This document shows positions 1 through 64,000 of a stretch of 64,000 nucleotides of DNA, in pieces (positions within the stretch are counted from its first letter, which is position 1; every line of letters starts with the position of its first letter). Source of the DNA: Solicola gregarius (lineage in GTDB: Bacteria; Actinomycetota; Actinomycetes; Propionibacteriales; Nocardioidaceae); NCBI RefSeq assembly GCF_025790165.1, contig NZ_CP094970.1:4092001-4156000 (forward strand), in the 5' to 3' direction. The position numbers and the translations under genes are program-made. The notes beneath the pieces were generated by a model that saw nothing but the letters and a program-made list of their open reading frames with translations, did no database searches and was not told where the DNA came from.

Positions 1-138
1 GGAGAGCTCCAGGAACGCGGGCTCGACTCGTAGATCGGGACGCATGGATGCGACCCGTTCCGTGAGTGCTGTGATCGTGGCGGACGAGCGCGGGTCGCGG
101 CTCCCGTGTGCGAGAGCGACCAGTGCCGGTGCGGTCAT
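1..138 (-). CDS. Sirohydrochlorin chelatase (CbiX/SirB-like), C-terminus cut by window edge
   Basis: Only the first 46 codons are inside the window. The protein begins MTAPALVALAHGSRDPR, and the HGSRDPR motif near the N-terminus is the hallmark of the CbiX/SirB chelatase family, whose His binds the metal. The family inserts Fe or Co into sirohydrochlorin, so it would finish the siroheme cofactor used by the sulfite reductase encoded upstream in the same operon. The start ATG is 61 nt past the cysH stop, with GGAGGG upstream. Function is inferred from the motif plus operon context. A cobalt chelatase for cobalamin is the alternative but is less likely beside nirA and cysH. Confidence 0.8.
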   Translation of the reverse strand, partial: MTAPALVALAHGSRDPRSSATITALTERVASMRPDLRVEPAFLELS

Positions 139-199
139 GATGCATCCCTCCTCTGCGGATGATCGTCGTGGTTGAGGTTCAGCGACCTCGGGTGTCGGC

Positions 200-919
200 T
201 CATGCGTGGATCCCGCACTCGGTCTTGGCCAGCCCGGCCCAGCGCCCGCTGCGCAGGTCGGCGCCCTCCTCGACCCGTCGCGTGCAAGGCCAGCACCCGA
301 TCGACGGGTAGCCGTCGTACTGCAGCGGGTTGACCAGTACGCCGTTCTCCTGGATGTAGCGGTCGACGTCGTCGCCCGTCCAACGCGCGAGCGGCGACAC
401 CTTGACCTTCTCCTTGCCCGGATCCCAGCCGACGACCGGTGTGATCACCCGGTTGTGCGTCTCTTCGCGGCGCAGCCCTGTCGCCCACGCGTCGTACGAG
501 GCGAGTGCATCCTGCAGCGGCTTGACCTTGCGCAGGAAGCAGCAGCGGTCGGGGTCGCGGGCGAACAGGTCCTTGCCCTCGCCGGCGTCCTGCTCGGCGA
601 CGGTCTGCTCGGGCTCGACGGTGATCAGGTTGACCGGCATCGTGGCGGCGACCGCGTCGCGCGTACCGATCGTCTCGGCGAAGTGGTAGCCCGTGTCCAG
701 GAAGACGATATCGAGACCCGGCGCGACCTTCGAGGCGATGTCGATCAGGACGGCGTCGGCCATCGAGGACGTCACGCAGAACCGCTCGCCGAACGTAGCG
801 ACTGCCCACTCGACGATGACCGAAGCGGGTGCGAGCTCGAGCTCGGCGCCGGCGACCGTCGCGATGTCGCGGAGTTCCGCGGCGCTACGACGGTCGACGT
901 CGACATTGGTGATCGTCAT
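200..919 (-). CDS. cysH: Assimilatory APS/PAPS reductase
   Basis: Reduces adenylyl sulfate (or PAPS) to sulfite in cysteine biosynthesis. The 239-residue product has the adenine-nucleotide alpha-hydrolase fold and carries the paired cysteines C126-C127 (RCCFLRK) and C209/C212 (CWPC) that ligate a [4Fe-4S] cluster in the APS-using branch, plus the catalytic Cys of the C-terminal ECGIH motif. The cluster cysteines favour APS over PAPS as substrate. I chose the ATG at 919 because GGAGG lies just upstream and the ATG overlaps the stop of the preceding small gene. A longer reading frame extends upstream but has no conserved sequence. Third gene of the sulfur operon. Confidence 0.96.
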   Translation of the reverse strand: MTITNVDVDRRSAAELRDIATVAGAELELAPASVIVEWAVATFGERFCVTSSMADAVLIDIASKVAPGLDIVFLDTGYHFAETIGTRDAVAATMPVNLITVEPEQTVAEQDAGEGKDLFARDPDRCCFLRKVKPLQDALASYDAWATGLRREETHNRVITPVVGWDPGKEKVKVSPLARWTGDDVDRYIQENGVLVNPLQYDGYPSIGCWPCTRRVEEGADLRSGRWAGLAKTECGIHA

Positions 920-1089
920 GCCGATGCACCTCCCTGTGGGGTGGTAGTGGGGGAGAGGATGCCGACGAAGCGGAGTCCGAACGCGCGCTGGCACGAACGG
1001 CACTCCCACTCGCCGTGCTTCTCTCCGTGGGGGCGGAGGTCCTCGTCGCCGCAGTACGGGCAGTGGAACGGGACGGCGTGACCGCTCAT
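916..1089 (-). CDS. Small zinc-ribbon protein of the sulfur operon
   Basis: A 57-residue protein starting MSGHAVPFHCPYCG. Two CxxC knuckles (C10/C13 and C30/C33) separated by a short basic/acidic stretch form a one-domain zinc ribbon, followed by a flexible tail. Its TGA overlaps the cysH ATG, so the two are translationally coupled, and it starts 34 nt after the nirA stop. I recall small CxxC proteins between nirA and cysH in other actinobacteria, but their role is not established. It could be a metal-binding accessory factor or regulator. It is too short to stand out by ORF length alone, but codon use, coupling and the four cysteines support it as real. Confidence 0.85.
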   Translation of the reverse strand: MSGHAVPFHCPYCGDEDLRPHGEKHGEWECRSCQRAFGLRFVGILSPTTTPQGGASA

Positions 1090-1123
1090 CGCTCGACCTT
1101 CGCGCTCGTTGCTCGCTCGCCGC

Positions 1124-2812
1124 TCATCGCAGCACCGCCTCGTCGGCGCGCCCGACCCACTGCGCGAACACCTCGCCGTCGTTGCGCTCTGCGAGGTACG
1201 TACGCGCGAGGCGCTCGATGTAGTCGGCGAGTGCGGCGCCGGTCACCTTGTGTGCTCGTAGCTTGCGGCCGAATCCCGCCTCGAGCCCGAGGGCGCCCCC
1301 GAGGTGGACCTGGAAGCCCTCCACCTGCGCGCCGGACTCATCGACGACGAGCTGGCCCTTGAGGCCGATGTCGGCGGTCTGGATGCGGGCGCAGGAGTTG
1401 GGGCACCCGTTGACGTTGACGCTGATGGGCGTATCCAGCTCGGGTACGCGCTGCTCGAGCTCGTCGATCAGCTCGGCCGCGCGGTCCTTGGTGTTGATGA
1501 TCGCGAGCTTGCAGAACTCGATGCCCGTGCAGGCCATCGTGTTGCGCCGCCACGCCGACGGGCGGGCGTACAACCCGAGGCCCTCGAGCGCGGTGATCAG
1601 CGGTTCGACCCGGTGCTCGTCGAGGTCGAGGATCAGCAGTTTCTGGTGCGCGGTCGTGCGTACGCGGCCGCTGCCGTGCTGCTCGACGACGTCGGCGACC
1701 TTGGCGAGCAGCGAGCCCGACACCCGACCGACGGTGAGTGCGACACCGACGTAGAAGCGGCCGTCCTGCTGCTTGTGGACGCCGACGTGGTCGCCGGGGG
1801 TCTGCGGTGCCGGTGCCTCGGGTCCGTCGGGCAGTGGCCGGCCGAGGTACTCGGTCTCCAGCACGTCACGGAACCGCTGCGTGCCCCAGTCGGCGAGTAG
1901 GAACTTCAGCCGGGCGCGCGTTCGAAGCCGGCGATAGCCGTAGTCGCGGAAGATGCCGGTGACGCCGGCCCATACCTCCGGGACATCCTCGAGCGGAACC
2001 CAGACCCCGAGCCGTTGCGCGAGCATCGGGTTCGTCGAGAGTCCGCCGCCGACCCAGAGGTCGAAGCCGGGCCCGAACTCCGGATGCTCGACGCCGACGA
2101 ACGCTACGTCGTTGATCTGGGGCACCGTGTCGTGGCTCGGATGCCCGCTGATCGCGGTCTTGAACTTGCGCGGCAGGTTGGAGAACTCCTTGCTGCCGAT
2201 GTAGCGGCGCTCGATCTCCTCGACCGCCCAGGTGCCGTCGATGATCTCGTCGGCGGCGATGCCCGCGACCGGGCTCCCCAGGATCACCCGGGGGCAGTCG
2301 CCGCACGCCTCCTGGGTGGTCAGACCGACGGCCTCGAGCTTGTTCCAGATGGTCGGGACGTCCTCGATGCGTACCCAGTGCAGCTGGATGTTCTGCCGGT
2401 CCGTCAGGTCGGCGGTGTCACGCCCGTACGTCGCGGACAGCTCGGCGATCGTGCGGAGCTGGTCGAGGTCGAGCTGCCCGCCGTCGATGCGTACGCGCAG
2501 CATGAAGTAGCTGTCCTCGAGCTGCTCGGGCTCGAGCGTCGCGGTCTTGCCGCCGTCGATGCCGGGCTTGCGCTGGGTGTAGATGCCCCACCAGCGGAAC
2601 CGGCCGCGCAGGTCGACCGGGTCGATCGACTCGAACCCGCCGTGCGCGTAGATGTTCTCGATCCGGGCGCGAACGTTCAGCGCGTCGTCGTCCTTCTTCA
2701 CCTGCTCGTTGGAGTTGAGCGGCTCGCGGTAGCCGAGGGCCCACTGTCCGCTGCCCTTCTGGGCGCGGCTTGCGCGGGTCGGGCGAACGGGGGCGTCGGT
2801 CGTCGTGGTCAT
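1124..2812 (-). CDS. Ferredoxin-dependent sulfite (or nitrite) reductase
   Basis: A 562-residue siroheme/[4Fe-4S] reductase that makes sulfide from sulfite by six-electron reduction. Cluster and siroheme ligands are visible as C428 and C434 (ACTGIEFCK) and C470 and C474 (NGCPNSC), the order expected for the family, with the two ferrodoxin-like half-domains before and between. Sequence alone hardly separates sulfite from nitrite reductases. The neighbours cysH, the sirohydrochlorin chelatase and the cysteine leader peptide decide for sulfite, as in the actinobacterial genes called nirA or sir. First large gene of the operon, 112 nt after the leader peptide stop. Confidence 0.95.
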   Translation of the reverse strand: MTTTTDAPVRPTRASRAQKGSGQWALGYREPLNSNEQVKKDDDALNVRARIENIYAHGGFESIDPVDLRGRFRWWGIYTQRKPGIDGGKTATLEPEQLEDSYFMLRVRIDGGQLDLDQLRTIAELSATYGRDTADLTDRQNIQLHWVRIEDVPTIWNKLEAVGLTTQEACGDCPRVILGSPVAGIAADEIIDGTWAVEEIERRYIGSKEFSNLPRKFKTAISGHPSHDTVPQINDVAFVGVEHPEFGPGFDLWVGGGLSTNPMLAQRLGVWVPLEDVPEVWAGVTGIFRDYGYRRLRTRARLKFLLADWGTQRFRDVLETEYLGRPLPDGPEAPAPQTPGDHVGVHKQQDGRFYVGVALTVGRVSGSLLAKVADVVEQHGSGRVRTTAHQKLLILDLDEHRVEPLITALEGLGLYARPSAWRRNTMACTGIEFCKLAIINTKDRAAELIDELEQRVPELDTPISVNVNGCPNSCARIQTADIGLKGQLVVDESGAQVEGFQVHLGGALGLEAGFGRKLRAHKVTGAALADYIERLARTYLAERNDGEVFAQWVGRADEAVLR

Positions 2813-2878
2813 GGAGCGCGTCCTTCACGGTGATGGACACGCGGTGCACGGGGCGTTACGGATTCATTCGGCGCTGAA

Positions 2879-2918
2879 CGAACTCACAGCCCGGTGACCG
2901 CATGCCCGAGGGAGTTCG
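2879..2918 (-). promoter_or_regulatory. Possible attenuator stem in the nirA leader
   Basis: CGAACTC (2879-2885) is complementary to GAGTTCG (2912-2918), forming a 7-bp stem around a GC-rich loop. It begins 7 nt after the leader-peptide stop in the transcript and ends 66 nt before the nirA start. A ribosome stalled at the Cys codon would cover sequence just upstream. The stem is weak on its own and its role is a guess. Confidence 0.3.
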
Positions 2919-2924
2919 GGCGGG

Positions 2925-3011
2925 TCAGACCGGGCGACACATGCTGCTGCGGACACGACCGAGGTCGACGTGACGCCGAGCCACCAGGTGTGTCGATTCC
3001 GCTGCGAGCAT
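2925..3011 (-). CDS. Cysteine-sensing leader peptide upstream of sulfite reductase
   Basis: A 28-codon ORF, MLAAEST... containing LVARRHVDLGRV and ending SSMCRPV and TGA. The RRHVDLxRVxSxxC pattern matches the short putative leader peptides that precede sulfur-assimilation operons in Streptomyces and other actinobacteria. GGAG precedes the ATG. The single Cys codon is four codons from the stop, so stalling for lack of Cys-tRNA would place the ribosome at the end of the ORF. The control mode (attenuation or exposure of the nirA start) is inferred. The family resemblance is from memory of these peptides, not a search. Confidence 0.8.
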   Translation of the reverse strand: MLAAESTHLVARRHVDLGRVRSSMCRPV

Positions 3012-3055
3012 GGCAAGAAGTCTCCGCGACGACCGCAGCCCGTGACAAACCCCCG

Positions 3056-3074
3056 TCTCGCTATGTGAGCGAGA
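3056..3074. promoter_or_regulatory. Operator-like palindrome upstream of the sulfur operon
   Basis: Perfect inverted repeat TCTCGCT-N5-AGCGAGA located 45 nt upstream of the leader-peptide start on the nirA side. Position and symmetry fit a repressor or activator site at the sulfur-operon promoter. No regulator can be named from the sequence. Between it and the next recognisable feature (3075-3187) I see nothing. Confidence 0.45.
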
Positions 3075-3187
3075 TGTCCGTATTCTGAGACAGCGGTCGG
3101 GTGGTATCGACGTTTGTGCAGGTCAGCGATTCGGGCGGGTGGTGGCTTGCGATGCCGATCACACCCGACGGCGGCGGGCGGGCGCCT

Positions 3188-3448
3188 TCACGCGGGTACG
3201 GACAGCCGGTCGCGCAGGAATGTGCCGAGGGGCATCGGCTCGCGACCGATCAGGGAGGCGAGGGTCGCGGCGCAGGTCAGGGCGGGGCGAAAATCGGATG
3301 CGCCGCCGAACCATGCCGCGTAGCGTTTGCCGTGTCGACACGTTCGGATTCGAGGGGAGTGAGACCAATGGCGGACCACCGACTCGAACCTGCTGTCATC
3401 TCGCTCCGCTACCGCGCCTGAGCACGTTGCTGCGTGCCGTAGCGGCAC
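3188..3448 (-). pseudogene. Possible remnant of a short-chain dehydrogenase/NmrA-like gene
   Basis: The last roughly 45 residues of this frame (from RYAAWFGGASDF to FLRDRLSVPA) read like the C-terminal end of NAD(P)-binding oxidoreductases of the NmrA/SDR type, where a LIGREP-like segment precedes the terminus. The upstream part of the frame shows no Rossmann GxxGxxG and runs into the uORF and hairpin before rsgA, so no intact gene exists. It is either a decayed 3' end or chance. The resemblance is weak and unverified. Confidence 0.3.
3368..3421 (+). CDS. Candidate 17-residue upstream ORF before rsgA
   Basis: ATG preceded by a strong GAGGGGAG at 8-nt spacing encodes MADHRLEPAVISLRYRA and stops 46 nt before rsgA. 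A TAGCGT hexamer about 45 nt upstream could be the -10 of the same transcript. The strong ribosome site argues for translation. No family is recognised and there is no cysteine, so it is not of the sulfur leader type. Confidence 0.4.
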   Translation: MADHRLEPAVISLRYRA

Positions 3449-3450
3449 GC
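3432..3450. promoter_or_regulatory. Hairpin before rsgA start
   Basis: Perfect stem GCGTGCCG-TAG-CGGCACGC between the candidate uORF stop and the rsgA start codon 18 nt downstream. It could be a mild attenuator or a structure controlling rsgA translation. No T-tract follows it. Confidence 0.4.
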
Positions 3451-3467
3451 ACAGAAAGCTCCCTCAC

Positions 3468-4538
3468 ATGCCTGATTCCGTCGATCCCGACGACCTACTC
3501 ACCCGCCTCGGCTGGGACGACCGCTGGGCCGCCATGCTCGGGCCTACCGCCCTTCGACCAGCGCGCGTCACGCGCGTCGACCGCGGGCTGTACGGCGTGC
3601 TCGGTGCCGCCGGTCCCGACCGCCACGGCCTCGGCCCCAATCTCCTCGAGGCCGCGGCACACGACCCGCTCGACGGGCCGTGCGTCGGTGACTGGGTGAC
3701 GCTGCGCGACTGGCCCGACGACCGCGTGACGATCGACGCCGTACTGCCGCGGCGCACGGTGCTCGTACGCGCCCAGGTCGGCGGCACATCGCACGAGCAG
3801 GCGCTCGCCGCCAATGTCACCACGACCGCCGTCGTCGCCGGCCTCGACCAGCAGCCGTCCATGACCAAGCTGGAGCGGCTGATCGCGTTGGCCTGGGAGA
3901 GCGGCGCGGCTCCCGTCGTACTGCTGACGAAGGCCGATCTCGCCCGCGACGCCGACGATGTGGCCGCCGACCTGATGTCGGTCGCGCCGGGCATCGAGGT
4001 GATCTGCTGCAGTGTGCTCGACGGCCGCGGCATCGAGCGCGTACGCGAGCTGGCCGCCGCCGGCACCGTGGCGCTCGTGGGCTCGTCGGGCGCGGGCAAG
4101 TCGACGCTGATCAACGAGCTGGTCGGCGCCGACGTACTCGCGACTCGCGACATCCGATCCGACGGTCGTGGCCGGCACACGTCCGTACGCCGCGAGCTCG
4201 TCCTGCTTCCGTCCGGTGGCTGCCTGGTCGACACGCCGGGGCTTCGTGGCGTCGGTCTCTCCGACACCGGTGAGGGCTTGGCCGCGACGTTCGCGGACGT
4301 GGAAGCGCTGATCGCCCAGTGCCGGTTCACCGACTGCGCGCACGAGACCGAGCCCGACTGCGCCGTGCGCGCCGCGCTCGACGACGGGCGACTCGACGTA
4401 CGCCGCTACGAGAGCTGGCAGAAGCTGCAGCGCGAGGTGGCCTGGATGGCCCGCCGCAAGGACGCTCGCCTGCGCGCCGACGAGCTCAAGCGCTGGAAGC
4501 GTCGTACGAAGGACCAGCGCTCGGCCCGACACCGCTGA
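3468..4538 (+). CDS. rsgA: Ribosome small-subunit maturation GTPase A
   Basis: Circularly permuted GTPase that checks late 30S subunit assembly. The 356-residue protein shows an N-terminal OB-fold region, the G4 motif TKAD near residue 154 placed before the G1 P-loop GSSGAGKST near 205 and the G3 DTPG near 250 (the permuted order), then a zinc knuckle built from the C, C, H and C of CRFTDCAHETEPDC, and a basic tail. Length is normal. The gene is alone on this strand and converges on the amidase with 9 nt between the stops. Confidence 0.97.
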   Translation: MPDSVDPDDLLTRLGWDDRWAAMLGPTALRPARVTRVDRGLYGVLGAAGPDRHGLGPNLLEAAAHDPLDGPCVGDWVTLRDWPDDRVTIDAVLPRRTVLVRAQVGGTSHEQALAANVTTTAVVAGLDQQPSMTKLERLIALAWESGAAPVVLLTKADLARDADDVAADLMSVAPGIEVICCSVLDGRGIERVRELAAAGTVALVGSSGAGKSTLINELVGADVLATRDIRSDGRGRHTSVRRELVLLPSGGCLVDTPGLRGVGLSDTGEGLAATFADVEALIAQCRFTDCAHETEPDCAVRAALDDGRLDVRRYESWQKLQREVAWMARRKDARLRADELKRWKRRTKDQRSARHR

Positions 4539-4547
4539 CGTCGGGGT

Positions 4548-5957
4548 TCACACGTCCTGGATGCGAGCCCAGCCGTGCTCCTGCTCGACCTCGTACGCGA
4601 TCTCCAGAAGCGTTCGCTCGTCGCCGTGTCCGGCCGACAGCTGCACGCCGATCGGCAGGCCGGCCTCCGACATCGCCATCGGCAGCGAGATCGCCGGGCC
4701 ACCCGTCGCGTTGTTCAGCGGTGTGAACGCGACATAGCGCAGCAGCCGGTCGAAGAGCTGCTCGAACGGCTGCGCGGGCGAGAGGTGGCCGAGCTTCGGT
4801 GTCGTGTGCGCGAGCGTCGGCGACAGCACGAGGTCGTAGTCGGCGAAGATCGCGGCGTACGTGCGTTCGGAACGCCGAAGCCGGCGGACGACCCCCGGGG
4901 TTCGGAGCATGTTCCGGCGGAACGCGGCGGCGAGCCCGCGCGTCAGGTTGTCGGTGTGTGCGCGGTCGAAGTCGCGGGCGAGCGTACGCTTCCCGGTTGC
5001 GCTGATGGCCGCCGCGAGCAGGCCCCAGTAGTGCGCGAAGTCGTCGGCGAACTGTTGCCCGACCGGCATCGGCATCTCGACGACGTCGTGTCCCATGGAG
5101 GTCAGGCGGCTCGCCGCGGCCGCGACGGCCCAGCGCGTCGCGTCGTCGGTCGGGTGCCCGGTGACGCTCTCGGTGAGCATGCCGACGCGCAGTCGCCGTT
5201 GCGAGGGCCCTTCGACCAGGCCGATGCGGGGCAGGCGCGGGCTCGCGTACACCTTCTCGGCGCCGGCGAGGAAGTGCGCGGTGTCGCGAACGGTGCGGGT
5301 GACGACGCCCTCGCTGACGATCTTGACGGGAGCGGCGGCCGAGAACGCCTCCGAGAGCGTACGACCGCGGGTCGGCTTGAGCCCGACGAGCCCGCAGGCG
5401 GCCGCCGGGATGCGGATCGAGCCGCCGCCGTCGTTCGCGTGGGCGAGCGGCAGGGCGCCCGACGCGACGAGTGCGGCGGAGCCACCCGACGAGGCGCCGG
5501 GGGAGTACGCGGTGTTCCACGGGTTGCGCGTCGGCGGCGCGTCCGCGAACTCGGTGGACGCGTTGAAGCCGAACTCCGGCAACCGGCTCTTGCCCAGATT
5601 CACCACGCCCTGTGCGAGGAACTGGCGTACGAAGTCGCCGTCGTCGTGCGGCGCGTGCGGGGTGAACGCCGCCGACCCGTGGCCCGTCGGGAGGCCGGCG
5701 ACGTCGGAGTTGTCCTTGACGATCGTCGGTACGCCCGCGAGCGGGCCGGAACGGGTCTCGACGGCGGACTTGCGGGCGCGCTCGAAGTCGGCCACGACGA
5801 CCGCGTTGAGCTCGGGGTCGACCCGCTCGACCCGGGCGATGGCGGCCTCGACGGCCTCGAGCGAGCTGATCTCGCCCGTGCGGATGCGCTCGGCAACGCC
5901 GACCGCGTCTTCCTCGCCCAGTGCGTCGTCGGTGAATGCGTGGACGTGGGTCGACAT
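4548..5957 (-). CDS. Amidase signature family hydrolase
   Basis: A 469-residue Ser-cisSer-Lys hydrolase. The triad is visible as K81 (VPTIVKD), the cis-Ser in GASSGGS (156/157) and the nucleophile S180 in DGGGSIRIPA. The N-terminal 75 residues are the helical dimer arm common in the family. GatA is unlikely because there are no gatB or gatC neighbours and the C-terminal half diverges. The substrate cannot be read from sequence. It may be an amide, nitrile-derived amide or 6-aminohexanoate-type substrate. No signal peptide, so cytoplasmic. Confidence 0.92.
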   Translation of the reverse strand: MSTHVHAFTDDALGEEDAVGVAERIRTGEISSLEAVEAAIARVERVDPELNAVVVADFERARKSAVETRSGPLAGVPTIVKDNSDVAGLPTGHGSAAFTPHAPHDDGDFVRQFLAQGVVNLGKSRLPEFGFNASTEFADAPPTRNPWNTAYSPGASSGGSAALVASGALPLAHANDGGGSIRIPAAACGLVGLKPTRGRTLSEAFSAAAPVKIVSEGVVTRTVRDTAHFLAGAEKVYASPRLPRIGLVEGPSQRRLRVGMLTESVTGHPTDDATRWAVAAAASRLTSMGHDVVEMPMPVGQQFADDFAHYWGLLAAAISATGKRTLARDFDRAHTDNLTRGLAAAFRRNMLRTPGVVRRLRRSERTYAAIFADYDLVLSPTLAHTTPKLGHLSPAQPFEQLFDRLLRYVAFTPLNNATGGPAISLPMAMSEAGLPIGVQLSAGHGDERTLLEIAYEVEQEHGWARIQDV

Positions 5958-6083
5958 CGGCTCTGCCTCTCGCGGGGTGATGGGGCAATGGTTGATCGTA
6001 CCAACGGGTAACTTCGTCGCTCGGCCCCTACTCGACCGGTACGAGCGGCATCATGTGCGGTAGGCAACCGAAGGAGGTCCGTG

Positions 6084-6443
6084 ATGATTCGTCGTACCGC
6101 GGTCGTCGCAGTGGCCGTGACAGCGCTGCTGGCCCTGGGCACGCCGTCTGCGTCCGCCGATGTGCTGGTGCACCAGCCGCCGGCGAAGAAGTGCGTCGGC
6201 AAGAAGTTCACGGTCGGGGTCTGGTACCAGTCGTACAGCGGTGGACCGCGCGGTGTGCGGGTCAAGGTGGTCGGCCCGCACGGCAAGACCGTGCTGAAGA
6301 AGAGCGTCCGAGCGACGACGAACTGGCGGTACTGGCGGGTCAAAGCCAAGCCGCGTGGCGTGTACCGGACGGTCTACCGGCAGGGACGGCACGGCAAGCC
6401 CGCCTGGACGTTGAGGTTCCGTACCCGGGCGCACCGCTGCTGA
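6084..6443 (+). CDS. Small secreted basic protein
   Basis: 119 residues. A clear Sec signal peptide runs from MIRRTAVVAVAVTALLALG to the Ala-x-Ala-like SASA-D site near residue 25. The mature part is rich in Lys, Arg and Trp/Tyr, with two cysteines (KKCVGK near the start and the final Cys), suggesting a small disulfide-closed beta domain. I recognise no family. ATG at 6084 is chosen over GTG at 6081 because AAGGAGG lies 6 nt upstream of the ATG. Monocistronic. Confidence 0.8.
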   Translation: MIRRTAVVAVAVTALLALGTPSASADVLVHQPPAKKCVGKKFTVGVWYQSYSGGPRGVRVKVVGPHGKTVLKKSVRATTNWRYWRVKAKPRGVYRTVYRQGRHGKPAWTLRFRTRAHRC

Positions 6444-6455
6444 ACCATCGGCTGC

Positions 6456-6779
6456 TCATGGGGCGAGTCGGTCTGCGACCGTCGCCGCCTCCTGGAGGTG
6501 ATCGGCGAGCCGACGCGCCTCGTCGGCGGTGAGCTCGCCGCTGCGGTCCTCGAGGGAGATCCACACCGCGGGGAGGATGGTGCCGTCGTCGAACTCGGAC
6601 GCACCCGCCTCGACGCGTACCGCCCCGGTGCCGTCGCGCGGCACCGCCGGCCAGGTCGCGGCGAGGTGCTCGCGGACCCAGCCCGCGTCGACCGCCGCCC
6701 AGCTGTGCTCCGGAGTCTCCTGGCGGGTGCAGAACGCCGGGCAGGGCGTGTCATCGGGCCCGGTCGGTCGCTCGCTCAT
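6456..6779 (-). CDS. Small hypothetical protein (possibly DUF6907-like)
   Basis: 107 residues with no signal or membrane segment. The N-terminus has a CPAFC-x10-H arrangement that could bind metal, followed by a probable beta sandwich (AVWISLEDRSGELT) and a helical C-terminus (ADEARRLADHL). This layout resembles small actinobacterial proteins labelled DUF6907, but I cannot confirm it. It converges on the secreted-protein gene, 12 nt apart. The reading frame stays open upstream through the tRNA genes, so the ATG at 6779 is the sensible start. Confidence 0.75.
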   Translation of the reverse strand: MSERPTGPDDTPCPAFCTRQETPEHSWAAVDAGWVREHLAATWPAVPRDGTGAVRVEAGASEFDDGTILPAVWISLEDRSGELTADEARRLADHLQEAATVADRLAP

Positions 6780-6850
6780 CGATTCCCCTCGCCGATCGTA
6801 CGAAAGGCCGCCCTCCGGGACGGAAGACGGCCTGCGCCAGTGCGGCTTGG

Positions 6851-6922
6851 TGGGCGATACAAGAATTGAACTTGTGACCTCTTCCGTGTCAAGGAAGCGC
6901 GCTACCACTGCGCCAATCGCCC
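6851..6922 (-). tRNA. tRNA-Val (GAC)
   Basis: Acceptor GGGCGAT pairs with ATCGCCC plus discriminator A. The anticodon loop is TTGACAC, giving GAC. D and T arms are complete, and CC but no encoded full CCA follows. First of three minus-strand tRNAs in a row with no protein gene between them. Confidence 0.97.
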
Positions 6923-6943
6923 GCGTTCCCGTTGCCGGGACCG

Positions 6944-7014
6944 AGGTGGAGACGGGATTCGAACCCGTGTACACGGCTTTGCAGGCCGTTGCCTCGCCTC
7001 TCGGCCACTCCACC
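6944..7014 (-). tRNA. tRNA-Cys (GCA)
   Basis: Acceptor GGTGGAG pairs with CTCCACC plus discriminator T. The anticodon loop CTGCAAA gives GCA and the T loop GGTTCGAATCC is canonical. The charging level of this tRNA would be the likely signal for the cysteine leader peptide at 2925-3011. Confidence 0.97.
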
Positions 7015-7053
7015 AGATAGTGCTTGGGAGGTGGGCCTGCATGACCCGCTCCG

Positions 7054-7125
7054 AGCGGACGACGGGATTCGAACCCGCGACCCTCACCTTGGCAAGGTGA
7101 TGCTCTACCACTGAGCCACGTCCGC
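7054..7125 (-). tRNA. tRNA-Gly (GCC)
   Basis: Acceptor GCGGACG pairs with CGTCCGC plus discriminator T. The anticodon loop TTGCCAA gives GCC. It is the promoter-proximal member of the minus-strand tRNA trio Gly-Cys-Val. Confidence 0.97.
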
Positions 7126-7205
7126 GCGCTCCCAGGATAGTCCTTGGAGGCGAAACGAAACCTTAGCCGATCCGTCGCGCCGAGACCAAACCGGGGCGGC
7201 TTGGG

Positions 7206-7211
7206 TAGCGT
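7206..7211 (+). promoter_or_regulatory. -10 element for a leaderless pabC-like mRNA
   Basis: TAGCGT lies 6 nt before the ATG at 7218. That spacing places the transcription start at or next to the start codon, and no Shine-Dalgarno is present. Confidence 0.5.
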
Positions 7212-7217
7212 GGCGTC

Positions 7218-8039
7218 ATGCGCGCATGGATCAACGGCCGAGTTCTCGAGCGTACCGACGATCCGGCGGTGAGCATCCTCGACCACGGGATCACCGTCGG
7301 CGACGGTGCGTTCGAGACCGTTCAGATCGTCGACGGACAGCCGTTCGCGCTGACCAGGCATCTGGACCGGCTGATCCTGTCGGCGACGGGAATCGGCCTC
7401 GCGGCGCCGGACACCGATGCGATCCGCGCCGGTGCAAAGTCGGTCATTGCGGGCCAGGACCTCGCGTACGGGCTGTTGCGGATCACCGTGACCGCGGGCA
7501 TCGGGCCGCTGGGGTCCGGCCGGTTCGACGGCGAGCAGACGATCATCGTCGCGGCGCAGCCGGTCGAGCGCCCAGGGCCGTCGACAGCGGTGGTGACAGT
7601 TCCGTGGCCACGCAACGAGCGCGGCGCGTTGGCGGGGCTCAAGACGACGTCGTACGCCGAGAACGCGCTGTTGCTGTCGCGGGCGCGAGCCGAGGGTGCG
7701 TCGGAGGCGATCCTGCCGAACACGCTCGGCGAGCTCTGCGAGGGCACCGGCTGCAACGTGTTCTACGCGCTCGACGGCACGCTGGTCACCCCGACACTCG
7801 CCTCCGGCTGCCTGGCCGGCATCACGCGTGCGTTGGTGACCGAGTGGTGCGATGTGGTCGAGCGCGACGACACGATCGACGTGCTGCTCGCCGCCGACGA
7901 GGTGTTCGTGACCAGCTCGATCCGCGCCGTACTGCCCGTCCATTCGGTCGATCAGCGCCCGATAGAGGCGCCCGGGCCGATGACCCGCGACGTGCTCGAG
8001 ACCTGGGAACGCAAGACCGCCGAAGACGTCGACCCGTGA
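7218..8039 (+). CDS. Aminodeoxychorismate lyase / class IV aminotransferase
   Basis: PLP fold-type IV enzyme of 273 residues. The PLP lysine is K142 in LKTTSYAEN, and GDGAFETV near residue 28 is typical of PabC, which releases p-aminobenzoate for folate from aminodeoxychorismate. Branched-chain or D-amino-acid aminotransferases share the fold, and no pabA or pabB lies nearby, so the specific activity is probable, not proven. The mRNA is probably leaderless. It is flanked by the Gly tRNA (divergent) and a Val tRNA (downstream). Confidence 0.85.
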   Translation: MRAWINGRVLERTDDPAVSILDHGITVGDGAFETVQIVDGQPFALTRHLDRLILSATGIGLAAPDTDAIRAGAKSVIAGQDLAYGLLRITVTAGIGPLGSGRFDGEQTIIVAAQPVERPGPSTAVVTVPWPRNERGALAGLKTTSYAENALLLSRARAEGASEAILPNTLGELCEGTGCNVFYALDGTLVTPTLASGCLAGITRALVTEWCDVVERDDTIDVLLAADEVFVTSSIRAVLPVHSVDQRPIEAPGPMTRDVLETWERKTAEDVDP

Positions 8040-8081
8040 TGTCGCGGCCCTCGTGGCGTGCGTTAGGGTAGTCGCTGCTAA

Positions 8082-8153
8082 GGGCGATTGGCGCAGTGGT
8101 AGCGCGCTTCGTTCACACCGAAGAGGTCACTGGTTCGAACCCAGTATCGCCCA
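8082..8153 (+). tRNA. tRNA-Val (CAC)
   Basis: Acceptor GGGCGAT pairs with ATCGCCC plus discriminator A. The anticodon loop TTCACAC gives CAC. Its acceptor and D-arm sequence is the same as tRNA-Val(GAC) at 6851, so the two are recent paralogues on opposite strands. Confidence 0.97.
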
Positions 8154-8162
8154 CCCATGCCG

Positions 8163-8477
8163 TCACGGCGCTCCGTCCGAGCGCGTTCCACCCTCCCGTA
8201 CGCCGCGTACCGGCGCGGCGGCCGCAACCATCGCCACCACGACGATGACGACGATCAGAGCGGTCACTGCGATCACCTGCGAGGTGTGACCGGGCAGGCC
8301 TACGAGCGCGGCGATCCACGCGCACGCAGAGCCGCAGGAGTACAGCGCGATCCCGCCCGCGTGGAGCGGACGTGAGTCCTGCGTGCCACGAGCCGCCAAC
8401 TGTGCGAAGGCCAGCCCGAGCAGACCGCACGCGGCTCCCGTGCACAGGTACGCCACCCACATGACGTGGTCGAACAT
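8163..8477 (-). CDS. Small membrane protein, function unknown
   Basis: 104 residues with three probable transmembrane helices (about 8-28, 38-58 and 64-88), two or three Cys/Gly-rich turns and a charged cytoplasmic tail. No family recognised. Start ATG has GGTGAG upstream. It converges on the Val tRNA, 9 nt apart. Confidence 0.7.
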   Translation of the reverse strand: MFDHVMWVAYLCTGAACGLLGLAFAQLAARGTQDSRPLHAGGIALYSCGSACAWIAALVGLPGHTSQVIAVTALIVVIVVVAMVAAAAPVRGVREGGTRSDGAP

Positions 8478-8620
8478 CGGCTCACCCTTCGTCGTGTACG
8501 CGGCACGCTATCGCCGCACCTTCGATGCCGCGAGTTCGCGAGACGTCGGCGGAGTGCACGGATACCGGCGATGATTGACGCGGTGGCGGACCGAGCGGCC
8601 GTCGACCGCGGGAGGCGTAC

Positions 8621-9127
8621 ATGGCGAGGCTCAAGCACCTGGTGACCGGCCCGGTCGGTCGTACGCTCGGATCGCTGTTGTGTGCGCTGATCGTCCTCTA
8701 CGGCTTCCCGACGGACCTGGCCTTCCATCGCGACGTGGTCGGTCTGCTCGCCGTGGTGGCCGGCGCGATCGGACTCTCCTGGCTCGTCGTGGTCCAGATC
8801 CAGCGGATGACGTCGCCGAGCGGGAGGCCGAGTCGCCGGCTGGGCGGCGTCCTCAGTCTGATCGCGATCGCCACCTGCTTCTTCGCGCTGACGTACTTCC
8901 TGATCGAGGTCAACGCGCCGGCGGAGTTCGACGGTCTCCTCACCCGCACCGATGCGCTCTACTACTCGGTCGTCACGCTCGGCACGGTCGGGTACGGCGA
9001 CATCCACGCGGTCGGTCAGATCGCGCGGGTGGCGACGATCGTGCAGGTCGTGTTCAACCTGGTCGTGATCGGCGCCCTGCTGGCAGTGTCGTCGTCGTTG
9101 CTCGCCGATCGCCTGCGCCGTGAGTAG
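8621..9127 (+). CDS. Two-pore-helix potassium channel protein (Ion_trans_2 type)
   Basis: 168 residues with four hydrophobic segments. The last two flank a pore loop whose selectivity filter is TLGTVGYGD (about 119-127), the K+ channel signature. There is no RCK/TrkA-N or cyclic-nucleotide domain, so this is a bare pore module that would tetramerise in the cytoplasmic membrane. The gating signal cannot be read. ATG has GGGAGG upstream at 6 nt. Single gene, convergent with the RibD-like gene. Confidence 0.9.
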   Translation: MARLKHLVTGPVGRTLGSLLCALIVLYGFPTDLAFHRDVVGLLAVVAGAIGLSWLVVVQIQRMTSPSGRPSRRLGGVLSLIAIATCFFALTYFLIEVNAPAEFDGLLTRTDALYYSVVTLGTVGYGDIHAVGQIARVATIVQVVFNLVVIGALLAVSSSLLADRLRRE

Positions 9128-9148
9128 CGCAGCCCCCAGTGCAGGACA

Positions 9149-9727
9149 CTAGCTCCGCACCGCCTTGTACGTGAGCGCCGCGACACCGTCGTCGTACGTT
9201 GCGGCACTCCGCAGCTCGAGACCGTCGGCGCCGTCGACCTGGTCGTACCAGCACATCCCCTTCGACACCACGGGATAGACGAAGAAGCGGTACTCGTCGA
9301 CGAGGCCGAGGCGCACGAATGTCTGCGCCAGCGTGGCGCCACCGGAGAGGTGGATGTCGCCGCCGGGTTGTGCGGTCAGGTCGGTGGCGAACGCGCGGAT
9401 GTCATCGTCGTTGCGCACGCGAACGCCCTCTGTGTTGGTCCAACCGAGATCGCGCGAGTCGGCCGACGAGAACACGTACTTCTGGTACGCGCTCATCCGC
9501 CGCGCCATGCTCTGTTGCGGCGCCGACGCCCCGGGCTCGTCGCCGGCGCCCGGCCAGAACGCGGCCATCTCCTCGTACGTCCTCCGTCCGACCAGGATCG
9601 TGTCGAACGTCGAGTAGCCCCGGTCGATGGCCCAGTAGTGGTCGTCGCTGACGCCGGTCACCCAGGCGTCGGGGTCATCCAACCGCCCGTTCAGCGTGGT
9701 CATCATGGCCAGAATGATCTTGCGCAT
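9149..9727 (-). CDS. Dihydrofolate reductase-like (RibD C-terminal domain) protein
   Basis: 192 residues. Starts [19 protein letters not shown] and carries the NADPH-binding HLSGGATLAQTFV stretch followed by LVDEYRFFVYPVV, the usual pattern of the RibD_C/DHFR-like superfamily. These stand-alone proteins are NADPH-dependent reductases of mostly unknown substrate. True riboflavin RibD needs a deaminase domain, which is absent. The gene overlaps the 3' end of the AraC-type regulator by 53 nt on the same strand, so the two are co-expressed. Confidence 0.88.
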   Translation of the reverse strand: MRKIILAMMTTLNGRLDDPDAWVTGVSDDHYWAIDRGYSTFDTILVGRRTYEEMAAFWPGAGDEPGASAPQQSMARRMSAYQKYVFSSADSRDLGWTNTEGVRVRNDDDIRAFATDLTAQPGGDIHLSGGATLAQTFVRLGLVDEYRFFVYPVVSKGMCWYDQVDGADGLELRSAATYDDGVAALTYKAVRS

Positions 9728-10487
9728 CTCGTCGCCTCTCGAGCTCCGGAAGGGTGTCGAGAGCCAACGTAGGCGAGCTTTCGGACACGGTCTTGTACAG
9801 AACCGACAGTGGTCCGGACCGGCTCCGATCGCCCAGCAGCGCGGGCGTACGACCGATGTATGCGCGAAGCGAGCGGGTCAGATGCGGCTGGTCGTAGTAG
9901 CCGAGCTCGTACGCGACATCGGCCGGTCGACCGCCGTCGCGTAGGCGCGTCGCGGCCAGCCGAGCCCGCTCGATCTGGCGGACGCTCGCGTACGTCAGGC
10001 CCGTCCTGGCTTGGAAGCGGCGCTGCACGGTGCGCGCTGAGACCGTCGGGCGACCGCCGCGCAACACCTCGTCGACGAGCGGGTCGTGGGCGAGCAGGTC
10101 CTCGCCCACGAGGCGGTCGACCAGGGCCTCCGCATTCTCGTAGCTCGGTAGATGCCACGTTGTGCCCTTCCACCAGAACGCTCCGGCCGTCGCCGAGACC
10201 AGGTCCAGATCGCCGTTCACGAGCCGATGCACGGGGAGGTCGTGGAGGACGACGCCGAGGCGGAACCGGATACCGAGGAACGTTGCGTCCTGCGGTACGG
10301 GCGCCACCGTGCCGAACGTCTCCGGTCCCTGCACCGATACCTCGGTCCGACCTCGCTGCCGGCAGACGACAAGGGACCAATGACACGAGGCGATGGACGT
10401 GAACCGGTCGATGTCGCTGCTCGACGTACGCCAGACGCACTCGACGTAGGGAGAGTCGGACGGCCGGACGTCGAAGTCGAGGGGCAT
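9675..10487 (-). CDS. AraC-family transcriptional regulator
   Basis: 270 residues. The C-terminal half (about 165-250) contains the two helix-turn-helices of the family: [16 protein letters not shown], then [21 protein letters not shown]. The N-terminal half is a cupin-like sensor with no recognisable ligand. ATG at 10487 has GGAGGA upstream. The tail after the HTH runs into the RibD-like gene in another frame, an unusually long same-strand overlap of 53 nt. It probably regulates itself and its downstream partner. Divergent from thrS across 168 bp, in which I see only promoter-like sequence. Confidence 0.9.
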
Positions 10488-10655
10488 GGTTCCTCCGCGG
10501 TGCGTCACCACAGCGTATCCGGGTCGACGGTCGGGCCGCCGATTCACAACGCGTGGACACGCGCAAACTCGGGTGCCGATAGCATCGGCACGTCGCTAAC
10601 GTGGCGGATACGGACCAGCATTCGCCGTCCGCCGAAACCATCCGAAGGAGTACCA

Positions 10656-12632
10656 GTGTCCGAGCTGAACGTCATCGTGATCGCCGCCGCCGAGCGAGCC
10701 GAGCGCACGGTGACGACGGGCACGAAGGCGTGGGAGCTGTTCGCCGACGACGCCGACATCATCGCGGCCCGCGTGGGCGACGACCTGCGCGACCTGTCCT
10801 ACGAGCTTGCGGACGGCGACCTCGTCGAGGGCATCGCGATCGACAGTCCCGACGGCCTGGACATCCTGCGTCACTCCGCTGCGCACGTGATGGCGCAGGC
10901 CGTCCAGGACCTCTACCCGGACGCCAAGCTGGGCATCGGCCCGCCGGTCGAGAACGGGTTCTACTACGACTTCGACGTCGACGAGCCCTTCCACCCCGAC
11001 GACCTTGCCGCCATCGAGACGAAGATGCGCAAGATCATCAAGGAGGGCCAGAGGTTCGCCCGCCGCGAGATCGCCGACGACGCCGCCCGCGGCGAGCTCG
11101 CCGACGAGCCGTACAAGCTCGAGCTGATCGGGCTCAAGAGCAACGCCGGTGAAGCAGCGGAGGGTGCCAGCGTCGAGGTCGGTGAGGGCGGCCTCACGAT
11201 GTACGACAACCTCAGACGCGACGGCGCCCTCGCGTGGACCGACCTGTGCCGTGGCCCGCACCTGCCGACCACCAAGCGCATCCCGGCGTTCAAGCTGATG
11301 CGAGTCGCCGCTGCGTACTGGCGTGGCGACGAGAAGAACGTGCAGCTGCAGCGCATCTACGGCACCGCCTGGCCGAGCAAGGACGCGCTCGCCGACTACC
11401 TGCACCGCCTCGAGGAGGCCGAGCGGCGCGACCACCGCAAGCTCGGGCGAGAGCTCGACCTGTTCAGCTTCCCCGACGAGCTGGGCTCCGGGCTGCCGGT
11501 GTTCCACCCCAAGGGTGGCGTGCTGAAGCGCGAGATGGAGGACTATGTCCGCCGCCGGCACATCGAAGAGGGCTTCGAGTACGTCGGTACGCCGCACATC
11601 ACCAAGGAGGGGCTGTTCGAGACCTCCGGGCACCTGTCGCACTTCGACCACGGCATGTACCCGCCGATGGAGCTCGAGGGCGCCAACTACCGCCTCAAGG
11701 CGATGAACTGCCCGATGCACAACCTGATCTACCGGTCACGCGGGCGGTCGTACCGCGAGCTGCCGCTGCGGCTGTTCGAGTTCGGCTCCGTCTACCGGTA
11801 CGAGAAGTCGGGCGTCGTACACGGTCTGACCCGAGTGCGCGGCATGACGCAGGACGACTCGCACTCGTACGTGACCGCCGAGCAGGCGCCCGACGAGATC
11901 AAGCATCTGCTCAACTTCGTACTCGGGTTGCTCAAGGACTTCGGGCTCGACGACTTCTACCTCGAGCTGTCGACTCGTGACGACAAGGGCAAGTTCATCG
12001 GCTCCGACGACCAGTGGGCGGCCGCGACGAAGGTGCTCGAGGACGTCGCGAAGGAGACCGGCCTCGAGCTCGTCCCCGACCCGGGCGGCGCCGCGTACTA
12101 CGGCCCGAAGATCTCGGTGCAGTGTCGCGACGCGATCGGGCGGTCGTGGCAGCTGTCGACGATCCAGTACGACTTCAACCAGCCAGAGCGGTTCGGGCTC
12201 GAGTACACCGCCGCCGACGGCTCGCACCAGCAGCCGGTGATGATCCACTCCGCCAAGTTCGGGTCGATCGAGCGGTTCATCGGTGTGCTCACCGAGCACT
12301 ATGCGGGCGCGTTCCCGCCATGGCTCGCGCCCGTGCAGGTCGTCGGCATCCCGATCGCCGAGCGGCACGTCGACTACCTGCATGACGTCGCCGCCAAGCT
12401 GCGTACGCGGGGCATCCGCGTCGAGATCGACGAGTCGGACGACCGGATGCAGAAGAAGATCCGCAACGCGCAGCTGCAGAAGGTGCCGTACATGCTGATC
12501 GCCGGCGACAAGGATGTCGACGCCGGCGCGGTGTCGTTCCGATACCTCTCCGGAGAGCAGGACAACGGGGTCGCGGTCGACGAGGCGGTCGAGCGGATCG
12601 CGACGGCCGTCGAGCAGCGGGCGTCGGCTTGA
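10656..12632 (+). CDS. thrS: Threonine-tRNA ligase
   Basis: 658 residues, normal length. TGS domain (about 1-65), the editing domain with the HSAAH zinc motif near 73, the class II core with MNCPMH and [16 protein letters not shown], and the C-terminal anticodon-binding domain. GTG at 10656 is chosen because AAGGAG lies 5 nt upstream. The longer in-frame extension would cover the AraC promoter and shows no conserved sequence. No T-box is visible. It leads an apparent operon with HIT, pgsA, patA and pimA, each coupled by an overlap. Confidence 0.97.
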
Positions 12633-13204
12633 GCGACGACCAGACATCACCGACCGACGATGCCCCCGAGCCCGATCTGGAGCATCGCGAGGGCATCGGT
12701 ACGCCCGACCGACTGCAGCGCCTCTGGACGCCGCACCGGATGGCGTACATCAAGGGGGCGTCGGAGGACGGTGCCGACGAGGGCTGCCCGTTCTGCCGCA
12801 TCCCGAAGCTGCCCGACGACGAGGGCCTGGTCCTCCACCGAGGGCGGGCGACCTACGCGGTGCTCAACCTGCACCCGTACAACCCCGGACACCTGATGGT
12901 GCTGCCGTACCGCCACGTCGCCGATCTCGAGGACCTCGACGACGACGAGTCTCGTGAGCTGACGACCCTTACCCAGCAGGCGATCCGGGCGATCAAGCGG
13001 GCATCGTCGCCACACGGGTTCAACGTGGGGCTCAACCTCGGTGGCGTCGCCGGAGGCTCGTTGTCCGAGCACCTGCACCAGCACGTCGTACCCCGGTGGT
13101 CCGGCGACGCGAACTTCATCACGATCACCGCGCAGACGAAGGTGATCCCGCAGCTACTGTCACAGACCCGCGACATCCTGGTGGAGGCCTGGCCCGATGC
13201 TTGA
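12629..13204 (+). CDS. HIT-domain nucleotide hydrolase/phosphorylase
   Basis: 191 residues, starting on a TTG that overlaps the thrS stop. The histidine triad [10 protein letters not shown] sits near residue 150 and a CPFC pair near 53 is followed by a His that may complete a zinc site. This fits the AP-4-A phosphorylase-like HIT branch often linked to thrS-pgsA in actinobacteria. It would cleave dinucleoside polyphosphates, possibly by-products of the synthetase. The exact substrate is inferred. It overlaps pgsA by 8 nt. Confidence 0.9.
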
Positions 13205-13802
13205 GCGTTTCCGGCAGTTCTTCACCGGCGTCTTCCGCCCGATCGCCGATCTGCTGCTGCGAATGGGCGTCAGCCCCAACACCGTGACGTTCGTCGGCAC
13301 GCTGGGCGTCTGCGGCGGCGCGCTCGGGTTCTTCCCGCGGGGGGAGCTGCTGATCGGCGTCCTCGTCATCACGGCGTTCGTGTTCTCCGACCTGATCGAC
13401 GGCTACATGGCCCGCTCGTCGGGCCAGACCAGCGTGTGGGGCTCGTTCCTCGACTCGACCCTCGACCGGGTCGGCGACGCGGCGGTGTTCGGCGGGCTGA
13501 CGCTCTGGTTCGCCTGGGGCGGCGACGACAAGGTGCTCGCCTGTGTCGCGCTGTGGTGCCTCGTAATGGGTGCGGTCACGTCGTACGCCCGCGCGAAGGC
13601 CGAAAGCCTCGGCATGGAGGCGAAGGGGGGCATCGCGGAGCGCTCCGACCGGCTCGTGCTGATCCTCGTCATGACGGGGTTGTCCGACATCTTCGACCTG
13701 CAGATCCTGCTGGCGATCGCCCTGTGGGTGCTGGCGGTCGCGAGCGCCGTCACCGTGGTCCAGCGCATGATCATGGTGCGTCGCCAAGCCCTGGCCGGAT
13801 GA
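13197..13802 (+). CDS. pgsA: Phosphatidylinositol phosphate synthase (CDP-alcohol phosphatidyltransferase)
   Basis: 201-residue membrane enzyme. The CDP-alcohol phosphotransferase motif D-x2-DG-x2-AR-x8-G-x3-D-x3-D is intact (from DLIDGYMARSSG to FLDSTLDRVGD), and about six hydrophobic helices surround it. In actinobacteria the enzyme makes phosphatidylinositol phosphate from CDP-diacylglycerol and inositol phosphate, the entry step to PI and the mannosides. The following patA and pimA strongly support this over phosphatidylglycerophosphate synthase. Confidence 0.93.
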   Translation: MLERFRQFFTGVFRPIADLLLRMGVSPNTVTFVGTLGVCGGALGFFPRGELLIGVLVITAFVFSDLIDGYMARSSGQTSVWGSFLDSTLDRVGDAAVFGGLTLWFAWGGDDKVLACVALWCLVMGAVTSYARAKAESLGMEAKGGIAERSDRLVLILVMTGLSDIFDLQILLAIALWVLAVASAVTVVQRMIMVRRQALAG

Positions 13803-14665
13803 GGACCGACTGGGCGTACCGGCTCGGCTGGACCGTCGCGTGCCGCGTGCCCGAGGCCGCCGTACGCCCGGCGCTCGACGCGGTCGCCGACCAGATCTGG
13901 CGTCGACGCGGCAAGGGCGTACGCCGGCTCGAGAGCAACCTCGCGCACGCGGTGGCGCCGTCGATCGCGGCCGACGAGAGGGCGATGCGCGAGCTGTCGC
14001 GTCGGGCGATGCGGTCGTACCTGCGCTACTGGGGCGAGGTGTTCCGGCTGTCGCGCTGGACGCGTGACGACATCTTCACGGGCGTCGAGGTCGAGAACTT
14101 CCACCTCCTGCGGGACGCTCACGGGGCCGGGCGAGGTGTCGTCGGGGCGCTGCCGCACATGGGCAACTGGGAGCTCGCCGGGGCGTGGTCGTGCGCGATG
14201 GGCATCCCGCTGACGGCCGTCGCCGAACGGCTGCAGCCGGAGAGCCTCTACCAGGACTTCGTCGACTTCCGCGAGAGCCTCGGCATGGAGATCGTCCCCA
14301 TCAACGGCGGCCCGCCGGTCGTACCGCTGCTGGCCGATCGGCTCGACGCGGGCGGCTTCGTCTGCCTGCTCGCCGACCGCGACCTCTCGCGCAACGGGAT
14401 CGAGGTGCAGCTGCTCGGCGCGCCCGCGCGCGTACCGCAGGGTCCGGCGTTGCTCGCCCGGCGCACCGGGTCGTTGTTGATCCCGATCACCAGCACGTAC
14501 GACGATGGGCTGATGAGGTTGCGGCTGCACGATCCGGTTCCCGAAGCCGACGTCTCGACAATGATGCAGGGCGTCGCCGACGCGTTCAGCGCGGCGATCC
14601 AAGCCCGGCCGGTCGACTGGCACATGTTGCAGAGGGTCTTCGCTGCGGACGTCGAGCGCCGATGA
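13799..14665 (+). CDS. patA: Phosphatidylinositol mannoside acyltransferase
   Basis: 288 residues of the LpxL/HtrB-like lysophospholipid acyltransferase fold. The catalytic H-x4-E lies in PHMGNWE (near residue 119), and CLLADRD and INGGPP motifs follow. It acylates the mannose of PIM1/PIM2 on the inner face of the membrane. The ATG overlaps the pgsA stop and the stop overlaps the pimA ATG (ATGA both times), so it lies within a tightly coupled lipid operon. Confidence 0.92.
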   Translation: MRTDWAYRLGWTVACRVPEAAVRPALDAVADQIWRRRGKGVRRLESNLAHAVAPSIAADERAMRELSRRAMRSYLRYWGEVFRLSRWTRDDIFTGVEVENFHLLRDAHGAGRGVVGALPHMGNWELAGAWSCAMGIPLTAVAERLQPESLYQDFVDFRESLGMEIVPINGGPPVVPLLADRLDAGGFVCLLADRDLSRNGIEVQLLGAPARVPQGPALLARRTGSLLIPITSTYDDGLMRLRLHDPVPEADVSTMMQGVADAFSAAIQARPVDWHMLQRVFAADVERR

Positions 14666-15768
14666 GGGTCGGCATGGTGTGCCCGTATTCGCTCGCCGTG
14701 CCCGGCGGAGTTCAGAACCACGTGCAGGACCTCACCGAGTCGTTGCTCGCCTCCGGTCACGAGGTGTCGGTGCTCGCTCCCGCAGACGACGAGAAGCCGA
14801 TACCTGGTCACGTGACCTCGGCCGGGCGGGCCGTGCCGGTGCGCTACAACGGCGCCGTCGCGCGGCTGGCGTTCGGCCCCGTCGCGATGCGGCGTACGCG
14901 ACGGTGGATGCGCGAGGGTGACTTCGACGTGCTCCACATCCACGAGCCGACGGTGCCGAGTGTCTCGCTGATCTCGCTCGGGATGTCCACCTGTCCGGTC
15001 GTCGCGACGACCCACAACGCCACGCCGAGACTCCGCGCGATGGCGATCTCCGAGCCGGTCCTGCGTCCGGCGCTGGAGAAGATCAGCGCGCGGATCGCGG
15101 TGTCCGAGCACGCGAAGCGGTTCATCGACGAGCACACCGGGGGCGAGGCCGTCATCATCCCGAACGGCCTCTACGCGGAGCGGTTCGCCGGGCCGCGGTC
15201 GACGGAGCCCGATGTGCGGACGATCGTCTTCCTCGGGCGCTACGACGAGCCGCGGAAGGGCCTGACGGTGCTCGTCGAGGCGCTGGACGCGATCGTCGCC
15301 GAGTGCGACCGCGTACGCCTCGTCATCGCGGGTGTCGGTCGCGAGGCAGACGCGCGGGCCCGTCTGCCTCGGCGGCTGGCTGAGCGCGTCCGGTTCGCGG
15401 GCCCGATCGATGATCACGAGAAGGCGGCACTGCTCCGCGGCGCCGACCTGTACGTCGCGCCGAACACCGGCGGCGAGAGCTTCGGAATCGTCCTGATCGA
15501 GGCGATGGCGGCGGGCGCTCCCGTCGTGGCGAGCGATCTGCCGGCGTTCGCGACCGTGCTCGAGCAGGGGCGTCTCGGGCGTCTGTTCCGCAACGGTGAC
15601 GCGGCGTCGCTCGCGCGTACGGTGCTCGACGTATTGGCAGACCCCGAGGCCGAGTCGCGCGCGAAGCTCGCGACCGACGCGGTCTGGAAGTACGACTGGA
15701 GCGTCGTCACCGGGTCGATCCTGCGCGTGTACGACGCTGTCGTCGGGCGGACGGGCGGTGCACCGTGA
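14662..15768 (+). CDS. pimA: Phosphatidylinositol alpha-mannosyltransferase
   Basis: GT4 glycosyltransferase of 368 residues that adds the first mannose from GDP-mannose to PI. N-terminal GGVQNHVQDL loop, two Rossmann domains and the C-terminal ESFGIVLIE (the EX7E motif) contacting the nucleotide sugar. There is no signal peptide, as expected for a peripheral inner-leaflet enzyme. Its position directly after patA matches the mycobacterial pgsA-Rv2611c-pimA order. Confidence 0.95.
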   Translation: MRVGMVCPYSLAVPGGVQNHVQDLTESLLASGHEVSVLAPADDEKPIPGHVTSAGRAVPVRYNGAVARLAFGPVAMRRTRRWMREGDFDVLHIHEPTVPSVSLISLGMSTCPVVATTHNATPRLRAMAISEPVLRPALEKISARIAVSEHAKRFIDEHTGGEAVIIPNGLYAERFAGPRSTEPDVRTIVFLGRYDEPRKGLTVLVEALDAIVAECDRVRLVIAGVGREADARARLPRRLAERVRFAGPIDDHEKAALLRGADLYVAPNTGGESFGIVLIEAMAAGAPVVASDLPAFATVLEQGRLGRLFRNGDAASLARTVLDVLADPEAESRAKLATDAVWKYDWSVVTGSILRVYDAVVGRTGGAP

Positions 15769-16343
15769 CCGTGTTGAGCTGGGTCCTGATCGCGATCCTC
15801 GTCGTCGGCCTGGTGGCGGTCTTCCTGTCGTGGACCGCCGGACGGCTCGACAGGATGCACATCAGGCTCACCACCGCGCACGCATCGCTCGACCGCCAGC
15901 TCATCGACCGCTCGTCGACCGTGCGTGACTTCGCCGTATCGGGCCTCGTCGATCCCGCCGCGACGCTGGTACTCGTGGAGGCCGCCGACAACGCCCGAGC
16001 GGCGCCCGGCGACGAGCGCGAGGACTCCGAGGGCGAGCTGTCGCGGTTGCTCCGCACGGTGCTCGGCCCGGCCGATGCGGCCGGTGACGTGTGGGAACGT
16101 GCCGACGCGCCACACCGTGAGCTGCTCGCCGACCTGGTCGCCTCGTGTGAGCGGGTCCGGTACGCCCATCGCTTCCACAACGACCTGGTGGAGCGTACGC
16201 AGGCGATGCGGCGACGCCCGGTCGTACGCCTGTGCCGGTTGGCGGGAAGGGCGCCGTGGCCGCAGCCGTTCGAGTTCGATGATGCGCCGCCCGACGGCCT
16301 GACCCGGCTCGTCGGGCAGGCGGCCTCGGGTCGCGCGGCCTGA
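15765..16343 (+). CDS. LemA-like membrane-anchored protein of the PIM operon
   Basis: 192 residues, one N-terminal transmembrane helix (about 5-26) and a long helical cytoplasmic domain. The segment [20 protein letters not shown] echoes the LemA YN-x2-V-x2-YN core but is degenerate. Coupled to pimA by an ATGA-type overlap. Function unknown. Location suggests a role in envelope lipid assembly. Last gene of the operon, followed by a strong hairpin. Confidence 0.8.
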
Positions 16344-16352
16344 CCCGAACCA

Positions 16353-16428
16353 CCCGCCCCGTGGGCCGCACGTTGTGGTGGCGACATGCGGGCGTGTCGC
16401 GCGCGAACGTGCGGCCCACGGGGGCGGG
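16353..16428. terminator. Intrinsic-type hairpin after the PIM operon
   Basis: CCCGCCCCGTGGGCCGCACG pairs with the reverse complement at 16406-16428 (about 22 bp, one bulge). The spacer of 31 nt can form a further weak stem. No T-tract, as is common in actinobacteria. It separates the PIM operon from pdxS. Confidence 0.65.
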
Positions 16429-16510
16429 CCCTCCGCGTACGGATGCCGGCGCCGTGACCGTACGATGGACAGCAGATCGAACTGTCCCGCGAGCACACCG
16501 AGGAACACCA

Positions 16511-17416
16511 GTGACCGTCAACCCCGAGCCCACCCACGCAGTCGGCTCCTCGCGCGTCAAGCGCGGCATGGCCGAGATGCTGAAGGGCGGCGTCATCATG
16601 GACGTCGTCGATGCCGAGCAGGCGAAGATCGCCGAGGACGCCGGTGCGGTCGCGGTGATGGCGCTCGAGCGTGTTCCGGCCGACATCCGGTCACAGGGCG
16701 GCGTGGCGCGGATGAGCGACCCCGACCTGATCGACGGCATCATCGAGACGGTGTCGATCCCGGTGATGGCCAAGGCGCGCATCGGGCACCTCGTCGAGGC
16801 CCAGGTGCTCCAGTCGCTGGGCGTCGACTACGTCGACGAGTCCGAGGTGCTGACGCCGGCCGACTACGCCAACCACATCGACAAGTGGCAGTTCACCGTG
16901 CCGTTCGTCTGTGGCGCGACGAACCTCGGCGAGGCGCTGCGGCGCATCACCGAGGGTGCGGCGATGATCCGCTCGAAGGGCGAGGCCGGCACCGGCGACG
17001 TATCGAACGCCACCATGCACATGCGCCAGATCCGGGCGGAGATCGGCAAGCTGTCGAGCCTTCCCGAGGACGAGCTGTACGTGGCCGCCAAGGAGCTCCA
17101 GGCGCCGTACGAGCTGGTCAAGGACGTCGCTGCCGCGGGCAAGCTTCCGGTGGTGCTGTTCACCGCCGGCGGCATCGCGACGCCTGCCGATGCCGCGATG
17201 ATGATGCAGCTCGGCGCCGAGGGTGTGTTCGTCGGGTCCGGCATCTTCAAGTCCGGCAACCCCGGGCAGCGTGCCGAGGCGATCGTCAAGGCGACGACGT
17301 TCTACGACGACCCCGACGTGATCGCCAAGGTGTCGCGCGGCCTCGGCGAGGCGATGGTCGGCATCAACGTCGACGACATCCCCGAGCCACACCGGCTCGC
17401 CGAGCGCGGCTGGTGA
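16511..17416 (+). CDS. pdxS: Pyridoxal 5'-phosphate synthase lyase subunit
   Basis: 301 residues, a TIM barrel that builds PLP from ribose 5-phosphate, glyceraldehyde 3-phosphate and ammonia. The Schiff-base lysine is in VMAKARIGH, and [10 protein letters not shown] forms the phosphate site. GTG at 16511 follows GAGGAA at a suitable distance. A TACGAT hexamer 45 nt upstream may be the -10. Its glutaminase partner pdxT lies two genes downstream but is frameshifted here, so ammonia supply by that subunit is in doubt. Confidence 0.97.
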
Positions 17417-17429
17417 CGCGGCGCCGGGC

Positions 17430-18002
17430 ATGGGATTTCGCAGCGTTCCGAAGCTGACGGTCGACGACGAGCTGCGCGGCTTCGCGCGGGTCGTCGTACG
17501 CGCGGGCACGTACTCGGCGGAGCGCATCCACGCCGAGGTCGTCGAGGCGGTACGTCAGGCGGGCGAGGCCGAGGTCGAGCACCGTGCGTCCACCTTGATC
17601 GGCGAGGCGCGGGCAGACCTGGTGGCAGATCAGCAAGCGTGGCCCGAGGTCACGGACTACGACCGGTTGCAGCGCGTGTTCGCCGCGCTGGAGACGGCAG
17701 GGCTGCCCGTACTACAGGCGATCGAGGATCACTGGACCGCCAAGGCGGAGCTCGACCGGCGGGCGCAGGACGCAGCGCCATCTCGCGGCATCGTGTGGTT
17801 CACCGCGCCCGACGTATGGCACGCCGTCGACCACGGCATGCTCGAGCTGAACGTATGGCATCCCGACTCGGCGAATGTCGCCGAAGGCGACGGGATACTC
17901 GACGAGGTGATCGCGGCGCTGGCCGCCGAGGCCCTCGACGGCCACTTCGACGAGGGCCGCATCGAGGTGTCGGCGCACTGGCACCGCCGCCTCGGCGCCT
18001 GA
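17430..18002 (+). CDS. Hypothetical protein between pdxS and pdxT (possibly DUF6891-like)
   Basis: 190 residues, no signal or membrane segment. Predicted helical N-terminal half, then beta-rich WFTAPDVWHAVDHGMLELNVWH and a C-terminal HWHRRL. It loosely resembles actinobacterial proteins labelled DUF6891 but lacks the Cys pairs I associate with some of them. Starts 13 nt after pdxS, so probably co-transcribed. No function assigned. Confidence 0.7.
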   Translation: MGFRSVPKLTVDDELRGFARVVVRAGTYSAERIHAEVVEAVRQAGEAEVEHRASTLIGEARADLVADQQAWPEVTDYDRLQRVFAALETAGLPVLQAIEDHWTAKAELDRRAQDAAPSRGIVWFTAPDVWHAVDHGMLELNVWHPDSANVAEGDGILDEVIAALAAEALDGHFDEGRIEVSAHWHRRLGA

Positions 18003-18010
18003 TCCGGCGC

Positions 18011-18134
18011 GTTTGCGATCGGGGACGCCCAGGTCTCGCACAGTTTGCGATCGGGGACGCCCAGGTCTCTACCTAGTGGACCGGGGACGCCCCGGTATCG
18101 AACCGTTGCGACCGGGGACGCCCCGGTCGCAAAC
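18011..18134. repeat. Cluster of four GGGGACGCCC modules
   Basis: Two direct copies of a 27-bp unit begin at 18011 and 18043, starting GTTTGCGATCGGGGACGCCC. Two diverged copies follow (about 18078 and 18105). The last is self-complementary: GTTGCGACCGGGG-ACG-CCCCGGTCGCAAAC forms a 13-bp stem. The array fills the gap between the hypothetical gene and pdxT and ends 35 nt before the likely pdxT promoter. It may act as terminator for the upstream unit. Confidence 0.75.
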
Positions 18135-18169
18135 CGGTCCCACCCGCGGGCGAACACCGTCGCCGGAAC

Positions 18170-18175
18170 TACGCT
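18170..18175 (+). promoter_or_regulatory. -10 element for leaderless pdxT mRNA
   Basis: TACGCT lies 6 nt before the GTG at 18182, with no Shine-Dalgarno, the same geometry as at pabC, rarA and the MBL gene. Confidence 0.5.
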
Positions 18176-18181
18176 GGACGC

Positions 18182-18797
18182 GTGACCTCCCGTTCCCGGC
18201 TGACCGTCGGCGTGTTCTCCCTGCAAGGTGACGTACGCGAGCACCTGCGGGTCATCGCCGATCTCGGGGCCGAGGCGGTCGCCGTACGCCGGCCGGAGGA
18301 GCTCGACCGCTGCGACGGGTTCATCCTGCCGGGCGGGGAGTCGACCACGATGTACAAGCTGGCCCGTACGTTCGACCTGTTCGAGCCGTTGAGCAAGCGC
18401 ATCGCGGAGGGCATGCCCACCTTCGGCACCTGTGCCGGGATGATCATGCTCGCCGACCGCATCCGGGACGGCATCGAGGGGCAGGAGACCCTCGGCGGGC
18501 TCGATGTCACCGTCCGCCGCAACGCGTTCGGCCGCCAGGTCGACTCGTTCGAGACCGACCTCGAAGTTCGACGTGTTCGCGGCGCCGGTGCACGCGGTGT
18601 TCATCCGGGCACCCTGGGTCGAGGACGCCGGTCCCGACGTCGACGTGCTCGCCCGCGTACCCACCGGTGACGACGCCGCCGGCGCGATCGTCGCCGTGCG
18701 GCAAGGATCGCTGCTGGCGACGTCGTTCCACCCGGAGGTCGCGCACGACGACCGCATCCATCGTTACTTCCTCGACCTGGTACGCGCGGCTGCCTGA
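18182..18797 (+). pseudogene. pdxT: Pyridoxal 5'-phosphate synthase glutaminase, frameshifted
   Basis: Class I glutaminase that feeds ammonia to PdxS. The first frame (GTG 18182) carries GVFSLQGD, the GGEST oxyanion region and the nucleophile Cys in GTCAGMI. After FETDL near 18560 it goes out of register, and the protein continues in the frame that ends at 18797 with [17 protein letters not shown] and the catalytic SFHPEV. Removing one A of CGAAGTTC (18563 or 18564) restores a 204-residue protein of normal length with Cys, His and Glu all present. As written the product is truncated before the His-Glu pair. It could be a true mutation or a sequencing error. The homopolymer is only two bases, so slippage is not an obvious cause. 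Confidence 0.85.
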
Positions 18798-18849
18798 AGC
18801 CGCCCGGTAAGGTTGAGCAGGCCCGAAGAGCAGAGGGAAGGATCGCGCC

Positions 18850-19611
18850 ATGTCAGGCCACTCCAAGTGGGCGACTACGAAGCACAAGAAGGCCGTGATC
18901 GACGCACGGCGCGGCAAGATGTTCGCGAAGCTGATCAAGAACATCGAGGTCGCGGCGCGCACGGGCGGATCCGATCCCGGCGGCAACCCCACCCTGTACG
19001 ACGCGATCCAGAAGGCGAAGAAGTCGTCGGTCCCCAACGACAACATCGATCGCGCGGTCAAGCGCGGTGGCGGTCTCGACGGCGCGGGCGTCGACTACAT
19101 GACGATCATGTACGAGGGCTACGGGCCGGCCGGCGTCGCGTTCCTGATCGAGTGCCTCACCGACAACAAGAACCGCGCCGCGATGGAGGTGCGCACCGCG
19201 ATGACCCGTGGCGGCGGCTCGATGGCCGACCCGGGTTCGGTGTCGTACATGTTCAACCGCAAGGGCGTCGTCATCGTCAACCGTGAGCAGGAGTCGGGCG
19301 AGACCAACGAGGACGACATCCTGATGGCCGTCCTCGACGCGGGCGCCGAGGAGGTCAACGACCTGGGCGAGAGCTTCGAGATCATCAGCGAGCCGACCGA
19401 TCTCGTCCCCGTACGTACGGCGTTGCAGGAGGCCGGCCTCGACTACGAGTCGGCCGAGCAGTCGTTCGTACCGACGGTGACGGTCGAGGTCGATGCCGAG
19501 GCCGCCGGCAAGGTGGTGCGGCTGATCGACGCGCTCGAGGACTCCGATGACGTACAGAACGTCTTTGCCAACTTCGACGCCTCCGACGAGGTCATGGCCC
19601 AGGTCGGCTGA
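18850..19611 (+). CDS. YebC/PmpR-family DNA-binding or translation factor
   Basis: 253 residues, begins [19 protein letters not shown], the invariant YebC N-terminus, with the three-domain acidic fold following. Family members have been described as transcriptional regulators and, more recently, as factors relieving ribosome stalls at proline tracts. It normally sits directly before ruvC in actinobacteria. Here four genes (19712-24145) intervene. AGGGAAGG lies upstream of the ATG, with a TAAGGT -10 candidate further up. Confidence 0.95.
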
Positions 19612-19673
19612 CGGGAGCGACCCATCGAGGCCGTCCGAGATGAGCATGGACGAGGACGCGTGACGGCGACCGC

Positions 19674-19704
19674 TTGACTCTCCCCCTGGGGGAGGCACCA
19701 GAGT
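19674..19704 (+). promoter_or_regulatory. MerR-type promoter/operator
   Basis: TTGACT (-35, 19674-19679) and CAGAGT (-10, 19699-19704) are 19 bp apart, the stretched spacing of MerR-controlled promoters. Between them is the perfect dyad CTCCCCC-T-GGGGGAG (19680-19694). The start point would fall at the ATG at 19712, giving a leaderless mRNA and autoregulation. Confidence 0.7.
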
Positions 19705-19711
19705 CATCGTC

Positions 19712-20545
19712 ATGAGCAACGGACTGCTACCGATCGGCGCCTTCTCCCGGGCGAGCATGCTCTCGATCAAGGCGCTGCGGGCGTACCACGAGTCGGGGCT
19801 TCTGGTGCCCGGCCGGGTCGATCCGCACACCGGCTATCGCGCGTACCACTCGGCACAGCTGATCGACGCCGCCGTGATCTACCGGCTGCGCTCGCTCGAC
19901 CTGCCGCTCGACGAGGTACGCGAGGTGCTGCATGCGCGCGATCCTGACGTGACGGCGAAGGTGCTCGCCGCGCATGAGGACGTGATGCGCGAGCGGCTCA
20001 CCCGTGTCGAGCGGATCGTGGCCGACCTGCAGGACGGAATCGAGCGGCCGCAGGCGCACACTCCGGTCTTCGTACGCGACGAGCCGCACCAGCACACTCT
20101 CGCGGTACGCGGCCGCGTCGCCTGCGACGGGTACGCAGAGTTCCTCGGAGGCGCGTACGCGATGCTCGCCGAGGCCGTTGCCCACGGTGCCGTGACGCCG
20201 ATCGCCGAGACCGGCGCGCTGTATCCGGCAGAGATCCCGTCCGATGAGCCGGACGACGTCGAGGCGTTCCTGCCCATCGCCGAGCCGGTCGCTCTCGGCC
20301 GGGAAGGCGTTGTCAACGCAGAGGTGCCGGCTGCAACGGTGGCCGTGCTCGTGCACGCGGGCGCGTACGACGACATCGACGACTCGTACCGCAAGCTCGG
20401 TGCGTGGGTCGCCGACAACGCCGAGCCGTCGGGGCTTCCCGTACGCGAGCGCTACCTCGTCAGCTACGGCGACACCGACGACCCGAGCAGATTCCGGACC
20501 GAGATCTGTTGGCCCGTCATCACCACAGAGGAGATCGTGACATGA
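19712..20545 (+). CDS. MerR-family regulator with GyrI-like ligand domain
   Basis: 277 residues. Winged HTH from about 6 to 75 (LLPIGAFSRASMLSIKALRAYHESGLLVP), coiled-coil dimer helix to about 120, then a GyrI/BmrR-like effector domain expected to bind a hydrophobic cation or other small molecule. No N-terminal Cys cluster, so not a metal sensor. The dyad in its own promoter points to autoregulation. Coupled to the following VOC gene by an ATGA overlap. Confidence 0.92.
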   Translation: MSNGLLPIGAFSRASMLSIKALRAYHESGLLVPGRVDPHTGYRAYHSAQLIDAAVIYRLRSLDLPLDEVREVLHARDPDVTAKVLAAHEDVMRERLTRVERIVADLQDGIERPQAHTPVFVRDEPHQHTLAVRGRVACDGYAEFLGGAYAMLAEAVAHGAVTPIAETGALYPAEIPSDEPDDVEAFLPIAEPVALGREGVVNAEVPAATVAVLVHAGAYDDIDDSYRKLGAWVADNAEPSGLPVRERYLVSYGDTDDPSRFRTEICWPVITTEEIVT

Positions 20546-20907
20546 CCGTTCAGCTGGCCGCAGTGACCTTCGACTGCGACGATGCGATGACCGTCGGCAG
20601 GTTCTGGGCGGCGGCGCTCGACCGTCCGCTCGACGGCCACTCGACCCGCGACTTCGCCACCATCGGCATGGCCGAAGATCACGCGGTGGGCGGTAGCAAC
20701 GCGTGGATGTTCGCGCGCGTGCCGGAGTCGAAGGTCGCGAAGAATCGGGTACACATCGACTTCGCCGCCGACGACAGCGAGGCCGAGGTCAACTGGTTGA
20801 TCGGTCTCGGCGCCAAACGCGTCGATGACAAGCGCGAGTGGAACTTCGCGTGGACGATCATGCAGGACCCGGAGGGCAACGAGTTCTGCGTCGCCCAGAC
20901 GCCCTGA
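20542..20907 (+). CDS. VOC-family (glyoxalase-like) protein
   Basis: 121 residues of two beta-alpha-beta-beta-beta units with RVHIDFAADD and the C-terminal MQDPEGNEFCV, the usual ends of the glyoxalase_6 type. Members are dioxygenases, lyases or drug-binding proteins. Coupling to the MerR regulator suggests a binding or detoxification role for the same ligand. The ATG overlaps the MerR stop. Confidence 0.88.
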   Translation: MTVQLAAVTFDCDDAMTVGRFWAAALDRPLDGHSTRDFATIGMAEDHAVGGSNAWMFARVPESKVAKNRVHIDFAADDSEAEVNWLIGLGAKRVDDKREWNFAWTIMQDPEGNEFCVAQTP

Positions 20908-20972
20908 GCCACGCGGCAACCTTCCGGCAGGCCCGTCGGGTCATCTCCTCCAAGGCCCACGGAAGGCACGAC

Positions 20973-22097
20973 ATGTCTCACGCACTCACCGTCCTGCTCG
21001 CCGTCGCGACGACGGCGACCAGCGTCGTGCTCACGCCATCCGCTGAAGCGGTAGAGGCCACCGATGACCGGCAGGCCACGACGGTACGCATCCACCCGGG
21101 CACGCTTGCGAAAGGTGCGCCGACCTCACAGGCACGCCTGGTCGGCACGACGATCCGCGACGGCAGGTTCCGCAAGCGCGTACGCGTGCTGAAGCCGTAC
21201 CCGCATGTCTGGATCCACGGGAAGGCACGGAAGGGGTACATCGTCGGTGGGGATCGAAAAGGGTACCGAGCAAGACTCTGGTACGTGCCGCGGAAGGGCT
21301 ACGCGAAGCGGCTGCAATTCGGCGAACGTGATGCCTACTGGATCTCACCATCGGGTCGGCACGCGTCGGTCGTCAGGTCCGGCCGCAGACGCGACCGGCT
21401 CAGCATTCGTACCATCCCGGGCGACAAGACGATCTCCCGCTGGACCGCGCGTCGGATCGACGTGCTCGACATGCGCGGGGCCCGCGCCCTGGTGGACGTG
21501 AGCGCGCGCGGGCGCGAATGGGTTTCGTGGCTGCGACCGAAGCCTGACTCGATGTCGACGGTCGTCCGGCGAGCCGGCTGGTGGGCGAGTGCACGCCACA
21601 ATCGCCTGCTCACCGATGAGCCCGCCGCGAAGGGCGGATTTGCCATGGTTCGCCTCGACAAGCCGACCGAGGTGATCTGGCGGCGAGGCATGCGTGGACT
21701 CGCGCCGCGTTCGATCTCGCCGGACGGTCGTTACCTGCAGAGCGACATCTGGAGGTGGCGCGATGGCGTGCCGACGAAGCTGGTCGGCATCGAACTCCGC
21801 AGGATGAGCGACGGGAGAGTCGTCAGGCGTTTCCGTGCGAAGCGGCTCGGCTGGAGCTCGGCGTGGACGGGCCCGCACACGTTCGTCGTCGCGGCTGCCG
21901 GGCGGTCGAGGACGTCGATGGTCCGTTGCCGGGCGGGAGGTCGATGCGTACGGTTCGGGCGGCTCGTCCGCACTCGTCATGGCGTGTCGCCGGACGTAAC
22001 GCTCGGCGTAGATCTCGCGACGGGTCGAACGGTCGCCAGTCGTACGTTCGGGCCGCGCGATCGGGCTCGAGGGGTTCCGCTGACGGCTACTTCGTAG
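20973..22097 (+). CDS. Secreted protein with propeller-like repeats, unknown function
   Basis: 374 residues. Signal peptide about 1-26 (MSHALTVLLAVATTATSVVL, then an Ala-rich site). The mature protein is strongly basic with regularly spaced W/Y-rich strands and a SPDGRYLQSDIWRW segment that recalls the blades of beta-propeller proteins. No catalytic motif seen. GGAAGG upstream of the ATG. Its spacing from the VOC gene (65 nt) allows either co-transcription or its own promoter. Confidence 0.7.
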   Translation: MSHALTVLLAVATTATSVVLTPSAEAVEATDDRQATTVRIHPGTLAKGAPTSQARLVGTTIRDGRFRKRVRVLKPYPHVWIHGKARKGYIVGGDRKGYRARLWYVPRKGYAKRLQFGERDAYWISPSGRHASVVRSGRRRDRLSIRTIPGDKTISRWTARRIDVLDMRGARALVDVSARGREWVSWLRPKPDSMSTVVRRAGWWASARHNRLLTDEPAAKGGFAMVRLDKPTEVIWRRGMRGLAPRSISPDGRYLQSDIWRWRDGVPTKLVGIELRRMSDGRVVRRFRAKRLGWSSAWTGPHTFVVAAAGRSRTSMVRCRAGGRCVRFGRLVRTRHGVSPDVTLGVDLATGRTVASRTFGPRDRARGVPLTATS

Positions 22098-22122
22098 TAA
22101 CACTGGGTGGACGGAGCTGATC

Positions 22123-22205
22123 GTTACCAACCCGATCCGATAGTAGCCAGCCGTCCTGGTCACGGCCGCGATCGTTGTCGGGCTACTTTCGGCTCGATTG
22201 GTAAC
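22123..22205. promoter_or_regulatory. Nested inverted repeats before the acyl-CoA dehydrogenase
   Basis: Outer arms GTTACCAA (22123-22130) and TTGGTAAC (22198-22205) enclose inner arms AGTAGCC (22142-22148) and GGCTACT (22181-22187). The right outer arm is 20 nt before the GTG start. It could be the terminator of the secreted-protein gene or a pair of operator half-sites for the dehydrogenase. Confidence 0.5.
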
Positions 22206-22225
22206 GGCGGCGATTGGAGCCCAGC

Positions 22226-24145
22226 GTGACGACCCAACAAGCCCAGGTGAGTCCCGAACAGGCCCGCGAGGTGGCCGAGCAGGCGCGCGAGACCGAGTGG
22301 ACCCGGCCGAGCTTCGCCAAGGAGCTGTATCTCGGCCGCTTCGACGCGTCCCTCATCCACCCGTACCCGGAGGTGCCGGCCGACGACGCCGAGCGGGGTG
22401 AGGCGTTCCTGGTCGAGTTGGAGGACGTCTGCCGTTCGATGGACGGCCTGCGCATCGAGCGGGACTCGGTCGTCCCCGACGAGTACGTGAAGCAGTTCGC
22501 GGCCATCGGCGTGTTCGGCATGAAGATCCCCACCGCGTACGGCGGGCTCGGACTCTCGATGTACTACTACGGGCGCGCGCTGATGTTGCTCGGCTCCGTA
22601 CACCCCAGCATCGGCGCGCTCGTCTCCGCGCACCAGTCGATCGGCGTACCCGAGCCGGTCAAGATGTTCGGCACCGACGAGCAGAAGCGGGAGTTCCTGC
22701 CGCGGTGTGCCGCGGGTGCCATCTCGGCGTTCCTCCTGACCGAGCCGGATGTCGGCTCCGACCCGGCCCGGCTGGCCGCGACCGCAACGCCGACCGACGA
22801 CGGGTACGTGCTCGACGGCGTCAAGCTGTGGACCACCAACGGTGTCGTCGCCGACCTGTTGGTCGTGATGGCGCGGGTGCCCGAGCACGACGGCGAGCGT
22901 GGCGGCATCTCGGCGTTCGTTGTCGAGGCCGACTCTCCCGGCATCACGGTCGAGAACCGCAACGTGTTCATGGGCCTGAAGGGCATCGAGAACGGCGTGA
23001 CCCGGTTCCACGACGTACGCGTACCCGCCGAGAACCGTCTCGGACGCGAGGGCCAGGGCCTCAAGATCGCGCTCACCACGTTGAACGCCGGGCGGCTCTC
23101 GATCCCGGCCCTGTGCGCGGCGGCGGGGAAGTGGTCGCTGAAGATCGGGCGCGAGTGGTCGAACGCGCGGGTGCAGTGGGGGCGACCGGTCGGCGAGCAC
23201 GGCGCCGTTTCCCAGAAGCTGTCGTTCATCGCGGCGACGACGTACGCGATGGAGTCGGTGCTCGACCTGTCGACCCGGCTCGCGGACGCGGGTACGAAGG
23301 ACATCCGGATCGAAGCGGCGCTCGCGAAGCTGTGGTCGAGCGAGATGGCGTGGCAGGTGGCCGACGAGCTCGTCCAGGTTCGCGGTGGACGCGGGTACGA
23401 GACGGCCGACTCGATGGCGGCGCGCGGCGAGCGTGCCGTGCCGGCCGAGCAGATCCTGCGCGATCTGCGGATCAACCGGATCTTCGAGGGCTCCTCGGAG
23501 ATCATGCGGCTGCTGATCGCCCGCGAGGCGGTCGACGCCCATCTCGCGGCCGCCGGTGACCTGGCATCGGCCGACGCCGACCTACAGGCCAAGGCGAAGG
23601 CAGCCGCCAAGGCGAGCGGGTTCTACGCGAAATGGCTGCCGCAGCTGGTCGCGGGCAAGGGCGCGGTGCCGACGTCGTACGGCGAGTTCGGTCGGCTGGC
23701 GAAGCACCTTCGCTACGTCGAGCGGTCGTCGCGCAAGCTCGCCCGCAACACGTTCTACGGGATGAGCAGGTGGCAGGCCAAGCTCGAGTACAAGCAGGCC
23801 TTCCTCGGACGCATCGTCGACATCGGCGCCGAGCTGTTCGCGATGGCCGCGTCCTGCGCGCGGGCGGAGAACCTGCGGACCGAGCAGCCGGCGCACGCCG
23901 ACATGGCGTACCAACTGGCCGAGGTCTTCTGTCAGCAGGCGCGGGTAAGGGTCGACGCACTGTTCGACCAGCTGTGGGACAACGCCGACGAGCTTGATGT
24001 CAAGCTGGCGAAGTCGGTGCTCTCGGGAGAGGTCACCTGGCTCGAGGACGGCGTCATCGACGGCTCGGAGGGCACCGGGCCGTGGATCTCCGAATGGAGC
24101 CCCGGCCCGTCGGCGGCCGAGAACCTCGCCCGCCGCTACCGCTGA
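22226..24145 (+). CDS. Acyl-CoA dehydrogenase family protein, long form
   Basis: 639 residues, about 250 longer than classical acyl-CoA dehydrogenases because of an N-terminal extension and a C-terminal helical domain, as in the mycobacterial FadE10-like branch. FAD-binding FLLTEPDVGSD and LWTTNG segments, the RGGRGYET helix and LRDLRINRIFEGSSEIMR are intact. It would oxidise an acyl-CoA to the 2-enoyl-CoA, passing electrons to ETF. Chain length is not readable. GTG at 22226 is preferred to TTG at 22214 because GGAG lies 6 nt before it. Confidence 0.9.
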   Translation: MTTQQAQVSPEQAREVAEQARETEWTRPSFAKELYLGRFDASLIHPYPEVPADDAERGEAFLVELEDVCRSMDGLRIERDSVVPDEYVKQFAAIGVFGMKIPTAYGGLGLSMYYYGRALMLLGSVHPSIGALVSAHQSIGVPEPVKMFGTDEQKREFLPRCAAGAISAFLLTEPDVGSDPARLAATATPTDDGYVLDGVKLWTTNGVVADLLVVMARVPEHDGERGGISAFVVEADSPGITVENRNVFMGLKGIENGVTRFHDVRVPAENRLGREGQGLKIALTTLNAGRLSIPALCAAAGKWSLKIGREWSNARVQWGRPVGEHGAVSQKLSFIAATTYAMESVLDLSTRLADAGTKDIRIEAALAKLWSSEMAWQVADELVQVRGGRGYETADSMAARGERAVPAEQILRDLRINRIFEGSSEIMRLLIAREAVDAHLAAAGDLASADADLQAKAKAAAKASGFYAKWLPQLVAGKGAVPTSYGEFGRLAKHLRYVERSSRKLARNTFYGMSRWQAKLEYKQAFLGRIVDIGAELFAMAASCARAENLRTEQPAHADMAYQLAEVFCQQARVRVDALFDQLWDNADELDVKLAKSVLSGEVTWLEDGVIDGSEGTGPWISEWSPGPSAAENLARRYR

Positions 24146-24170
24146 GTCGGCCGTTTCGGGGCCGTCGCTG

Positions 24171-24269
24171 GTTGCAGCGATACCAAGTTCACTTGGTATA
24201 GCCCACGACCCCAGGCGTCGACGCCCAGGGAAGTGCAGCGATACCAGGTGAACTTGGTATCGCCGCAAC
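24171..24269. promoter_or_regulatory. Twin ATACCAAGT palindromes forming a large inverted repeat
   Basis: Arms of 29 bp (24171-24199 and 24241-24269) pair with two mismatches. Each arm contains its own palindrome: a perfect ATACCAAGT-TC-ACTTGGTAT at 24180-24199 and a near copy at 24241-24260. GGCGTCGACGCC lies between them. This could be a terminator for the dehydrogenase gene or two operators spaced six helical turns apart before the ruvC unit. Confidence 0.6.
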
Positions 24270-24314
24270 CCACGCCTCCCGGCGCGTCGCCGTGAGCCGG
24301 CGTACGCGTCCCGT

Positions 24315-24320
24315 TAGCCT
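24315..24320 (+). promoter_or_regulatory. -10 element for leaderless ruvC-leader transcript
   Basis: TAGCCT lies 7 nt before the ATG at 24328. The transcript would begin at the ATG of the short ORF preceding ruvC. Confidence 0.5.
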
Positions 24321-24327
24321 GTCGAAC

Positions 24328-24378
24328 ATGCGTTCGCTGAGCTTTGGCGCGCCCGCGCGTACGGGCGGGGGTGCCTGA
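24328..24378 (+). CDS. Leaderless 16-codon ORF coupled to ruvC
   Basis: [16 protein letters not shown] followed by TGA that shares its A with the ruvC ATG (TGATG). The -10-to-ATG spacing of 7 nt fits a leaderless start, while ruvC itself has only a GGGGG-rich sequence before it. Reinitiation after the short ORF may set ruvC expression. No similarity known to me. Confidence 0.5.
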
Positions 24379-24905
24379 TGCGCGTGCTCGGCATCGACCC
24401 CGGTTTGACCCGCTGCGGCATCGGCGTCGTCGACGGTACGATCGGTCGCCCGCTGTCGATGGTGGAGTTCGGCGTCGCGCGTACGCCCGCCGACGCGCAC
24501 GTGTCCGCGCGGTTGCTCGCGATCGAGGCCGAGCTCGAGGCGTGGCTCGACCGGCACAGCCCCGACGCGGTCGCGGTCGAGCGGGTGTTCAGCCAGCACA
24601 ACGTACGTACCGTGATGGGCACGGCGCAGGCCAGCGGCGTCGTCATGGCCGCGGCGGCCCGTCGAGGCCTGCCGGTCGCGTTGCACACGCCGAGCGAGGT
24701 GAAGGCCGCCGTGACGGGGAGCGGTCGCGCCGACAAGGCGCAGGTTGCCGCCATGGTCACCCGCCTGCTGCGACTGGGGGCACCGCCGAAGCCGGCCGAC
24801 GCGGCCGATGCGCTGGCCCTCGCCATCTGCCACGTCTGGCGCGGCCAGGCCGCCTCGCGGCTCGAGGCCGCCGTACTCGCACAGTCCACGAGGAGGACAC
24901 CGTGA
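24378..24905 (+). CDS. ruvC: Crossover junction endodeoxyribonuclease
   Basis: 175 residues. Resolves Holliday junctions as a dimer. Metal-binding acids are visible as D7 (LGIDPG), the Glu of AVERVF and the C-terminal Asp of DAADALALA. Normal length. Starts the ruvCAB operon, with the stop overlapping the ruvA GTG. Confidence 0.97.
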
Positions 24906-25507
24906 TCGCCTTCGTCTCCGGCAGGGTCGCCGCAACCAACCTGACGTCGGTCGTCATCGAGGTGGGTGGGGTAGGCATGCTCGTGCACGCCACGCCGACC
25001 ACGATCGCGGGCGTGCGCCGCGGTGAGCAGGCGACACTGACGACGTCGATGGTCGTACGCGAGGACTCCCTGACCTTGTACGGCTTCGCCGACGACGAGG
25101 AGCGCGACATGTTCGAGCTCGTCCAGACCGCCAACGGCATCGGCCCCAAGGTCGCGCAGGCGATGATCGCGGTGCTCAGCCCCGACGACATCCGTACCGC
25201 GGTTGCGAGCGACGACCACAAGACGCTGACCTCGGTGCCGGGCATCGGTGCCAAGGGTGCACAGCGCATCGTGCTCGAGCTCAAGGACCGCGTCGGCCCG
25301 GCGGCGTCGGTGGCCGCGACCATGCCCGCATCCGGACACAGCCCCTGGCGCGACCAGGTCCACGAGGCGCTGATCGGCCTCGGCTGGTCGGCCCGCGAGG
25401 CCGATAAGGCGGTTGTCGCCGTCGCGCCGATCGCCGATGAGCAGGGCGACACCGTCGACGTACCTGCCCTGCTGCGCGGCGCGTTGCGTACGCTGTCGAA
25501 GGCATGA
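24902..25507 (+). CDS. ruvA: Holliday junction DNA helicase subunit RuvA
   Basis: 201 residues: OB-fold N-terminus, two helix-hairpin-helix motifs ([20 protein letters not shown]) and the C-terminal three-helix domain that touches RuvB. GTG at 24902 has GAGGAGG upstream. Translationally coupled to ruvC and ruvB. Confidence 0.97.
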
Positions 25508-26598
25508 CATCGGCGAGCGCTGAGGAGAACATGACGTACGACGCGCACTCCGAAGACCCGCCGCTCGACACGGCACGCGCGCTGGTCCAGCCCGACGCCG
25601 AGGGCGACGAGCGTGCGTTCGAGGCGGCGCTGCGGCCGAAGACGCTGGACGAGCTCGTCGGCCAAGATCGCGTACGCGAGCAGCTCACCCTCGTGCTCCA
25701 TGCGGCCAGGCGTCGCGAGCGTACGCCCGACCACGTACTGCTCTCCGGTCCGCCCGGCCTGGGCAAGACCACGCTCGCGATGATCATCTCGGGCGAGATG
25801 TCGGCCCCGCTGCGGGTGACGAGCGGTCCCGCCATCCAGCACGCGGGCGATCTCGCGGCCATTCTGTCGGGCATCAACGAAGGCGATGTGCTCTTCGTCG
25901 ACGAGATCCATCGCATGTCGAGGCCGGCCGAAGAGCTGCTGTACATGGCGATGGAGGACTTCCGCGTCGATGTCGTCATCGGCAAGGGCCCCGGTGCCAC
26001 CGCCATCCCGTTGGAGATCCCGCAGTTCACGCTCGTCGGCGCGACCACGCGGGCGGGTCTGCTGCCGGGGCCGCTGCGCGACCGGTTCGGCTTCACGGCC
26101 CAGCTCGAGTACTACGAGGCCGCCGAGCTGCATCGCATCGTCCGTCGCTCCGCGCGGCTGCTCGAAGTCGACGTCACCGAGGACGGCGGGCTCGAGATCG
26201 CGTCGCGCTCGCGGGGCACGCCCCGGATCGCCAACCGGCTGCTGCGCCGCGTCCGTGACTACGCAGAGGTACGCGCCGACGGCACGGTCGACGAGGACAT
26301 CGCGCACCGCGCACTCGACCTGTTCGAGGTCGACCGGCTCGGACTCGACCGGCTCGACCGCGCCGTGCTCCACGCGCTGTGCCGCAGCTTCGGCGGGGGA
26401 CCGGTGGGCGTCTCCACGCTCGCGGTCGCCGTCGCCGAGGAGCGCGAGACGGTCGAGGAGCTTGCCGAGCCGTTCCTGGTACGCATGGGGTTCCTCGCAC
26501 GGACGCCGCGGGGGCGGGTCGCGACCCCTGCCGCTTGGTCGCATCTGGGTCTCGCCGCGCCGGCGCCGGGTGCGCCGGACACCCTCCCGCTCGACTGA
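25504..26598 (+). CDS. ruvB: Holliday junction branch-migration ATPase RuvB
   Basis: 364 residues. Walker [10 protein letters not shown], Walker B DEIHR, sensor GATTRAGLL with arginine finger, and a C-terminal winged helix. The ATG at 25504 overlaps the ruvA stop. ATG at 25531 is an alternative preceded by GAGGAG but at only 3-nt spacing. Last gene of ruvCAB, followed by the 48-bp dispersed repeat. Confidence 0.97.
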
Positions 26599-26644
26599 GC
26601 GGCGAGCCGCGGAGCGAGGGACGAGCGGAGCGGGGAGCGCGACC
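26597..26644. repeat. 48-bp dispersed repeat, copy 1
   Basis: Purine-rich GAGCGGCGAGCCGCG... through GGGGAGCGCGACC, directly after the ruvB stop. It is identical to 51266-51313 except for one base. The rest of the ruvB-yajC gap holds a TAGGAT -10 candidate at 26721 and the yajC ribosome site. Confidence 0.85.
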
Positions 26645-26785
26645 GTCGGTACCGAGCGGCGAGTGGGACAGCGGTGCTGACGGGTGCGGGAGGCGCGGCG
26701 TACCGTCAGGTAGTGCGGCGTAGGATGCGCGATGGTTCGGCAATCGACCGGCGACAAAACCCGTGAACTCCTGGAGTGACCACCC

Positions 26786-27184
26786 GTGACGCAAGAAGAC
26801 CTGTACGCATTGCTCCCGTTCGTACTGCTGGCATTGGTGTTCTGGTTCCTCGTGTTCCGCCCTGCACGGAAGCGACAGCGGGAGACCCTGCAAACGCAGT
26901 CGAGTCTCGAGGTCGGCGCACGGGTGATGCTCACCAGCGGCATCTTCGGCGACGTCCTCTCTGTCGGTGATTCCGAGCTGGAGATCGAGATCGCCCCAGG
27001 CACGGTGATCACCGTGCACCGGCAGGCCATCGGACGGGTGGTCACGCCCGACGACGCGACCGACGATGCGGCCCTCGAGACCCGCGACGCCGACGACTCC
27101 GATGCTGACGACGTCGACGATGCCGACGACACTGCCCCGACCGAGCAGAGCGAGCCTGAACTCCCGACCCACGAAGAGAAGTAG
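26786..27184 (+). CDS. yajC: Preprotein translocase subunit YajC
   Basis: 132 residues: one N-terminal transmembrane helix (LLPFVLLALVFWFLVF), the conserved RPARKRQRE turn and a small beta domain (VGARVMLTSGIFGDV), then a very acidic Asp/Glu tail of about 40 residues. Forms the SecDF-YajC complex that assists Sec export. Its TAG stop overlaps the secD GTG. Confidence 0.95.
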   Translation: MTQEDLYALLPFVLLALVFWFLVFRPARKRQRETLQTQSSLEVGARVMLTSGIFGDVLSVGDSELEIEIAPGTVITVHRQAIGRVVTPDDATDDAALETRDADDSDADDVDDADDTAPTEQSEPELPTHEEK

Positions 27185-29079
27185 TGAGCACTGCGCGACG
27201 AGGACGTACGTCTTCGAGGAAGCCTCGCCCCGGGCGCGTACTCGCGATCTTCCTCGCCGTGATCGTCGTGCTCTACGGCGTCGTCGCGATGGTCGGTGAC
27301 TGGAAGCCTCGCCTCGGCCTCGATCTCCAGGGCGGTACGCGGATCGCCCTCGAGGCGAAGACGTCCAGCGGCGACGTCACGCAGGAGAAGCTCGACGAGG
27401 CGCGCGACATCATCGACCAGCGCGTCAACGGCAGCGGTATCTCCGAGGCCGACGTCACGACGCAGGGCGGCGACCAGGTCGTCATCGAGATTCCCGGCGA
27501 GAAGCAGGCCGGCATCGTCGATGAGGTCGGCCGCACGGCGCAGCTGCGGTTCAGGCTGGTCTGGGCGACGAGCGACAACGCCCAGCAGCAGCCCGAGAAC
27601 GGGTCCGGCAACGGGTCCGGCAACGACCAGCAGCTGCCGTTCGAGAAGCCGAGTGACGAGCAGACGAGCTCGGGCAGCGATTCGACCTCCGACAACGGCA
27701 AGAACCGCACTGCGCCGACCGACGGCGCGCAGAGTGCCGGTGCCAAGTCCGACGGCGGCGACGACCCCGGTAACGGCGAGTCCGACGACCCGAGCGGCGA
27801 CCAGTCGAGTGGCGATCAGTCGAGCGGTGACCAGTCCGACGATGGTGGTGATGACAACGACGACGCCGACGACTCCTCGACCGACGTCGACTGGACCGAG
27901 CTGTCGCTCGACCAGATGATCTCGGCCGAGACCGAGGGGTTGGACGCGCTCCCACCCGACTATCGACCGGCGATATCCGATCTCAACGATCAGCTTTCGT
28001 CCTTCCAGTGCAACGACAAGTCCCTCGGCAAGGTCGACGACGTGGCCGATGAGCCCCTCGTCACCTGCGATCCAGAATCCGGCGAGACCTTCCTGCTCAG
28101 TCCGTCGGTCATCCCGGGCACCGACGTCAGCGACGTCAGCGCCGGAGTGCCCCAGAACCAGGTCGACTGGGTCGTCAGCCTCGAGCTCGGCGGCGACGGT
28201 CAGAGCACCTTCGATCAGGTCACCGACGCCCTCACCGATCAGTACAACAGCGGCAACTCCGCCGGCAGTCGCTTCGCCATCGTCCTCGACGGTGCCGTTC
28301 TGAGCGCGCCGCAGAGCGAAGCCCACATCACCAACGGTCAGTCCCAGATCTCGGGCGACTTCACCCAGGACAGCGCGCAGTCGCTTGCGAACTCCCTCAA
28401 GTACGGCGCCTTGCCGCTCACGTTCGGCGTCAACAGCGTCTCCGTGGAGGGTCCGTCGCTCGCCGGCAGCCAGCTCGACGCCGGCCTCACCGCGGGCGCG
28501 GTCGGCCTGTTGCTCGTCATCTTGTACAGCCTGTTCTACTACCGCGGACTCGGCCTGGTCGTCATCGCGTCCCTGCTGGTCGCCGCCGCCACGACGTACG
28601 CCCTCGTGCTGCTGCTCGCCGCCAGCGCCGGCTTCACTCTGACCCTGCCGGGCATCGCCGGCCTGATCGTCGCGATCGGCATCACGGCCGACTCGTTCGT
28701 CGTGTTCTTCGAACGATTACGCGACGAGGTACGCGAGGGGCGGTCTCTACGCGTGGCCGTCGAACGCGGCTGGCGTCGGGCGCGGATGACCATCGTCGCC
28801 GCCGACTCGGTGTCGTTCATGGCCGCGCTCGTGTTGTACATCTTCGCGATCGGCGTCGTACGCGGGTTCGCGTTCGCGCTCGGTCTCACCACGCTGATCG
28901 ACGTGTTCATCGTCTTCTTCTTCACCAAGCCGTTGGTCGCGCTGCTCGCACGTACTCAGTTCTTCGGCCAGGGCCACCGGTTCTCGGGACTCGACCGCAA
29001 GCACCTGGGCATCCACGACCGGCCCGTGTCGCAGATGGCGAAACGACCGGCATCCGCGTCGGCGGGAGGTGAGCACTGA
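27184..29079 (+). CDS. secD: Protein translocase subunit SecD
   Basis: 631 residues. First helix about 19-37, DLQGGTRIAL (motif D1), the periplasmic P1 domain, then five C-terminal helices with the RND-type channel, including GIAGLIVAIGITADSFVVFFE. A low-complexity Ser/Gly/Asp segment (about 132-235) is inserted in the periplasmic domain and ends in three SGDQS repeats. It uses the proton gradient to pull exported proteins out of SecYEG. Coupled to secF by TGATG. Confidence 0.95.
   Translation: MSTARRGRTSSRKPRPGRVLAIFLAVIVVLYGVVAMVGDWKPRLGLDLQGGTRIALEAKTSSGDVTQEKLDEARDIIDQRVNGSGISEADVTTQGGDQVVIEIPGEKQAGIVDEVGRTAQLRFRLVWATSDNAQQQPENGSGNGSGNDQQLPFEKPSDEQTSSGSDSTSDNGKNRTAPTDGAQSAGAKSDGGDDPGNGESDDPSGDQSSGDQSSGDQSDDGGDDNDDADDSSTDVDWTELSLDQMISAETEGLDALPPDYRPAISDLNDQLSSFQCNDKSLGKVDDVADEPLVTCDPESGETFLLSPSVIPGTDVSDVSAGVPQNQVDWVVSLELGGDGQSTFDQVTDALTDQYNSGNSAGSRFAIVLDGAVLSAPQSEAHITNGQSQISGDFTQDSAQSLANSLKYGALPLTFGVNSVSVEGPSLAGSQLDAGLTAGAVGLLLVILYSLFYYRGLGLVVIASLLVAAATTYALVLLLAASAGFTLTLPGIAGLIVAIGITADSFVVFFERLRDEVREGRSLRVAVERGWRRARMTIVAADSVSFMAALVLYIFAIGVVRGFAFALGLTTLIDVFIVFFFTKPLVALLARTQFFGQGHRFSGLDRKHLGIHDRPVSQMAKRPASASAGGEH
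27792..27836 (+). repeat. Three 15-bp tandem repeats in secD
   Basis: AGCGGCGACCAGTCG and two synonymous variants encode SGDQS three times within the acidic linker of SecD. Third-position differences show the repeat is old or kept at protein level. Confidence 0.85.
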
Positions 29080-30197
29080 TGGGTCGCATCTCCACCTTCG
29101 GTCAGCACCTGTACGAGGGGCGCATCTCGTTCGACTTCGTCGGTCGGCGCCGCTTGTGGTACGCGATCTCGGTCGTGATCCTGCTCGCGGCGGGGCTCGG
29201 ATTGTTGACCCGTGGTCTTGACATGGGTATCGAGTTCCGGGGTGGCGTCGAGTTCACGGCCAAGATCGCGCCGACCGACGCGAACGTCGATGCGATGCGC
29301 GACGCCGTCGCCGACTCGGGTGTATCCGACGCCGGCGACCCGACGGTCACCACGTCCGGACAGAACGCGATCCGCATCGACACCAAGCCGCTGAGCCAGG
29401 ACGAGGCGACGAAGGTCGAGGCGTCGCTGCGTGACGCGGGCGCGAGCGACATCAGCCAGAACCTCATCGGCGCGACCTGGGGGCAGCAGGTCGCGCAGAA
29501 GGCGGCCATCGGGCTGTTCGTCTTCCTCGGCCTCGTGGTGATCTTCATCTGGGCGTACTTCCGAGAATGGAAGATGTCGGTGTCGGCGATCGTCGCGCTG
29601 ATCCACGACCTGGTGATCACCGTCGGCGTCTACGCGTGGTCGGGATTCGAGGTCACGCCGGCAACGGTGACCGGGTTGCTCACGATCCTCGGATACTCGC
29701 TCTACGACACGGTCGTGGTGTTCGACAAGGTCCGCGAGAACACTCGCGGCTTCGAGCGGACGCACACCCGTACGTACGCCGAGTCGGCCAACCTCGCCGT
29801 CAACCAGACCCTCGTACGTTCCATCAACACGTCGATCATGGCGTTGCTGCCGGTCGGTGCACTGCTCGTCGTGGGCGTCGCTGCTCTCGGCAGCGGCCCG
29901 CTCAAGGACCTCTCGCTCGCGTTGTTCGTCGGCATGGCCGCCGGTACGTACTCGTCGATCTTCATCGCGACCCCGCTGGCCGTACAGCTCAAGGAGTCCG
30001 AGCCGGCCGTACGCGAGCAGGCCAAGAAGGTCGAGCGCAGGCGCGCGCGGGACGCCGTGAGCGCGGCGGCGAGTGACGAGGACGCTAAGGTCGGGTCGAC
30101 GACGGCGCCGACCCGCGCCGTCACGACGTCAGGCGCGGCGAAGCGCGCGCAACCGAGCCGCGCGCCGCGGTCGAAACGTGGGAGGCGACCCAAGTGA
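29079..30197 (+). CDS. secF: Protein translocase subunit SecF
   Basis: 372 residues with six transmembrane helices, the FRGGVEFT motif after helix 1 and the STVVGLLTILGYSLYDTVVVFD-type helix 4 region, here with GYSLYDTVVVFDKVREN. The C-terminal 70 residues are basic and Ser/Ala-rich, beyond the family core. Works with SecD. Overlaps the apt start by 4 nt. Confidence 0.96.
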   Translation: MGRISTFGQHLYEGRISFDFVGRRRLWYAISVVILLAAGLGLLTRGLDMGIEFRGGVEFTAKIAPTDANVDAMRDAVADSGVSDAGDPTVTTSGQNAIRIDTKPLSQDEATKVEASLRDAGASDISQNLIGATWGQQVAQKAAIGLFVFLGLVVIFIWAYFREWKMSVSAIVALIHDLVITVGVYAWSGFEVTPATVTGLLTILGYSLYDTVVVFDKVRENTRGFERTHTRTYAESANLAVNQTLVRSINTSIMALLPVGALLVVGVAALGSGPLKDLSLALFVGMAAGTYSSIFIATPLAVQLKESEPAVREQAKKVERRRARDAVSAAASDEDAKVGSTTAPTRAVTTSGAAKRAQPSRAPRSKRGRRPK

Positions 30198-30736
30198 GTG
30201 ACCGGTCAGTCGAGACCCTGTTGCACGAGCTCGTGCGCGACATTCCCGACTGGCCGGAGCCCGGCGTCACGTTCCGGGACATCACCCCGTTGCTTGCCGA
30301 CGCGGAGGCCCTGCAGGCGGTCGTCGATGCGCTCACCGAGCTGGGTCGCTCGCTCGCGGGAGGCCCGATCGACCGAGTACTCGGAATAGAGGCCCGCGGG
30401 TTCATCCTCGCGGCGCCGGTCGCTCTCGCGCTGGGCGCCGGCTTCGTCCCCGTACGTAAGGCGGGCAAGCTGCCCGGACCGACGTACGCCGTCTCGTACG
30501 CGCTGGAGTACGGCGAGGCGACCCTCGAGATGCACAGGGACGCGCTCGCGCCCGGCGACCGGGCCCTGGTGATCGACGACGTGCTGGCGACGGGTGGCAC
30601 GGTCGCGGCCACCGCGCGGCTCGTCGGCGAGTGTGGCGCGACCCACGTCGGCACCGCGGTGCTGCTGGAGCTCGAGGCATTGCACGGTCGCGATAGGCTC
30701 GCGGGCATGCCTGTCGGTGCCCTTCGTCGCCTGTGA
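30194..30736 (+). CDS. apt: Adenine phosphoribosyltransferase
   Basis: 180 residues. PRPP-binding VIDDVLATGGT near residue 120, the N-terminal PDWPEPGVTFRDITPLL typical of Apt, and RKAGKLPG. Salvages adenine to AMP. Placement between secF and relA is the common actinobacterial order. Confidence 0.96.
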   Translation: MSDRSVETLLHELVRDIPDWPEPGVTFRDITPLLADAEALQAVVDALTELGRSLAGGPIDRVLGIEARGFILAAPVALALGAGFVPVRKAGKLPGPTYAVSYALEYGEATLEMHRDALAPGDRALVIDDVLATGGTVAATARLVGECGATHVGTAVLLELEALHGRDRLAGMPVGALRRL

Positions 30737-30809
30737 CGTCGCCGGGTCCCGTACGTCCGACCTCGGAGGCCCGCGGCGAACGCGGAGCAGCCATGAACAC
30801 GGAGCAACC

Positions 30810-30905
30810 ATGAATGATGGCCAACGCCGGATGGTCGCGGCCGTGATCGTGATCGCGATGCTGCTCGCCGGCATCGCCACCCTGCTGAGTGTCGTGGTGC
30901 GCTGA
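30810..30905 (+). CDS. 31-residue single-helix membrane peptide
   Basis: MNDGQRRMVAAVIVIAMLLA then GIATLLSVVVR. A charged N-terminus and one transmembrane helix. GGAG lies 6 nt before the ATG. Too short for usual gene finders. It sits between apt and relA on the same strand. Function unknown. It could be a small regulator of a membrane complex. Confidence 0.65.
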   Translation: MNDGQRRMVAAVIVIAMLLAGIATLLSVVVR

Positions 30906-30925
30906 CGTACGAACGACCCCCGCTG

Positions 30926-30994
30926 TCCCCGCTTCGGAGACTTCAGGTGGGCCTTCTCGCCGATCGAACACATTCGGACTCTCCGAAACGGGGA
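30926..30994. terminator. Inverted repeat before relA
   Basis: TCCCCGCTTCGGAGA (30926-30940) pairs with TCTCCGAAACGGGGA (30980-30994) with one mismatch around a 39-nt loop. It follows the small membrane peptide and precedes the relA start by 92 nt, so it may end the sec-apt transcript or attenuate into relA. Confidence 0.5.
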
Positions 30995-31086
30995 CGCCGC
31001 CGGGTTGCGCTGGCGTACGGGCATACGATGAGTACGTAGGCCGTACCGCCGCGTAACGCGGCAGCGACGGGCGAGTGGAGGTGTGC

Positions 31087-33444
31087 ATGGCCGACGACGC
31101 GAGTTCCGGCACGGAGACGAAGTCGGGCGCGACGGTCCCGACGGTCCGATCGGGGTCGGTGTCCGCGTCGATGCGCGTGCGCAGCCGCCTCGCCAGGCTC
31201 GGCAGCCGGTCGACCTCGACGATCCCGGTGCTCGAACCGCTGCTGCACATCGTGCGTACGACCCACCCGAAGGCAGACGTCGGGATCATCGAGCGCGCGT
31301 ACCTCACCGCCGAGCGCCTGCACGTCGACCAGCGGCGCAAGAGCGGCGACCCGTACATCACGCACCCGCTGGCCGTGACGACGATTCTCGCCGAGCTGGG
31401 CATGACGCCGGCGACGCTGTGCGCGGCGCTGTTGCACGACACGGTCGAGGACACCCCGTACGCCATCGACCAGCTGCGCGACGACTTCGGCGACGAGGTC
31501 GCCCAGCTCGTCGACGGGGTGACGAAGCTCGACAAGGTCAAGTACGGCGACTCCGCGCAGGCCGAGACGATCCGCAAGATGATCGTCGCGATGAGCCGCG
31601 ACATCCGGGTGCTCGTCATCAAGCTCGCCGATCGCCTGCACAACATGCGTACGCTGCGCCACCTGCGACAGGACAAGCAGGAGCGCATCGCCCGCGAGAC
31701 GATCGAGATCTACGCGCCGCTCGCGCACCGCCTCGGCATGAACACCATCAAGTGGGAGCTCGAGGACCTCTCGTTCTCGACCCTGCATCCGAAGGTGTAC
31801 GACGAGATCGTGCGCCTGGTCGCCGACCGCGCCCCGGCTCGGGAGGAGTTTCTCGCGACGGTGATCAAGCAGGTGCAAGACGACCTGCGCCGGCACAAGA
31901 TCAAGGCGACCGTGACGGGGCGCCCCAAGCACTACTACTCGATCTACCAGAAGATGATCGTGCGCGGCCGCGAGTTCGCCGACATCTACGACCTGGTCGG
32001 CATCCGGATCCTGGTCGACTCCGTACGCGACTGCTACGCCGTGCTGGGCGCGCTGCACGCCCGCTGGAACCCCGTGCCCGGGCGGTTCAAGGACTACGTC
32101 GCGATGCCGAAGTTCAACATGTACCAGTCGCTGCACACGACGGTCATCGGCCCGGAGGGTAAGCCGGTCGAGCTGCAGATCCGGTCGTTCTCGATGCACC
32201 GGCGCGCGGAGTACGGCGTCGCCGCGCACTGGAAGTACAAGGAGAACTCCGAGGCGGGCCGCGACACCGAGAAGGGCAAGGACAAGAGCGGCAACACCGA
32301 CCAGGAGGCCGTCACCACGCAAGGCGATATGGCTTGGCTGCGCCAGCTCGTCGACTGGCAGCAGGAGACCGCTGACCCCGGCGACTTCCTCGACTCGCTG
32401 CGGTTCGAGATCAATACGGCCGAGGTGTTCGTCTTCACACCGCGCGGCGACGTGATCCAGCTGCCGTCGGCCTCGACGCCGGTCGACTTCGCGTACGCCG
32501 TGCACACCGAGGTCGGGCACGCCTGCATCGGTGCCCGGGTCAACGGGCGCCTCGTACCTCTGGAGTCGAAGCTGGAGAACGGTGACGTCGTCGAGGTGTT
32601 CACCTCGAAGGCGTCGACCGCGGGCCCGAGCCGGGACTGGCTGGAGTTCGTACAGAGCCCGCGGGCGCGGAACAAGATCAAGCACTGGTTCACCAAGGAG
32701 CGCCGCGAAGAGGCGATCGAGCGCGGCAAGGACTCGATCACCCGCGCGATGCGCAAGCAGGGGCTGCCGCTGCAGCGGTTGCTGAACCACGACTCGCTGA
32801 CGTCAGTTGCCAAGGACCTCCACGTGGCCGACGTGTCGGCGTTGTACGCGGCGGTCGGCGAGGGGCACATCGGCGCACAGAACGTCGTGCACCGAGTCGT
32901 CGACCTGCACGGTGGCGCCGAAGGTGTGGCCGAGGACGTCGCCGAGGCCGTTGCGATGCCGGGCGACGCGGATCGACGCCGCAGCGCGAAGCGTGGCGAC
33001 GCGGGCGTGATCGTACGCGGTGCGACCGACGTACTCGTCAAGCTCGCGCGGTGCTGCACGCCGGTGCCCGGCGACGAGATCGTCGGTTTCGTGACCCGCG
33101 GTGATGGCGTGTCCGTGCATCGCGAGGACTGTCCGAACGTACGCAACCTCGAGCGGGAGCCCGCGCGGATGATGGAGGTCGAGTGGGCGCCGACCGCGCA
33201 GAGCGTGTTCCTGGTGGCGATCCAGATCGAGGCGCTCGATCGGCCGCGGCTGCTCAGCGACGTGACCCGCGTGTTGTCGGACCACCATGTGAACATCTTG
33301 TCGGCGACGCTGTCGACGGGGCGTGACCGGGTGGCGAAGAGCCAGTTCACGTTCGAGATGGGCGATCCGAAGCACCTCGGTCACGTACTCAAGACGGTGC
33401 GCGGCGTCGAGGGCGTCTTCGACGTCTACCGCGTCACCCAATAA
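31087..33444 (+). CDS. relA: Bifunctional (p)ppGpp synthetase/hydrolase RelA/SpoT
   Basis: 785 residues. HD hydrolase domain with HDTVEDT near 120, the RelA/SpoT synthetase domain (YSIYQKM and the [15 protein letters not shown] core), TGS domain, a zinc-finger/helical region with CCTP, and a C-terminal ACT domain. Makes and degrades the stringent alarmone. ATG at 31087 is chosen because GGAGG lies 5 nt before it. A GTG four codons upstream is in frame. Its stop codon is part of a 44-bp-arm palindrome. Confidence 0.97.
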
Positions 33445-33543
33445 CGGTGAGGAGAGGATTCCGGCCCCTTGACGAGAGATTACGTAGCGATGCCACCGTT
33501 ACGTAATCTCTCGTCAAGGGGCCGGAATCCTCTCCTCACCGTT
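33443..33543. terminator. Perfect 44-bp-arm inverted repeat, stop to stop
   Basis: Left arm 33443-33486, loop of 13 nt, right arm 33500-33543, with no mismatch. It begins inside the relA TAA and ends on the first base of the stop triplet of the convergent DUF349 gene, so nothing but the palindrome lies between them. It contains the module GTGAGGAGAGGATTCCGGCC followed by TTGACGAGAGATT. Probably a bidirectional terminator and a member of a module family (see 47172 and 59863). Confidence 0.85.
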
Positions 33544-34775
33544 CAGGAGAAGTCGGCGAGCGCCTTGCGTGCTTCGGTCAGCCACGACTCCCGCGCGGCG
33601 ATCGACTCCTCGAGATCGCGTACGCGCTTGTCCTTGCCGGCGTTCTTCGCCTTCTCCAGGTCGGCTTGCATACCGGCGATCGACCGCTCGAGCTGGTCAA
33701 CCGTGTCGGAGGCCCGAGCGCGCGCTTCGGGATTTGTGTTCTTCCACTCCGCGTCACCGGCGTCGCGGATCGCGGTCTCCACCTTGCGGATCCGCCCCTC
33801 GAGCTCACGCATCTGGGCGCGCGGCACCTTGCCGGCGGCGTCCCAGCGGTCGGCGATGTCGCGCCAGCTCGCACGGGCGGCGTCGACATCGCTGATCGGC
33901 AACAGCGCCTCGGCGTCCGCGAGGATCTGCCGCTTCACCTCCGCATTCGCCTCGTACTCCGCGTCGAGCTCGCGGTTGGCCGCGTCGCGCGCGCCGAAGA
34001 AGACGTCCTGCGCGGCCCGGAACCGCTTCCACAGCCGCTCTTCCGCACCTCGCGGTGCGGATCCGGCGGCCTTCCACTGCTGCATCAGCTCGCGGTACCG
34101 ACTCGACGTCGGGCCCCACTCGGTCGACTCCTGCAAGGACTCCGCCTCGACACAGAGCTTCTCCTTGGTGCCCTGCGCCTGGTGCCGCTGCTCGTGCTGC
34201 TCGGCGAAGTGCGCCTTGCGTCGTCGGGTGTACGCCGTGCGCGCCGACGAGAAGCGGTGCCACAGCGCATCGTCGGTGGAACGGTCGAGCCGCGGCAACG
34301 CCTTCCACTGGTCGAGGAGCTCGCGCAATGTGTCGGCGCCCTTGCGCCAGTCGTTGCCGGTCGCGATCGTCTCGGCGCGCTCGGCGATCGCCTCCTTGGC
34401 CGTACGCGCCTCGGCCAGCCGCTGTGCCTTGGCCTCCTTGCGCTGCTCGCGTTGCTCCTCGATGCTCGGCGCGAGGGCATCGAGCCTGCGCAGCAGGCCG
34501 TCGAGGTCACCGACCGCCTGCGCTTCGGTGATGCTGGTACGTACGGTGGCGACCGCCTTGCCCGCCTCATCGGGTGCGAGTGAACCGCCCGCGATCCGCT
34601 TCTCGAGCAGCTCCACCTCGAGCGCGAGCCCGTCGTACCGGCGCGTGTAGAACGCCAGAGCCTCGGTGGGGTTGCCATCGGGCCACTGGCCAACGGCGCG
34701 CTCGCCGTCGGCGGTCTTGACGTAGACGGTGCCGTCGGGGCCGACCCGGCCCCACTGACTTGACTCTGTGCTCAC
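33543..34775 (-). CDS. DUF349-domain protein
   Basis: 410 residues, almost entirely helical, with repeated W-x2-A-x1-3-P/R...LW-x2-F units (for example QWKALPRLDRSTDDALWHRF and QWKAAGSAPRGAEERLWKRF) that define DUF349. N-terminal 70 residues form a small beta domain (GRVGPDGTVYVKTADGER). Probably a cytoplasmic nucleic-acid or cytoskeletal scaffold. The function is not established. GTG at 34775 is chosen from an AAGGTGG ribosome site. The reading frame extends further upstream without similarity. Confidence 0.88.
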   Translation of the reverse strand: MSTESSQWGRVGPDGTVYVKTADGERAVGQWPDGNPTEALAFYTRRYDGLALEVELLEKRIAGGSLAPDEAGKAVATVRTSITEAQAVGDLDGLLRRLDALAPSIEEQREQRKEAKAQRLAEARTAKEAIAERAETIATGNDWRKGADTLRELLDQWKALPRLDRSTDDALWHRFSSARTAYTRRRKAHFAEQHEQRHQAQGTKEKLCVEAESLQESTEWGPTSSRYRELMQQWKAAGSAPRGAEERLWKRFRAAQDVFFGARDAANRELDAEYEANAEVKRQILADAEALLPISDVDAARASWRDIADRWDAAGKVPRAQMRELEGRIRKVETAIRDAGDAEWKNTNPEARARASDTVDQLERSIAGMQADLEKAKNAGKDKRVRDLEESIAARESWLTEARKALADFS

Positions 34776-34809
34776 GAATCCACCTTGTCGTCTGTGCTGC
34801 CGGAAGTCT

Positions 34810-34974
34810 AGGCCGTGTCTGCTTATGCCGCGTCGACCAGGGAGCGGGTCTCCGCGCCCGATCTGGCAAGGCGCGGGAGCGAGCGTCGTAGTCGGTCCTA
34901 CTTCGAGTGATCGCAACGCCGCCAGGCGGGATGCGGAGGCACGCGAGCCGACGCGGTATGAGCAGACACGGCCT
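34810..34974. repeat. 165-bp imperfect palindrome with 26-bp terminal arms
   Basis: AGGCCGTGTCTGCTTATGCC... (34810-34835) pairs with 34949-34974 with two mismatches, and the match continues inward with gaps to the centre, so the whole element could fold into one long hairpin. It lies in the divergent gap between the DUF349 gene and the MBL gene. It looks like a MITE or REP-like mobile repeat, but I see no clear target duplication. Confidence 0.7.
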
Positions 34975-35042
34975 GGGACGAGCGATCTGGGCGTGGTACG
35001 CCGAGAGCGGGAATCGGTTCGCAAGGCGCGGACCGGCTCGCG

Positions 35043-35048
35043 TAACCT
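35043..35048 (+). promoter_or_regulatory. -10 element for leaderless MBL-hydrolase mRNA
   Basis: TAACCT lies 7 nt before the GTG at 35056, with no Shine-Dalgarno between. Confidence 0.5.
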
Positions 35049-35055
35049 GAGCGGC

Positions 35056-35754
35056 GTGCTGATCGCATCGTTTCCCGCCGGCCCGTTGCAGGCCAACTGC
35101 TATCTGGTCGGCCCGCGCGCCGGGGCCGGCTGCGTCGTGATCGACCCGGGCCAGGACTCCGTCGACGGCATCGTCGGAGTCGCCACCCAGCACGAGCTGA
35201 CCCCCGAGGCGATCCTGGTCACCCACGGGCACTTCGACCACATGTGGTGCGCGAGCGACATCGCGACCAAGTACGACATCCCGGTCTGGATCCATCCGGC
35301 AGACCGGCACCTGCTCGCCGACCCGATGGCGGCGATCTCCAACGAGTCGGCACTGATGCTGCGCCAACAGCTCGGGATGACCGAGGTGCCCGAGTTCACC
35401 GAGCCGGCAGACGTACGCCAGGCGACCGACGGTGCGCAGATCGACGCTGCCGGTCTGACGTTCACGGTCGACCACACCCCGGGGCACACGCCGGGCACCG
35501 TGGCGTACCGCGTCGCGTACGAGGGCCCCGAGGACGTGTCCGAGCTGATGTTCACCGGCGACTTCCTGTTCGCGGGCTCGATCGGCCGCACCGACCTCAA
35601 CGGCGGCGACCACGCGGCGATGGTGGGCAGTCTGACGGAGAAGGTGCTCCCGCTCGCCGACGACGTCGTCGTGCTCCCTGGTCACGGGCCGCAGACGACC
35701 GTGGGCCGTGAGCGAGCCACCAACCCGTTCCTCGCCGAGCTGGTCGACCGGTGA
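35056..35754 (+). CDS. Metallo-beta-lactamase-fold hydrolase
   Basis: 232 residues, glyoxalase II-like. HGHFDH (near 63) and a later H, D ([14 protein letters not shown]) and H (LPGHGP) complete a binuclear metal site. No second hydroxyacylglutathione-binding domain, so the substrate is open. A mycothiol or other thioester is possible in actinobacteria. The family is often found before hisS in these genomes. Overlaps hisS by 4 nt. Confidence 0.92.
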
Positions 35755-37105
35755 GCAGGCCGACGCCGCTCAGCGGCTTCCCGGAGCTGCTCCCTGCCGA
35801 GCGCAACGCCGAGACGTACGTGATCGACCACCTTCGGCGGACGTTCGAGCTGCATGGGTTCGCCTCGGTCGAGACGCGCGCGGTCGAGCCGCTCGACCGG
35901 CTGGCGAAGGGTGGCGAGATCGACAAGGAGGTGTACGTCCTGCGCCGGCTGCACGCCGACGAGGGCGGCGACTCCGGTCTTGGCATGCACTTCGACCTGA
36001 CCGTGCCGTTCGCGAGGTACGTCCTCGAGCACGCGGGCAAGCTCGAGTTCCCGTTCCGTCGCTACCAGATCCAGAAGGTGTGGCGTGGCGAGCGCCCGCA
36101 GGAGGGTCGGTTCCGCGAGTTCACCCAGGCCGACATCGACGTCGTGGCACGCGACGAGCTGCCCTTTCATGCAGACGTCGAGGTCGCGACAGTGATGGCC
36201 GAAGCCCTGTCGGGCCTGCCGGTTCCGAACCTGCACCTGCAGGTCAACAACCGGCGCCTGCTCGAGGGCTTCTACGTCGGGCTCGGGCTCACCGACCCGG
36301 CGGCGGCGATGCGCGCCGTCGACAAGCTCGACAAGCTGCCTCGAGACAAGGTCGGCGACCTGCTGAGGTCCGATGCCGGCGCGAGCGCCGACCAGGCCGA
36401 GGCATGCCTGCGGCTGGCCGAGATCCGTACGCACGACGCGTCGTTCGCAGACCGCGTACGCGAGCTCGGCGTCAAGCACGAGCTGCTCGACCGGGGCATC
36501 GACGAGCTGGTGCAGGTGATGGACGCGCTGAGCGGTCTGCCGCTCGAGGGCGTGACCGTCACGGCCGACCTCCGCATCGCCCGCGGCCTCGACTACTACA
36601 CCGGCACTGTCTTCGAGACCCGGATGGAGGGGTTCGACGGTCTCGGGTCCGTGTGCTCCGGCGGCCGGTACGACGCACTCGCGAGCGACGGCAAGACCAC
36701 GTACCCGGGCGTCGGCATCTCGCTCGGCATCACCCGGATGCTGGTGCCGCTGATCCATCACGGGGTGCTCACGTCGAGCCGGTCCGTGCCGTCGGCGGTG
36801 CTCGTCGCACTTGTCGACGAGGCGTCTCGTCCGCAGAGCAACGCGATCGCGCAACGACTACGCGCCCGGGGCATCCCGACCGAGGTGGCCGCCTCCGCAC
36901 AGAAGTACGGCAAGCAGATCCGGTACGCCGAGCGGCGCGGCATCCCGTACGTCTTCTTTCCCGGCGATCCAGCACAGCCCGATCAGGTCAAGGACATCCG
37001 CTCCGGCGACCAGGTCGACGCCGACGCCGATACCTGGCGTCCGCGCGACGAAGACCTGCGCCCCACCATCGTCACCCCCGAATCCGCTATCGAGGAGCAA
37101 GCCAA

Positions 37106-37109
<4 letters not shown>
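35751..37109 (+). CDS. hisS: Histidine-tRNA ligase
   Basis: 452 residues, class II core with the family motif 2 ([18 protein letters not shown]), the HisA signature [12 protein letters not shown] and the C-terminal anticodon domain. GTG start overlaps the MBL stop. Its TGA overlaps the aspS GTG. Normal length. Confidence 0.97.
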
Positions 37110-38857
<1,748 letters not shown>

Positions 38858-38903
38858 CGCTGTTCGAGACGTCCGACCTTGCCACGGGACCATAGGGAGG
38901 TCC

Positions 38904-38966
38904 CGCCGAGGTACGCGCTCCTGCCGATCCCGCACCCCGGTATCGGCAGGAGCGCGTACCTCGGCG
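38904..38966. terminator. Perfect 25-bp-arm hairpin after aspS
   Basis: CGCCGAGGTACGCGCTCCTG... (38904-38928) pairs perfectly with 38942-38966 around a 13-nt loop. Terminates the MBL-hisS-aspS unit. No T-tract. Its loop length equals that of the palindrome at 33443, but the sequence is different. Confidence 0.75.
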
Positions 38967-38968
38967 CA

Positions 38969-39038
38969 GTAACGGCTCCGGAACGTGGCCGAACCGTTAC
39001 CGTCGCGAGGCCAAAGCGTGCGCCCACGTCCCTAGCGT
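38969..39038 (+). promoter_or_regulatory. Transporter promoter 1 with inverted AACCGTTAC boxes
   Basis: Box AACCGTTAC at 38992-39000, a CAAAG -35-like element at 39012 and TAGCGT (-10) at 39033-39038. A reverse copy GTAACGG lies at 38969-38975, making a 7-18-7 inverted pair. The same box, -35 and -10 layout recurs at 40963 and 47274. Confidence 0.6.
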
Positions 39039-39081
39039 TCGACCCAATGGTCTCGGAGGGGACGATCGGGAGGCAGGGTTC

Positions 39082-40848
39082 ATGCGCTTACGAAGAACGG
39101 CAGTGGTAGCTGCGACGGCTGCATTGGTCACCGTCGCGGCATGCGGAGGCGGCGACGACGACAGCGGCGACCCGGAAGCCATCGAGGGCGCCGATGAGGC
39201 GGGAGCAGCCGGCGGTCAGATGATCGCCGATGCCACGGCGCCGGCGCCCGAGGTGGAGGGTGCGACCGAGGGCGGTACGGCGACGGTGATCGCCGACGTG
39301 GCGCCGACGACGCTGGACCCCACGCGGTCGTACTACACCGACTCCACGGCGATCCTCTCTGGACTGGTCACCCGGTCCCTGACGCAGTACCGCTACAACC
39401 CCGAGACGAAGGGTCTCGAGCTGGTGCCCGACATGGCGACCGACCTCGGTACACCGAACGAGGACTTCACCGAGTGGACCTTCGAGCTTCGTGACGGGCT
39501 GAAGTACGAGGACGGCTCGGACGTGAAGGCCGAGGACGTCGCGTACGCGATCAAGCGCTCGTTCGCGATCGACGAACTGCCCGACGGCCCGACGTACAAC
39601 ACACAGTTCTTCCTCGACGGCGACAAGTACAAGGGCCCGTTCAAGGACGGCGACGACTACAAGGGCGTCGAGGTCGACGGCAACAAGATCACCATCAAGA
39701 TGCGCCGACCGTTCGGTGACATGCCGTACTACGGCTCGTTCCCGTCGTTCACGGCGATTCCGAAGTCGGCGGACAAGAATCCCGAGCAGTACGGGAACCA
39801 TCCGTTGTCGACGGGCCCGTACAAGTTCGACGACTACAAGCAGGGTCAGTACCTCAAGCTCACCAAGAACGAGAACTGGGACCCGGCCACCGACACGACC
39901 CGGCACCAGTACGTCGACGGCTGGGACTTCCAGTGGGGCCAGGACCAGGCCGCCATGGACCAGACCATGCTCGACGACCAGGGCACGGCGCAGACGACCC
40001 TGAGCTACACCAACGTCGCGCCGGCGGTATACCAGCAGGCCAAAGACTCCGGCCGGCTGGTCGAAGGCGTGGCCCCCTGCACGCGTATGTGGTTCCTCGA
40101 CATGACCAAGATCAAGGACCTGAAGGTGCGCCAGGCGATCGGCTGGGCGTTCCCGTACGAGGGCTACTGGAAGGCCGACGGCCAGGTACCAGGCGTCACG
40201 AAGGTCCCGTCGACGACGATCATGGCGCCGGGCAGTGCCGGCCGGGTCGAGTACGAAGCGCTCGAGGGACAGGACGGCAGTACGACCGACGCGGACAAGG
40301 CGAAGGCGCTGCTAAAGGAGGCCGGCGCGGAGGGCTTCGAGCTGAGCTGGCCGTACGCCCGCGACGACAAGCAGCAGGTTGCGGCGATGGAGGTCGTCAA
40401 GCAGGCGTTCGAGGAGGCGGGCTTCACCGCCAAGCCGTACGCGACCACGACCGATGCCTTCCGTGACGTCTACTCCGACTACGACGCGCCGATCAACATG
40501 CGGACGAGCTCCGGCTGGTGCGCCGACTGGCCGTCGGGCAGCGCGTGGTTCCCGGCCCAGTGGGACGGCGAGCTCGTGGGCGTTGCGGGTATGCCGAACC
40601 CGTCGAACTTCGACGAGCCCGAGGTCAACAAGGAGATGAACCACATCCTCGACACCATGTCCGGCGAGGAGACGGCGAAGAACCATGCGTGGGGCGATCT
40701 CGACAAGCTGATCCAGACGAAGTACTACCCGGCGGTCACGGTGGGCTACGACGGCCTTGCCCTGCTGCACGGCAGCAAGGTGGGCGGAATGTCGATCGAC
40801 AACGTGCGCGGCGAGCCGAACTTCCCGAACATCTACATCAAGGAGTAG
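39082..40848 (+). CDS. Oligopeptide ABC transporter substrate-binding lipoprotein (copy 1)
   Basis: 588 residues. Lipoprotein signal MRLRRTAVVAATAALVTVA with lipobox VAAC (Cys 20), then an SBP_bac_5 (DppA/OppA) fold, including PLSTGPYK near 270. Paralogous to the protein at 42133, sharing long identical stretches such as GGTATVIADVAPTTLDPTR. It has its own promoter and terminator, so it can be expressed apart from the permease operon. Substrate is a peptide or similar compound, not determinable here. Confidence 0.93.
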   Translation: MRLRRTAVVAATAALVTVAACGGGDDDSGDPEAIEGADEAGAAGGQMIADATAPAPEVEGATEGGTATVIADVAPTTLDPTRSYYTDSTAILSGLVTRSLTQYRYNPETKGLELVPDMATDLGTPNEDFTEWTFELRDGLKYEDGSDVKAEDVAYAIKRSFAIDELPDGPTYNTQFFLDGDKYKGPFKDGDDYKGVEVDGNKITIKMRRPFGDMPYYGSFPSFTAIPKSADKNPEQYGNHPLSTGPYKFDDYKQGQYLKLTKNENWDPATDTTRHQYVDGWDFQWGQDQAAMDQTMLDDQGTAQTTLSYTNVAPAVYQQAKDSGRLVEGVAPCTRMWFLDMTKIKDLKVRQAIGWAFPYEGYWKADGQVPGVTKVPSTTIMAPGSAGRVEYEALEGQDGSTTDADKAKALLKEAGAEGFELSWPYARDDKQQVAAMEVVKQAFEEAGFTAKPYATTTDAFRDVYSDYDAPINMRTSSGWCADWPSGSAWFPAQWDGELVGVAGMPNPSNFDEPEVNKEMNHILDTMSGEETAKNHAWGDLDKLIQTKYYPAVTVGYDGLALLHGSKVGGMSIDNVRGEPNFPNIYIKE

Positions 40849-40881
40849 CGAGCCACCCGCAACTTGTGCGGCTAGAAGCGA

Positions 40882-40923
40882 CCGGCCGCGGGATGCCCGA
40901 CGAGATCGGGCTCCCGCGGCCGG
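40882..40923 (+). terminator. Intrinsic terminator after binding protein 1
   Basis: CCGGCCGCGGGA pairs with TCCCGCGGCCGG, with a second 6-bp helix GCCCGA/TCGGGC beyond a one-base bulge and loop CGAGA. It is followed by ACGTCTTT, a short T-rich end. Confidence 0.85.
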
Positions 40924-40962
40924 ACGTCTTTCGGCCCGTGGCGTTCGCCACAAGCGTAGCCA

Positions 40963-41010
40963 AACCGTTACCGCGACGAGTCTCAAAGGTGTGCCCCCGT
41001 CGTCTATCGT
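40963..41010 (+). promoter_or_regulatory. Transporter promoter 2 with AACCGTTAC box
   Basis: Box AACCGTTAC at 40963-40971, CAAAG at 40984 and TATCGT (-10) at 41005-41010. Spacing from box to -10 is 42 bp versus 41 and 43 at the two other promoters. Confidence 0.6.
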
Positions 41011-41054
41011 CTCCGACGGCGCGTAATCGAGGTGCCGCCAGAAAGGTGACCCCT

Positions 41055-42080
41055 GTGGCAATCTCACCCTTGGGGATCGACGACTCCGCCGACCAGGCGG
41101 ATGCCGATCCGGAGAAGGACCTCTCCGGCGAGGCGATTGCAGGTCGATCCCCGTTCCAGCTCGCGATGGAGCAGCTCCGTCGCGACAAGGTGGCAGTGAT
41201 CTGCCTCGGTATCGTGATCTTCTTCTACATCGTCGCCATCTTCGCGCCGTGGCTGTGCGATCTGTTCGGGGTCCAGGTCGATCCCGCGTCGACCGCCGAG
41301 CGCACCGAGAGCCTCGAGTACGACGGGTACCCGGCAATCGGCCCGCCCCGGCACGGGTTCACGTGGGACCATCCACTCGGCATCGCACCGAGCGTCGCCA
41401 CCGACAACCTCGCCTCCTGGATCTACGGCTGCCGTACGTCCGTCGTGGTCGCGACCGTCTCGGCGGCCGCCGCAACCTCCATCGGGATCGTGATGGGCCT
41501 GCTCGCGGGGTTCGCTCGAGGCGGTTCTGCGACGGTACTGAACTGGATCATCGACTTCTTCCTGTCGCTGCCGTTCATCCTGGTCGCGCTGGCGACCGCG
41601 CCGATCATCATCATGCGGTTCGCCGACCAGCCGGAGCTACTCGACGCGGCGAGCCTGATCGCGTTGGTGCTCATCCTGTCGATCTTCGGCTGGATGACGC
41701 TGGCCCGGCTGATCCGCGGTGAGGTGCTGTCGCTGCGTGAGCGCGAGTTCATCCAGGCCGCCCGCGTGATCGGGGTGCCGACGCGCACCATCCTGCGGCG
41801 CGAGCTACTGCCGAACCTCGTCGCACCGATCGTCGTCTACTTCTCGCTGATGCTGCCCGCGTTCGTGGCGGCCGAGGCCGGGCTCGCGTACCTCGGCATC
41901 GGCGTCGTCGGGATGCCCTCCTGGGGACAGACCATCAACTTTGGTTCCGGAGGCGGCTACTTCAATACGTACCCATTGTACTTGTGGGCGCCGATCCTCG
42001 GCATCCTCGTCCTCGTCGTGGCGCTGAACCTGCTCGGTGACGCAGTCCGCGACGCTTTCGACCCCAAAACTCGTCGGTGA
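41055..42080 (+). CDS. Oligopeptide ABC transporter permease, DppC type (cluster 1)
   Basis: 341 residues. A cytoplasmic N-terminus with RSPFQLAMEQLRRDKVA, then six membrane helices. The EAA loop (AARVIGVPTRTILRRELLP) contacts the ATPases. The start GTG at 41055 has GAAAGG upstream. A second GTG at 41046 is in frame. First gene of the promoter-2 operon, with the unusual order DppC before DppA. Confidence 0.93.
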   Translation: MAISPLGIDDSADQADADPEKDLSGEAIAGRSPFQLAMEQLRRDKVAVICLGIVIFFYIVAIFAPWLCDLFGVQVDPASTAERTESLEYDGYPAIGPPRHGFTWDHPLGIAPSVATDNLASWIYGCRTSVVVATVSAAAATSIGIVMGLLAGFARGGSATVLNWIIDFFLSLPFILVALATAPIIIMRFADQPELLDAASLIALVLILSIFGWMTLARLIRGEVLSLREREFIQAARVIGVPTRTILRRELLPNLVAPIVVYFSLMLPAFVAAEAGLAYLGIGVVGMPSWGQTINFGSGGGYFNTYPLYLWAPILGILVLVVALNLLGDAVRDAFDPKTRR

Positions 42081-42132
42081 CAGGGATCGCCGAGAGATCA
42101 GCATCGACCCAGGAAAGGTGGGAGGAGTTTCG

Positions 42133-43887
42133 ATGCGTTTAAAGAAGACAGCACTGGCGTTGGCCTGTGTGTCGTTGGTAGGTGTCGCGGCCTGTGGAGG
42201 CGGCGACGACGACTCGAGTGGTGGTCCTGGCGATCTGGAGGGCTCGGACGAGGCCGGCGCTGCCGGCGGCGAGATCATCGAGGCCAAGGCGCCGGCTCCA
42301 GAGGTGGAGGGCGCGACCGAGGGTGGCACCGCGACGGTGATCGCCGACGTCGCTCCGACGACCCTCGACCCGACGCGGGCGTACTACACCGACTCGACGG
42401 CGATCCTGTCGAGCCTGGTCACCCGCTCACTGACGCAGTATCGCTACAACCCCGACACCAAGCAGATGGAGCTCGTCCCCGACTTGGCGACCGATACCGG
42501 TACGCCGAACGAGGACTTCACCGAGTGGACCTGGACCCTTCGGGACGGTTTGAAGTACGAGGATGGCTCCGAGGTGAAGGCCGAGGACGTCGCGTACGCG
42601 ATCATGCGGTCGTTCGCGATCGAGGAGCTTCCGGACGGGCCTACGTACAACACGCAGTTCTTCCTGGACGGCGACAAGTACCAGGGCCCGTTCAAGGACG
42701 GCACCGACTACAAGGGTGTCGTGGTCGACGGCAACAAGATCACCATCAAGATGGCGAAGCCGTTCGGTGACATGCCGTACTACGCGTCGTTCCCACAGTT
42801 CACCGCGATCCCGGAGAGCGCCGACAAGAACCCGGACGAGTACGGCAACCATCCGTTGTCGACCGGTCCGTACAAGTTCGAGGACTACAAGCAGGGCCAG
42901 TACCTCAAGCTGTCCAAGAACGAGAACTGGGACCCCGCAACGGACAACACCCGGCACCAGTTCGTCGACGACTGGGACTTCCAGTGGGGCCAGGACCAGG
43001 CCGCCATGGACCAGACCATGCTCGACGACCAGGGCACGGCGCAGACGACGTTCAGCTACACCAACGTCGCGCCGGCGGTCTACCAGCAGGCGAAGGACTC
43101 CGGTCGCCTGGCCGAGGGCACGTCGCCGTGTACCTACATGTGGTACATCGATATGACCAAGATCAAGGACCTCAAGATCCGGCAGGCGCTGTCCTGGGCG
43201 TTCCCGTACGACGGCTTCTGGAAGGCCGACGGCAAGGTTCCCGGCGTCACGATGCGTGAGGCGACCAGCCTGCTGCCCCCGGGCACGGCGGGCCGCAAGG
43301 AGTTCGAGAGCCCCGAGGGCCAGGACGGTTACACGACCGACCCGGAGAAGGCGAAGGCACTGCTCAAGGAGGCCGGAGCCGAGGGGTACGAGATCAAGTT
43401 CCCGTACGAGCGCGACGACAAGCAGAAGGTCGCCGGTATGGAGGTCATCAAGCAGTCGCTCGAGGAGTCCGGCTTCAAGGTGACGCCGATCGCCTCGACG
43501 ACCGACGCGATCCGCGACGTCCTCTCGGACTACGACAACGGTGCGAACGTCCAGTACCAGGGCTGGTGCTCGGACTGGCCGTCGGGCAGCTCGTGGTTCC
43601 CGGCTCAGTGGGACGGCCGACTGGTCGGTCTCGAAGGACGGCCGAACGTCGCGAACTTCGACGTGCCCGAGATGGACAAGCTGCAGGACAAGATCCTGAA
43701 GATGGGTCCGGAAGAGGCGGCTCCCGAGTGGGGCAACTTCGACGAGAAGATGATGACGGAGTACCAGCCGGCCATCCCGATCGGTTACTCGGGAGTGGCG
43801 GTGCTGCGCGGCAGCAAGATCGGTGGCATGGCCATCGACAACGTGCGCGGCAACCCGTACTTCTCGAACATCTACGTGAAGCAGTGA
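42133..43887 (+). CDS. Oligopeptide ABC transporter substrate-binding lipoprotein (copy 2)
   Basis: 584 residues. Signal MRLKKTALALACVSLVGVA and lipobox VAAC. SBP_bac_5 fold nearly superimposable on the copy at 39082. Differences concentrate in the C-terminal lobe (for example SNFDEPEVNK versus ANFDVPEMDK), the place where ligand choice could differ. GGAGGAG before the ATG is strong. Followed by a hairpin that separates it from the DppB gene. Confidence 0.93.
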   Translation: MRLKKTALALACVSLVGVAACGGGDDDSSGGPGDLEGSDEAGAAGGEIIEAKAPAPEVEGATEGGTATVIADVAPTTLDPTRAYYTDSTAILSSLVTRSLTQYRYNPDTKQMELVPDLATDTGTPNEDFTEWTWTLRDGLKYEDGSEVKAEDVAYAIMRSFAIEELPDGPTYNTQFFLDGDKYQGPFKDGTDYKGVVVDGNKITIKMAKPFGDMPYYASFPQFTAIPESADKNPDEYGNHPLSTGPYKFEDYKQGQYLKLSKNENWDPATDNTRHQFVDDWDFQWGQDQAAMDQTMLDDQGTAQTTFSYTNVAPAVYQQAKDSGRLAEGTSPCTYMWYIDMTKIKDLKIRQALSWAFPYDGFWKADGKVPGVTMREATSLLPPGTAGRKEFESPEGQDGYTTDPEKAKALLKEAGAEGYEIKFPYERDDKQKVAGMEVIKQSLEESGFKVTPIASTTDAIRDVLSDYDNGANVQYQGWCSDWPSGSSWFPAQWDGRLVGLEGRPNVANFDVPEMDKLQDKILKMGPEEAAPEWGNFDEKMMTEYQPAIPIGYSGVAVLRGSKIGGMAIDNVRGNPYFSNIYVKQ

Positions 43888-43902
43888 CGTAGGTCGTCAC
43901 CT

Positions 43903-43943
43903 GACCGTTGTCGGGGGCGGCGAACCCGCCCCCGACAACGGTC
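43903..43943 (+). terminator. 18-bp-stem hairpin between binding protein 2 and permease
   Basis: GACCGTTGTCGGGGGCGG pairs perfectly with CCGCCCCCGACAACGGTC around loop CGAAC. No T-tract. It may be a partial terminator or mRNA-stabiliser that gives more binding protein than permease. Confidence 0.75.
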
Positions 43944-43985
43944 GACCCGCCGTGCTGCATTGCATGGTCGTCCAAGGAGTCTGCT

Positions 43986-44978
43986 GTGTTCGGTTACATC
44001 GTGCGACGCGTGATCGCGGGCCTGCTGGTGCTGCTCGTGATCTCCTTCGGCGTCTACCTCTTCTTCTACTACGGGCCGACGGATCCGGCCATGGCGTACT
44101 GCCCGAAGGCGGGCTGTAGCGGCGAGGACCTCGCGCGCATTCGTGACAACCTCGGCCTCGACGAGCCCGTGCTGCAGCAGTACGGCGAGTACCTCAAGGG
44201 CATCTTCGTCGGCCGCGACATCACCAACGGCGCCAACGTGATCCATTGCGGCGCTCCGTGCCTCGGTCGTTCATTCAAGTACAGCGTCATGGTCACGCCG
44301 TACCTGTGGGACCTGTTCCCGGCCACCCTGTCGATCGCGCTCGGCTCGGCCGTCGTGTTCCTCACGATCGGTGTGACCATCGGCGTCATCTCCGCTCGCA
44401 AGCGCGGCACGGCGCTCGACCGAGGCCTGGTCGGCACGGCGATGCTGGTGACCGCGATGCCGTACTACCTGGTGGCGCTACTCGCATTCCTTTACCTGTT
44501 CAGCAGCTGGGGCCTCTTCCCCGAACCCGGGTACTACCCGATCACCGAGGACGGGCCGGTCGCCTGGTTCAAGGGCTTACTGCTTCCGTGGCTCGCACTC
44601 GGGTTGTTCACGTCGACTGCGTACGCCCGATATTCGCGCGGCTCGATGATCGAGGCGCTCGGGGAGGACTACGTCCGCACCGCGCGGGCCAAAGGCCTGC
44701 GCGACCGTACCGTTGCGCTGAAACACGGGCTGCGCGCCGCCGTCGTACCGGTGGTGACGATCTTCGGTCTCGACTTCGCCGCGATTCTCGCTGGCACCAT
44801 CTTCACCGAGAAGATCTTCCAGGTTCACGGCCTCGGGCTGCAGGCACTCGAGTCGATCAGGAACCAGGACCTGCCGATCGTGTCGGCGACGGTGCTGTTC
44901 GCCGCGGCGTGTGTCGTGCTGATGAACATCCTTGTCGACCTCGCGTACGCCGTTCTCGACCCGAGGGTGCGACTATGA
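43986..44978 (+). CDS. Oligopeptide ABC transporter permease, DppB type (cluster 1)
   Basis: 330 residues, helix 1 FGYIVRRVIAGLLVLLVISF, six membrane helices and the EAA loop RTARAKGLRDRT. The extracytoplasmic loop after helix 1 carries four cysteines (YCPKAGC and HCGAPC), which I recall from other actinobacterial DppB proteins and which probably form disulfides. GTG at 43986 has AAGGAGT before it. Its stop overlaps the ATPase ATG. Confidence 0.93.
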   Translation: MFGYIVRRVIAGLLVLLVISFGVYLFFYYGPTDPAMAYCPKAGCSGEDLARIRDNLGLDEPVLQQYGEYLKGIFVGRDITNGANVIHCGAPCLGRSFKYSVMVTPYLWDLFPATLSIALGSAVVFLTIGVTIGVISARKRGTALDRGLVGTAMLVTAMPYYLVALLAFLYLFSSWGLFPEPGYYPITEDGPVAWFKGLLLPWLALGLFTSTAYARYSRGSMIEALGEDYVRTARAKGLRDRTVALKHGLRAAVVPVVTIFGLDFAAILAGTIFTEKIFQVHGLGLQALESIRNQDLPIVSATVLFAAACVVLMNILVDLAYAVLDPRVRL

Positions 44979-46144
44979 CGAGTGAGATCACCGATCCGAC
45001 GAGGAACTCCACATTGACCGACCCGACCGCAGTAGAGCCCACGCACGCCTCCGACACCCCGTACTTGGTCGTCGAGGACCTGAGCGTCAGCTTCCCGACG
45101 CGTGACGGCCTGGTGAAGGCCGTCTCCGGGCTCAGCTACGCCGTCGAGCTCGGCAAGACGCTCGGCATCGTCGGCGAGAGCGGCTCGGGCAAGAGCGTCT
45201 CGTCGATGGCCGTGATGGGATTGCACGACCTGAAACGTACCAACATCAGCGGCTCGATCCGTCTCGACGACACCGAGTTGGTCGGCCTGCCGGACTCCCG
45301 AATGCGCCAGCTGCGCGGCAACGCTGCGGCGATGATCTTCCAGGACCCGCTGACGTCCCTGCACCCGTTCTTCACGATCGGCGCGCAGATCGTCGAGGCG
45401 TACCGCACCCACCACCCTGGTGTCGGCAAGCGGAAGGCGAAAATCAAGGCGATCGAGATGCTCGAGCGGGTCGGCATTCCGCAGCCGAACCGCCGCGTCG
45501 ACGACTACCCGCATCAGTTCTCCGGCGGTATGCGGCAGCGGGCGATGATCGCGATGTCGCTCGTCAACGACCCGAAGCTGCTGATCGCCGACGAGCCGAC
45601 CACCGCGCTCGATGTGACGGTGCAGGCGCAGATCCTCGACCTGTTGCAGGAGCTGCAGCGCGACTTCGGCTCGGCGATCATCATGATCACCCACGACCTC
45701 GGGGTCATCGCCGAGGTGGCCGACGACGTGCTGGTGATGTACGGCGGCCGCTGCGTCGAGTACGGTGCGTGCCGCGAGATCCTGACGCATCCCGAGATGC
45801 CGTACACCTGGGGACTATTGAACAGCGTGCCCGATCTGCGCGGCGACGTGGACGAGGAGCTCAACCCGATCCCGGGCGCGCCCCCGAGCCTGCTGAACCT
45901 GCCGACGGGCTGTGCGTTCAACCCACGCTGTGGCTACAAGCACCTCGTACCCGGCGACGTCTGTGAGACCGAGCTGCCGACGCTGGAACCCGGCAGCCAT
46001 GGCGCGGGCCACCTGAAGCGTTGTCACCTGCGCAACCCTGAGCAGGTGCTTCGCGAGGAGGAGCCCGTGATCACCGATACGGTCGAGGACGCAGCATTGG
46101 ATGCACACGTGGAAGAGCCTGCCGAGGAGGGCGACGATGAGTGA
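44975..46144 (+). CDS. Oligopeptide ABC transporter ATPase, DppD type (cluster 1)
   Basis: 389 residues. Walker [10 protein letters not shown]-loop IFQDPLTSLHP, signature FSGGMRQR, Walker B LLIADEPT and H-loop THDLG, all intact. The C-terminal oligopeptide-family extension has the cysteine cluster CAFNPRC...CETELP that can hold an iron-sulfur cluster in DppD/OppD proteins. It ends with an acidic tail of about 35 residues absent from the paralogue at 51248. Confidence 0.95.
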   Translation: MTSEITDPTRNSTLTDPTAVEPTHASDTPYLVVEDLSVSFPTRDGLVKAVSGLSYAVELGKTLGIVGESGSGKSVSSMAVMGLHDLKRTNISGSIRLDDTELVGLPDSRMRQLRGNAAAMIFQDPLTSLHPFFTIGAQIVEAYRTHHPGVGKRKAKIKAIEMLERVGIPQPNRRVDDYPHQFSGGMRQRAMIAMSLVNDPKLLIADEPTTALDVTVQAQILDLLQELQRDFGSAIIMITHDLGVIAEVADDVLVMYGGRCVEYGACREILTHPEMPYTWGLLNSVPDLRGDVDEELNPIPGAPPSLLNLPTGCAFNPRCGYKHLVPGDVCETELPTLEPGSHGAGHLKRCHLRNPEQVLREEEPVITDTVEDAALDAHVEEPAEEGDDE

Positions 46145-47168
46145 GGCGCACACCCCGCTGCTCGAGGTAAAGGACCTGGTGAAGTACTTCCCGGTCAAGT
46201 CGAGCGGTCTGATCCGGCGCACGATCGGTCAGGTACAGGCCGTCGACGGCATCAACTTCGAACTCGGTGCCGGCGAGTCGCTCGGCCTCGTCGGAGAGTC
46301 GGGATGCGGCAAGTCCACGACCGGTCGGGTGCTGACCAAGCTGTACGAGCCGACGAGCGGCCAGATCATGTTCGAGGGCACGGACCTTGCTCCGCTGTCG
46401 AGTAAGCAGATGCTCCCGTACCGCAAGGACATCCAGCTGATCTTCCAGGATCCGTACTCCTCGTTGAACCCGCGGCACACGGTCGGCACGATCGTCGCGA
46501 CGCCGTTGCGGGTGCACAGCGTGGTGCCGGAGAAGAAGATCATGGACCGGGTCAAGGAGCTGCTCGAGGTCGTCGGCCTCAACCCGGAGCACTACAACCG
46601 CTACCCGTCGGAGTTCTCCGGCGGCCAGCGCCAGCGCATCGGCATCGCCCGCGCGCTCGCGCTGCAGCCGAAGCTGATGATCGCCGACGAGCCGGTCTCC
46701 GCTCTCGACGTGTCGATCCAGGCGCAGGTGATCAACCTTCTGCAGGGGCTGCAGAAGGAGTTCAACATCGCGTTCCTGTTCATCGCGCACGACCTCGCCG
46801 TCGTACGACACTTCTGCCCGCGCATCGCGGTGATGTATCTCGGCAAGATCGTCGAGATCGGCGACCGCGAGGACATCTACAACAACCCGCACCACCCGTA
46901 CACCCAGGCGCTGCTGTCGGCGGTACCCGACGTGAAGCAGGCCGAGGTGGGCGGCCGGCGGGAGCGGATCATGCTCGAGGGCGACGTGCCGAGCCCGATC
47001 AACCCACCGTCGGGCTGCCGGTTCCGTACGCGGTGCTGGAAGGCGCAGGACATCTGCGCCCGCGAGGAGCCGCCGCTGCTTCAGATCGGCGGACCGCACC
47101 AGGCCGCCTGCCACTTCGCCGCCCCGATGGGCGAGGAGCACGGTACGCCGGTCCGCGCCTCCGCCTGA
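46137..47168 (+). CDS. Oligopeptide ABC transporter ATPase, DppF type
   Basis: 343 residues. Walker A GESGCGKST, Q-loop FQDPYSSLNPR, signature FSGGQRQR, Walker B MIADEPVSALD and a C-terminal CRFRTRC-type cysteine cluster. It pairs with a DppD subunit to form the heterodimeric ATPase. It is the only DppF in the window, so cluster 2 probably borrows it. Overlaps DppD by 8 nt. Confidence 0.95.
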   Translation: MSEAHTPLLEVKDLVKYFPVKSSGLIRRTIGQVQAVDGINFELGAGESLGLVGESGCGKSTTGRVLTKLYEPTSGQIMFEGTDLAPLSSKQMLPYRKDIQLIFQDPYSSLNPRHTVGTIVATPLRVHSVVPEKKIMDRVKELLEVVGLNPEHYNRYPSEFSGGQRQRIGIARALALQPKLMIADEPVSALDVSIQAQVINLLQGLQKEFNIAFLFIAHDLAVVRHFCPRIAVMYLGKIVEIGDREDIYNNPHHPYTQALLSAVPDVKQAEVGGRRERIMLEGDVPSPINPPSGCRFRTRCWKAQDICAREEPPLLQIGGPHQAACHFAAPMGEEHGTPVRASA

Positions 47169-47171
47169 CCA

Positions 47172-47269
47172 CGCTGACGAGAGAGTTCTGGCCCCGTGAG
47201 GAGAGAGTTTCGGTCGCTTGCACGACCAGAACTCTCTCCTCACGGGGCCAGAACTCTCTCGTCAGCGTT
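47172..47269. terminator. Perfect 39-bp-arm inverted repeat after DppF gene
   Basis: Left arm 47172-47210 and right arm 47231-47269 match completely. The 20-nt middle holds a further GGTCG/CGACC stem. Two modules (CTGACGAGAGAGTTCTGGCC and GTGAGGAGAGAGTT) make up each arm. It starts 3 nt after the stop codon and ends 5 nt before the next promoter's AACCGTTAC box. Confidence 0.85.
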
Positions 47270-47273
47270 GTGA

Positions 47274-47322
47274 AACCGTTACGGATCTGTGGTCCAAGGG
47301 GTGTAGTCCACTGGTCTACGCT
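47274..47322 (+). promoter_or_regulatory. Transporter promoter 3 with AACCGTTAC box
   Basis: AACCGTTAC at 47274-47282, CAAGG at 47295 and TACGCT (-10) at 47317-47322. Same layout as promoters 1 and 2. The -10 is 55 nt before the permease ATG. Confidence 0.6.
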
Positions 47323-47376
47323 GTGGCCTGTTCACCTTTACCGTGAGGGTGGCGACGAGGCAACAGGACGGTGTAC

Positions 47377-48363
47377 ATGGCGCTCGCGCCGACGGACATG
47401 CCCGACGTCACGACGACCGTGGCGACGGACATCCAGGGGCGTTCGCCCGCACAGATTGCGTTCGAACGGCTCCGCCACGACAAGGTGGCCGTCATATCCG
47501 CTGCGATCGTGGCGTTCTTCGTGCTGGTCGCGATCTTCGCGCCGTGGATCGCCGACCTGTTCGGCGTCGGCTATCGCACCGAGAGCGGCGCCGAGACGCT
47601 CGACGTCACCACCAACTACGGCAAGGTGGGACCACCGGTCCACGGCTTCACCTGGGAGCACCCGCTCGGCGTCGCGCCGAACAGCGGTTACGACCTGCTC
47701 GGCGAGTGGCTCTACGGGGCGCGTACCTCGATCGGAGTCGCTGTCCTGGCGACGATCTTCTCGACGATCGTCGGCGTCGTCGTCGGGCTCGTCGCGGGGT
47801 TCGCGACCGGCTGGCTCGACCGGGCGATCAACTTCGTGATCGACACCTTCCTCGCGTTTCCGTTCGTGCTGGGTGCGCTCGCCATCGCCCCGCTCATCGG
47901 CGCGCGCTGGGCCGATGACGCAGAGAAGCTGAAGGTGGCCAGCTTCGTGTCCGTCGTGTTCGTACTCACGACGTTCGGCTGGATGGTGCTCGCCCGGCTG
48001 GTACGCGGCGAGGTGCTGTCGCTGCGCGAGCGCGAGTTCGTGCAGGCGGCCCGAGTGATCGGCGTGCCGCAACGCAAGATCCTGTTCCGCGAGGTACTGC
48101 CGAACCTCACCGCTCCGATCATCGTCGCCGTCTCGCTCGGGCTGCCGGCGTATGTCTCCGCCGAGGCCGGCCTGGCGTACCTCGGGATAGGGATGTCTGG
48201 CGTTGCGTCGTGGGGTCAGACCATCAATGAGGCATCGGGCTACTTCGGCCCATACCCGCTGTACCTCTGGGCGCCCGTCATCGGCGTCCTGCTGCTCGTG
48301 CTGTCGCTCAACCTGCTCGGGGATGCCGTACGCGACGCATTCGACCCGAAGACCAGGCGATGA
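47377..48363 (+). CDS. Oligopeptide ABC transporter permease, DppC type (cluster 2)
   Basis: 328 residues, six membrane helices, N-terminal RSPAQIAFERLRHDKVA and EAA loop AARVIGVPQRKILFREVLP. Clear paralogue of the permease at 41055. Both end NLLGDAVRDAFDPKTRR. ATG at 47377 is preferred to the in-frame GTG at 47371 on spacing from AGGAC. Its stop touches the next frame by ATGA. Confidence 0.92.
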   Translation: MALAPTDMPDVTTTVATDIQGRSPAQIAFERLRHDKVAVISAAIVAFFVLVAIFAPWIADLFGVGYRTESGAETLDVTTNYGKVGPPVHGFTWEHPLGVAPNSGYDLLGEWLYGARTSIGVAVLATIFSTIVGVVVGLVAGFATGWLDRAINFVIDTFLAFPFVLGALAIAPLIGARWADDAEKLKVASFVSVVFVLTTFGWMVLARLVRGEVLSLREREFVQAARVIGVPQRKILFREVLPNLTAPIIVAVSLGLPAYVSAEAGLAYLGIGMSGVASWGQTINEASGYFGPYPLYLWAPVIGVLLLVLSLNLLGDAVRDAFDPKTRR

Positions 48364-48407
48364 CCGCGATGCGGCCGCCGCCACAACCAAGGATTGGGGA
48401 TAGACCC

Positions 48408-50150
48408 ATGCGATGGAAGAGATGGATCGCCGCGACCAGTGCGGTCGGCCTGATGGCGCTCGCCGCGTGCGGCGGTAACAGCGACCTCGAGGGCGACTCC
48501 GAAGACAGCATCAACAGCCAGTCGTCCGCGGCGACGGGCAAGGACCCCGACGCCGAGGCGCCGGCACCGCCGATCGACGGCGCCGAGGAGGGCGGCACCA
48601 TGAAGGTGCTGTCGACCGAGGGTATGAACTCGATCCACCCGCAGGACGCGTACTACTACAACACGATGTCGATCACGACCGGGTTGATGTTCCGTACGCT
48701 CACGCAGTACGTCTACCGCGACGGGCAGATGGTGCTGGTTCCCGACCTCGCGACCGATCTCGGCCAGCCCAACGAAGACTTCACCGAGTGGACGTTCGAG
48801 ATCCGCGACGGCGTCCGCTGGGAGAACGGCGACGAGGTCACCGCCGACGACGTCGCGCGCGGCATCAAGGCGTCGTTCGACCGCGACACGTTCACGGCCG
48901 GCCCGGCGTACGCCAACACGTACTTCGAGGGCGGCGACACGTACAAGGGCCTCTACTCCGACCCGAAGACCGAGCCCGAGGCGGTCACGGTCGACGGCAA
49001 CAAGGTCATCATCAAGATGGCCACGCCGTTCGCGGATATGGACTACTTCGGTGCGCTGCCCGCGATGAGCCCGCTGCCGGACACCGACGAGGACCCTGCC
49101 GACTACGCGCGGCATCCGATGTCGACCGGACCGTACAAGATCGACTCGTACGACATCGGCAAGAAGATGACGCTGGTGAAGAACGACGAATGGGACCCGA
49201 ACACCGATCCCGGCCGGCACCAGTACGTCGACGAGTACGACTTCGACCTGCAGATCGGTAGCTCCGCCCAGATCGAGAACCTGATCCTCGGCGACCAGGG
49301 CGATGCGCAGGCGACGATCAGCATCGACAACGTCACGCAGGCCAACGCGGCAAAGGCGAAGGAGCAGGACCAGCTGGTCTCGGGTGCGAGCGCGTGCGGC
49401 TACTTCCTCAACCCGGACTACCGCAAGGTCACCGACATCAACATCCGCAAGGCGATCGGCCTGGCGTTCCCGTACGAGGACTCCTGGCTGGCCGAGGGCC
49501 AGATCATCGGTACGACCCGGGCGCCGGCGACGATGATCTCCGCGCCGAGCGTTCCGGGCCGCATCGACCCGCCGTACGACGTGCTCGACAACTCGGGGCA
49601 GGAGACCGACACAGCGGCGGCGAAGAAGCTGCTGGAGAAGGCCGATGCGGTCGGGTACGAGCTCAAGTGGGTCTACACGGGTGACGATCCGATGCTGGTC
49701 GACATGAAGGACGCGATGGTGCGGTCGTTCGAGGAGGCCGGCTTCAAGGTCTCGCCGGTCAAGGCGGCCGACGACCAGGAGACGTCGGAGCTGAACCAGG
49801 ATCCGGACGCGCCGGTCAATCTTCGTCGTACCTCCTGGTGCGCGGACTGGCCGTCGGGTGCGGTGTGGATCCCGCCGATCCTCTCCAAGAAGTACCCGGG
49901 TTCGAACTACGCGCACTTCACCGAGCCCGACATCGAGAAGCGCATCGACGAGGTCCAGCAGATGCCGAGCGAGGACCAGCCCGAGGGGTGGGCGCAGCTG
50001 GAGAAGGACGCGATGGAGAAGTACTACCCGACCATCCCGATCGGCTACACCGGTGCGGCGCTGCTCGAGGGCTCACGGATCGAGGGCATGCACGTCGACG
50101 AGGTGTTCGGCAACCCGACCTGGAAGAGCATGTGGGTCGCGTCTGAGTGA
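48408..50150 (+). CDS. Oligopeptide ABC transporter substrate-binding lipoprotein (copy 3)
   Basis: 580 residues. ATG at 48408 gives a proper signal, MRWKRWIAATSAVGLMALA with lipobox ALAAC. The frame opens 16 codons earlier at 48360 without a signal. SBP_bac_5 fold, much more diverged from the copies at 39082 and 42133 than those are from each other, so it probably takes a different substrate. Cluster 2, between DppC and DppB. Confidence 0.92.
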   Translation: MRWKRWIAATSAVGLMALAACGGNSDLEGDSEDSINSQSSAATGKDPDAEAPAPPIDGAEEGGTMKVLSTEGMNSIHPQDAYYYNTMSITTGLMFRTLTQYVYRDGQMVLVPDLATDLGQPNEDFTEWTFEIRDGVRWENGDEVTADDVARGIKASFDRDTFTAGPAYANTYFEGGDTYKGLYSDPKTEPEAVTVDGNKVIIKMATPFADMDYFGALPAMSPLPDTDEDPADYARHPMSTGPYKIDSYDIGKKMTLVKNDEWDPNTDPGRHQYVDEYDFDLQIGSSAQIENLILGDQGDAQATISIDNVTQANAAKAKEQDQLVSGASACGYFLNPDYRKVTDINIRKAIGLAFPYEDSWLAEGQIIGTTRAPATMISAPSVPGRIDPPYDVLDNSGQETDTAAAKKLLEKADAVGYELKWVYTGDDPMLVDMKDAMVRSFEEAGFKVSPVKAADDQETSELNQDPDAPVNLRRTSWCADWPSGAVWIPPILSKKYPGSNYAHFTEPDIEKRIDEVQQMPSEDQPEGWAQLEKDAMEKYYPTIPIGYTGAALLEGSRIEGMHVDEVFGNPTWKSMWVASE

Positions 50151-50156
50151 CCTTCA

Positions 50157-50225
50157 CCCCGAGGTCTGTGACGCAATGGTCGATCCGTACGCGACAGAGT
50201 CGCCGTTACGGCACAGATCTCGGGG
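50157..50225 (+). terminator. Inverted repeat between binding protein 3 and permease
   Basis: CCCCGAGGTCTGTG (50157-50170) pairs with CACAGATCTCGGGG (50212-50225) with one mismatch around 41 nt. A CCGTTACGG palindrome lies in the loop (50203-50211). It is in the same position as the hairpin of cluster 1 at 43903. Confidence 0.55.
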
Positions 50226-50252
50226 GTACGAGCCGATGAGCGAGGAGAGCGA

Positions 50253-51251
50253 TTGTTCAGCTATGTGATCCGCCGGGTGATCGGCGCGGTGCTCGTCATC
50301 GTGTTCGCCTCGATGCTGGTGTTCGGGCTGTTCTTCTTCGGTCCGTCCGACCCCGGCCGCGTGTTGTGCAACGCGTCGTCGGGCCGGTGTACGCCGGAGC
50401 AGGCCGAGCGCATCAACGAGTCGCTCGGCTTCAACGATCCGGTGCAGGAGCAGTACGTGGTCTGGGCGAAGGGCATCTTCGCCGGGCGTGAGATCGACAT
50501 CGGCGGTTCGACGATCGAGTGCCCGGCGCCGTGCCTGGGCATCTCGTACCAGACGAAGGAACCCGTCACCGACATCGTGAAGGAGCGGATGCCGGCGACG
50601 ATCTCGCTCGCGATCGGCGGTGCCGCGGTCTTCCTTCCGCTCGGCGTGCTGCTCGGCGTACTCGCGGCGCGAAAACGGGGTACGGCGACCGACCGGCTGC
50701 TGGTTGGGTCGTCGCTGCTGATCAGCTCCGTGCCGTACTACCTGCTCGCGCTGATGGTGTACCTGTACCTCGTGACGCAGTGGGGCTGGTTCGGATCGCC
50801 CGAGTACCACCCCATCACCGACAACCCGCTCGCGTGGGCCGGCGGCCTGATGCTGCCGTGGTTGACGCTCGGCATCGCGTCGTCGACTCCGTACGCGAGG
50901 TTCAGTCGCGGGTCGATGGTCGAGGCCCTCAGCGAGGACTTCGTACGTACGGCCCGGGCGAAGGGCATGGGTGAACGCACCGTACTCGTCAATCACGCCC
51001 TGCACGCCGCGCTGGTACCGGTCGTGACGATCTTCGGGCTCGACATGGCGACGCTGCTCGCGGGCACGGTGTTCACGGAGAAGATCTTCAACATCGACGG
51101 TATGGGACGTGAGGCGTTGGAGGCGGTCATCGACGATGATCTCCCGATCATCTCGGCAACGGTGCTGCTCGCGGCGGTGCTCGTGGTGATCGCGAACGTA
51201 CTCGTCGATCTGGCCTATTCGGTGATCGACCCGAGGGTGCGGCTGTCATGA
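50253..51251 (+). CDS. Oligopeptide ABC transporter permease, DppB type (cluster 2)
   Basis: 332 residues from a TTG start with GAGGAGAG 5 nt upstream. Six membrane helices. The loop after helix 1 has the cysteine pattern LCNASSGRC and ECPAPC. EAA loop RTARAKGMGERT. Paralogue of 43986. Its stop overlaps the ATPase ATG. Confidence 0.93.
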   Translation: MFSYVIRRVIGAVLVIVFASMLVFGLFFFGPSDPGRVLCNASSGRCTPEQAERINESLGFNDPVQEQYVVWAKGIFAGREIDIGGSTIECPAPCLGISYQTKEPVTDIVKERMPATISLAIGGAAVFLPLGVLLGVLAARKRGTATDRLLVGSSLLISSVPYYLLALMVYLYLVTQWGWFGSPEYHPITDNPLAWAGGLMLPWLTLGIASSTPYARFSRGSMVEALSEDFVRTARAKGMGERTVLVNHALHAALVPVVTIFGLDMATLLAGTVFTEKIFNIDGMGREALEAVIDDDLPIISATVLLAAVLVVIANVLVDLAYSVIDPRVRLS

Positions 51252-52390
51252 GCGGTGAGGAGACGGAGCGGCGAGCCGCGCAGCGAGGGACGAGCGGAGC
51301 GGGGAGCGCGACCAAAGGCACAGCGAGGTACGAAGGCGTGAACGACGTGACCGCTGCGCCGGGGGACGAGCCGTTCGTCGTCGTCGAGGATCTGACCGTT
51401 CGCTTCCCGACGGCCGACGGGCTGGTCAACGCGGTGACCGGACTGTCGTACTCCGTCGAGATGGGCAAGACGCTCGGCGTGGTGGGGGAGTCGGGTTCGG
51501 GCAAGTCGGTGTCCAATATGGCGATCCTCGGCCTGCACGATCCGCGGCGTACGCAGATCGACGGGTCGATCCGGGTCGGTGGCACGGAGATCGTCGGGCT
51601 CTCTCGCCGGCAGCTGCAGCGGATCCGCGGCAATGACGTGGCGATGATCTTCCAGGACGCGCTCGCGGCGCTGCATCCGTTCCACCGGGTCGGCAGGCAG
51701 ATCGGCGAGTCGTACGGCGCGCATCACCCGTCGGCGTCGAAGCGCGACGCTCGGCGCCGGGCGATCGAGATGCTCGACCGGGTCGGCATCCCGCAGCCCG
51801 ACCGGCGCGTCGATGACTATCCGCACCAGTTCTCCGGGGGCATGCGGCAGCGGGCGATGATCGCGATGGCGCTGGTCAACGACCCGAAGGTGCTGATCGC
51901 GGACGAGCCGACGACGGCGCTCGACGTGACCGTGCAGGCGCAGATCCTCGACCTGCTGCAGGATCTCCAGCGCGACTTCGGTTCGGCGATCATCATGATC
52001 ACCCACGACCTCGGCGTCATTGCCGAGATGGCCGACGACGTGCTGGTGATGTACGCCGGGCGCGCGGTCGAGTACGGCACCTGCAAGACGATCCTGTCGG
52101 AGCCGCGGATGCCGTACACGTGGGGATTGCTGGAGTCGGTGCCCGATCTGGACAGCGATCCGACCGCGCAGCTTCTGTCGATCCCGGGGCTCCCGCCGAG
52201 CATGCTGGCGCCGCCGTCTGGGTGTCCGTTCCACCCGCGGTGCCGCTACACCGATGAGGTGGCAGGCGAGCTGTGCGTACGCGAGCTGCCGGTGCTGGAC
52301 ACGGTCGGCGACGGGCACCTCTCGCGTTGTCACCTGGGCGAGAAGGCGGCCGGGCTGGCCGAGGCGGGTCGGCGCGAGGAGTTGACGTAG
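51248..52390 (+). CDS. Oligopeptide ABC transporter ATPase, DppD type (cluster 2)
   Basis: 380 residues. Walker A GESGSGKS, signature FSGGMRQR, Walker [12 protein letters not shown] and the C-terminal CPFHPRC cluster are intact. The first 36 residues are low-complexity ([18 protein letters not shown]) and are partly encoded by a 48-bp dispersed repeat. A GTG at 51340 ([12 protein letters not shown]) is a plausible alternative start just before the conserved domain. No DppF follows, so this subunit must pair with the one at 46137 or work alone. Confidence 0.92.
51266..51313. repeat. 48-bp dispersed repeat, copy 2
   Basis: Differs from 26597-26644 by one base (C for G at position 16). It is read in frame as [17 protein letters not shown] at the ATPase N-terminus, whereas copy 1 is intergenic. 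Confidence 0.85.
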
Positions 52391-52411
52391 CCCGGCGGCC
52401 GCGGCCGTCGG

Positions 52412-52435
52412 CGCCCGCGAGTACGCTCGCGGGCG
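52412..52435. promoter_or_regulatory. Palindrome overlapping the rarA promoter and start
   Basis: CGCCCGCGAG-TACG-CTCGCGGGCG, perfect 10-4-10. The -10-like TACGCT (52422-52427) is inside it and the last base is the G of the GTG start (52435). A leaderless transcript would begin inside the right arm. The palindrome could be an operator that blocks the polymerase. Confidence 0.5.
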
Positions 52436-53805
52436 TGGATTCCGACGGGTTGTTCGACATCCCCGATGCGCCGGAGCTGACGCCGGAGGGCACCGGCAGT
52501 CTCAGTGGCGGGAGCCACTCGTCGGCACCTCTGGCCGTACGGATGCGGCCGCGTACGCTCGACGAGCTGATCGGTCAGCAGCAGCTGCTCGGAGCCGGCT
52601 CACCGCTGCGCCGGATGATCGACGACGACCAGCCGATGTCGCTGATCCTCTGGGGGCCGCCGGGCACGGGCAAGACCACGATCGGGTCGCTGATCAGCGC
52701 GCACACGGATCGCCGTTTCGTCGAGGTCTCGGCCGTCTCGGGCGGCGTCAAGGACGTACGCGAGGCGATCGACGGTGCCAAGCGGCGGCTGGCGCGGGGC
52801 GGACGCGAGACGGTGCTGTTCGTCGACGAGGTGCATCGGTTCAGCAAGGCGCAGCAGGACGCTCTGCTGCCCGGAGTCGAGAACCGCTGGGTATCGCTCG
52901 TCGCCGCCACCACCGAGAATCCGCACTTCAGCGTTATCTCTCCGTTGCTGTCGCGTTCGCTGCTGCTGACGCTCGAGTCGCTGACCGAAGGCGACATCGG
53001 CGCGATGCTCGACCGTGCACTCGAGAGCCCCGAGGGGCTGGCCGGCGGGGTCACGCTCACCGAGGAGGCCCGCGCGCATCTCGTACGCCTGGCCGGCGGC
53101 GACGGGCGTCGCGCGCTGACGTACCTCGAGGCCGCGGCCGGAGCCGCCCAAGCGCAGGGGTCCACGACCGTCGACGTCGACGCGGCCGCGGTCGCCGTCG
53201 ACCGAGCGGCGGTGCGGTACGACCGCCAGGGCGACCAGCACTACGACGTCACGAGCGCGTTCATCAAGTCGATCCGCGGTTCAGACGTCGACGCCGCGCT
53301 GCACTATCTCGCCCGAATGGCCGAGGCGGGCGAGGATCCGAAGTTCATCGCCCGGCGGCTGATGATCCTGGCCAGCGAGGACATCGGCATGGCCGACCCG
53401 ACCGCGCTGCCGACGTCGGTGGCCGCTGCGCAGGCGGTCGCGATGATCGGCTTCCCCGAGGCGCGCATCACGCTGGCGCACGCCGTCATCGCCCTGTCGC
53501 TCGCGCCCAAGTCGAACGCCGTCGTACGCGCGATCGGCGCGGCCGGCGACGACGTACGCGCGGGCAAGACCGGTGCGGTGCCACCCGCGCTGCGCGATGC
53601 GCACTACGCCGGCGCGAAGAAGCTCGGACACGGACACGACTACAAGTACGCCCATGACGCTCCGCGCGGGATCGCCGCACAGCAGTACGCGCCCGACGAC
53701 GTCCACGGCGCGGAGTACTACACACCGACCGATCACGGCGCGGAGGCGGCGTACGCCGAGCGGCTCGCGAAGATCCGCGCGATCCTCCGCGGCGACGACC
53801 GCTGA
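52435..53805 (+). CDS. rarA: Replication-associated recombination protein A (AAA ATPase)
   Basis: 456 residues. Walker [11 protein letters not shown], Walker [10 protein letters not shown], and the MgsA_C domain with [25 protein letters not shown]. Acts at stalled replication forks with single-strand-binding protein. GTG at 52435 is likely leaderless. Commonly found upstream of alaS in actinobacteria, as here. Confidence 0.94.
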
Positions 53806-53859
53806 CTCGGCGGTGCGGGAGCGACGGCTCGGCGGTGCGGGAGCGACGGCTCGGCGGGG
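53806..53859. repeat. 22-bp tandem repeat, 2.5 copies
   Basis: CTCGGCGGTGCGGGAGCGAC plus GG, copied at 53806 and 53828 with a partial third at 53850. It begins right at the rarA stop. Confidence 0.85.
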
Positions 53860-53907
53860 CAGGGGGAGGTCTTCGTTGTGGCGGCGCGCGGCGGTAGGGT
53901 CGCGTTC

Positions 53908-54477
53908 ATGTCGACGGAGCAGTGGATCGCGCTGTTGGCGGTGGTGGTCGCCGTCCTCGCGCTGGCCGCGACCGCGCTGCTCGCCGCGCAGCTGCGTAGT
54001 GTGCGTGCCGACGTACGCCGGATCGCCGGTGCCCCTCCACCCGTCGCCGGCCCGTCGACACAGACGGCGACACCCGTCGAGCAGGCGCCACCGATGACGA
54101 CCTCGACCGAGATCGAGGTCGCGCGGCCCATACCACTCGCCGACCCGCACCAATCGGTCGACGAGTCGCAGGTCGTCACCCGCGACGGCCGGGTCGTCGT
54201 CGTCCCGTCGACGCGGCAGGTCGTCGAAGCCACGATGGGCAAGCCGATGATCCGCGGAGCCGTGCTGAGCCACGGCCTGAAGTACGCCCTGCGCCCCGAG
54301 AGCCGCGACCTGTTGCGCGGCATCGTGCGGCGGGAGTACCGCCGGCGCCGCAAGATCCGGCTGCGGGCCGGGCGCCGCGCGGCGCGCGCCGCGACCATCC
54401 CGCCGAGGGACGTGCACTCGTGGCTGGGCACGACGGCGACAAACCGGTTGAACGTCGACGACGACGGAGGATCATGA
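53908..54477 (+). CDS. Membrane-anchored hypothetical protein
   Basis: 189 residues, one N-terminal helix (about 6-28), a Pro/Thr-rich linker (about 48-72) and a basic C-terminal domain with YRRRRKIRLRAGRRAARAA. TAGGGT lies 7 nt before the ATG, so the mRNA may be leaderless. No family recognised. Coupled to the next gene by ATGA. Confidence 0.75.
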   Translation: MSTEQWIALLAVVVAVLALAATALLAAQLRSVRADVRRIAGAPPPVAGPSTQTATPVEQAPPMTTSTEIEVARPIPLADPHQSVDESQVVTRDGRVVVVPSTRQVVEATMGKPMIRGAVLSHGLKYALRPESRDLLRGIVRREYRRRRKIRLRAGRRAARAATIPPRDVHSWLGTTATNRLNVDDDGGS

Positions 54478-54731
54478 AGGGGAGGACGCTATGGTTTCTG
54501 GTCGGCGCGGGTGCGGGTGTCTACACCAGCATCAAGGCGCGTCGGCTCGCGTACCGGCTCACCCCGGCCGGGCTCGCAGACCAGGCGGCGGCGCTCGGCG
54601 CCGGTGTGCAGGCCTTCGGTGACGAGGTACGCGCCGGCATGGCCGAGCGGGAGACGCAGATCGCCGAGGAGCTCGGGCTGCCGGCGCCGCGTACCCAGCA
54701 GATGATCGAACAGAGAGGCACCACCCGATGA
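54474..54731 (+). CDS. DUF6167-like small membrane protein
   Basis: 85 residues. Begins MKGRTLWFLVGAGAGVYTSIKARRL, a single membrane helix followed by an amphipathic helix, then a Gln-rich end. This matches the small proteins called DUF6167 that precede alaS in Streptomyces and relatives. Function unknown. Stop overlaps the alaS ATG. Confidence 0.8.
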   Translation: MKGRTLWFLVGAGAGVYTSIKARRLAYRLTPAGLADQAAALGAGVQAFGDEVRAGMAERETQIAEELGLPAPRTQQMIEQRGTTR

Positions 54732-57418
54732 AGACAGCGGAGATCAAGCGCCGCTTCCTCGAGCATTTCGAGAAGCTCGGCCACACGGTCGTTCCGTCGG
54801 CCCCGCTGCCCTTCGACGACCCGAACCTGCTGTTCATCAACGCCGGCATGGTGCAGTTCGTGCCGTACCTCAGCGGTCAGCAGACGCCGCCGTGGGAGCG
54901 CGCCGTCAGCGTGCAGAAGTGCATCCGCACCCTCGACATCGAGGAGGTCGGCAAGACCTCGCGGCACGTCACGTTCTTCCAGATGAACGGAAACTTCAGC
55001 TTCGGCGACTACTTCAAGGCCGGCGCGATCGAGTACGCCTGGTCGCTGCTGACCGGCCCGATCGAGGACGGCGGCCTCGGGCTGGACCCCAACCGCTTGT
55101 GGGCGACCACGTTCGAGAACGACGACCCCAACCTGCCCAACGACGACGAGGCGACCGAGCTGTGGCGCCGTTACCTTCCGGCCGAGCGCATCCAGCGCCG
55201 GGGGATCGACGACAACTTCTGGTCGATGAGCATCGCCGGGCCGTGCGGGCCGTGCAGTGAGATCTTCTACGACCGCGGCCCGCAGTACGGCGTCGACGGC
55301 GGGCCGATCGTCGACGAGGACCGGTTCGTCGAGATCTGGAACCTCGTCTTCATGCAGTTCGACGGCGACCGCGGCCACAAGGAGCCAGGGTTCCAGGTCC
55401 TCGGTGAGCTGCCGAACAAGAACATCGACACCGGCATGGGCCTCGAGCGGGTCGCGTCGATCCTGCAGGGCGTCGACAACCTGTACGAGATCGACGAGGT
55501 CTTCCCCGTCATCGAGCGTGCGGCGGAGCTGAGCCGGCGTACGTACGGCTGGCACCATGAGGACAACGTCCGGTTCCGGATCGTCGCCGACCACGTACGC
55601 AGTGCGCTGATGCTGATGGGCGACGGCGTCACGCCGGGCAACGAGGGCCGCGGGTACGTGCTTCGCCGGCTGATCCGGCGTGCGGTGCGCTCCATGCGGT
55701 TGCTCGGGGTCGACGGGCCGACGATGCCCGAACTGCTCCCGGTGAGCATGAACTCGATGAAGGGCGCTTACCCCGAGCTGGAGGCCGACTTCGCACGCAT
55801 CTCGAAGATCGCGTACGCCGAGGAGGACGCCTTCGCGCAGACCCTCGTGAAGGGCACGGAGATCCTCGACATCGCGGTGTCGAACGCGAAGCAGGCGGGT
55901 CATACCCGGCTGGGCGGCGACGAGGCGTTCCAGCTGCACGACACGTACGGCTTCCCGATCGACCTGACCCTCGAGATGGCGTCCGAGCAGGGCCTGTCCG
56001 TCGACGAGGACGGGTTCCGGACCCTGATGGCCGAGCAGCGCCGCCGGGCCAAGGCCGACGCGGCAGCGAAGAAGGGCCAGCACGCCGACACGACGGTCTA
56101 CCGCGGCGCGCTCGAGCGGTTCGGCGAGACCGAGTGGCTCGCGTACGACCAGCTGCGCACGGAGTCGCAGGTGCAGCTGCTCATCGGCGACTCGGGCGAG
56201 GTGCCCGAGGTGGGCGAGGGCCAGGTCGCGGAGGTCGTGCTCAGCCGGACCCCGTTCTACGCGGAGTCCGGCGGCCAGAGCGCCGACGGCGGCACCATCA
56301 CCTGGGACGGCGGACGTGCCGAGGTGATCGACGTGCAACGTCCGATCACCGGCCTGGTCGCCCATCAGGTACGCGTACTCGAGGGTGCGCTTCGTTCGTC
56401 GTCGACCATCGAGGCGACGGTCGACGAACAATGGCGCCTCGGGGCGTGCCAGGCGCACTCGGCGACCCACATCATCCACGCGGCGCTGCGGCAGCACCTC
56501 GGCCCGACCGCGTTGCAGCGCGGCTCGTACAACCGACCGGGCTTCCTGCGGCTCGACTTCGGCTGGAACTCCTCGCTGAACGAGGAGGAGCTGCATCTAC
56601 TCGAGGCGACGTCCAACGACGCGTTGCGCCAGGATCTGCCGGTCACGGCCTCGACGATGCCGCTCGCTGCGGCCAAGGAGATGGGCGCGCTCGCGCTGTT
56701 CGGCGAGCGCTACCCCGACCTGGTGCGCGTCGTCGAGATCGACGGCCCCTGGTCGCGCGAGCTGTGTGGCGGTACGCATGTCGAGAGCACGTCCCAGATC
56801 GGCACCATGGTGCTGACCTCGGAGGGCTCGGTCAGCGCCGGCAGTCGCCGGGTCGAGATGGTGACCGGCCGCGAGGGCTTCGGCTACCTGGCGCGCGAGC
56901 GTGACCTCGTGCACCAGCTGTCCGAGATGCTCAAGACGCCGCGCGACGACCTGCCGGGGCGCGTACAAGACATCGTGGAGCGGCTTCGTGCCGCCGAGAA
57001 GGAGCTGGAACGGCTCAAGGTCGGTCGGCTGCTGTCGTCGGCGCCGGAGCTCGCGGCCGCCGCCAAGGACGTCGCGGGCGTCGCGTACGTCGGCCATCGC
57101 GCACCCGACGGCGCGTCTGCCGGCGACGTACGCAAGCTGGTGCTCGACGTACGCGGTCGCCTCGGCAGCGAGCGCCCGGCCGTCGTGGCGGTCGTCGGAT
57201 CGGCCAACGGGAAGCCGTCCTGCGTCGTCGCGGTCAACGACCGCGCGCGAGAGCTCGGGTTCTCGGCGAACGACCTGGTGAAGGTGGCCGCGGGGGTGCT
57301 CGGTGGGAGCGGCGGCGGCAAGGACGACATCGCGCAAGGCGGGGGAGTCGATGCGTCGAACGCGGATGCCGCGTTGACGGCGCTCGAGCAGGGCGTAGTG
57401 CAGCGCGCAGGGCGCTAG
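54728..57418 (+). CDS. alaS: Alanine-tRNA ligase
   Basis: 896 residues: class II core (NAGMVQFVPYL, FFQMNGNFSFGDYFK), tRNA-recognition domain, editing domain with HSATH (near 576) and CGGTHVESTSQIG (near 679) for zinc, and the C-terminal C-Ala/DHHA1 domain. All normal. Drives the alaS-ruvX-mltG-aroE operon. Confidence 0.98.
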   Translation: MKTAEIKRRFLEHFEKLGHTVVPSAPLPFDDPNLLFINAGMVQFVPYLSGQQTPPWERAVSVQKCIRTLDIEEVGKTSRHVTFFQMNGNFSFGDYFKAGAIEYAWSLLTGPIEDGGLGLDPNRLWATTFENDDPNLPNDDEATELWRRYLPAERIQRRGIDDNFWSMSIAGPCGPCSEIFYDRGPQYGVDGGPIVDEDRFVEIWNLVFMQFDGDRGHKEPGFQVLGELPNKNIDTGMGLERVASILQGVDNLYEIDEVFPVIERAAELSRRTYGWHHEDNVRFRIVADHVRSALMLMGDGVTPGNEGRGYVLRRLIRRAVRSMRLLGVDGPTMPELLPVSMNSMKGAYPELEADFARISKIAYAEEDAFAQTLVKGTEILDIAVSNAKQAGHTRLGGDEAFQLHDTYGFPIDLTLEMASEQGLSVDEDGFRTLMAEQRRRAKADAAAKKGQHADTTVYRGALERFGETEWLAYDQLRTESQVQLLIGDSGEVPEVGEGQVAEVVLSRTPFYAESGGQSADGGTITWDGGRAEVIDVQRPITGLVAHQVRVLEGALRSSSTIEATVDEQWRLGACQAHSATHIIHAALRQHLGPTALQRGSYNRPGFLRLDFGWNSSLNEEELHLLEATSNDALRQDLPVTASTMPLAAAKEMGALALFGERYPDLVRVVEIDGPWSRELCGGTHVESTSQIGTMVLTSEGSVSAGSRRVEMVTGREGFGYLARERDLVHQLSEMLKTPRDDLPGRVQDIVERLRAAEKELERLKVGRLLSSAPELAAAAKDVAGVAYVGHRAPDGASAGDVRKLVLDVRGRLGSERPAVVAVVGSANGKPSCVVAVNDRARELGFSANDLVKVAAGVLGGSGGGKDDIAQGGGVDASNADAALTALEQGVVQRAGR

Positions 57419-57420
57419 CG

Positions 57421-57876
57421 ATGCGGGGAGGTGCACGGCTCGGTGTCGACGTGGGCGACGCCCGGATCGGGGTTGCGGTGAGCGACCCGTCCGGGCTGCT
57501 CGCGACGCCCGTCGAGACCGTGGCGGCGGGCGAGCAGGCGATACCGCGGCTCGCCGTGCTCGCGTCCGAGTACGACGCTGTCGAGGTCGTCGTCGGCCTG
57601 CCGCGGTCACTGTCCGGAGGGCTCGGGCCGGCGGCACGTAAGGTACGTGCCTATGCTGCGCAACTCGCGGAGGCCGTCGCGCCCACCCCGGTACGTCTCG
57701 TCGACGAGAGGATGTCGACGGTGACCGCCGAGCACGCGCTGCGTACGCAAGGAAAACGGGGTAAGAGCAAGCGGGCCGTGATCGATCAGGCGGCCGCGGT
57801 CGTCATCTTGCAGTCGGCGCTCGACACCGAGCGCACCAGCGGTTCCGCACCCGGCGAGACCCTGGAGACTGCGTGA
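57421..57876 (+). CDS. ruvX: Holliday junction resolvase-like / pre-16S rRNA nuclease
   Basis: 151 residues of the RNase H-like YqgF fold. GVDVGDARIGVAVSDP, VVGLPRSLSG, DERMSTVTAE and DQAAAVVILQ carry the acidic site. In bacteria the protein trims the 5' end of pre-16S rRNA. Starts 2 nt after alaS. Confidence 0.95.
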   Translation: MRGGARLGVDVGDARIGVAVSDPSGLLATPVETVAAGEQAIPRLAVLASEYDAVEVVVGLPRSLSGGLGPAARKVRAYAAQLAEAVAPTPVRLVDERMSTVTAEHALRTQGKRGKSKRAVIDQAAAVVILQSALDTERTSGSAPGETLETA

Positions 57877-59063
57877 CCGACTACGAGCCGGAGATCGGCT
57901 GGCACACGGCCGCCGACACGGAGGCGGTGCAGGAGGGTACGACCCTGCCGCCGGACGAGGCGCCGCGACCGGCCGGGCATCGCCGCGCGCGGAAGAAGAA
58001 GCGCCGCGGGCCGGGCTGCATCCTCGCGCTCGTCATCGTCGTCGTACTCGGCGCGGTCGGCTACTGGGGCGTGCAGAAGGCCGCGTCGTTCCTCGACGAC
58101 CAGTTCGGGCCGCCGCCGGACTACTCTGGCAACGGCACCGGGACAGTTGTCGTGCATGTCGAGCAAGGTGCCGTCGGGTCCGAGATTGGGCGCACGCTGA
58201 AGGAGGAAGGGGTCGTCGCCAGTGTCGATGCCTACCTCGACGCAGCAGACGCGAATCCGGAAGCTCAGTCGATTCAGCCGGGCTATTACGAGCTCGCGCA
58301 CAAGATGTCCGCCGAGGCGGCTTTGGGTCGGCTGCTCGACGCCGACTTCCGTACGCAGGGTTCGCTGGTGATCCCCGAGGGCCTGCGCTCCGACCAGGTG
58401 GTCGCCGCCATCGTCGACGGCACCGACCTCGAGGAGGCCGACGTCGAGAAGGCGTTGAAGCAGACGAACGCGCTCGGCCTACCGGGCTACGCCGACGGCG
58501 ACCCCGAGGGCTTCCTGTACCCGGCGTCGTACGACCTGCCCGAGAAGCCGACCGCGTCGGGCGTACTCAAGACGATGGTCCAGAAGGCGAAGACGGAGCA
58601 CCGGAAGCTCGGGCTCGAGTCGAAGGCCGACAAGCTCGGGGTGAGCGCCCGCGATGCGCTGATCGCGGCAAGCCTGGTGGAGCGGGAGGCAAGCCGCGAC
58701 CAGGACCGCGCGAAGGTCGCGCGGGTCATCTACAACCGTCTCGACGAGGGCATGGCGCTGCAGCTCGACTCGACCGTGCACTACGTCGCCGAACGCAGCG
58801 GTGACGTGTTCACGACCGACGAGGAACGCGAGATCGACTCGCCGTATAACACGTACGAGAACACCGGGCTGCCGCCCGGCCCGATCGACTCGCCCGGTGC
58901 GGAGGCGATCAAGGCCGCGCTCAACCCGGCCGACGGTGACTGGACGTACTTCGTGACGGTCGACCTCGAGTCCGGGGAGACCCTGTTCGCATCGTCGCTC
59001 GACGAGCACAACAAGAACGTCGACAAGCTGCAGGAGTACTGCGAGGGCTCAGACCTGTGCTGA
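57873..59063 (+). CDS. mltG: Endolytic murein transglycosylase
   Basis: 396 residues. A cytoplasmic N-terminus of about 48 residues with a KKKRR stop-transfer, one membrane helix (about 49-68), then the YceG domain with the catalytic Glu in SLVEREASRD and the LPPGPIDSPG motif. Cuts nascent glycan strands at the inner membrane. GTG overlaps the ruvX stop. Confidence 0.95.
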   Translation: MTDYEPEIGWHTAADTEAVQEGTTLPPDEAPRPAGHRRARKKKRRGPGCILALVIVVVLGAVGYWGVQKAASFLDDQFGPPPDYSGNGTGTVVVHVEQGAVGSEIGRTLKEEGVVASVDAYLDAADANPEAQSIQPGYYELAHKMSAEAALGRLLDADFRTQGSLVIPEGLRSDQVVAAIVDGTDLEEADVEKALKQTNALGLPGYADGDPEGFLYPASYDLPEKPTASGVLKTMVQKAKTEHRKLGLESKADKLGVSARDALIAASLVEREASRDQDRAKVARVIYNRLDEGMALQLDSTVHYVAERSGDVFTTDEEREIDSPYNTYENTGLPPGPIDSPGAEAIKAALNPADGDWTYFVTVDLESGETLFASSLDEHNKNVDKLQEYCEGSDLC

Positions 59064-59869
59064 GCGGTACGTCGCGGGGCCGCTGCGCGGTGCTCGGCAA
59101 GCCGATCGCGCACTCGCTGTCGCCGGTGATGCATCGGCGGGCGTACGCCGAGCTGGGGCTCGACTGGACGTACGAGGCGGTCGAGGTCGACGAGGCAGGG
59201 CTGCCGGAGTTCCTCGACGGGCTCGACGACTCGTGGCGTGGCCTGTCGCTCACGATGCCGTTGAAGCGGGTCGCGGTCGGGCTGGTCGACGAGGTGTCGG
59301 ACGCCGTGCGCTCGGTGTCGGCGCTCAACACGATCGTGTTCGAGGGCGGCCGGCGGATCGGCGACAACACCGATATCCCGGGCATGCTGGGCGCGTTCGA
59401 GGAGCACGGCGTACGAGGCGTGCGTACGGCCGCGGTTGTCGGCGCAGGAGCGACCGCAGCGTCGGCTCTCGCCGCGTTGCGGGCCGATGGGCTGCGCTCG
59501 GCGACGCTCGTCGTACGAGAGCCCGCGCGGGCCGAGCCGCTCGCCGAGCTCGCTCGTACGTGGGGCGTCGACGTCTCGATCGCGCGGCTGGACGAACCCC
59601 TGCGCGACGCCGACCTCCTCGTCTCGACAGCCCCGTCGGCTGCCATCGAACGGCATGCCGGGCAGTGGTGTATGCGGGTGGGCGCGGTGTTCGACGTGAT
59701 CTACGACCCCTGGCCCACGGCGTTGGCGTCCGCCGCAACCGTGGCCGGCCTGCCCGTCGTATCGGGGCTCGACCTGCTCGCGCACCAGGCAGCGCTGCAG
59801 GTCGAGCTGATGACCGGCCGCACGGTGCCGGCGTCGATCCTCCGCACCGCAGTCCTCCACTCACGCTGA
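59057..59869 (+). CDS. aroE: Shikimate dehydrogenase (NADP+)
   Basis: 270 residues. Catalytic K70 in LTMPLK and D106 in NTDIPG, the shikimate-binding SLSPVMH, and NADP-binding GAGATAASA. GTG overlaps mltG by 7 nt. Often followed by aroC, aroK and aroB in actinobacteria. Here a convergent LuxR gene follows, so the rest of the pathway is elsewhere. Confidence 0.95.
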   Translation: MLSGTSRGRCAVLGKPIAHSLSPVMHRRAYAELGLDWTYEAVEVDEAGLPEFLDGLDDSWRGLSLTMPLKRVAVGLVDEVSDAVRSVSALNTIVFEGGRRIGDNTDIPGMLGAFEEHGVRGVRTAAVVGAGATAASALAALRADGLRSATLVVREPARAEPLAELARTWGVDVSIARLDEPLRDADLLVSTAPSAAIERHAGQWCMRVGAVFDVIYDPWPTALASAATVAGLPVVSGLDLLAHQAALQVELMTGRTVPASILRTAVLHSR

Positions 59870-60028
59870 GGAGAGGATCCCGGCCCGCTGAGGAGAGGAT
59901 CCCGGCCCGCTGAGGAGAGGATCCCGAGCCCGCAGCAGGGCCACAAACTCTCTCGTCACCGGGCCACAACTCTCTCCTCACCGGGCCACAACTCTCTCCT
60001 CACCGGGCCGGGATCCTCTCCTCAGCGT
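59863..60028. terminator. Modular inverted-repeat array, stop to stop
   Basis: Outer arms 59863-59887 and 60004-60028 match perfectly (25 bp). Inside the left side are two further copies of GCTGAGGAGAGGATCCCGGC (the second one base longer). On the right side are three reverse-oriented copies of related units GGTGAGGAGAGAGTTGTGGC (one with GACGAG). It spans from inside the aroE TGA to the first base of the LuxR stop triplet. Confidence 0.85.
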
Positions 60029-63021
60029 TATTCGGCTGGTTTCATACCCCGCGCATTGGCCAGCCGTGCCGCCTGTTCGCGGCTGCTCACGCCGAGCTTG
60101 TGCAGCAGGTTCGACACGTGCACGCTGGCCGTCTTCGTGCTGATGAACAGCGAGTCGGCGATCTCGCGATTGGTCCTCCCGGCAACGAGCCCGGCCAGCA
60201 CCTCGAGCTCACGTGGCGTCAGGTCGGTGTCGGCCCAGTCGTCGGCGGCGCGGCGTTGCGTCGGGGCGCCGATGTCGATGCGTCCCCACCGAGCGAGGTC
60301 GGAGATCTCGGCCAGCAGGCAGCGTGCATCGAGCTCGGAGGCGGCGGCGTGGGCACGTCGTACGGCGGCCAGCTGTTCGGCGCCCGTGCCCTTGCCGAGC
60401 ACCGTTGCCTCGGCCTCGCGCCAGCGGCAGTACGCCGTGGAGAACGGTCGACCGAGCCGCTGCCATGCCGCCGCGGCGTCGGCCCACCTCGCGGGCTCGG
60501 CTACGTCGGGAGTACACCGCGCGAGCTCCGCATCGATCGTCGCCGCCACCGCGGCTGCATCGACGGTCGGATGGGAGTCCGCGTCCAGCGGGTTCGGGAC
60601 GAGCGCCTTGATCCGCGCCGTGAGCGACTCGACGAGCTCACCGATACGCGCGTGCGCCACCTGGCTCGGCGGGGTGCGCTGGCACCGGTCGGCGAGCGCG
60701 CGAGTGGCGAGCATGACGAGCGGGCCGGCGAAGCGCTGCTCGTCGCCGTTCCGCACCAGATCGAGTCCGCCGAGCGCACTCTCGTACGCCGCGTCCTCCT
60801 CGTGCAGCCACAGCCGGAGCTCGGCGTCGATCTCGTACAGCTCGCGCTGCCACGACTCGGGCGCGCCGAACTCGGCGAGCAGCTCGTGGCACTGGTCGAG
60901 GCGAGCGCGCGCCGTGTCGAGGTCACCGCGGGCGAGCGACAGCCGGGTCGCCTGCTCCAGAACGGGGAACGCGCGTACGCCGCGCGACTGCTGGGCCAGC
61001 GCCTCCTCGAGCAGAGTTCCCGCCCGGTCGAGCCGCCCCGACCGGATCAGCGACTCGGCGGCGTTGGCGAGCATGAAGCTGCCATCCTGGCGGGCGAGTC
61101 CGACCCGGCGCATTGCGGCGTACCCCTCGACGCAGACGTCGACAGCGTCGACGTCGCGGCCCGCGACGCCGAGCACATGGGCGCAGTCGATGTAGGCCAA
61201 CGCCAGGTCGTCCGGATCTCCGATCTCGGTCGCGATCGTGACCGCCGCGCGCGAGTAGACGATGCCCGTCTCGAAGTCGCCCTGGTACGCGCGCACCGCG
61301 CCGAGCGCATTCAGGGCACGGCCCTCCTCTGCGCGCGCATCGATCTCGCGGGCGATCCGGATCGCTTCCTTGCATGCGGCGTCGGCCTCGTCGATGCGGG
61401 TCCATGCGATCGCGAGCAGACCGAGGCCGGCGTACACCCGCGCGCGTGCGGGCGACGGTGTCGTGGGCAGCAGGGTGAGCGCTTCGCGGTACGCCGCCTG
61501 CGCCTCGTCCACGAGGCCCGCATTGAAGCAGTAGGCCCCCTTGCGTTCGAGGATCGCCGACCGCCGGATCGGGTCGGGCGTCAGCGTCCCGGCCTCGTCG
61601 GCAAGGCGCACGGCGCGTGGGCCGTCGCCCGTCAGATGCGCGGCCTGGGATGCGTGGACGAGCAGCTCGACACCGTCGAGCGCCGCGCCGGCGATCATGG
61701 AGCGACCCGACGTCAGGCGTACGGCGCGCGTGTAGTGCTCGTCCGCGTCCGCGAACGCGTACACCTGCTCGGCGGCGAGTCCGGCGCGTACGGCAGTGGC
61801 GAACGCGACCTCGGGTACGTCCGCCTGCGCCCAGTGGTACGCGATCCGCCCCGCAAGCGACGGGTCGCCGGCATCGGGCATGCCCTGGAGCGCGCGGCCC
61901 GTCGAAGCGTGCAGGCTGGTTCTTCGTCCCGGGAGCAGATCGCCTTCGAGCACCTCGCGGAACGTCGGATGGGTGAAGGCGTACGTCGTACCGGTACCGG
62001 GCGCGACGATCTGGTTGTCGACGGCGGCGCGCAGCCGTGCCTCGGCGGTGTCGGGCGCGAGGGTCGCAACGGTGGCCAGTACGTCGAGGTCGAACTCCCG
62101 GCCGACCACGGCCGCGACCCCGAGCACGTCTTGCGTCGGTCCAGGGAGCCCGGTGATGCGGGCGCTCACCAGATCCCGGAGCGTTGCCGGCAGGTCGGGC
62201 GTACGCTCTCGGGCGCACGGCAGCAGCTGCTCGGTGAACAGGGGGTTGCCCGCCGACCGGTCGAAGACGAGGTCGACCAGCTCCCAGGCCGGGGCGGTGC
62301 GGTCGTCGCCGATCAGGACGGCTATCTGGTGCGCCGTGTCGTCCCGTCCGAGCCGGCCGAGGCCGAGCCGGTCGACGATCGCCAGCCGTTCCAGATCCGC
62401 AAGCCAACCACGCAACGGGTGCGCGCGCGGGAGGTCGTCGGTTCGGACCGACAGCATGACGACGACGTGCTCGTCGCTCAGGTTGCGGGCGAGGTACGCG
62501 ACCAGATCGAGCGTCGACAGATCGGCCCATTGCAGGTCTTCGATGATCCACAGCAGCGGCCGGGTAGCCGCAAGATCGCCGACCATCGACAGGATCGACT
62601 CGAACAACCTCACCTGCCCCGACGGACTCAGGGGCGCGAACGCATCGACCGGCCCACTCGGGACCTGTGCGGGTGCGAGCTGCGTGAACACCGTCGGCCA
62701 GCGGTCCGCACAGCGCCGTACGTGGTCGTCGTCGCTGTCGGCGATGAACTGCCGTAGCGCGCCGATGATCGGGACGAACGGCATCGCCTCGCCGCCGACG
62801 GGTACGCATCCACCGACGAGGAGAGTCGTGTCGACGCCGGCGGCGAAGCGGCGTAGGAGCGTGGTCTTCCCGACCCCCGCCTCTCCGAGCACGAGCTGAA
62901 CCGTCGGGGTGCCGTCTGCCGCGCGCGCGAACGCCCCGCCAAGTCGCTCCAACTCGGCGTCCCTGCCCACGATCGGCGTCGTCAACGCGTTCCCGTCGTG
63001 CATCGGTTCCGGCGGTGACAC
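60028..63021 (-). CDS. LuxR-family regulator with AAA ATPase and TPR region
   Basis: 997 residues of the LAL/MalT type. Walker A GEAGVGKTT (46-54), Walker B LLWIIEDLQWAD, a long TPR-like helical middle (about 400-830), and a C-terminal LuxR HTH (LTPRELEVLAGLVAGRTNRE, then STKTASVHVSNLLHKLGV). Such proteins integrate an inducer with ATP to activate transcription. The ligand is unknown. GTG at 63021 is chosen because GGAGG lies 5 nt upstream. Divergent from the RTX-like secreted protein across 171 bp, a plausible target. Confidence 0.93.
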   Translation of the reverse strand: MSPPEPMHDGNALTTPIVGRDAELERLGGAFARAADGTPTVQLVLGEAGVGKTTLLRRFAAGVDTTLLVGGCVPVGGEAMPFVPIIGALRQFIADSDDDHVRRCADRWPTVFTQLAPAQVPSGPVDAFAPLSPSGQVRLFESILSMVGDLAATRPLLWIIEDLQWADLSTLDLVAYLARNLSDEHVVVMLSVRTDDLPRAHPLRGWLADLERLAIVDRLGLGRLGRDDTAHQIAVLIGDDRTAPAWELVDLVFDRSAGNPLFTEQLLPCARERTPDLPATLRDLVSARITGLPGPTQDVLGVAAVVGREFDLDVLATVATLAPDTAEARLRAAVDNQIVAPGTGTTYAFTHPTFREVLEGDLLPGRRTSLHASTGRALQGMPDAGDPSLAGRIAYHWAQADVPEVAFATAVRAGLAAEQVYAFADADEHYTRAVRLTSGRSMIAGAALDGVELLVHASQAAHLTGDGPRAVRLADEAGTLTPDPIRRSAILERKGAYCFNAGLVDEAQAAYREALTLLPTTPSPARARVYAGLGLLAIAWTRIDEADAACKEAIRIAREIDARAEEGRALNALGAVRAYQGDFETGIVYSRAAVTIATEIGDPDDLALAYIDCAHVLGVAGRDVDAVDVCVEGYAAMRRVGLARQDGSFMLANAAESLIRSGRLDRAGTLLEEALAQQSRGVRAFPVLEQATRLSLARGDLDTARARLDQCHELLAEFGAPESWQRELYEIDAELRLWLHEEDAAYESALGGLDLVRNGDEQRFAGPLVMLATRALADRCQRTPPSQVAHARIGELVESLTARIKALVPNPLDADSHPTVDAAAVAATIDAELARCTPDVAEPARWADAAAAWQRLGRPFSTAYCRWREAEATVLGKGTGAEQLAAVRRAHAAASELDARCLLAEISDLARWGRIDIGAPTQRRAADDWADTDLTPRELEVLAGLVAGRTNREIADSLFISTKTASVHVSNLLHKLGVSSREQAARLANARGMKPAE

Positions 63022-63192
63022 CGGCCTCCACCATCGATGATCGACCCTCGAGGGCCATCCGTCAGCGGATTAGGCATACCCGAGGGCCGATCTGAGGTCC
63101 TCGACCGATATCGGCGCTCGGTCCGGCGCTCCTACGGTCGATGAAACGCCGGACACGAAACAGGGAAATGCCGGCGCATCGAGAGGGAGACC

Positions 63193-63960
63193 ATGTCGAG
63201 AACAACGCTCCGACGGCTCGCCGCCGTCTCGGTCGTCGCCGCGGTGGCGGCCACGACCGTATCCGCATCCATGGCGAACATCGCGCCGGGCACACCGAAG
63301 AAGGACGTCCACATCGGGTTGGACAACGACAATGCCGACAACCCGTTCATCCAGCCGCCCGGTGTCGTCGCGAAGCAGCACATGGACAACACCGACGTGC
63401 TCTTCGGTCGCGCCAAGGAGGACCTTCTGGTCGGCAAGCTCGGTGGAGACACCGAGATCGGCGGTTCGGGCGCGGACATCCTGGTCGGAGGACCGGAGGG
63501 CGGCGTCGCCCCGAACAGCGACGTCCTGCTCGGCGGACCCGGCAACGACATCAATATCTGGGCGCCCGGCGACGGCAGCGATGCGTACGTCGGCGAGGAC
63601 GGCCGCGACACGATGGTGTTCGCGCCGTTCGTGACGAAGTCGAACGGTGACCTCAAGCTCCAGTGGCACCAGGGCCGCAAGATCCCGCGCGTCGACATCG
63701 GTGACAAGCCGCAGTTCCGCTGCGAGATCGTCAAGGTGCCCAAGCGAGAGGAGCTGGGCGCGCAGTTCCTGGTCAGGTTCTTCGCGAACGACACGCTCGC
63801 CGTCACCGTCCGGCAGAAGGACGTCGAGAAGCTGCTGTGCCCCGCGGGCCAGGCAAATCGTGCGCGGGTCGCCGACCTGACCCGGAAGCACCCGGCGTTC
63901 TACACCGTCCGGCTCAACCGACTCGGTGGCACGCTCGGCGCCATCGTCGCGGCACCGTAG
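63193..63960 (+). CDS. Secreted protein with RTX-like glycine/aspartate repeats
   Basis: 255 residues. Signal peptide about 1-26. Residues about 68-130 contain GG-x-G-x-D-type nonapeptide-like units (GGSGADILVGG, LLGGPGNDINIWAPGDGSD) of the Ca2+-binding hemolysin type. The C-terminal half has a lone Cys pair (FRC and LLC) and no catalytic motif. GAGAGGGAG before the ATG. May bind calcium outside the cell. Confidence 0.8.
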   Translation: MSRTTLRRLAAVSVVAAVAATTVSASMANIAPGTPKKDVHIGLDNDNADNPFIQPPGVVAKQHMDNTDVLFGRAKEDLLVGKLGGDTEIGGSGADILVGGPEGGVAPNSDVLLGGPGNDINIWAPGDGSDAYVGEDGRDTMVFAPFVTKSNGDLKLQWHQGRKIPRVDIGDKPQFRCEIVKVPKREELGAQFLVRFFANDTLAVTVRQKDVEKLLCPAGQANRARVADLTRKHPAFYTVRLNRLGGTLGAIVAAP

Positions 63961-63973
63961 GGAGCCGGTTGCC

Positions 63974-64000
63974 ATGCAGACGTACCGATGCCAGCACTGC
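63974..64000 (+). CDS. Start of a possible further gene, cut by window edge
   Basis: ATG with GGAG 8-9 nt upstream, 13 nt after the secreted-protein stop. The nine visible codons read MQTYRCQHC, a CxxC start suggesting a small zinc protein. Too little to be sure. Confidence 0.3.

Follow-up and report, generated by a model that had tools for sequence, protein, structure and literature searches.

The nirA-cysH locus and its upstream ORF

The locus described here lies in a 64,000-nt stretch of the Solicola gregarius genome (the window, i.e. the whole stretch of DNA that was analysed), where the minus strand carries, in order of transcription, a very short ORF, a gene for a siroheme sulfite/nitrite reductase of the nirA/sirA type and a cysH-type gene (Table 1). 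The nirA product reached no NCBIfam cut-off. The sequence-only reading had described the short ORF as having 28 codons, with a Cys codon four triplets from the stop, at 112 nt before nirA, and translation of the window confirmed each of these particulars for the minus strand: the distance from its stop to the nirA ATG (2812) is 112 nt and its single Cys codon is a TGT in the 4th position before the stop. The plus strand translates differently over the same positions.

Table 1. Features of the leader-nirA-cysH region and the tRNA-Cys gene, in window coordinates
Feature	Position	Strand	Remarks
cysH-type PAPS/APS reductase	200..1009	-	gene after nirA
nirA/sirA-type siroheme sulfite/nitrite reductase	1124..2812	-	first gene past the leader; NIR_SIR and NIR_SIR_ferr matches
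predicted hairpin GCGUGUCC...GGACGCGC	2816..2842	-	contains the nirA Shine-Dalgarno AAGGA (2821-2825)
predicted strong hairpin	2889..2935	-	begins directly 3' of the UGU codon, with the uORF stop lying inside it; putative role
leader ORF	2925..3011	-	28 codons, MLAAESTHLVARRHVDLGRVRSSMCRPV and stop; kept in 143/147 nirA upstream regions
putative sensor codon UGU (Cys)	2937..2939	-	UGU in 141/143 nirA leaders and 211/215 distinct leaders overall
14-residue conserved core RRHVDLGRVRSSMC	2937..2978	-	first Arg 13 residues before Cys
-10 element GAGACT	3019..3024	-	7 nt from ATG
GGAG of the sequence-only reading	3022..3025	-	overlaps the -10; not conserved
-35-like TTGTCA	3043..3048	-	18 nt before the -10
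inverted repeat TCTCGCTCACATAGCGAGA	3056..3074	-	just 5' of the -35; candidate operator
tRNA-Cys, anticodon GCA, loop CTGCAAA	6943..7014	-	only tRNA-Cys found in the genome

Conservation of the leader peptide

NirA is present in 82 of 98 related genomes and is 93% identical in the closest relative, a sister species; among the matches listed (the best 80 of 587, which were also added to the nirA set as named relatives) the nearest named ones, at 78%, are those of Aeromicrobium massiliense and Mumia quercus. The nirA start was placed in 160 loci, which upon removal of duplicates and of L169 (no upstream sequence) left 147 upstream regions; L194, in which the start was not located, and fragments at contig ends (e.g. 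G091, G041 and G010) lie outside the counts. A search for the peptide upstream of nirA in relatives, as the sequence-only reading had proposed, recovered the motif at a threshold of 12 bits in 143 of these 147 non-duplicate regions, a count of related sequences rather than of independent events; the lack of conservation that the reading had named as its refutation is thus not what was seen. The regions without the motif are L102, which offers just 116 nt of upstream sequence, L192 and L195; a further one had been merged as a duplicate core. The S. gregarius locus scores 60.0 bits with a matrix nearly identical to the control matrix, as against a best score of 5.1 bits among 888 controls (5 dinucleotide shuffles and the reverse strand for each of 148 upstream regions), and the earlier judgement that the arrangement is too ordered for chance is thus borne out.

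The ratio of nonsynonymous to synonymous changes is 0.10-0.45 over the 15 conserved codons versus about 1 in the 45 nt past the stop, with pN/pS values of 0.22 in the Streptomyces-type group, 0.10 in the Kribbella-type group, 0.40 in the others and 0.45 overall. Judged from these ratios, selection acts on the leader peptide at the protein level. That the ORF arose by chance and has no link to sulfur regulation appears a negligible prospect: it is indeed short and stays under the NCBIfam cut-offs (see below), but this reading is contradicted by the conservation in 143 of 147 regions, the control scores, the selection and the promoter spacing. As a separate observation, a stretch resembling GGGCGCGCGGTCGCCGG recurs past the uORF stop in many relatives; it was noted by eye in the window, as GGGCATGCGGTCACCGG, and in several other actinobacteria.

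Relationship to known cysteine leaders

Sequence profile analysis of the leader peptide recovered three NCBIfam families, with matches that span nearly the whole profiles: NF042936 (the Ms4527A family) at 31.8 bits, the cut-off of 45 not being reached; NF042934 (cis_reg_atten, 'putative leader peptide') at 26.9 bits, or 25.4 in the genome search, which misses the cut-off of 27 while covering profile positions 1-19 of 19; and NF042933 (the Ms5788A family) at 20.8 bits, again below its cut-off of 45. Pfam gave no match to the leader peptide. At E <= 0.05, 80 of the 98 relatives have an NF042934 match, which exceeds the cut-off in 29 of them, whereas all 14 control genomes are without one; at E <= 5e-4 a match is present in 241 of the 393 genomes searched from the class, 219 of which exceed the cut-off.

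For comparison across these families the core is numbered such that the first Arg of R-x-[H/A]-V-D-L-x-R is position 1 and the Cys is position 14. The Ms4527A leader of mycobacteria shares with the present one the core R-R-H-V-D-[LF]-x-R...C, the place before nirA and the UGU codon at position 14. The NF042936 search finds this nirA leader in 14 probable mycobacterial genomes, a genus assignment that we infer, with examples such as RRHVDFKRVCSCCCLP containing 2-6 Cys residues as against the one of the present leader. In 14 of the 15 NF042936 loci the leader adjoins nirA (57-64% identity), and 13 of 14 have TGT at position 14; the nirA leader of L326, RRHVDLARVCSCLGPIV, is without Cys at 14 and has Cys at positions 10 (TGC) and 12 (TGT). 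Many members of NF042934 are single-Cys, as is the present leader. The Ms5788A family, found before rhodanese genes, has the same layout and includes a member in the S. gregarius genome itself, RRAVDHCRVRSALCRMH, with UGU at 14; it differs from the present leader in its A-type core RRAVDLC and in being often poly-Cys.

The sequence-only reading had taken the lone Cys codon as what sets this leader apart from the poly-Cys leaders of mycobacteria. The difference in number stands, as the nirA leaders of the probable mycobacterial genomes have 2-6 Cys. Over the span that starts six residues ahead of the core and runs to the stop, 106 of the 143 nirA leaders have one Cys and 37 have two, and one is also the commonest number in the wider set described below (130 of 215 distinct leaders), at the same position and with the same UGU codon as in the poly-Cys leaders. 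On these sequence comparisons the lone Cys is the fixed position of the leader family and not the sign of a separate system. The sensing threshold may possibly differ between single-Cys and poly-Cys leaders.

Canestrari et al. 2020 reportedly described polycysteine leaderless short ORFs, with several or consecutive Cys codons, that respond to cysteine, and in which stalled ribosomes are said to unmask the ribosome site of the next gene. The present leader differs from ORFs of this type in having one Cys codon rather than several. The promoter spacing would fit a leaderless start in 139 of 140 loci.

For the cys operons of mycobacteria, leaders containing Cys runs were predicted in 2005 (PMC1262725), and mycobacterial Cys leaders were seen by ribosome profiling in 2015 (PMC4633059). 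Later papers, following Canestrari et al. 2020, cite the mycobacterial leaders as experimentally shown cysteine-responsive attenuators (PMC9031893, PMC9094748, PMC13236596) that regulate downstream genes through attenuation (PMC9031893, PMC13236596). Also reminiscent of the present leader is uORFC-8-2, a proposed attenuator before cysS in Rhodobacterales with Cys codons near peptide position 14-15, which, as described in PMC8632094, differs in having tandem Cys codons, mostly UGC, an intrinsic terminator and a host from another phylum. The classical his, trp and leu attenuators are alike in employing a slow regulatory codon under amino-acid shortage for which the synonymous choice counts (PMC1183508). 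Unlike them, the present leader has one regulatory codon, a predicted leaderless start and a conserved core, and no intrinsic terminator was found (see below for scope). Taken together, it is a single-Cys form of the known actinobacterial kind of cysteine leader and most likely works as a leaderless cysteine attenuator.

A nearly invariant UGU codon at position 14

At position 14 the codon is TGT in 141 of the 143 nirA leaders. A wider set of leaders was chosen by protein profile and not by codon, comprising 102 loci (the 30 best and 40 for family spread from the class search, 30 from the relatives and 2 from the S. gregarius genome) that yielded 100 distinct leaders; L199 and L217 are exact duplicates, and L038 and L259 carry variants (RRAVDLCHTATAMC and RRPVDLCRVATCLC) outside the search pattern. 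These 100, poly-Cys leaders included, divide into 65 of the H-type (TGT in 63) and 35 of the A-type (TGT in all 35). Among the pooled 215 distinct leaders TGT is found in 211 and TGC in four (L075, L084, L247 and L265), and with the leaders of the NF042936 search added (n=229) the counts are 224 and 4, with no Cys at 14 in one (L326). By the family labels of their genomes the leader loci span at least 24 GTDB families.

UGU makes up only 4-10% of the Cys codons of coding genes at the nirA loci: 113 nirA genes contain 607 TGC and 23 TGT (23/630), and 294 long ORFs contain 1237 TGC and 144 TGT (144/1381). The other Cys codons of the same leader peptides are TGC in 118 cases and TGT in 56 (Fisher p 3e-50, with related sequences treated as independent). 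By position, TGC is used in 44 of 46 Cys codons at 7 and in 11 of 13 at 13. In the multi-Cys leaders TGT accounts for 16/33 at position 12, 21/28 at 15 and 11/22 at 16, and UGU is therefore not confined to position 14; it is nearly invariant only there, and the Cys codons around it tend to UGU too. By information content no other core codon is as biased as codon 14 (3.1 bits); Ser11 and Leu6 come next. Separately, Ser11 is encoded by AGC in 122 of 135 nirA leaders and in 45 of 67 other leaders, against a background of 19%.

The spacing of the codon from the conserved segment is similarly fixed. A search of the collected loci for R[RLIP][HA][VIL]D[LFY]xR lying fewer than 30 codons from a stop, a Cys not being part of the pattern, found Cys as residue 14 in 246 of 248 motif occurrences, repeats included. 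The strongly conserved R, D and R sit 13, 9 and 6 places before the Cys, the invariance of R1, D5 and C14 being partly built in by the selection of leaders. The synonymous bias bears on whether the product of the ORF might instead act in trans as a peptide, without being a cis regulator. Protein-level conservation would suit such a peptide, but an invariant synonymous choice is something that a peptide cannot carry, and given also the constant location of the ORF at the head of sulfur-linked operons and a motif that ends at the Cys near the stop, we regard a trans-acting peptide as very improbable. The UGU rule was not found in the open-licence literature on cysteine leaders, and it may already be in print; as far as that literature shows, what may be new here is that a near-invariant UGU follows a conserved nascent-chain motif at a constant interval.

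With regard to decoding, 45 tRNA genes were found in the S. gregarius genome, and the one tRNA-Cys among them, situated in this window, has the anticodon GCA, so that UGU is read by a G34 (G-U) wobble. In a study of the his leader, NNC codons are read faster than NNU codons, with Cys among the cited cases, and the gap is clearest where one G34 tRNA reads both (PMC4046918); the choice of regulatory codon matters in attenuators by both theory and experiment (PMC1183508). These papers back slow decoding of UGU in general rather than a pause at the present leader, which is a prediction.

Promoter and predicted leaderless start

When the loci are aligned at the uORF start, 139 of 140 show an A...T pair in the -10 position, compared with 24.0 expected from shuffles; 132 of the 140 have a T at -36 and 135 a C at -1. 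Because this spacing fits in 139 of the 140 loci (24 expected), the uORF transcript is predicted to be leaderless, with its start at or beside the A of the ATG. The sequence-only reading had assigned the ribosome site of the uORF to a GGAG. This tetranucleotide is present, but it covers part of the conserved -10 element and is missing in the sister species, where GAGACT is kept; moreover, SD-like 4-mers precede the uORF in only 10 of 140 loci versus 24 expected, and the nirA start in 138 of 143. The assignment was hence rejected. In the stretch preceding the -35, inverted repeats of score >= 6 occur in 63 of 140 relatives versus 11 expected, and the repeat at the S. gregarius locus is probably the operator for some regulator.

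Hairpins and the output step

The 156-nt stretch holding the hairpin that follows the UGU codon has a folding z of -1.63. At the window locus the nirA Shine-Dalgarno is more paired than in all 40 shuffles, and in the sister species its rank is 0.15. The corresponding mean ranks in four groups of loci are 0.38, 0.62, 0.75 and 0.42; local Shine-Dalgarno sequestration, which did not exceed that of shuffles in three of the groups and was weak at best in the fourth, was rejected as a general rule. A ribosome-masking model run on 136 loci gave little change in Shine-Dalgarno pairing, with no consistent direction (mean difference -0.020), the unpaired values being 0.333 for free RNA, 0.376 with a ribosome at the Cys codon and 0.396 with one at the stop. 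No intrinsic terminator (a hairpin with a U run) was found in 2700-3470, and Rfam gave no credible match in 2500-3500, only a chance miRNA at 17.6 bits against a cut-off of 61.

These observations are relevant to a different explanation of the UGU codon, namely that it is kept for RNA pairing, with the anti-Shine-Dalgarno stem or another stem opened by the ribosome, rather than for decoding speed. In the Kribbella-type loci the Cys-codon sequence UGUCCUU is able to form a duplex with the AAGGACA of the nirA Shine-Dalgarno (mean duplex rank 0.21 among own shuffles), and in the Streptomyces group a computed change to UGC weakens the duplex between UGU and the Shine-Dalgarno in 92% of 52 loci; outside Streptomyces, however, the change strengthens pairing as often as it weakens it, and the rank of the cognate duplex among its own shuffles is 0.49 in Streptomyces and 0.43 in the others. 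Three of four groups gave consensus folds better than those of column shuffles (z -4.9, -3.3 and -5.2), in a test that took only the first 30 short Streptomyces-type regions and had a stray L042 in the Kribbella group, but column shuffling is a weak control and the fourth group has no consensus fold. As the bases following UGU vary and UGU is kept ahead of unrelated genes, a role in pairing is unlikely to be what preserves the codon. Shine-Dalgarno pairing as the explanation of UGU was accordingly set aside, being suggestive in the Kribbella-type loci only.

The step at which nirA output is set may be translational control, Rho or a mixture of the two. A paused ribosome might block Rho-dependent termination between the leader and nirA instead of acting on nirA translation, as Seliverstov et al. 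suggested for mycobacterial cys leaders (PMC1262725); the lack of an intrinsic terminator in the region searched and of a general Shine-Dalgarno switch speaks for this. On the other side are the Shine-Dalgarno hairpin common to the window and the sister species and the citation of mycobacterial cysteine genes as cases of translation attenuation (PMC13236596), and on balance we take Rho to be a possible output, at somewhat under even chances.

Proposed mechanism

The features described above are best accounted for, with good though not full confidence, by a cis-acting, cysteine-responsive leaderless attenuator ahead of nirA-cysH that would work through ribosome pausing at UGU. With a transcript that begins at the AUG, as the promoter spacing suggests, a 70S ribosome would start on the leader at once, read RRHVDLGRVRSSM and meet one UGU, whose distance from the RRHVDL segment is fixed. 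As the wobble codon of the single tRNA-Cys(GCA) this UGU would be slow, and slower still if Cys-tRNA is short, while the conserved Arg and Asp residues, which precede the UGU codon by 6-13 residues, would then be in the exit tunnel and would probably lengthen the pause. By the mycobacterial precedent the paused ribosome might prevent the leader RNA beyond it from taking up a repressive fold or being reached by Rho, such that nirA-cysH is made, and with ample cysteine it would finish and depart and expression would fall.

This attenuator is favored because the leader is found in 143 of 147 regions, under selection at the protein level, before an operon of a sulfite reductase-type gene and cysH; because it resembles NF042936, NF042934 and NF042933 and the same motif precedes nirA in the probable mycobacterial genomes and the rhodanese gene of S. 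gregarius itself; and because of the UGU bias at position 14, the leaderless promoter spacing and the one GCA tRNA-Cys. Points against it are the lack of an intrinsic terminator in the region searched, the null result of the masking model, the weak local Shine-Dalgarno sequestration across groups, the scores under the NCBIfam cut-offs, the UGC in four leaders, the missing Cys of L326 and the frequent UGU at positions 12, 15 and 16 of multi-Cys leaders. The sequence-only reading had proposed a cysteine leader controlling the sulfur operon: the kind of leader, the sulfur operon and the conservation are upheld by comparison, and the regulation itself is what the sequences predict.

A bolder form of the proposal, which we hold only tentatively and consider rather doubtful, is that throughout the actinobacterial sulfur-leader family the sensor proper is one invariant UGU, placed at a set interval after an RxHVDLxR nascent-chain ruler, with the nascent chain priming the ribosome such that one slow wobble codon is enough and the poly-Cys leaders being lineage elaborations; the readout might then include sulfur-dependent modification of A37 in tRNA-Cys in addition to charging. 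The modification is a speculation drawn from the AAA beside the tRNA-Cys anticodon and the presence of a miaB gene. The experimentally known cysteine leaders are mycobacterial poly-Cys ORFs, and if one UGU at a fixed distance were the sensor, at least 24 of the GTDB families sampled would share this rule. Such a sensor would also account for the sufficiency of a single codon, a design that attenuation theory deems weak (PMC1183508), and annotators would gain a codon-level criterion for leaders scoring under the NCBIfam cut-offs. Since UGU to UGC leaves the peptide unchanged, the codon rule is open to a synonymous test.

Other leader-linked genes

The S. gregarius genome has a second leader of this kind, MPYTTLLTKRRAVDHCRVRSALCRMH (C1:1502850-1502906, minus strand), before a gene for a rhodanese/mercaptopyruvate sulfurtransferase; its Cys at position 7 is encoded by TGC and that at position 14 by TGT. 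Elsewhere such leaders precede genes for an SsuA-type binding protein, cysteine dioxygenase, an SsuE-like FMN reductase, an SfnB/DszC-like oxidoreductase, an amino-acid ABC permease (best match cystine), a luciferase-like monooxygenase, an SDF symporter and a DUF4395 protein, in a list that leaves out one of ten scanned proteins (that of locus L025, read from the wrong strand) and where the SsuE, SfnB/DszC and permease names rest on matches under the NCBIfam cut-offs. This range of genes fits a common sulfur/cysteine signal. In L265 and L266 the leaders occur as pairs on opposite strands, within about 2.4 kb and 1.2 kb of one another, respectively.
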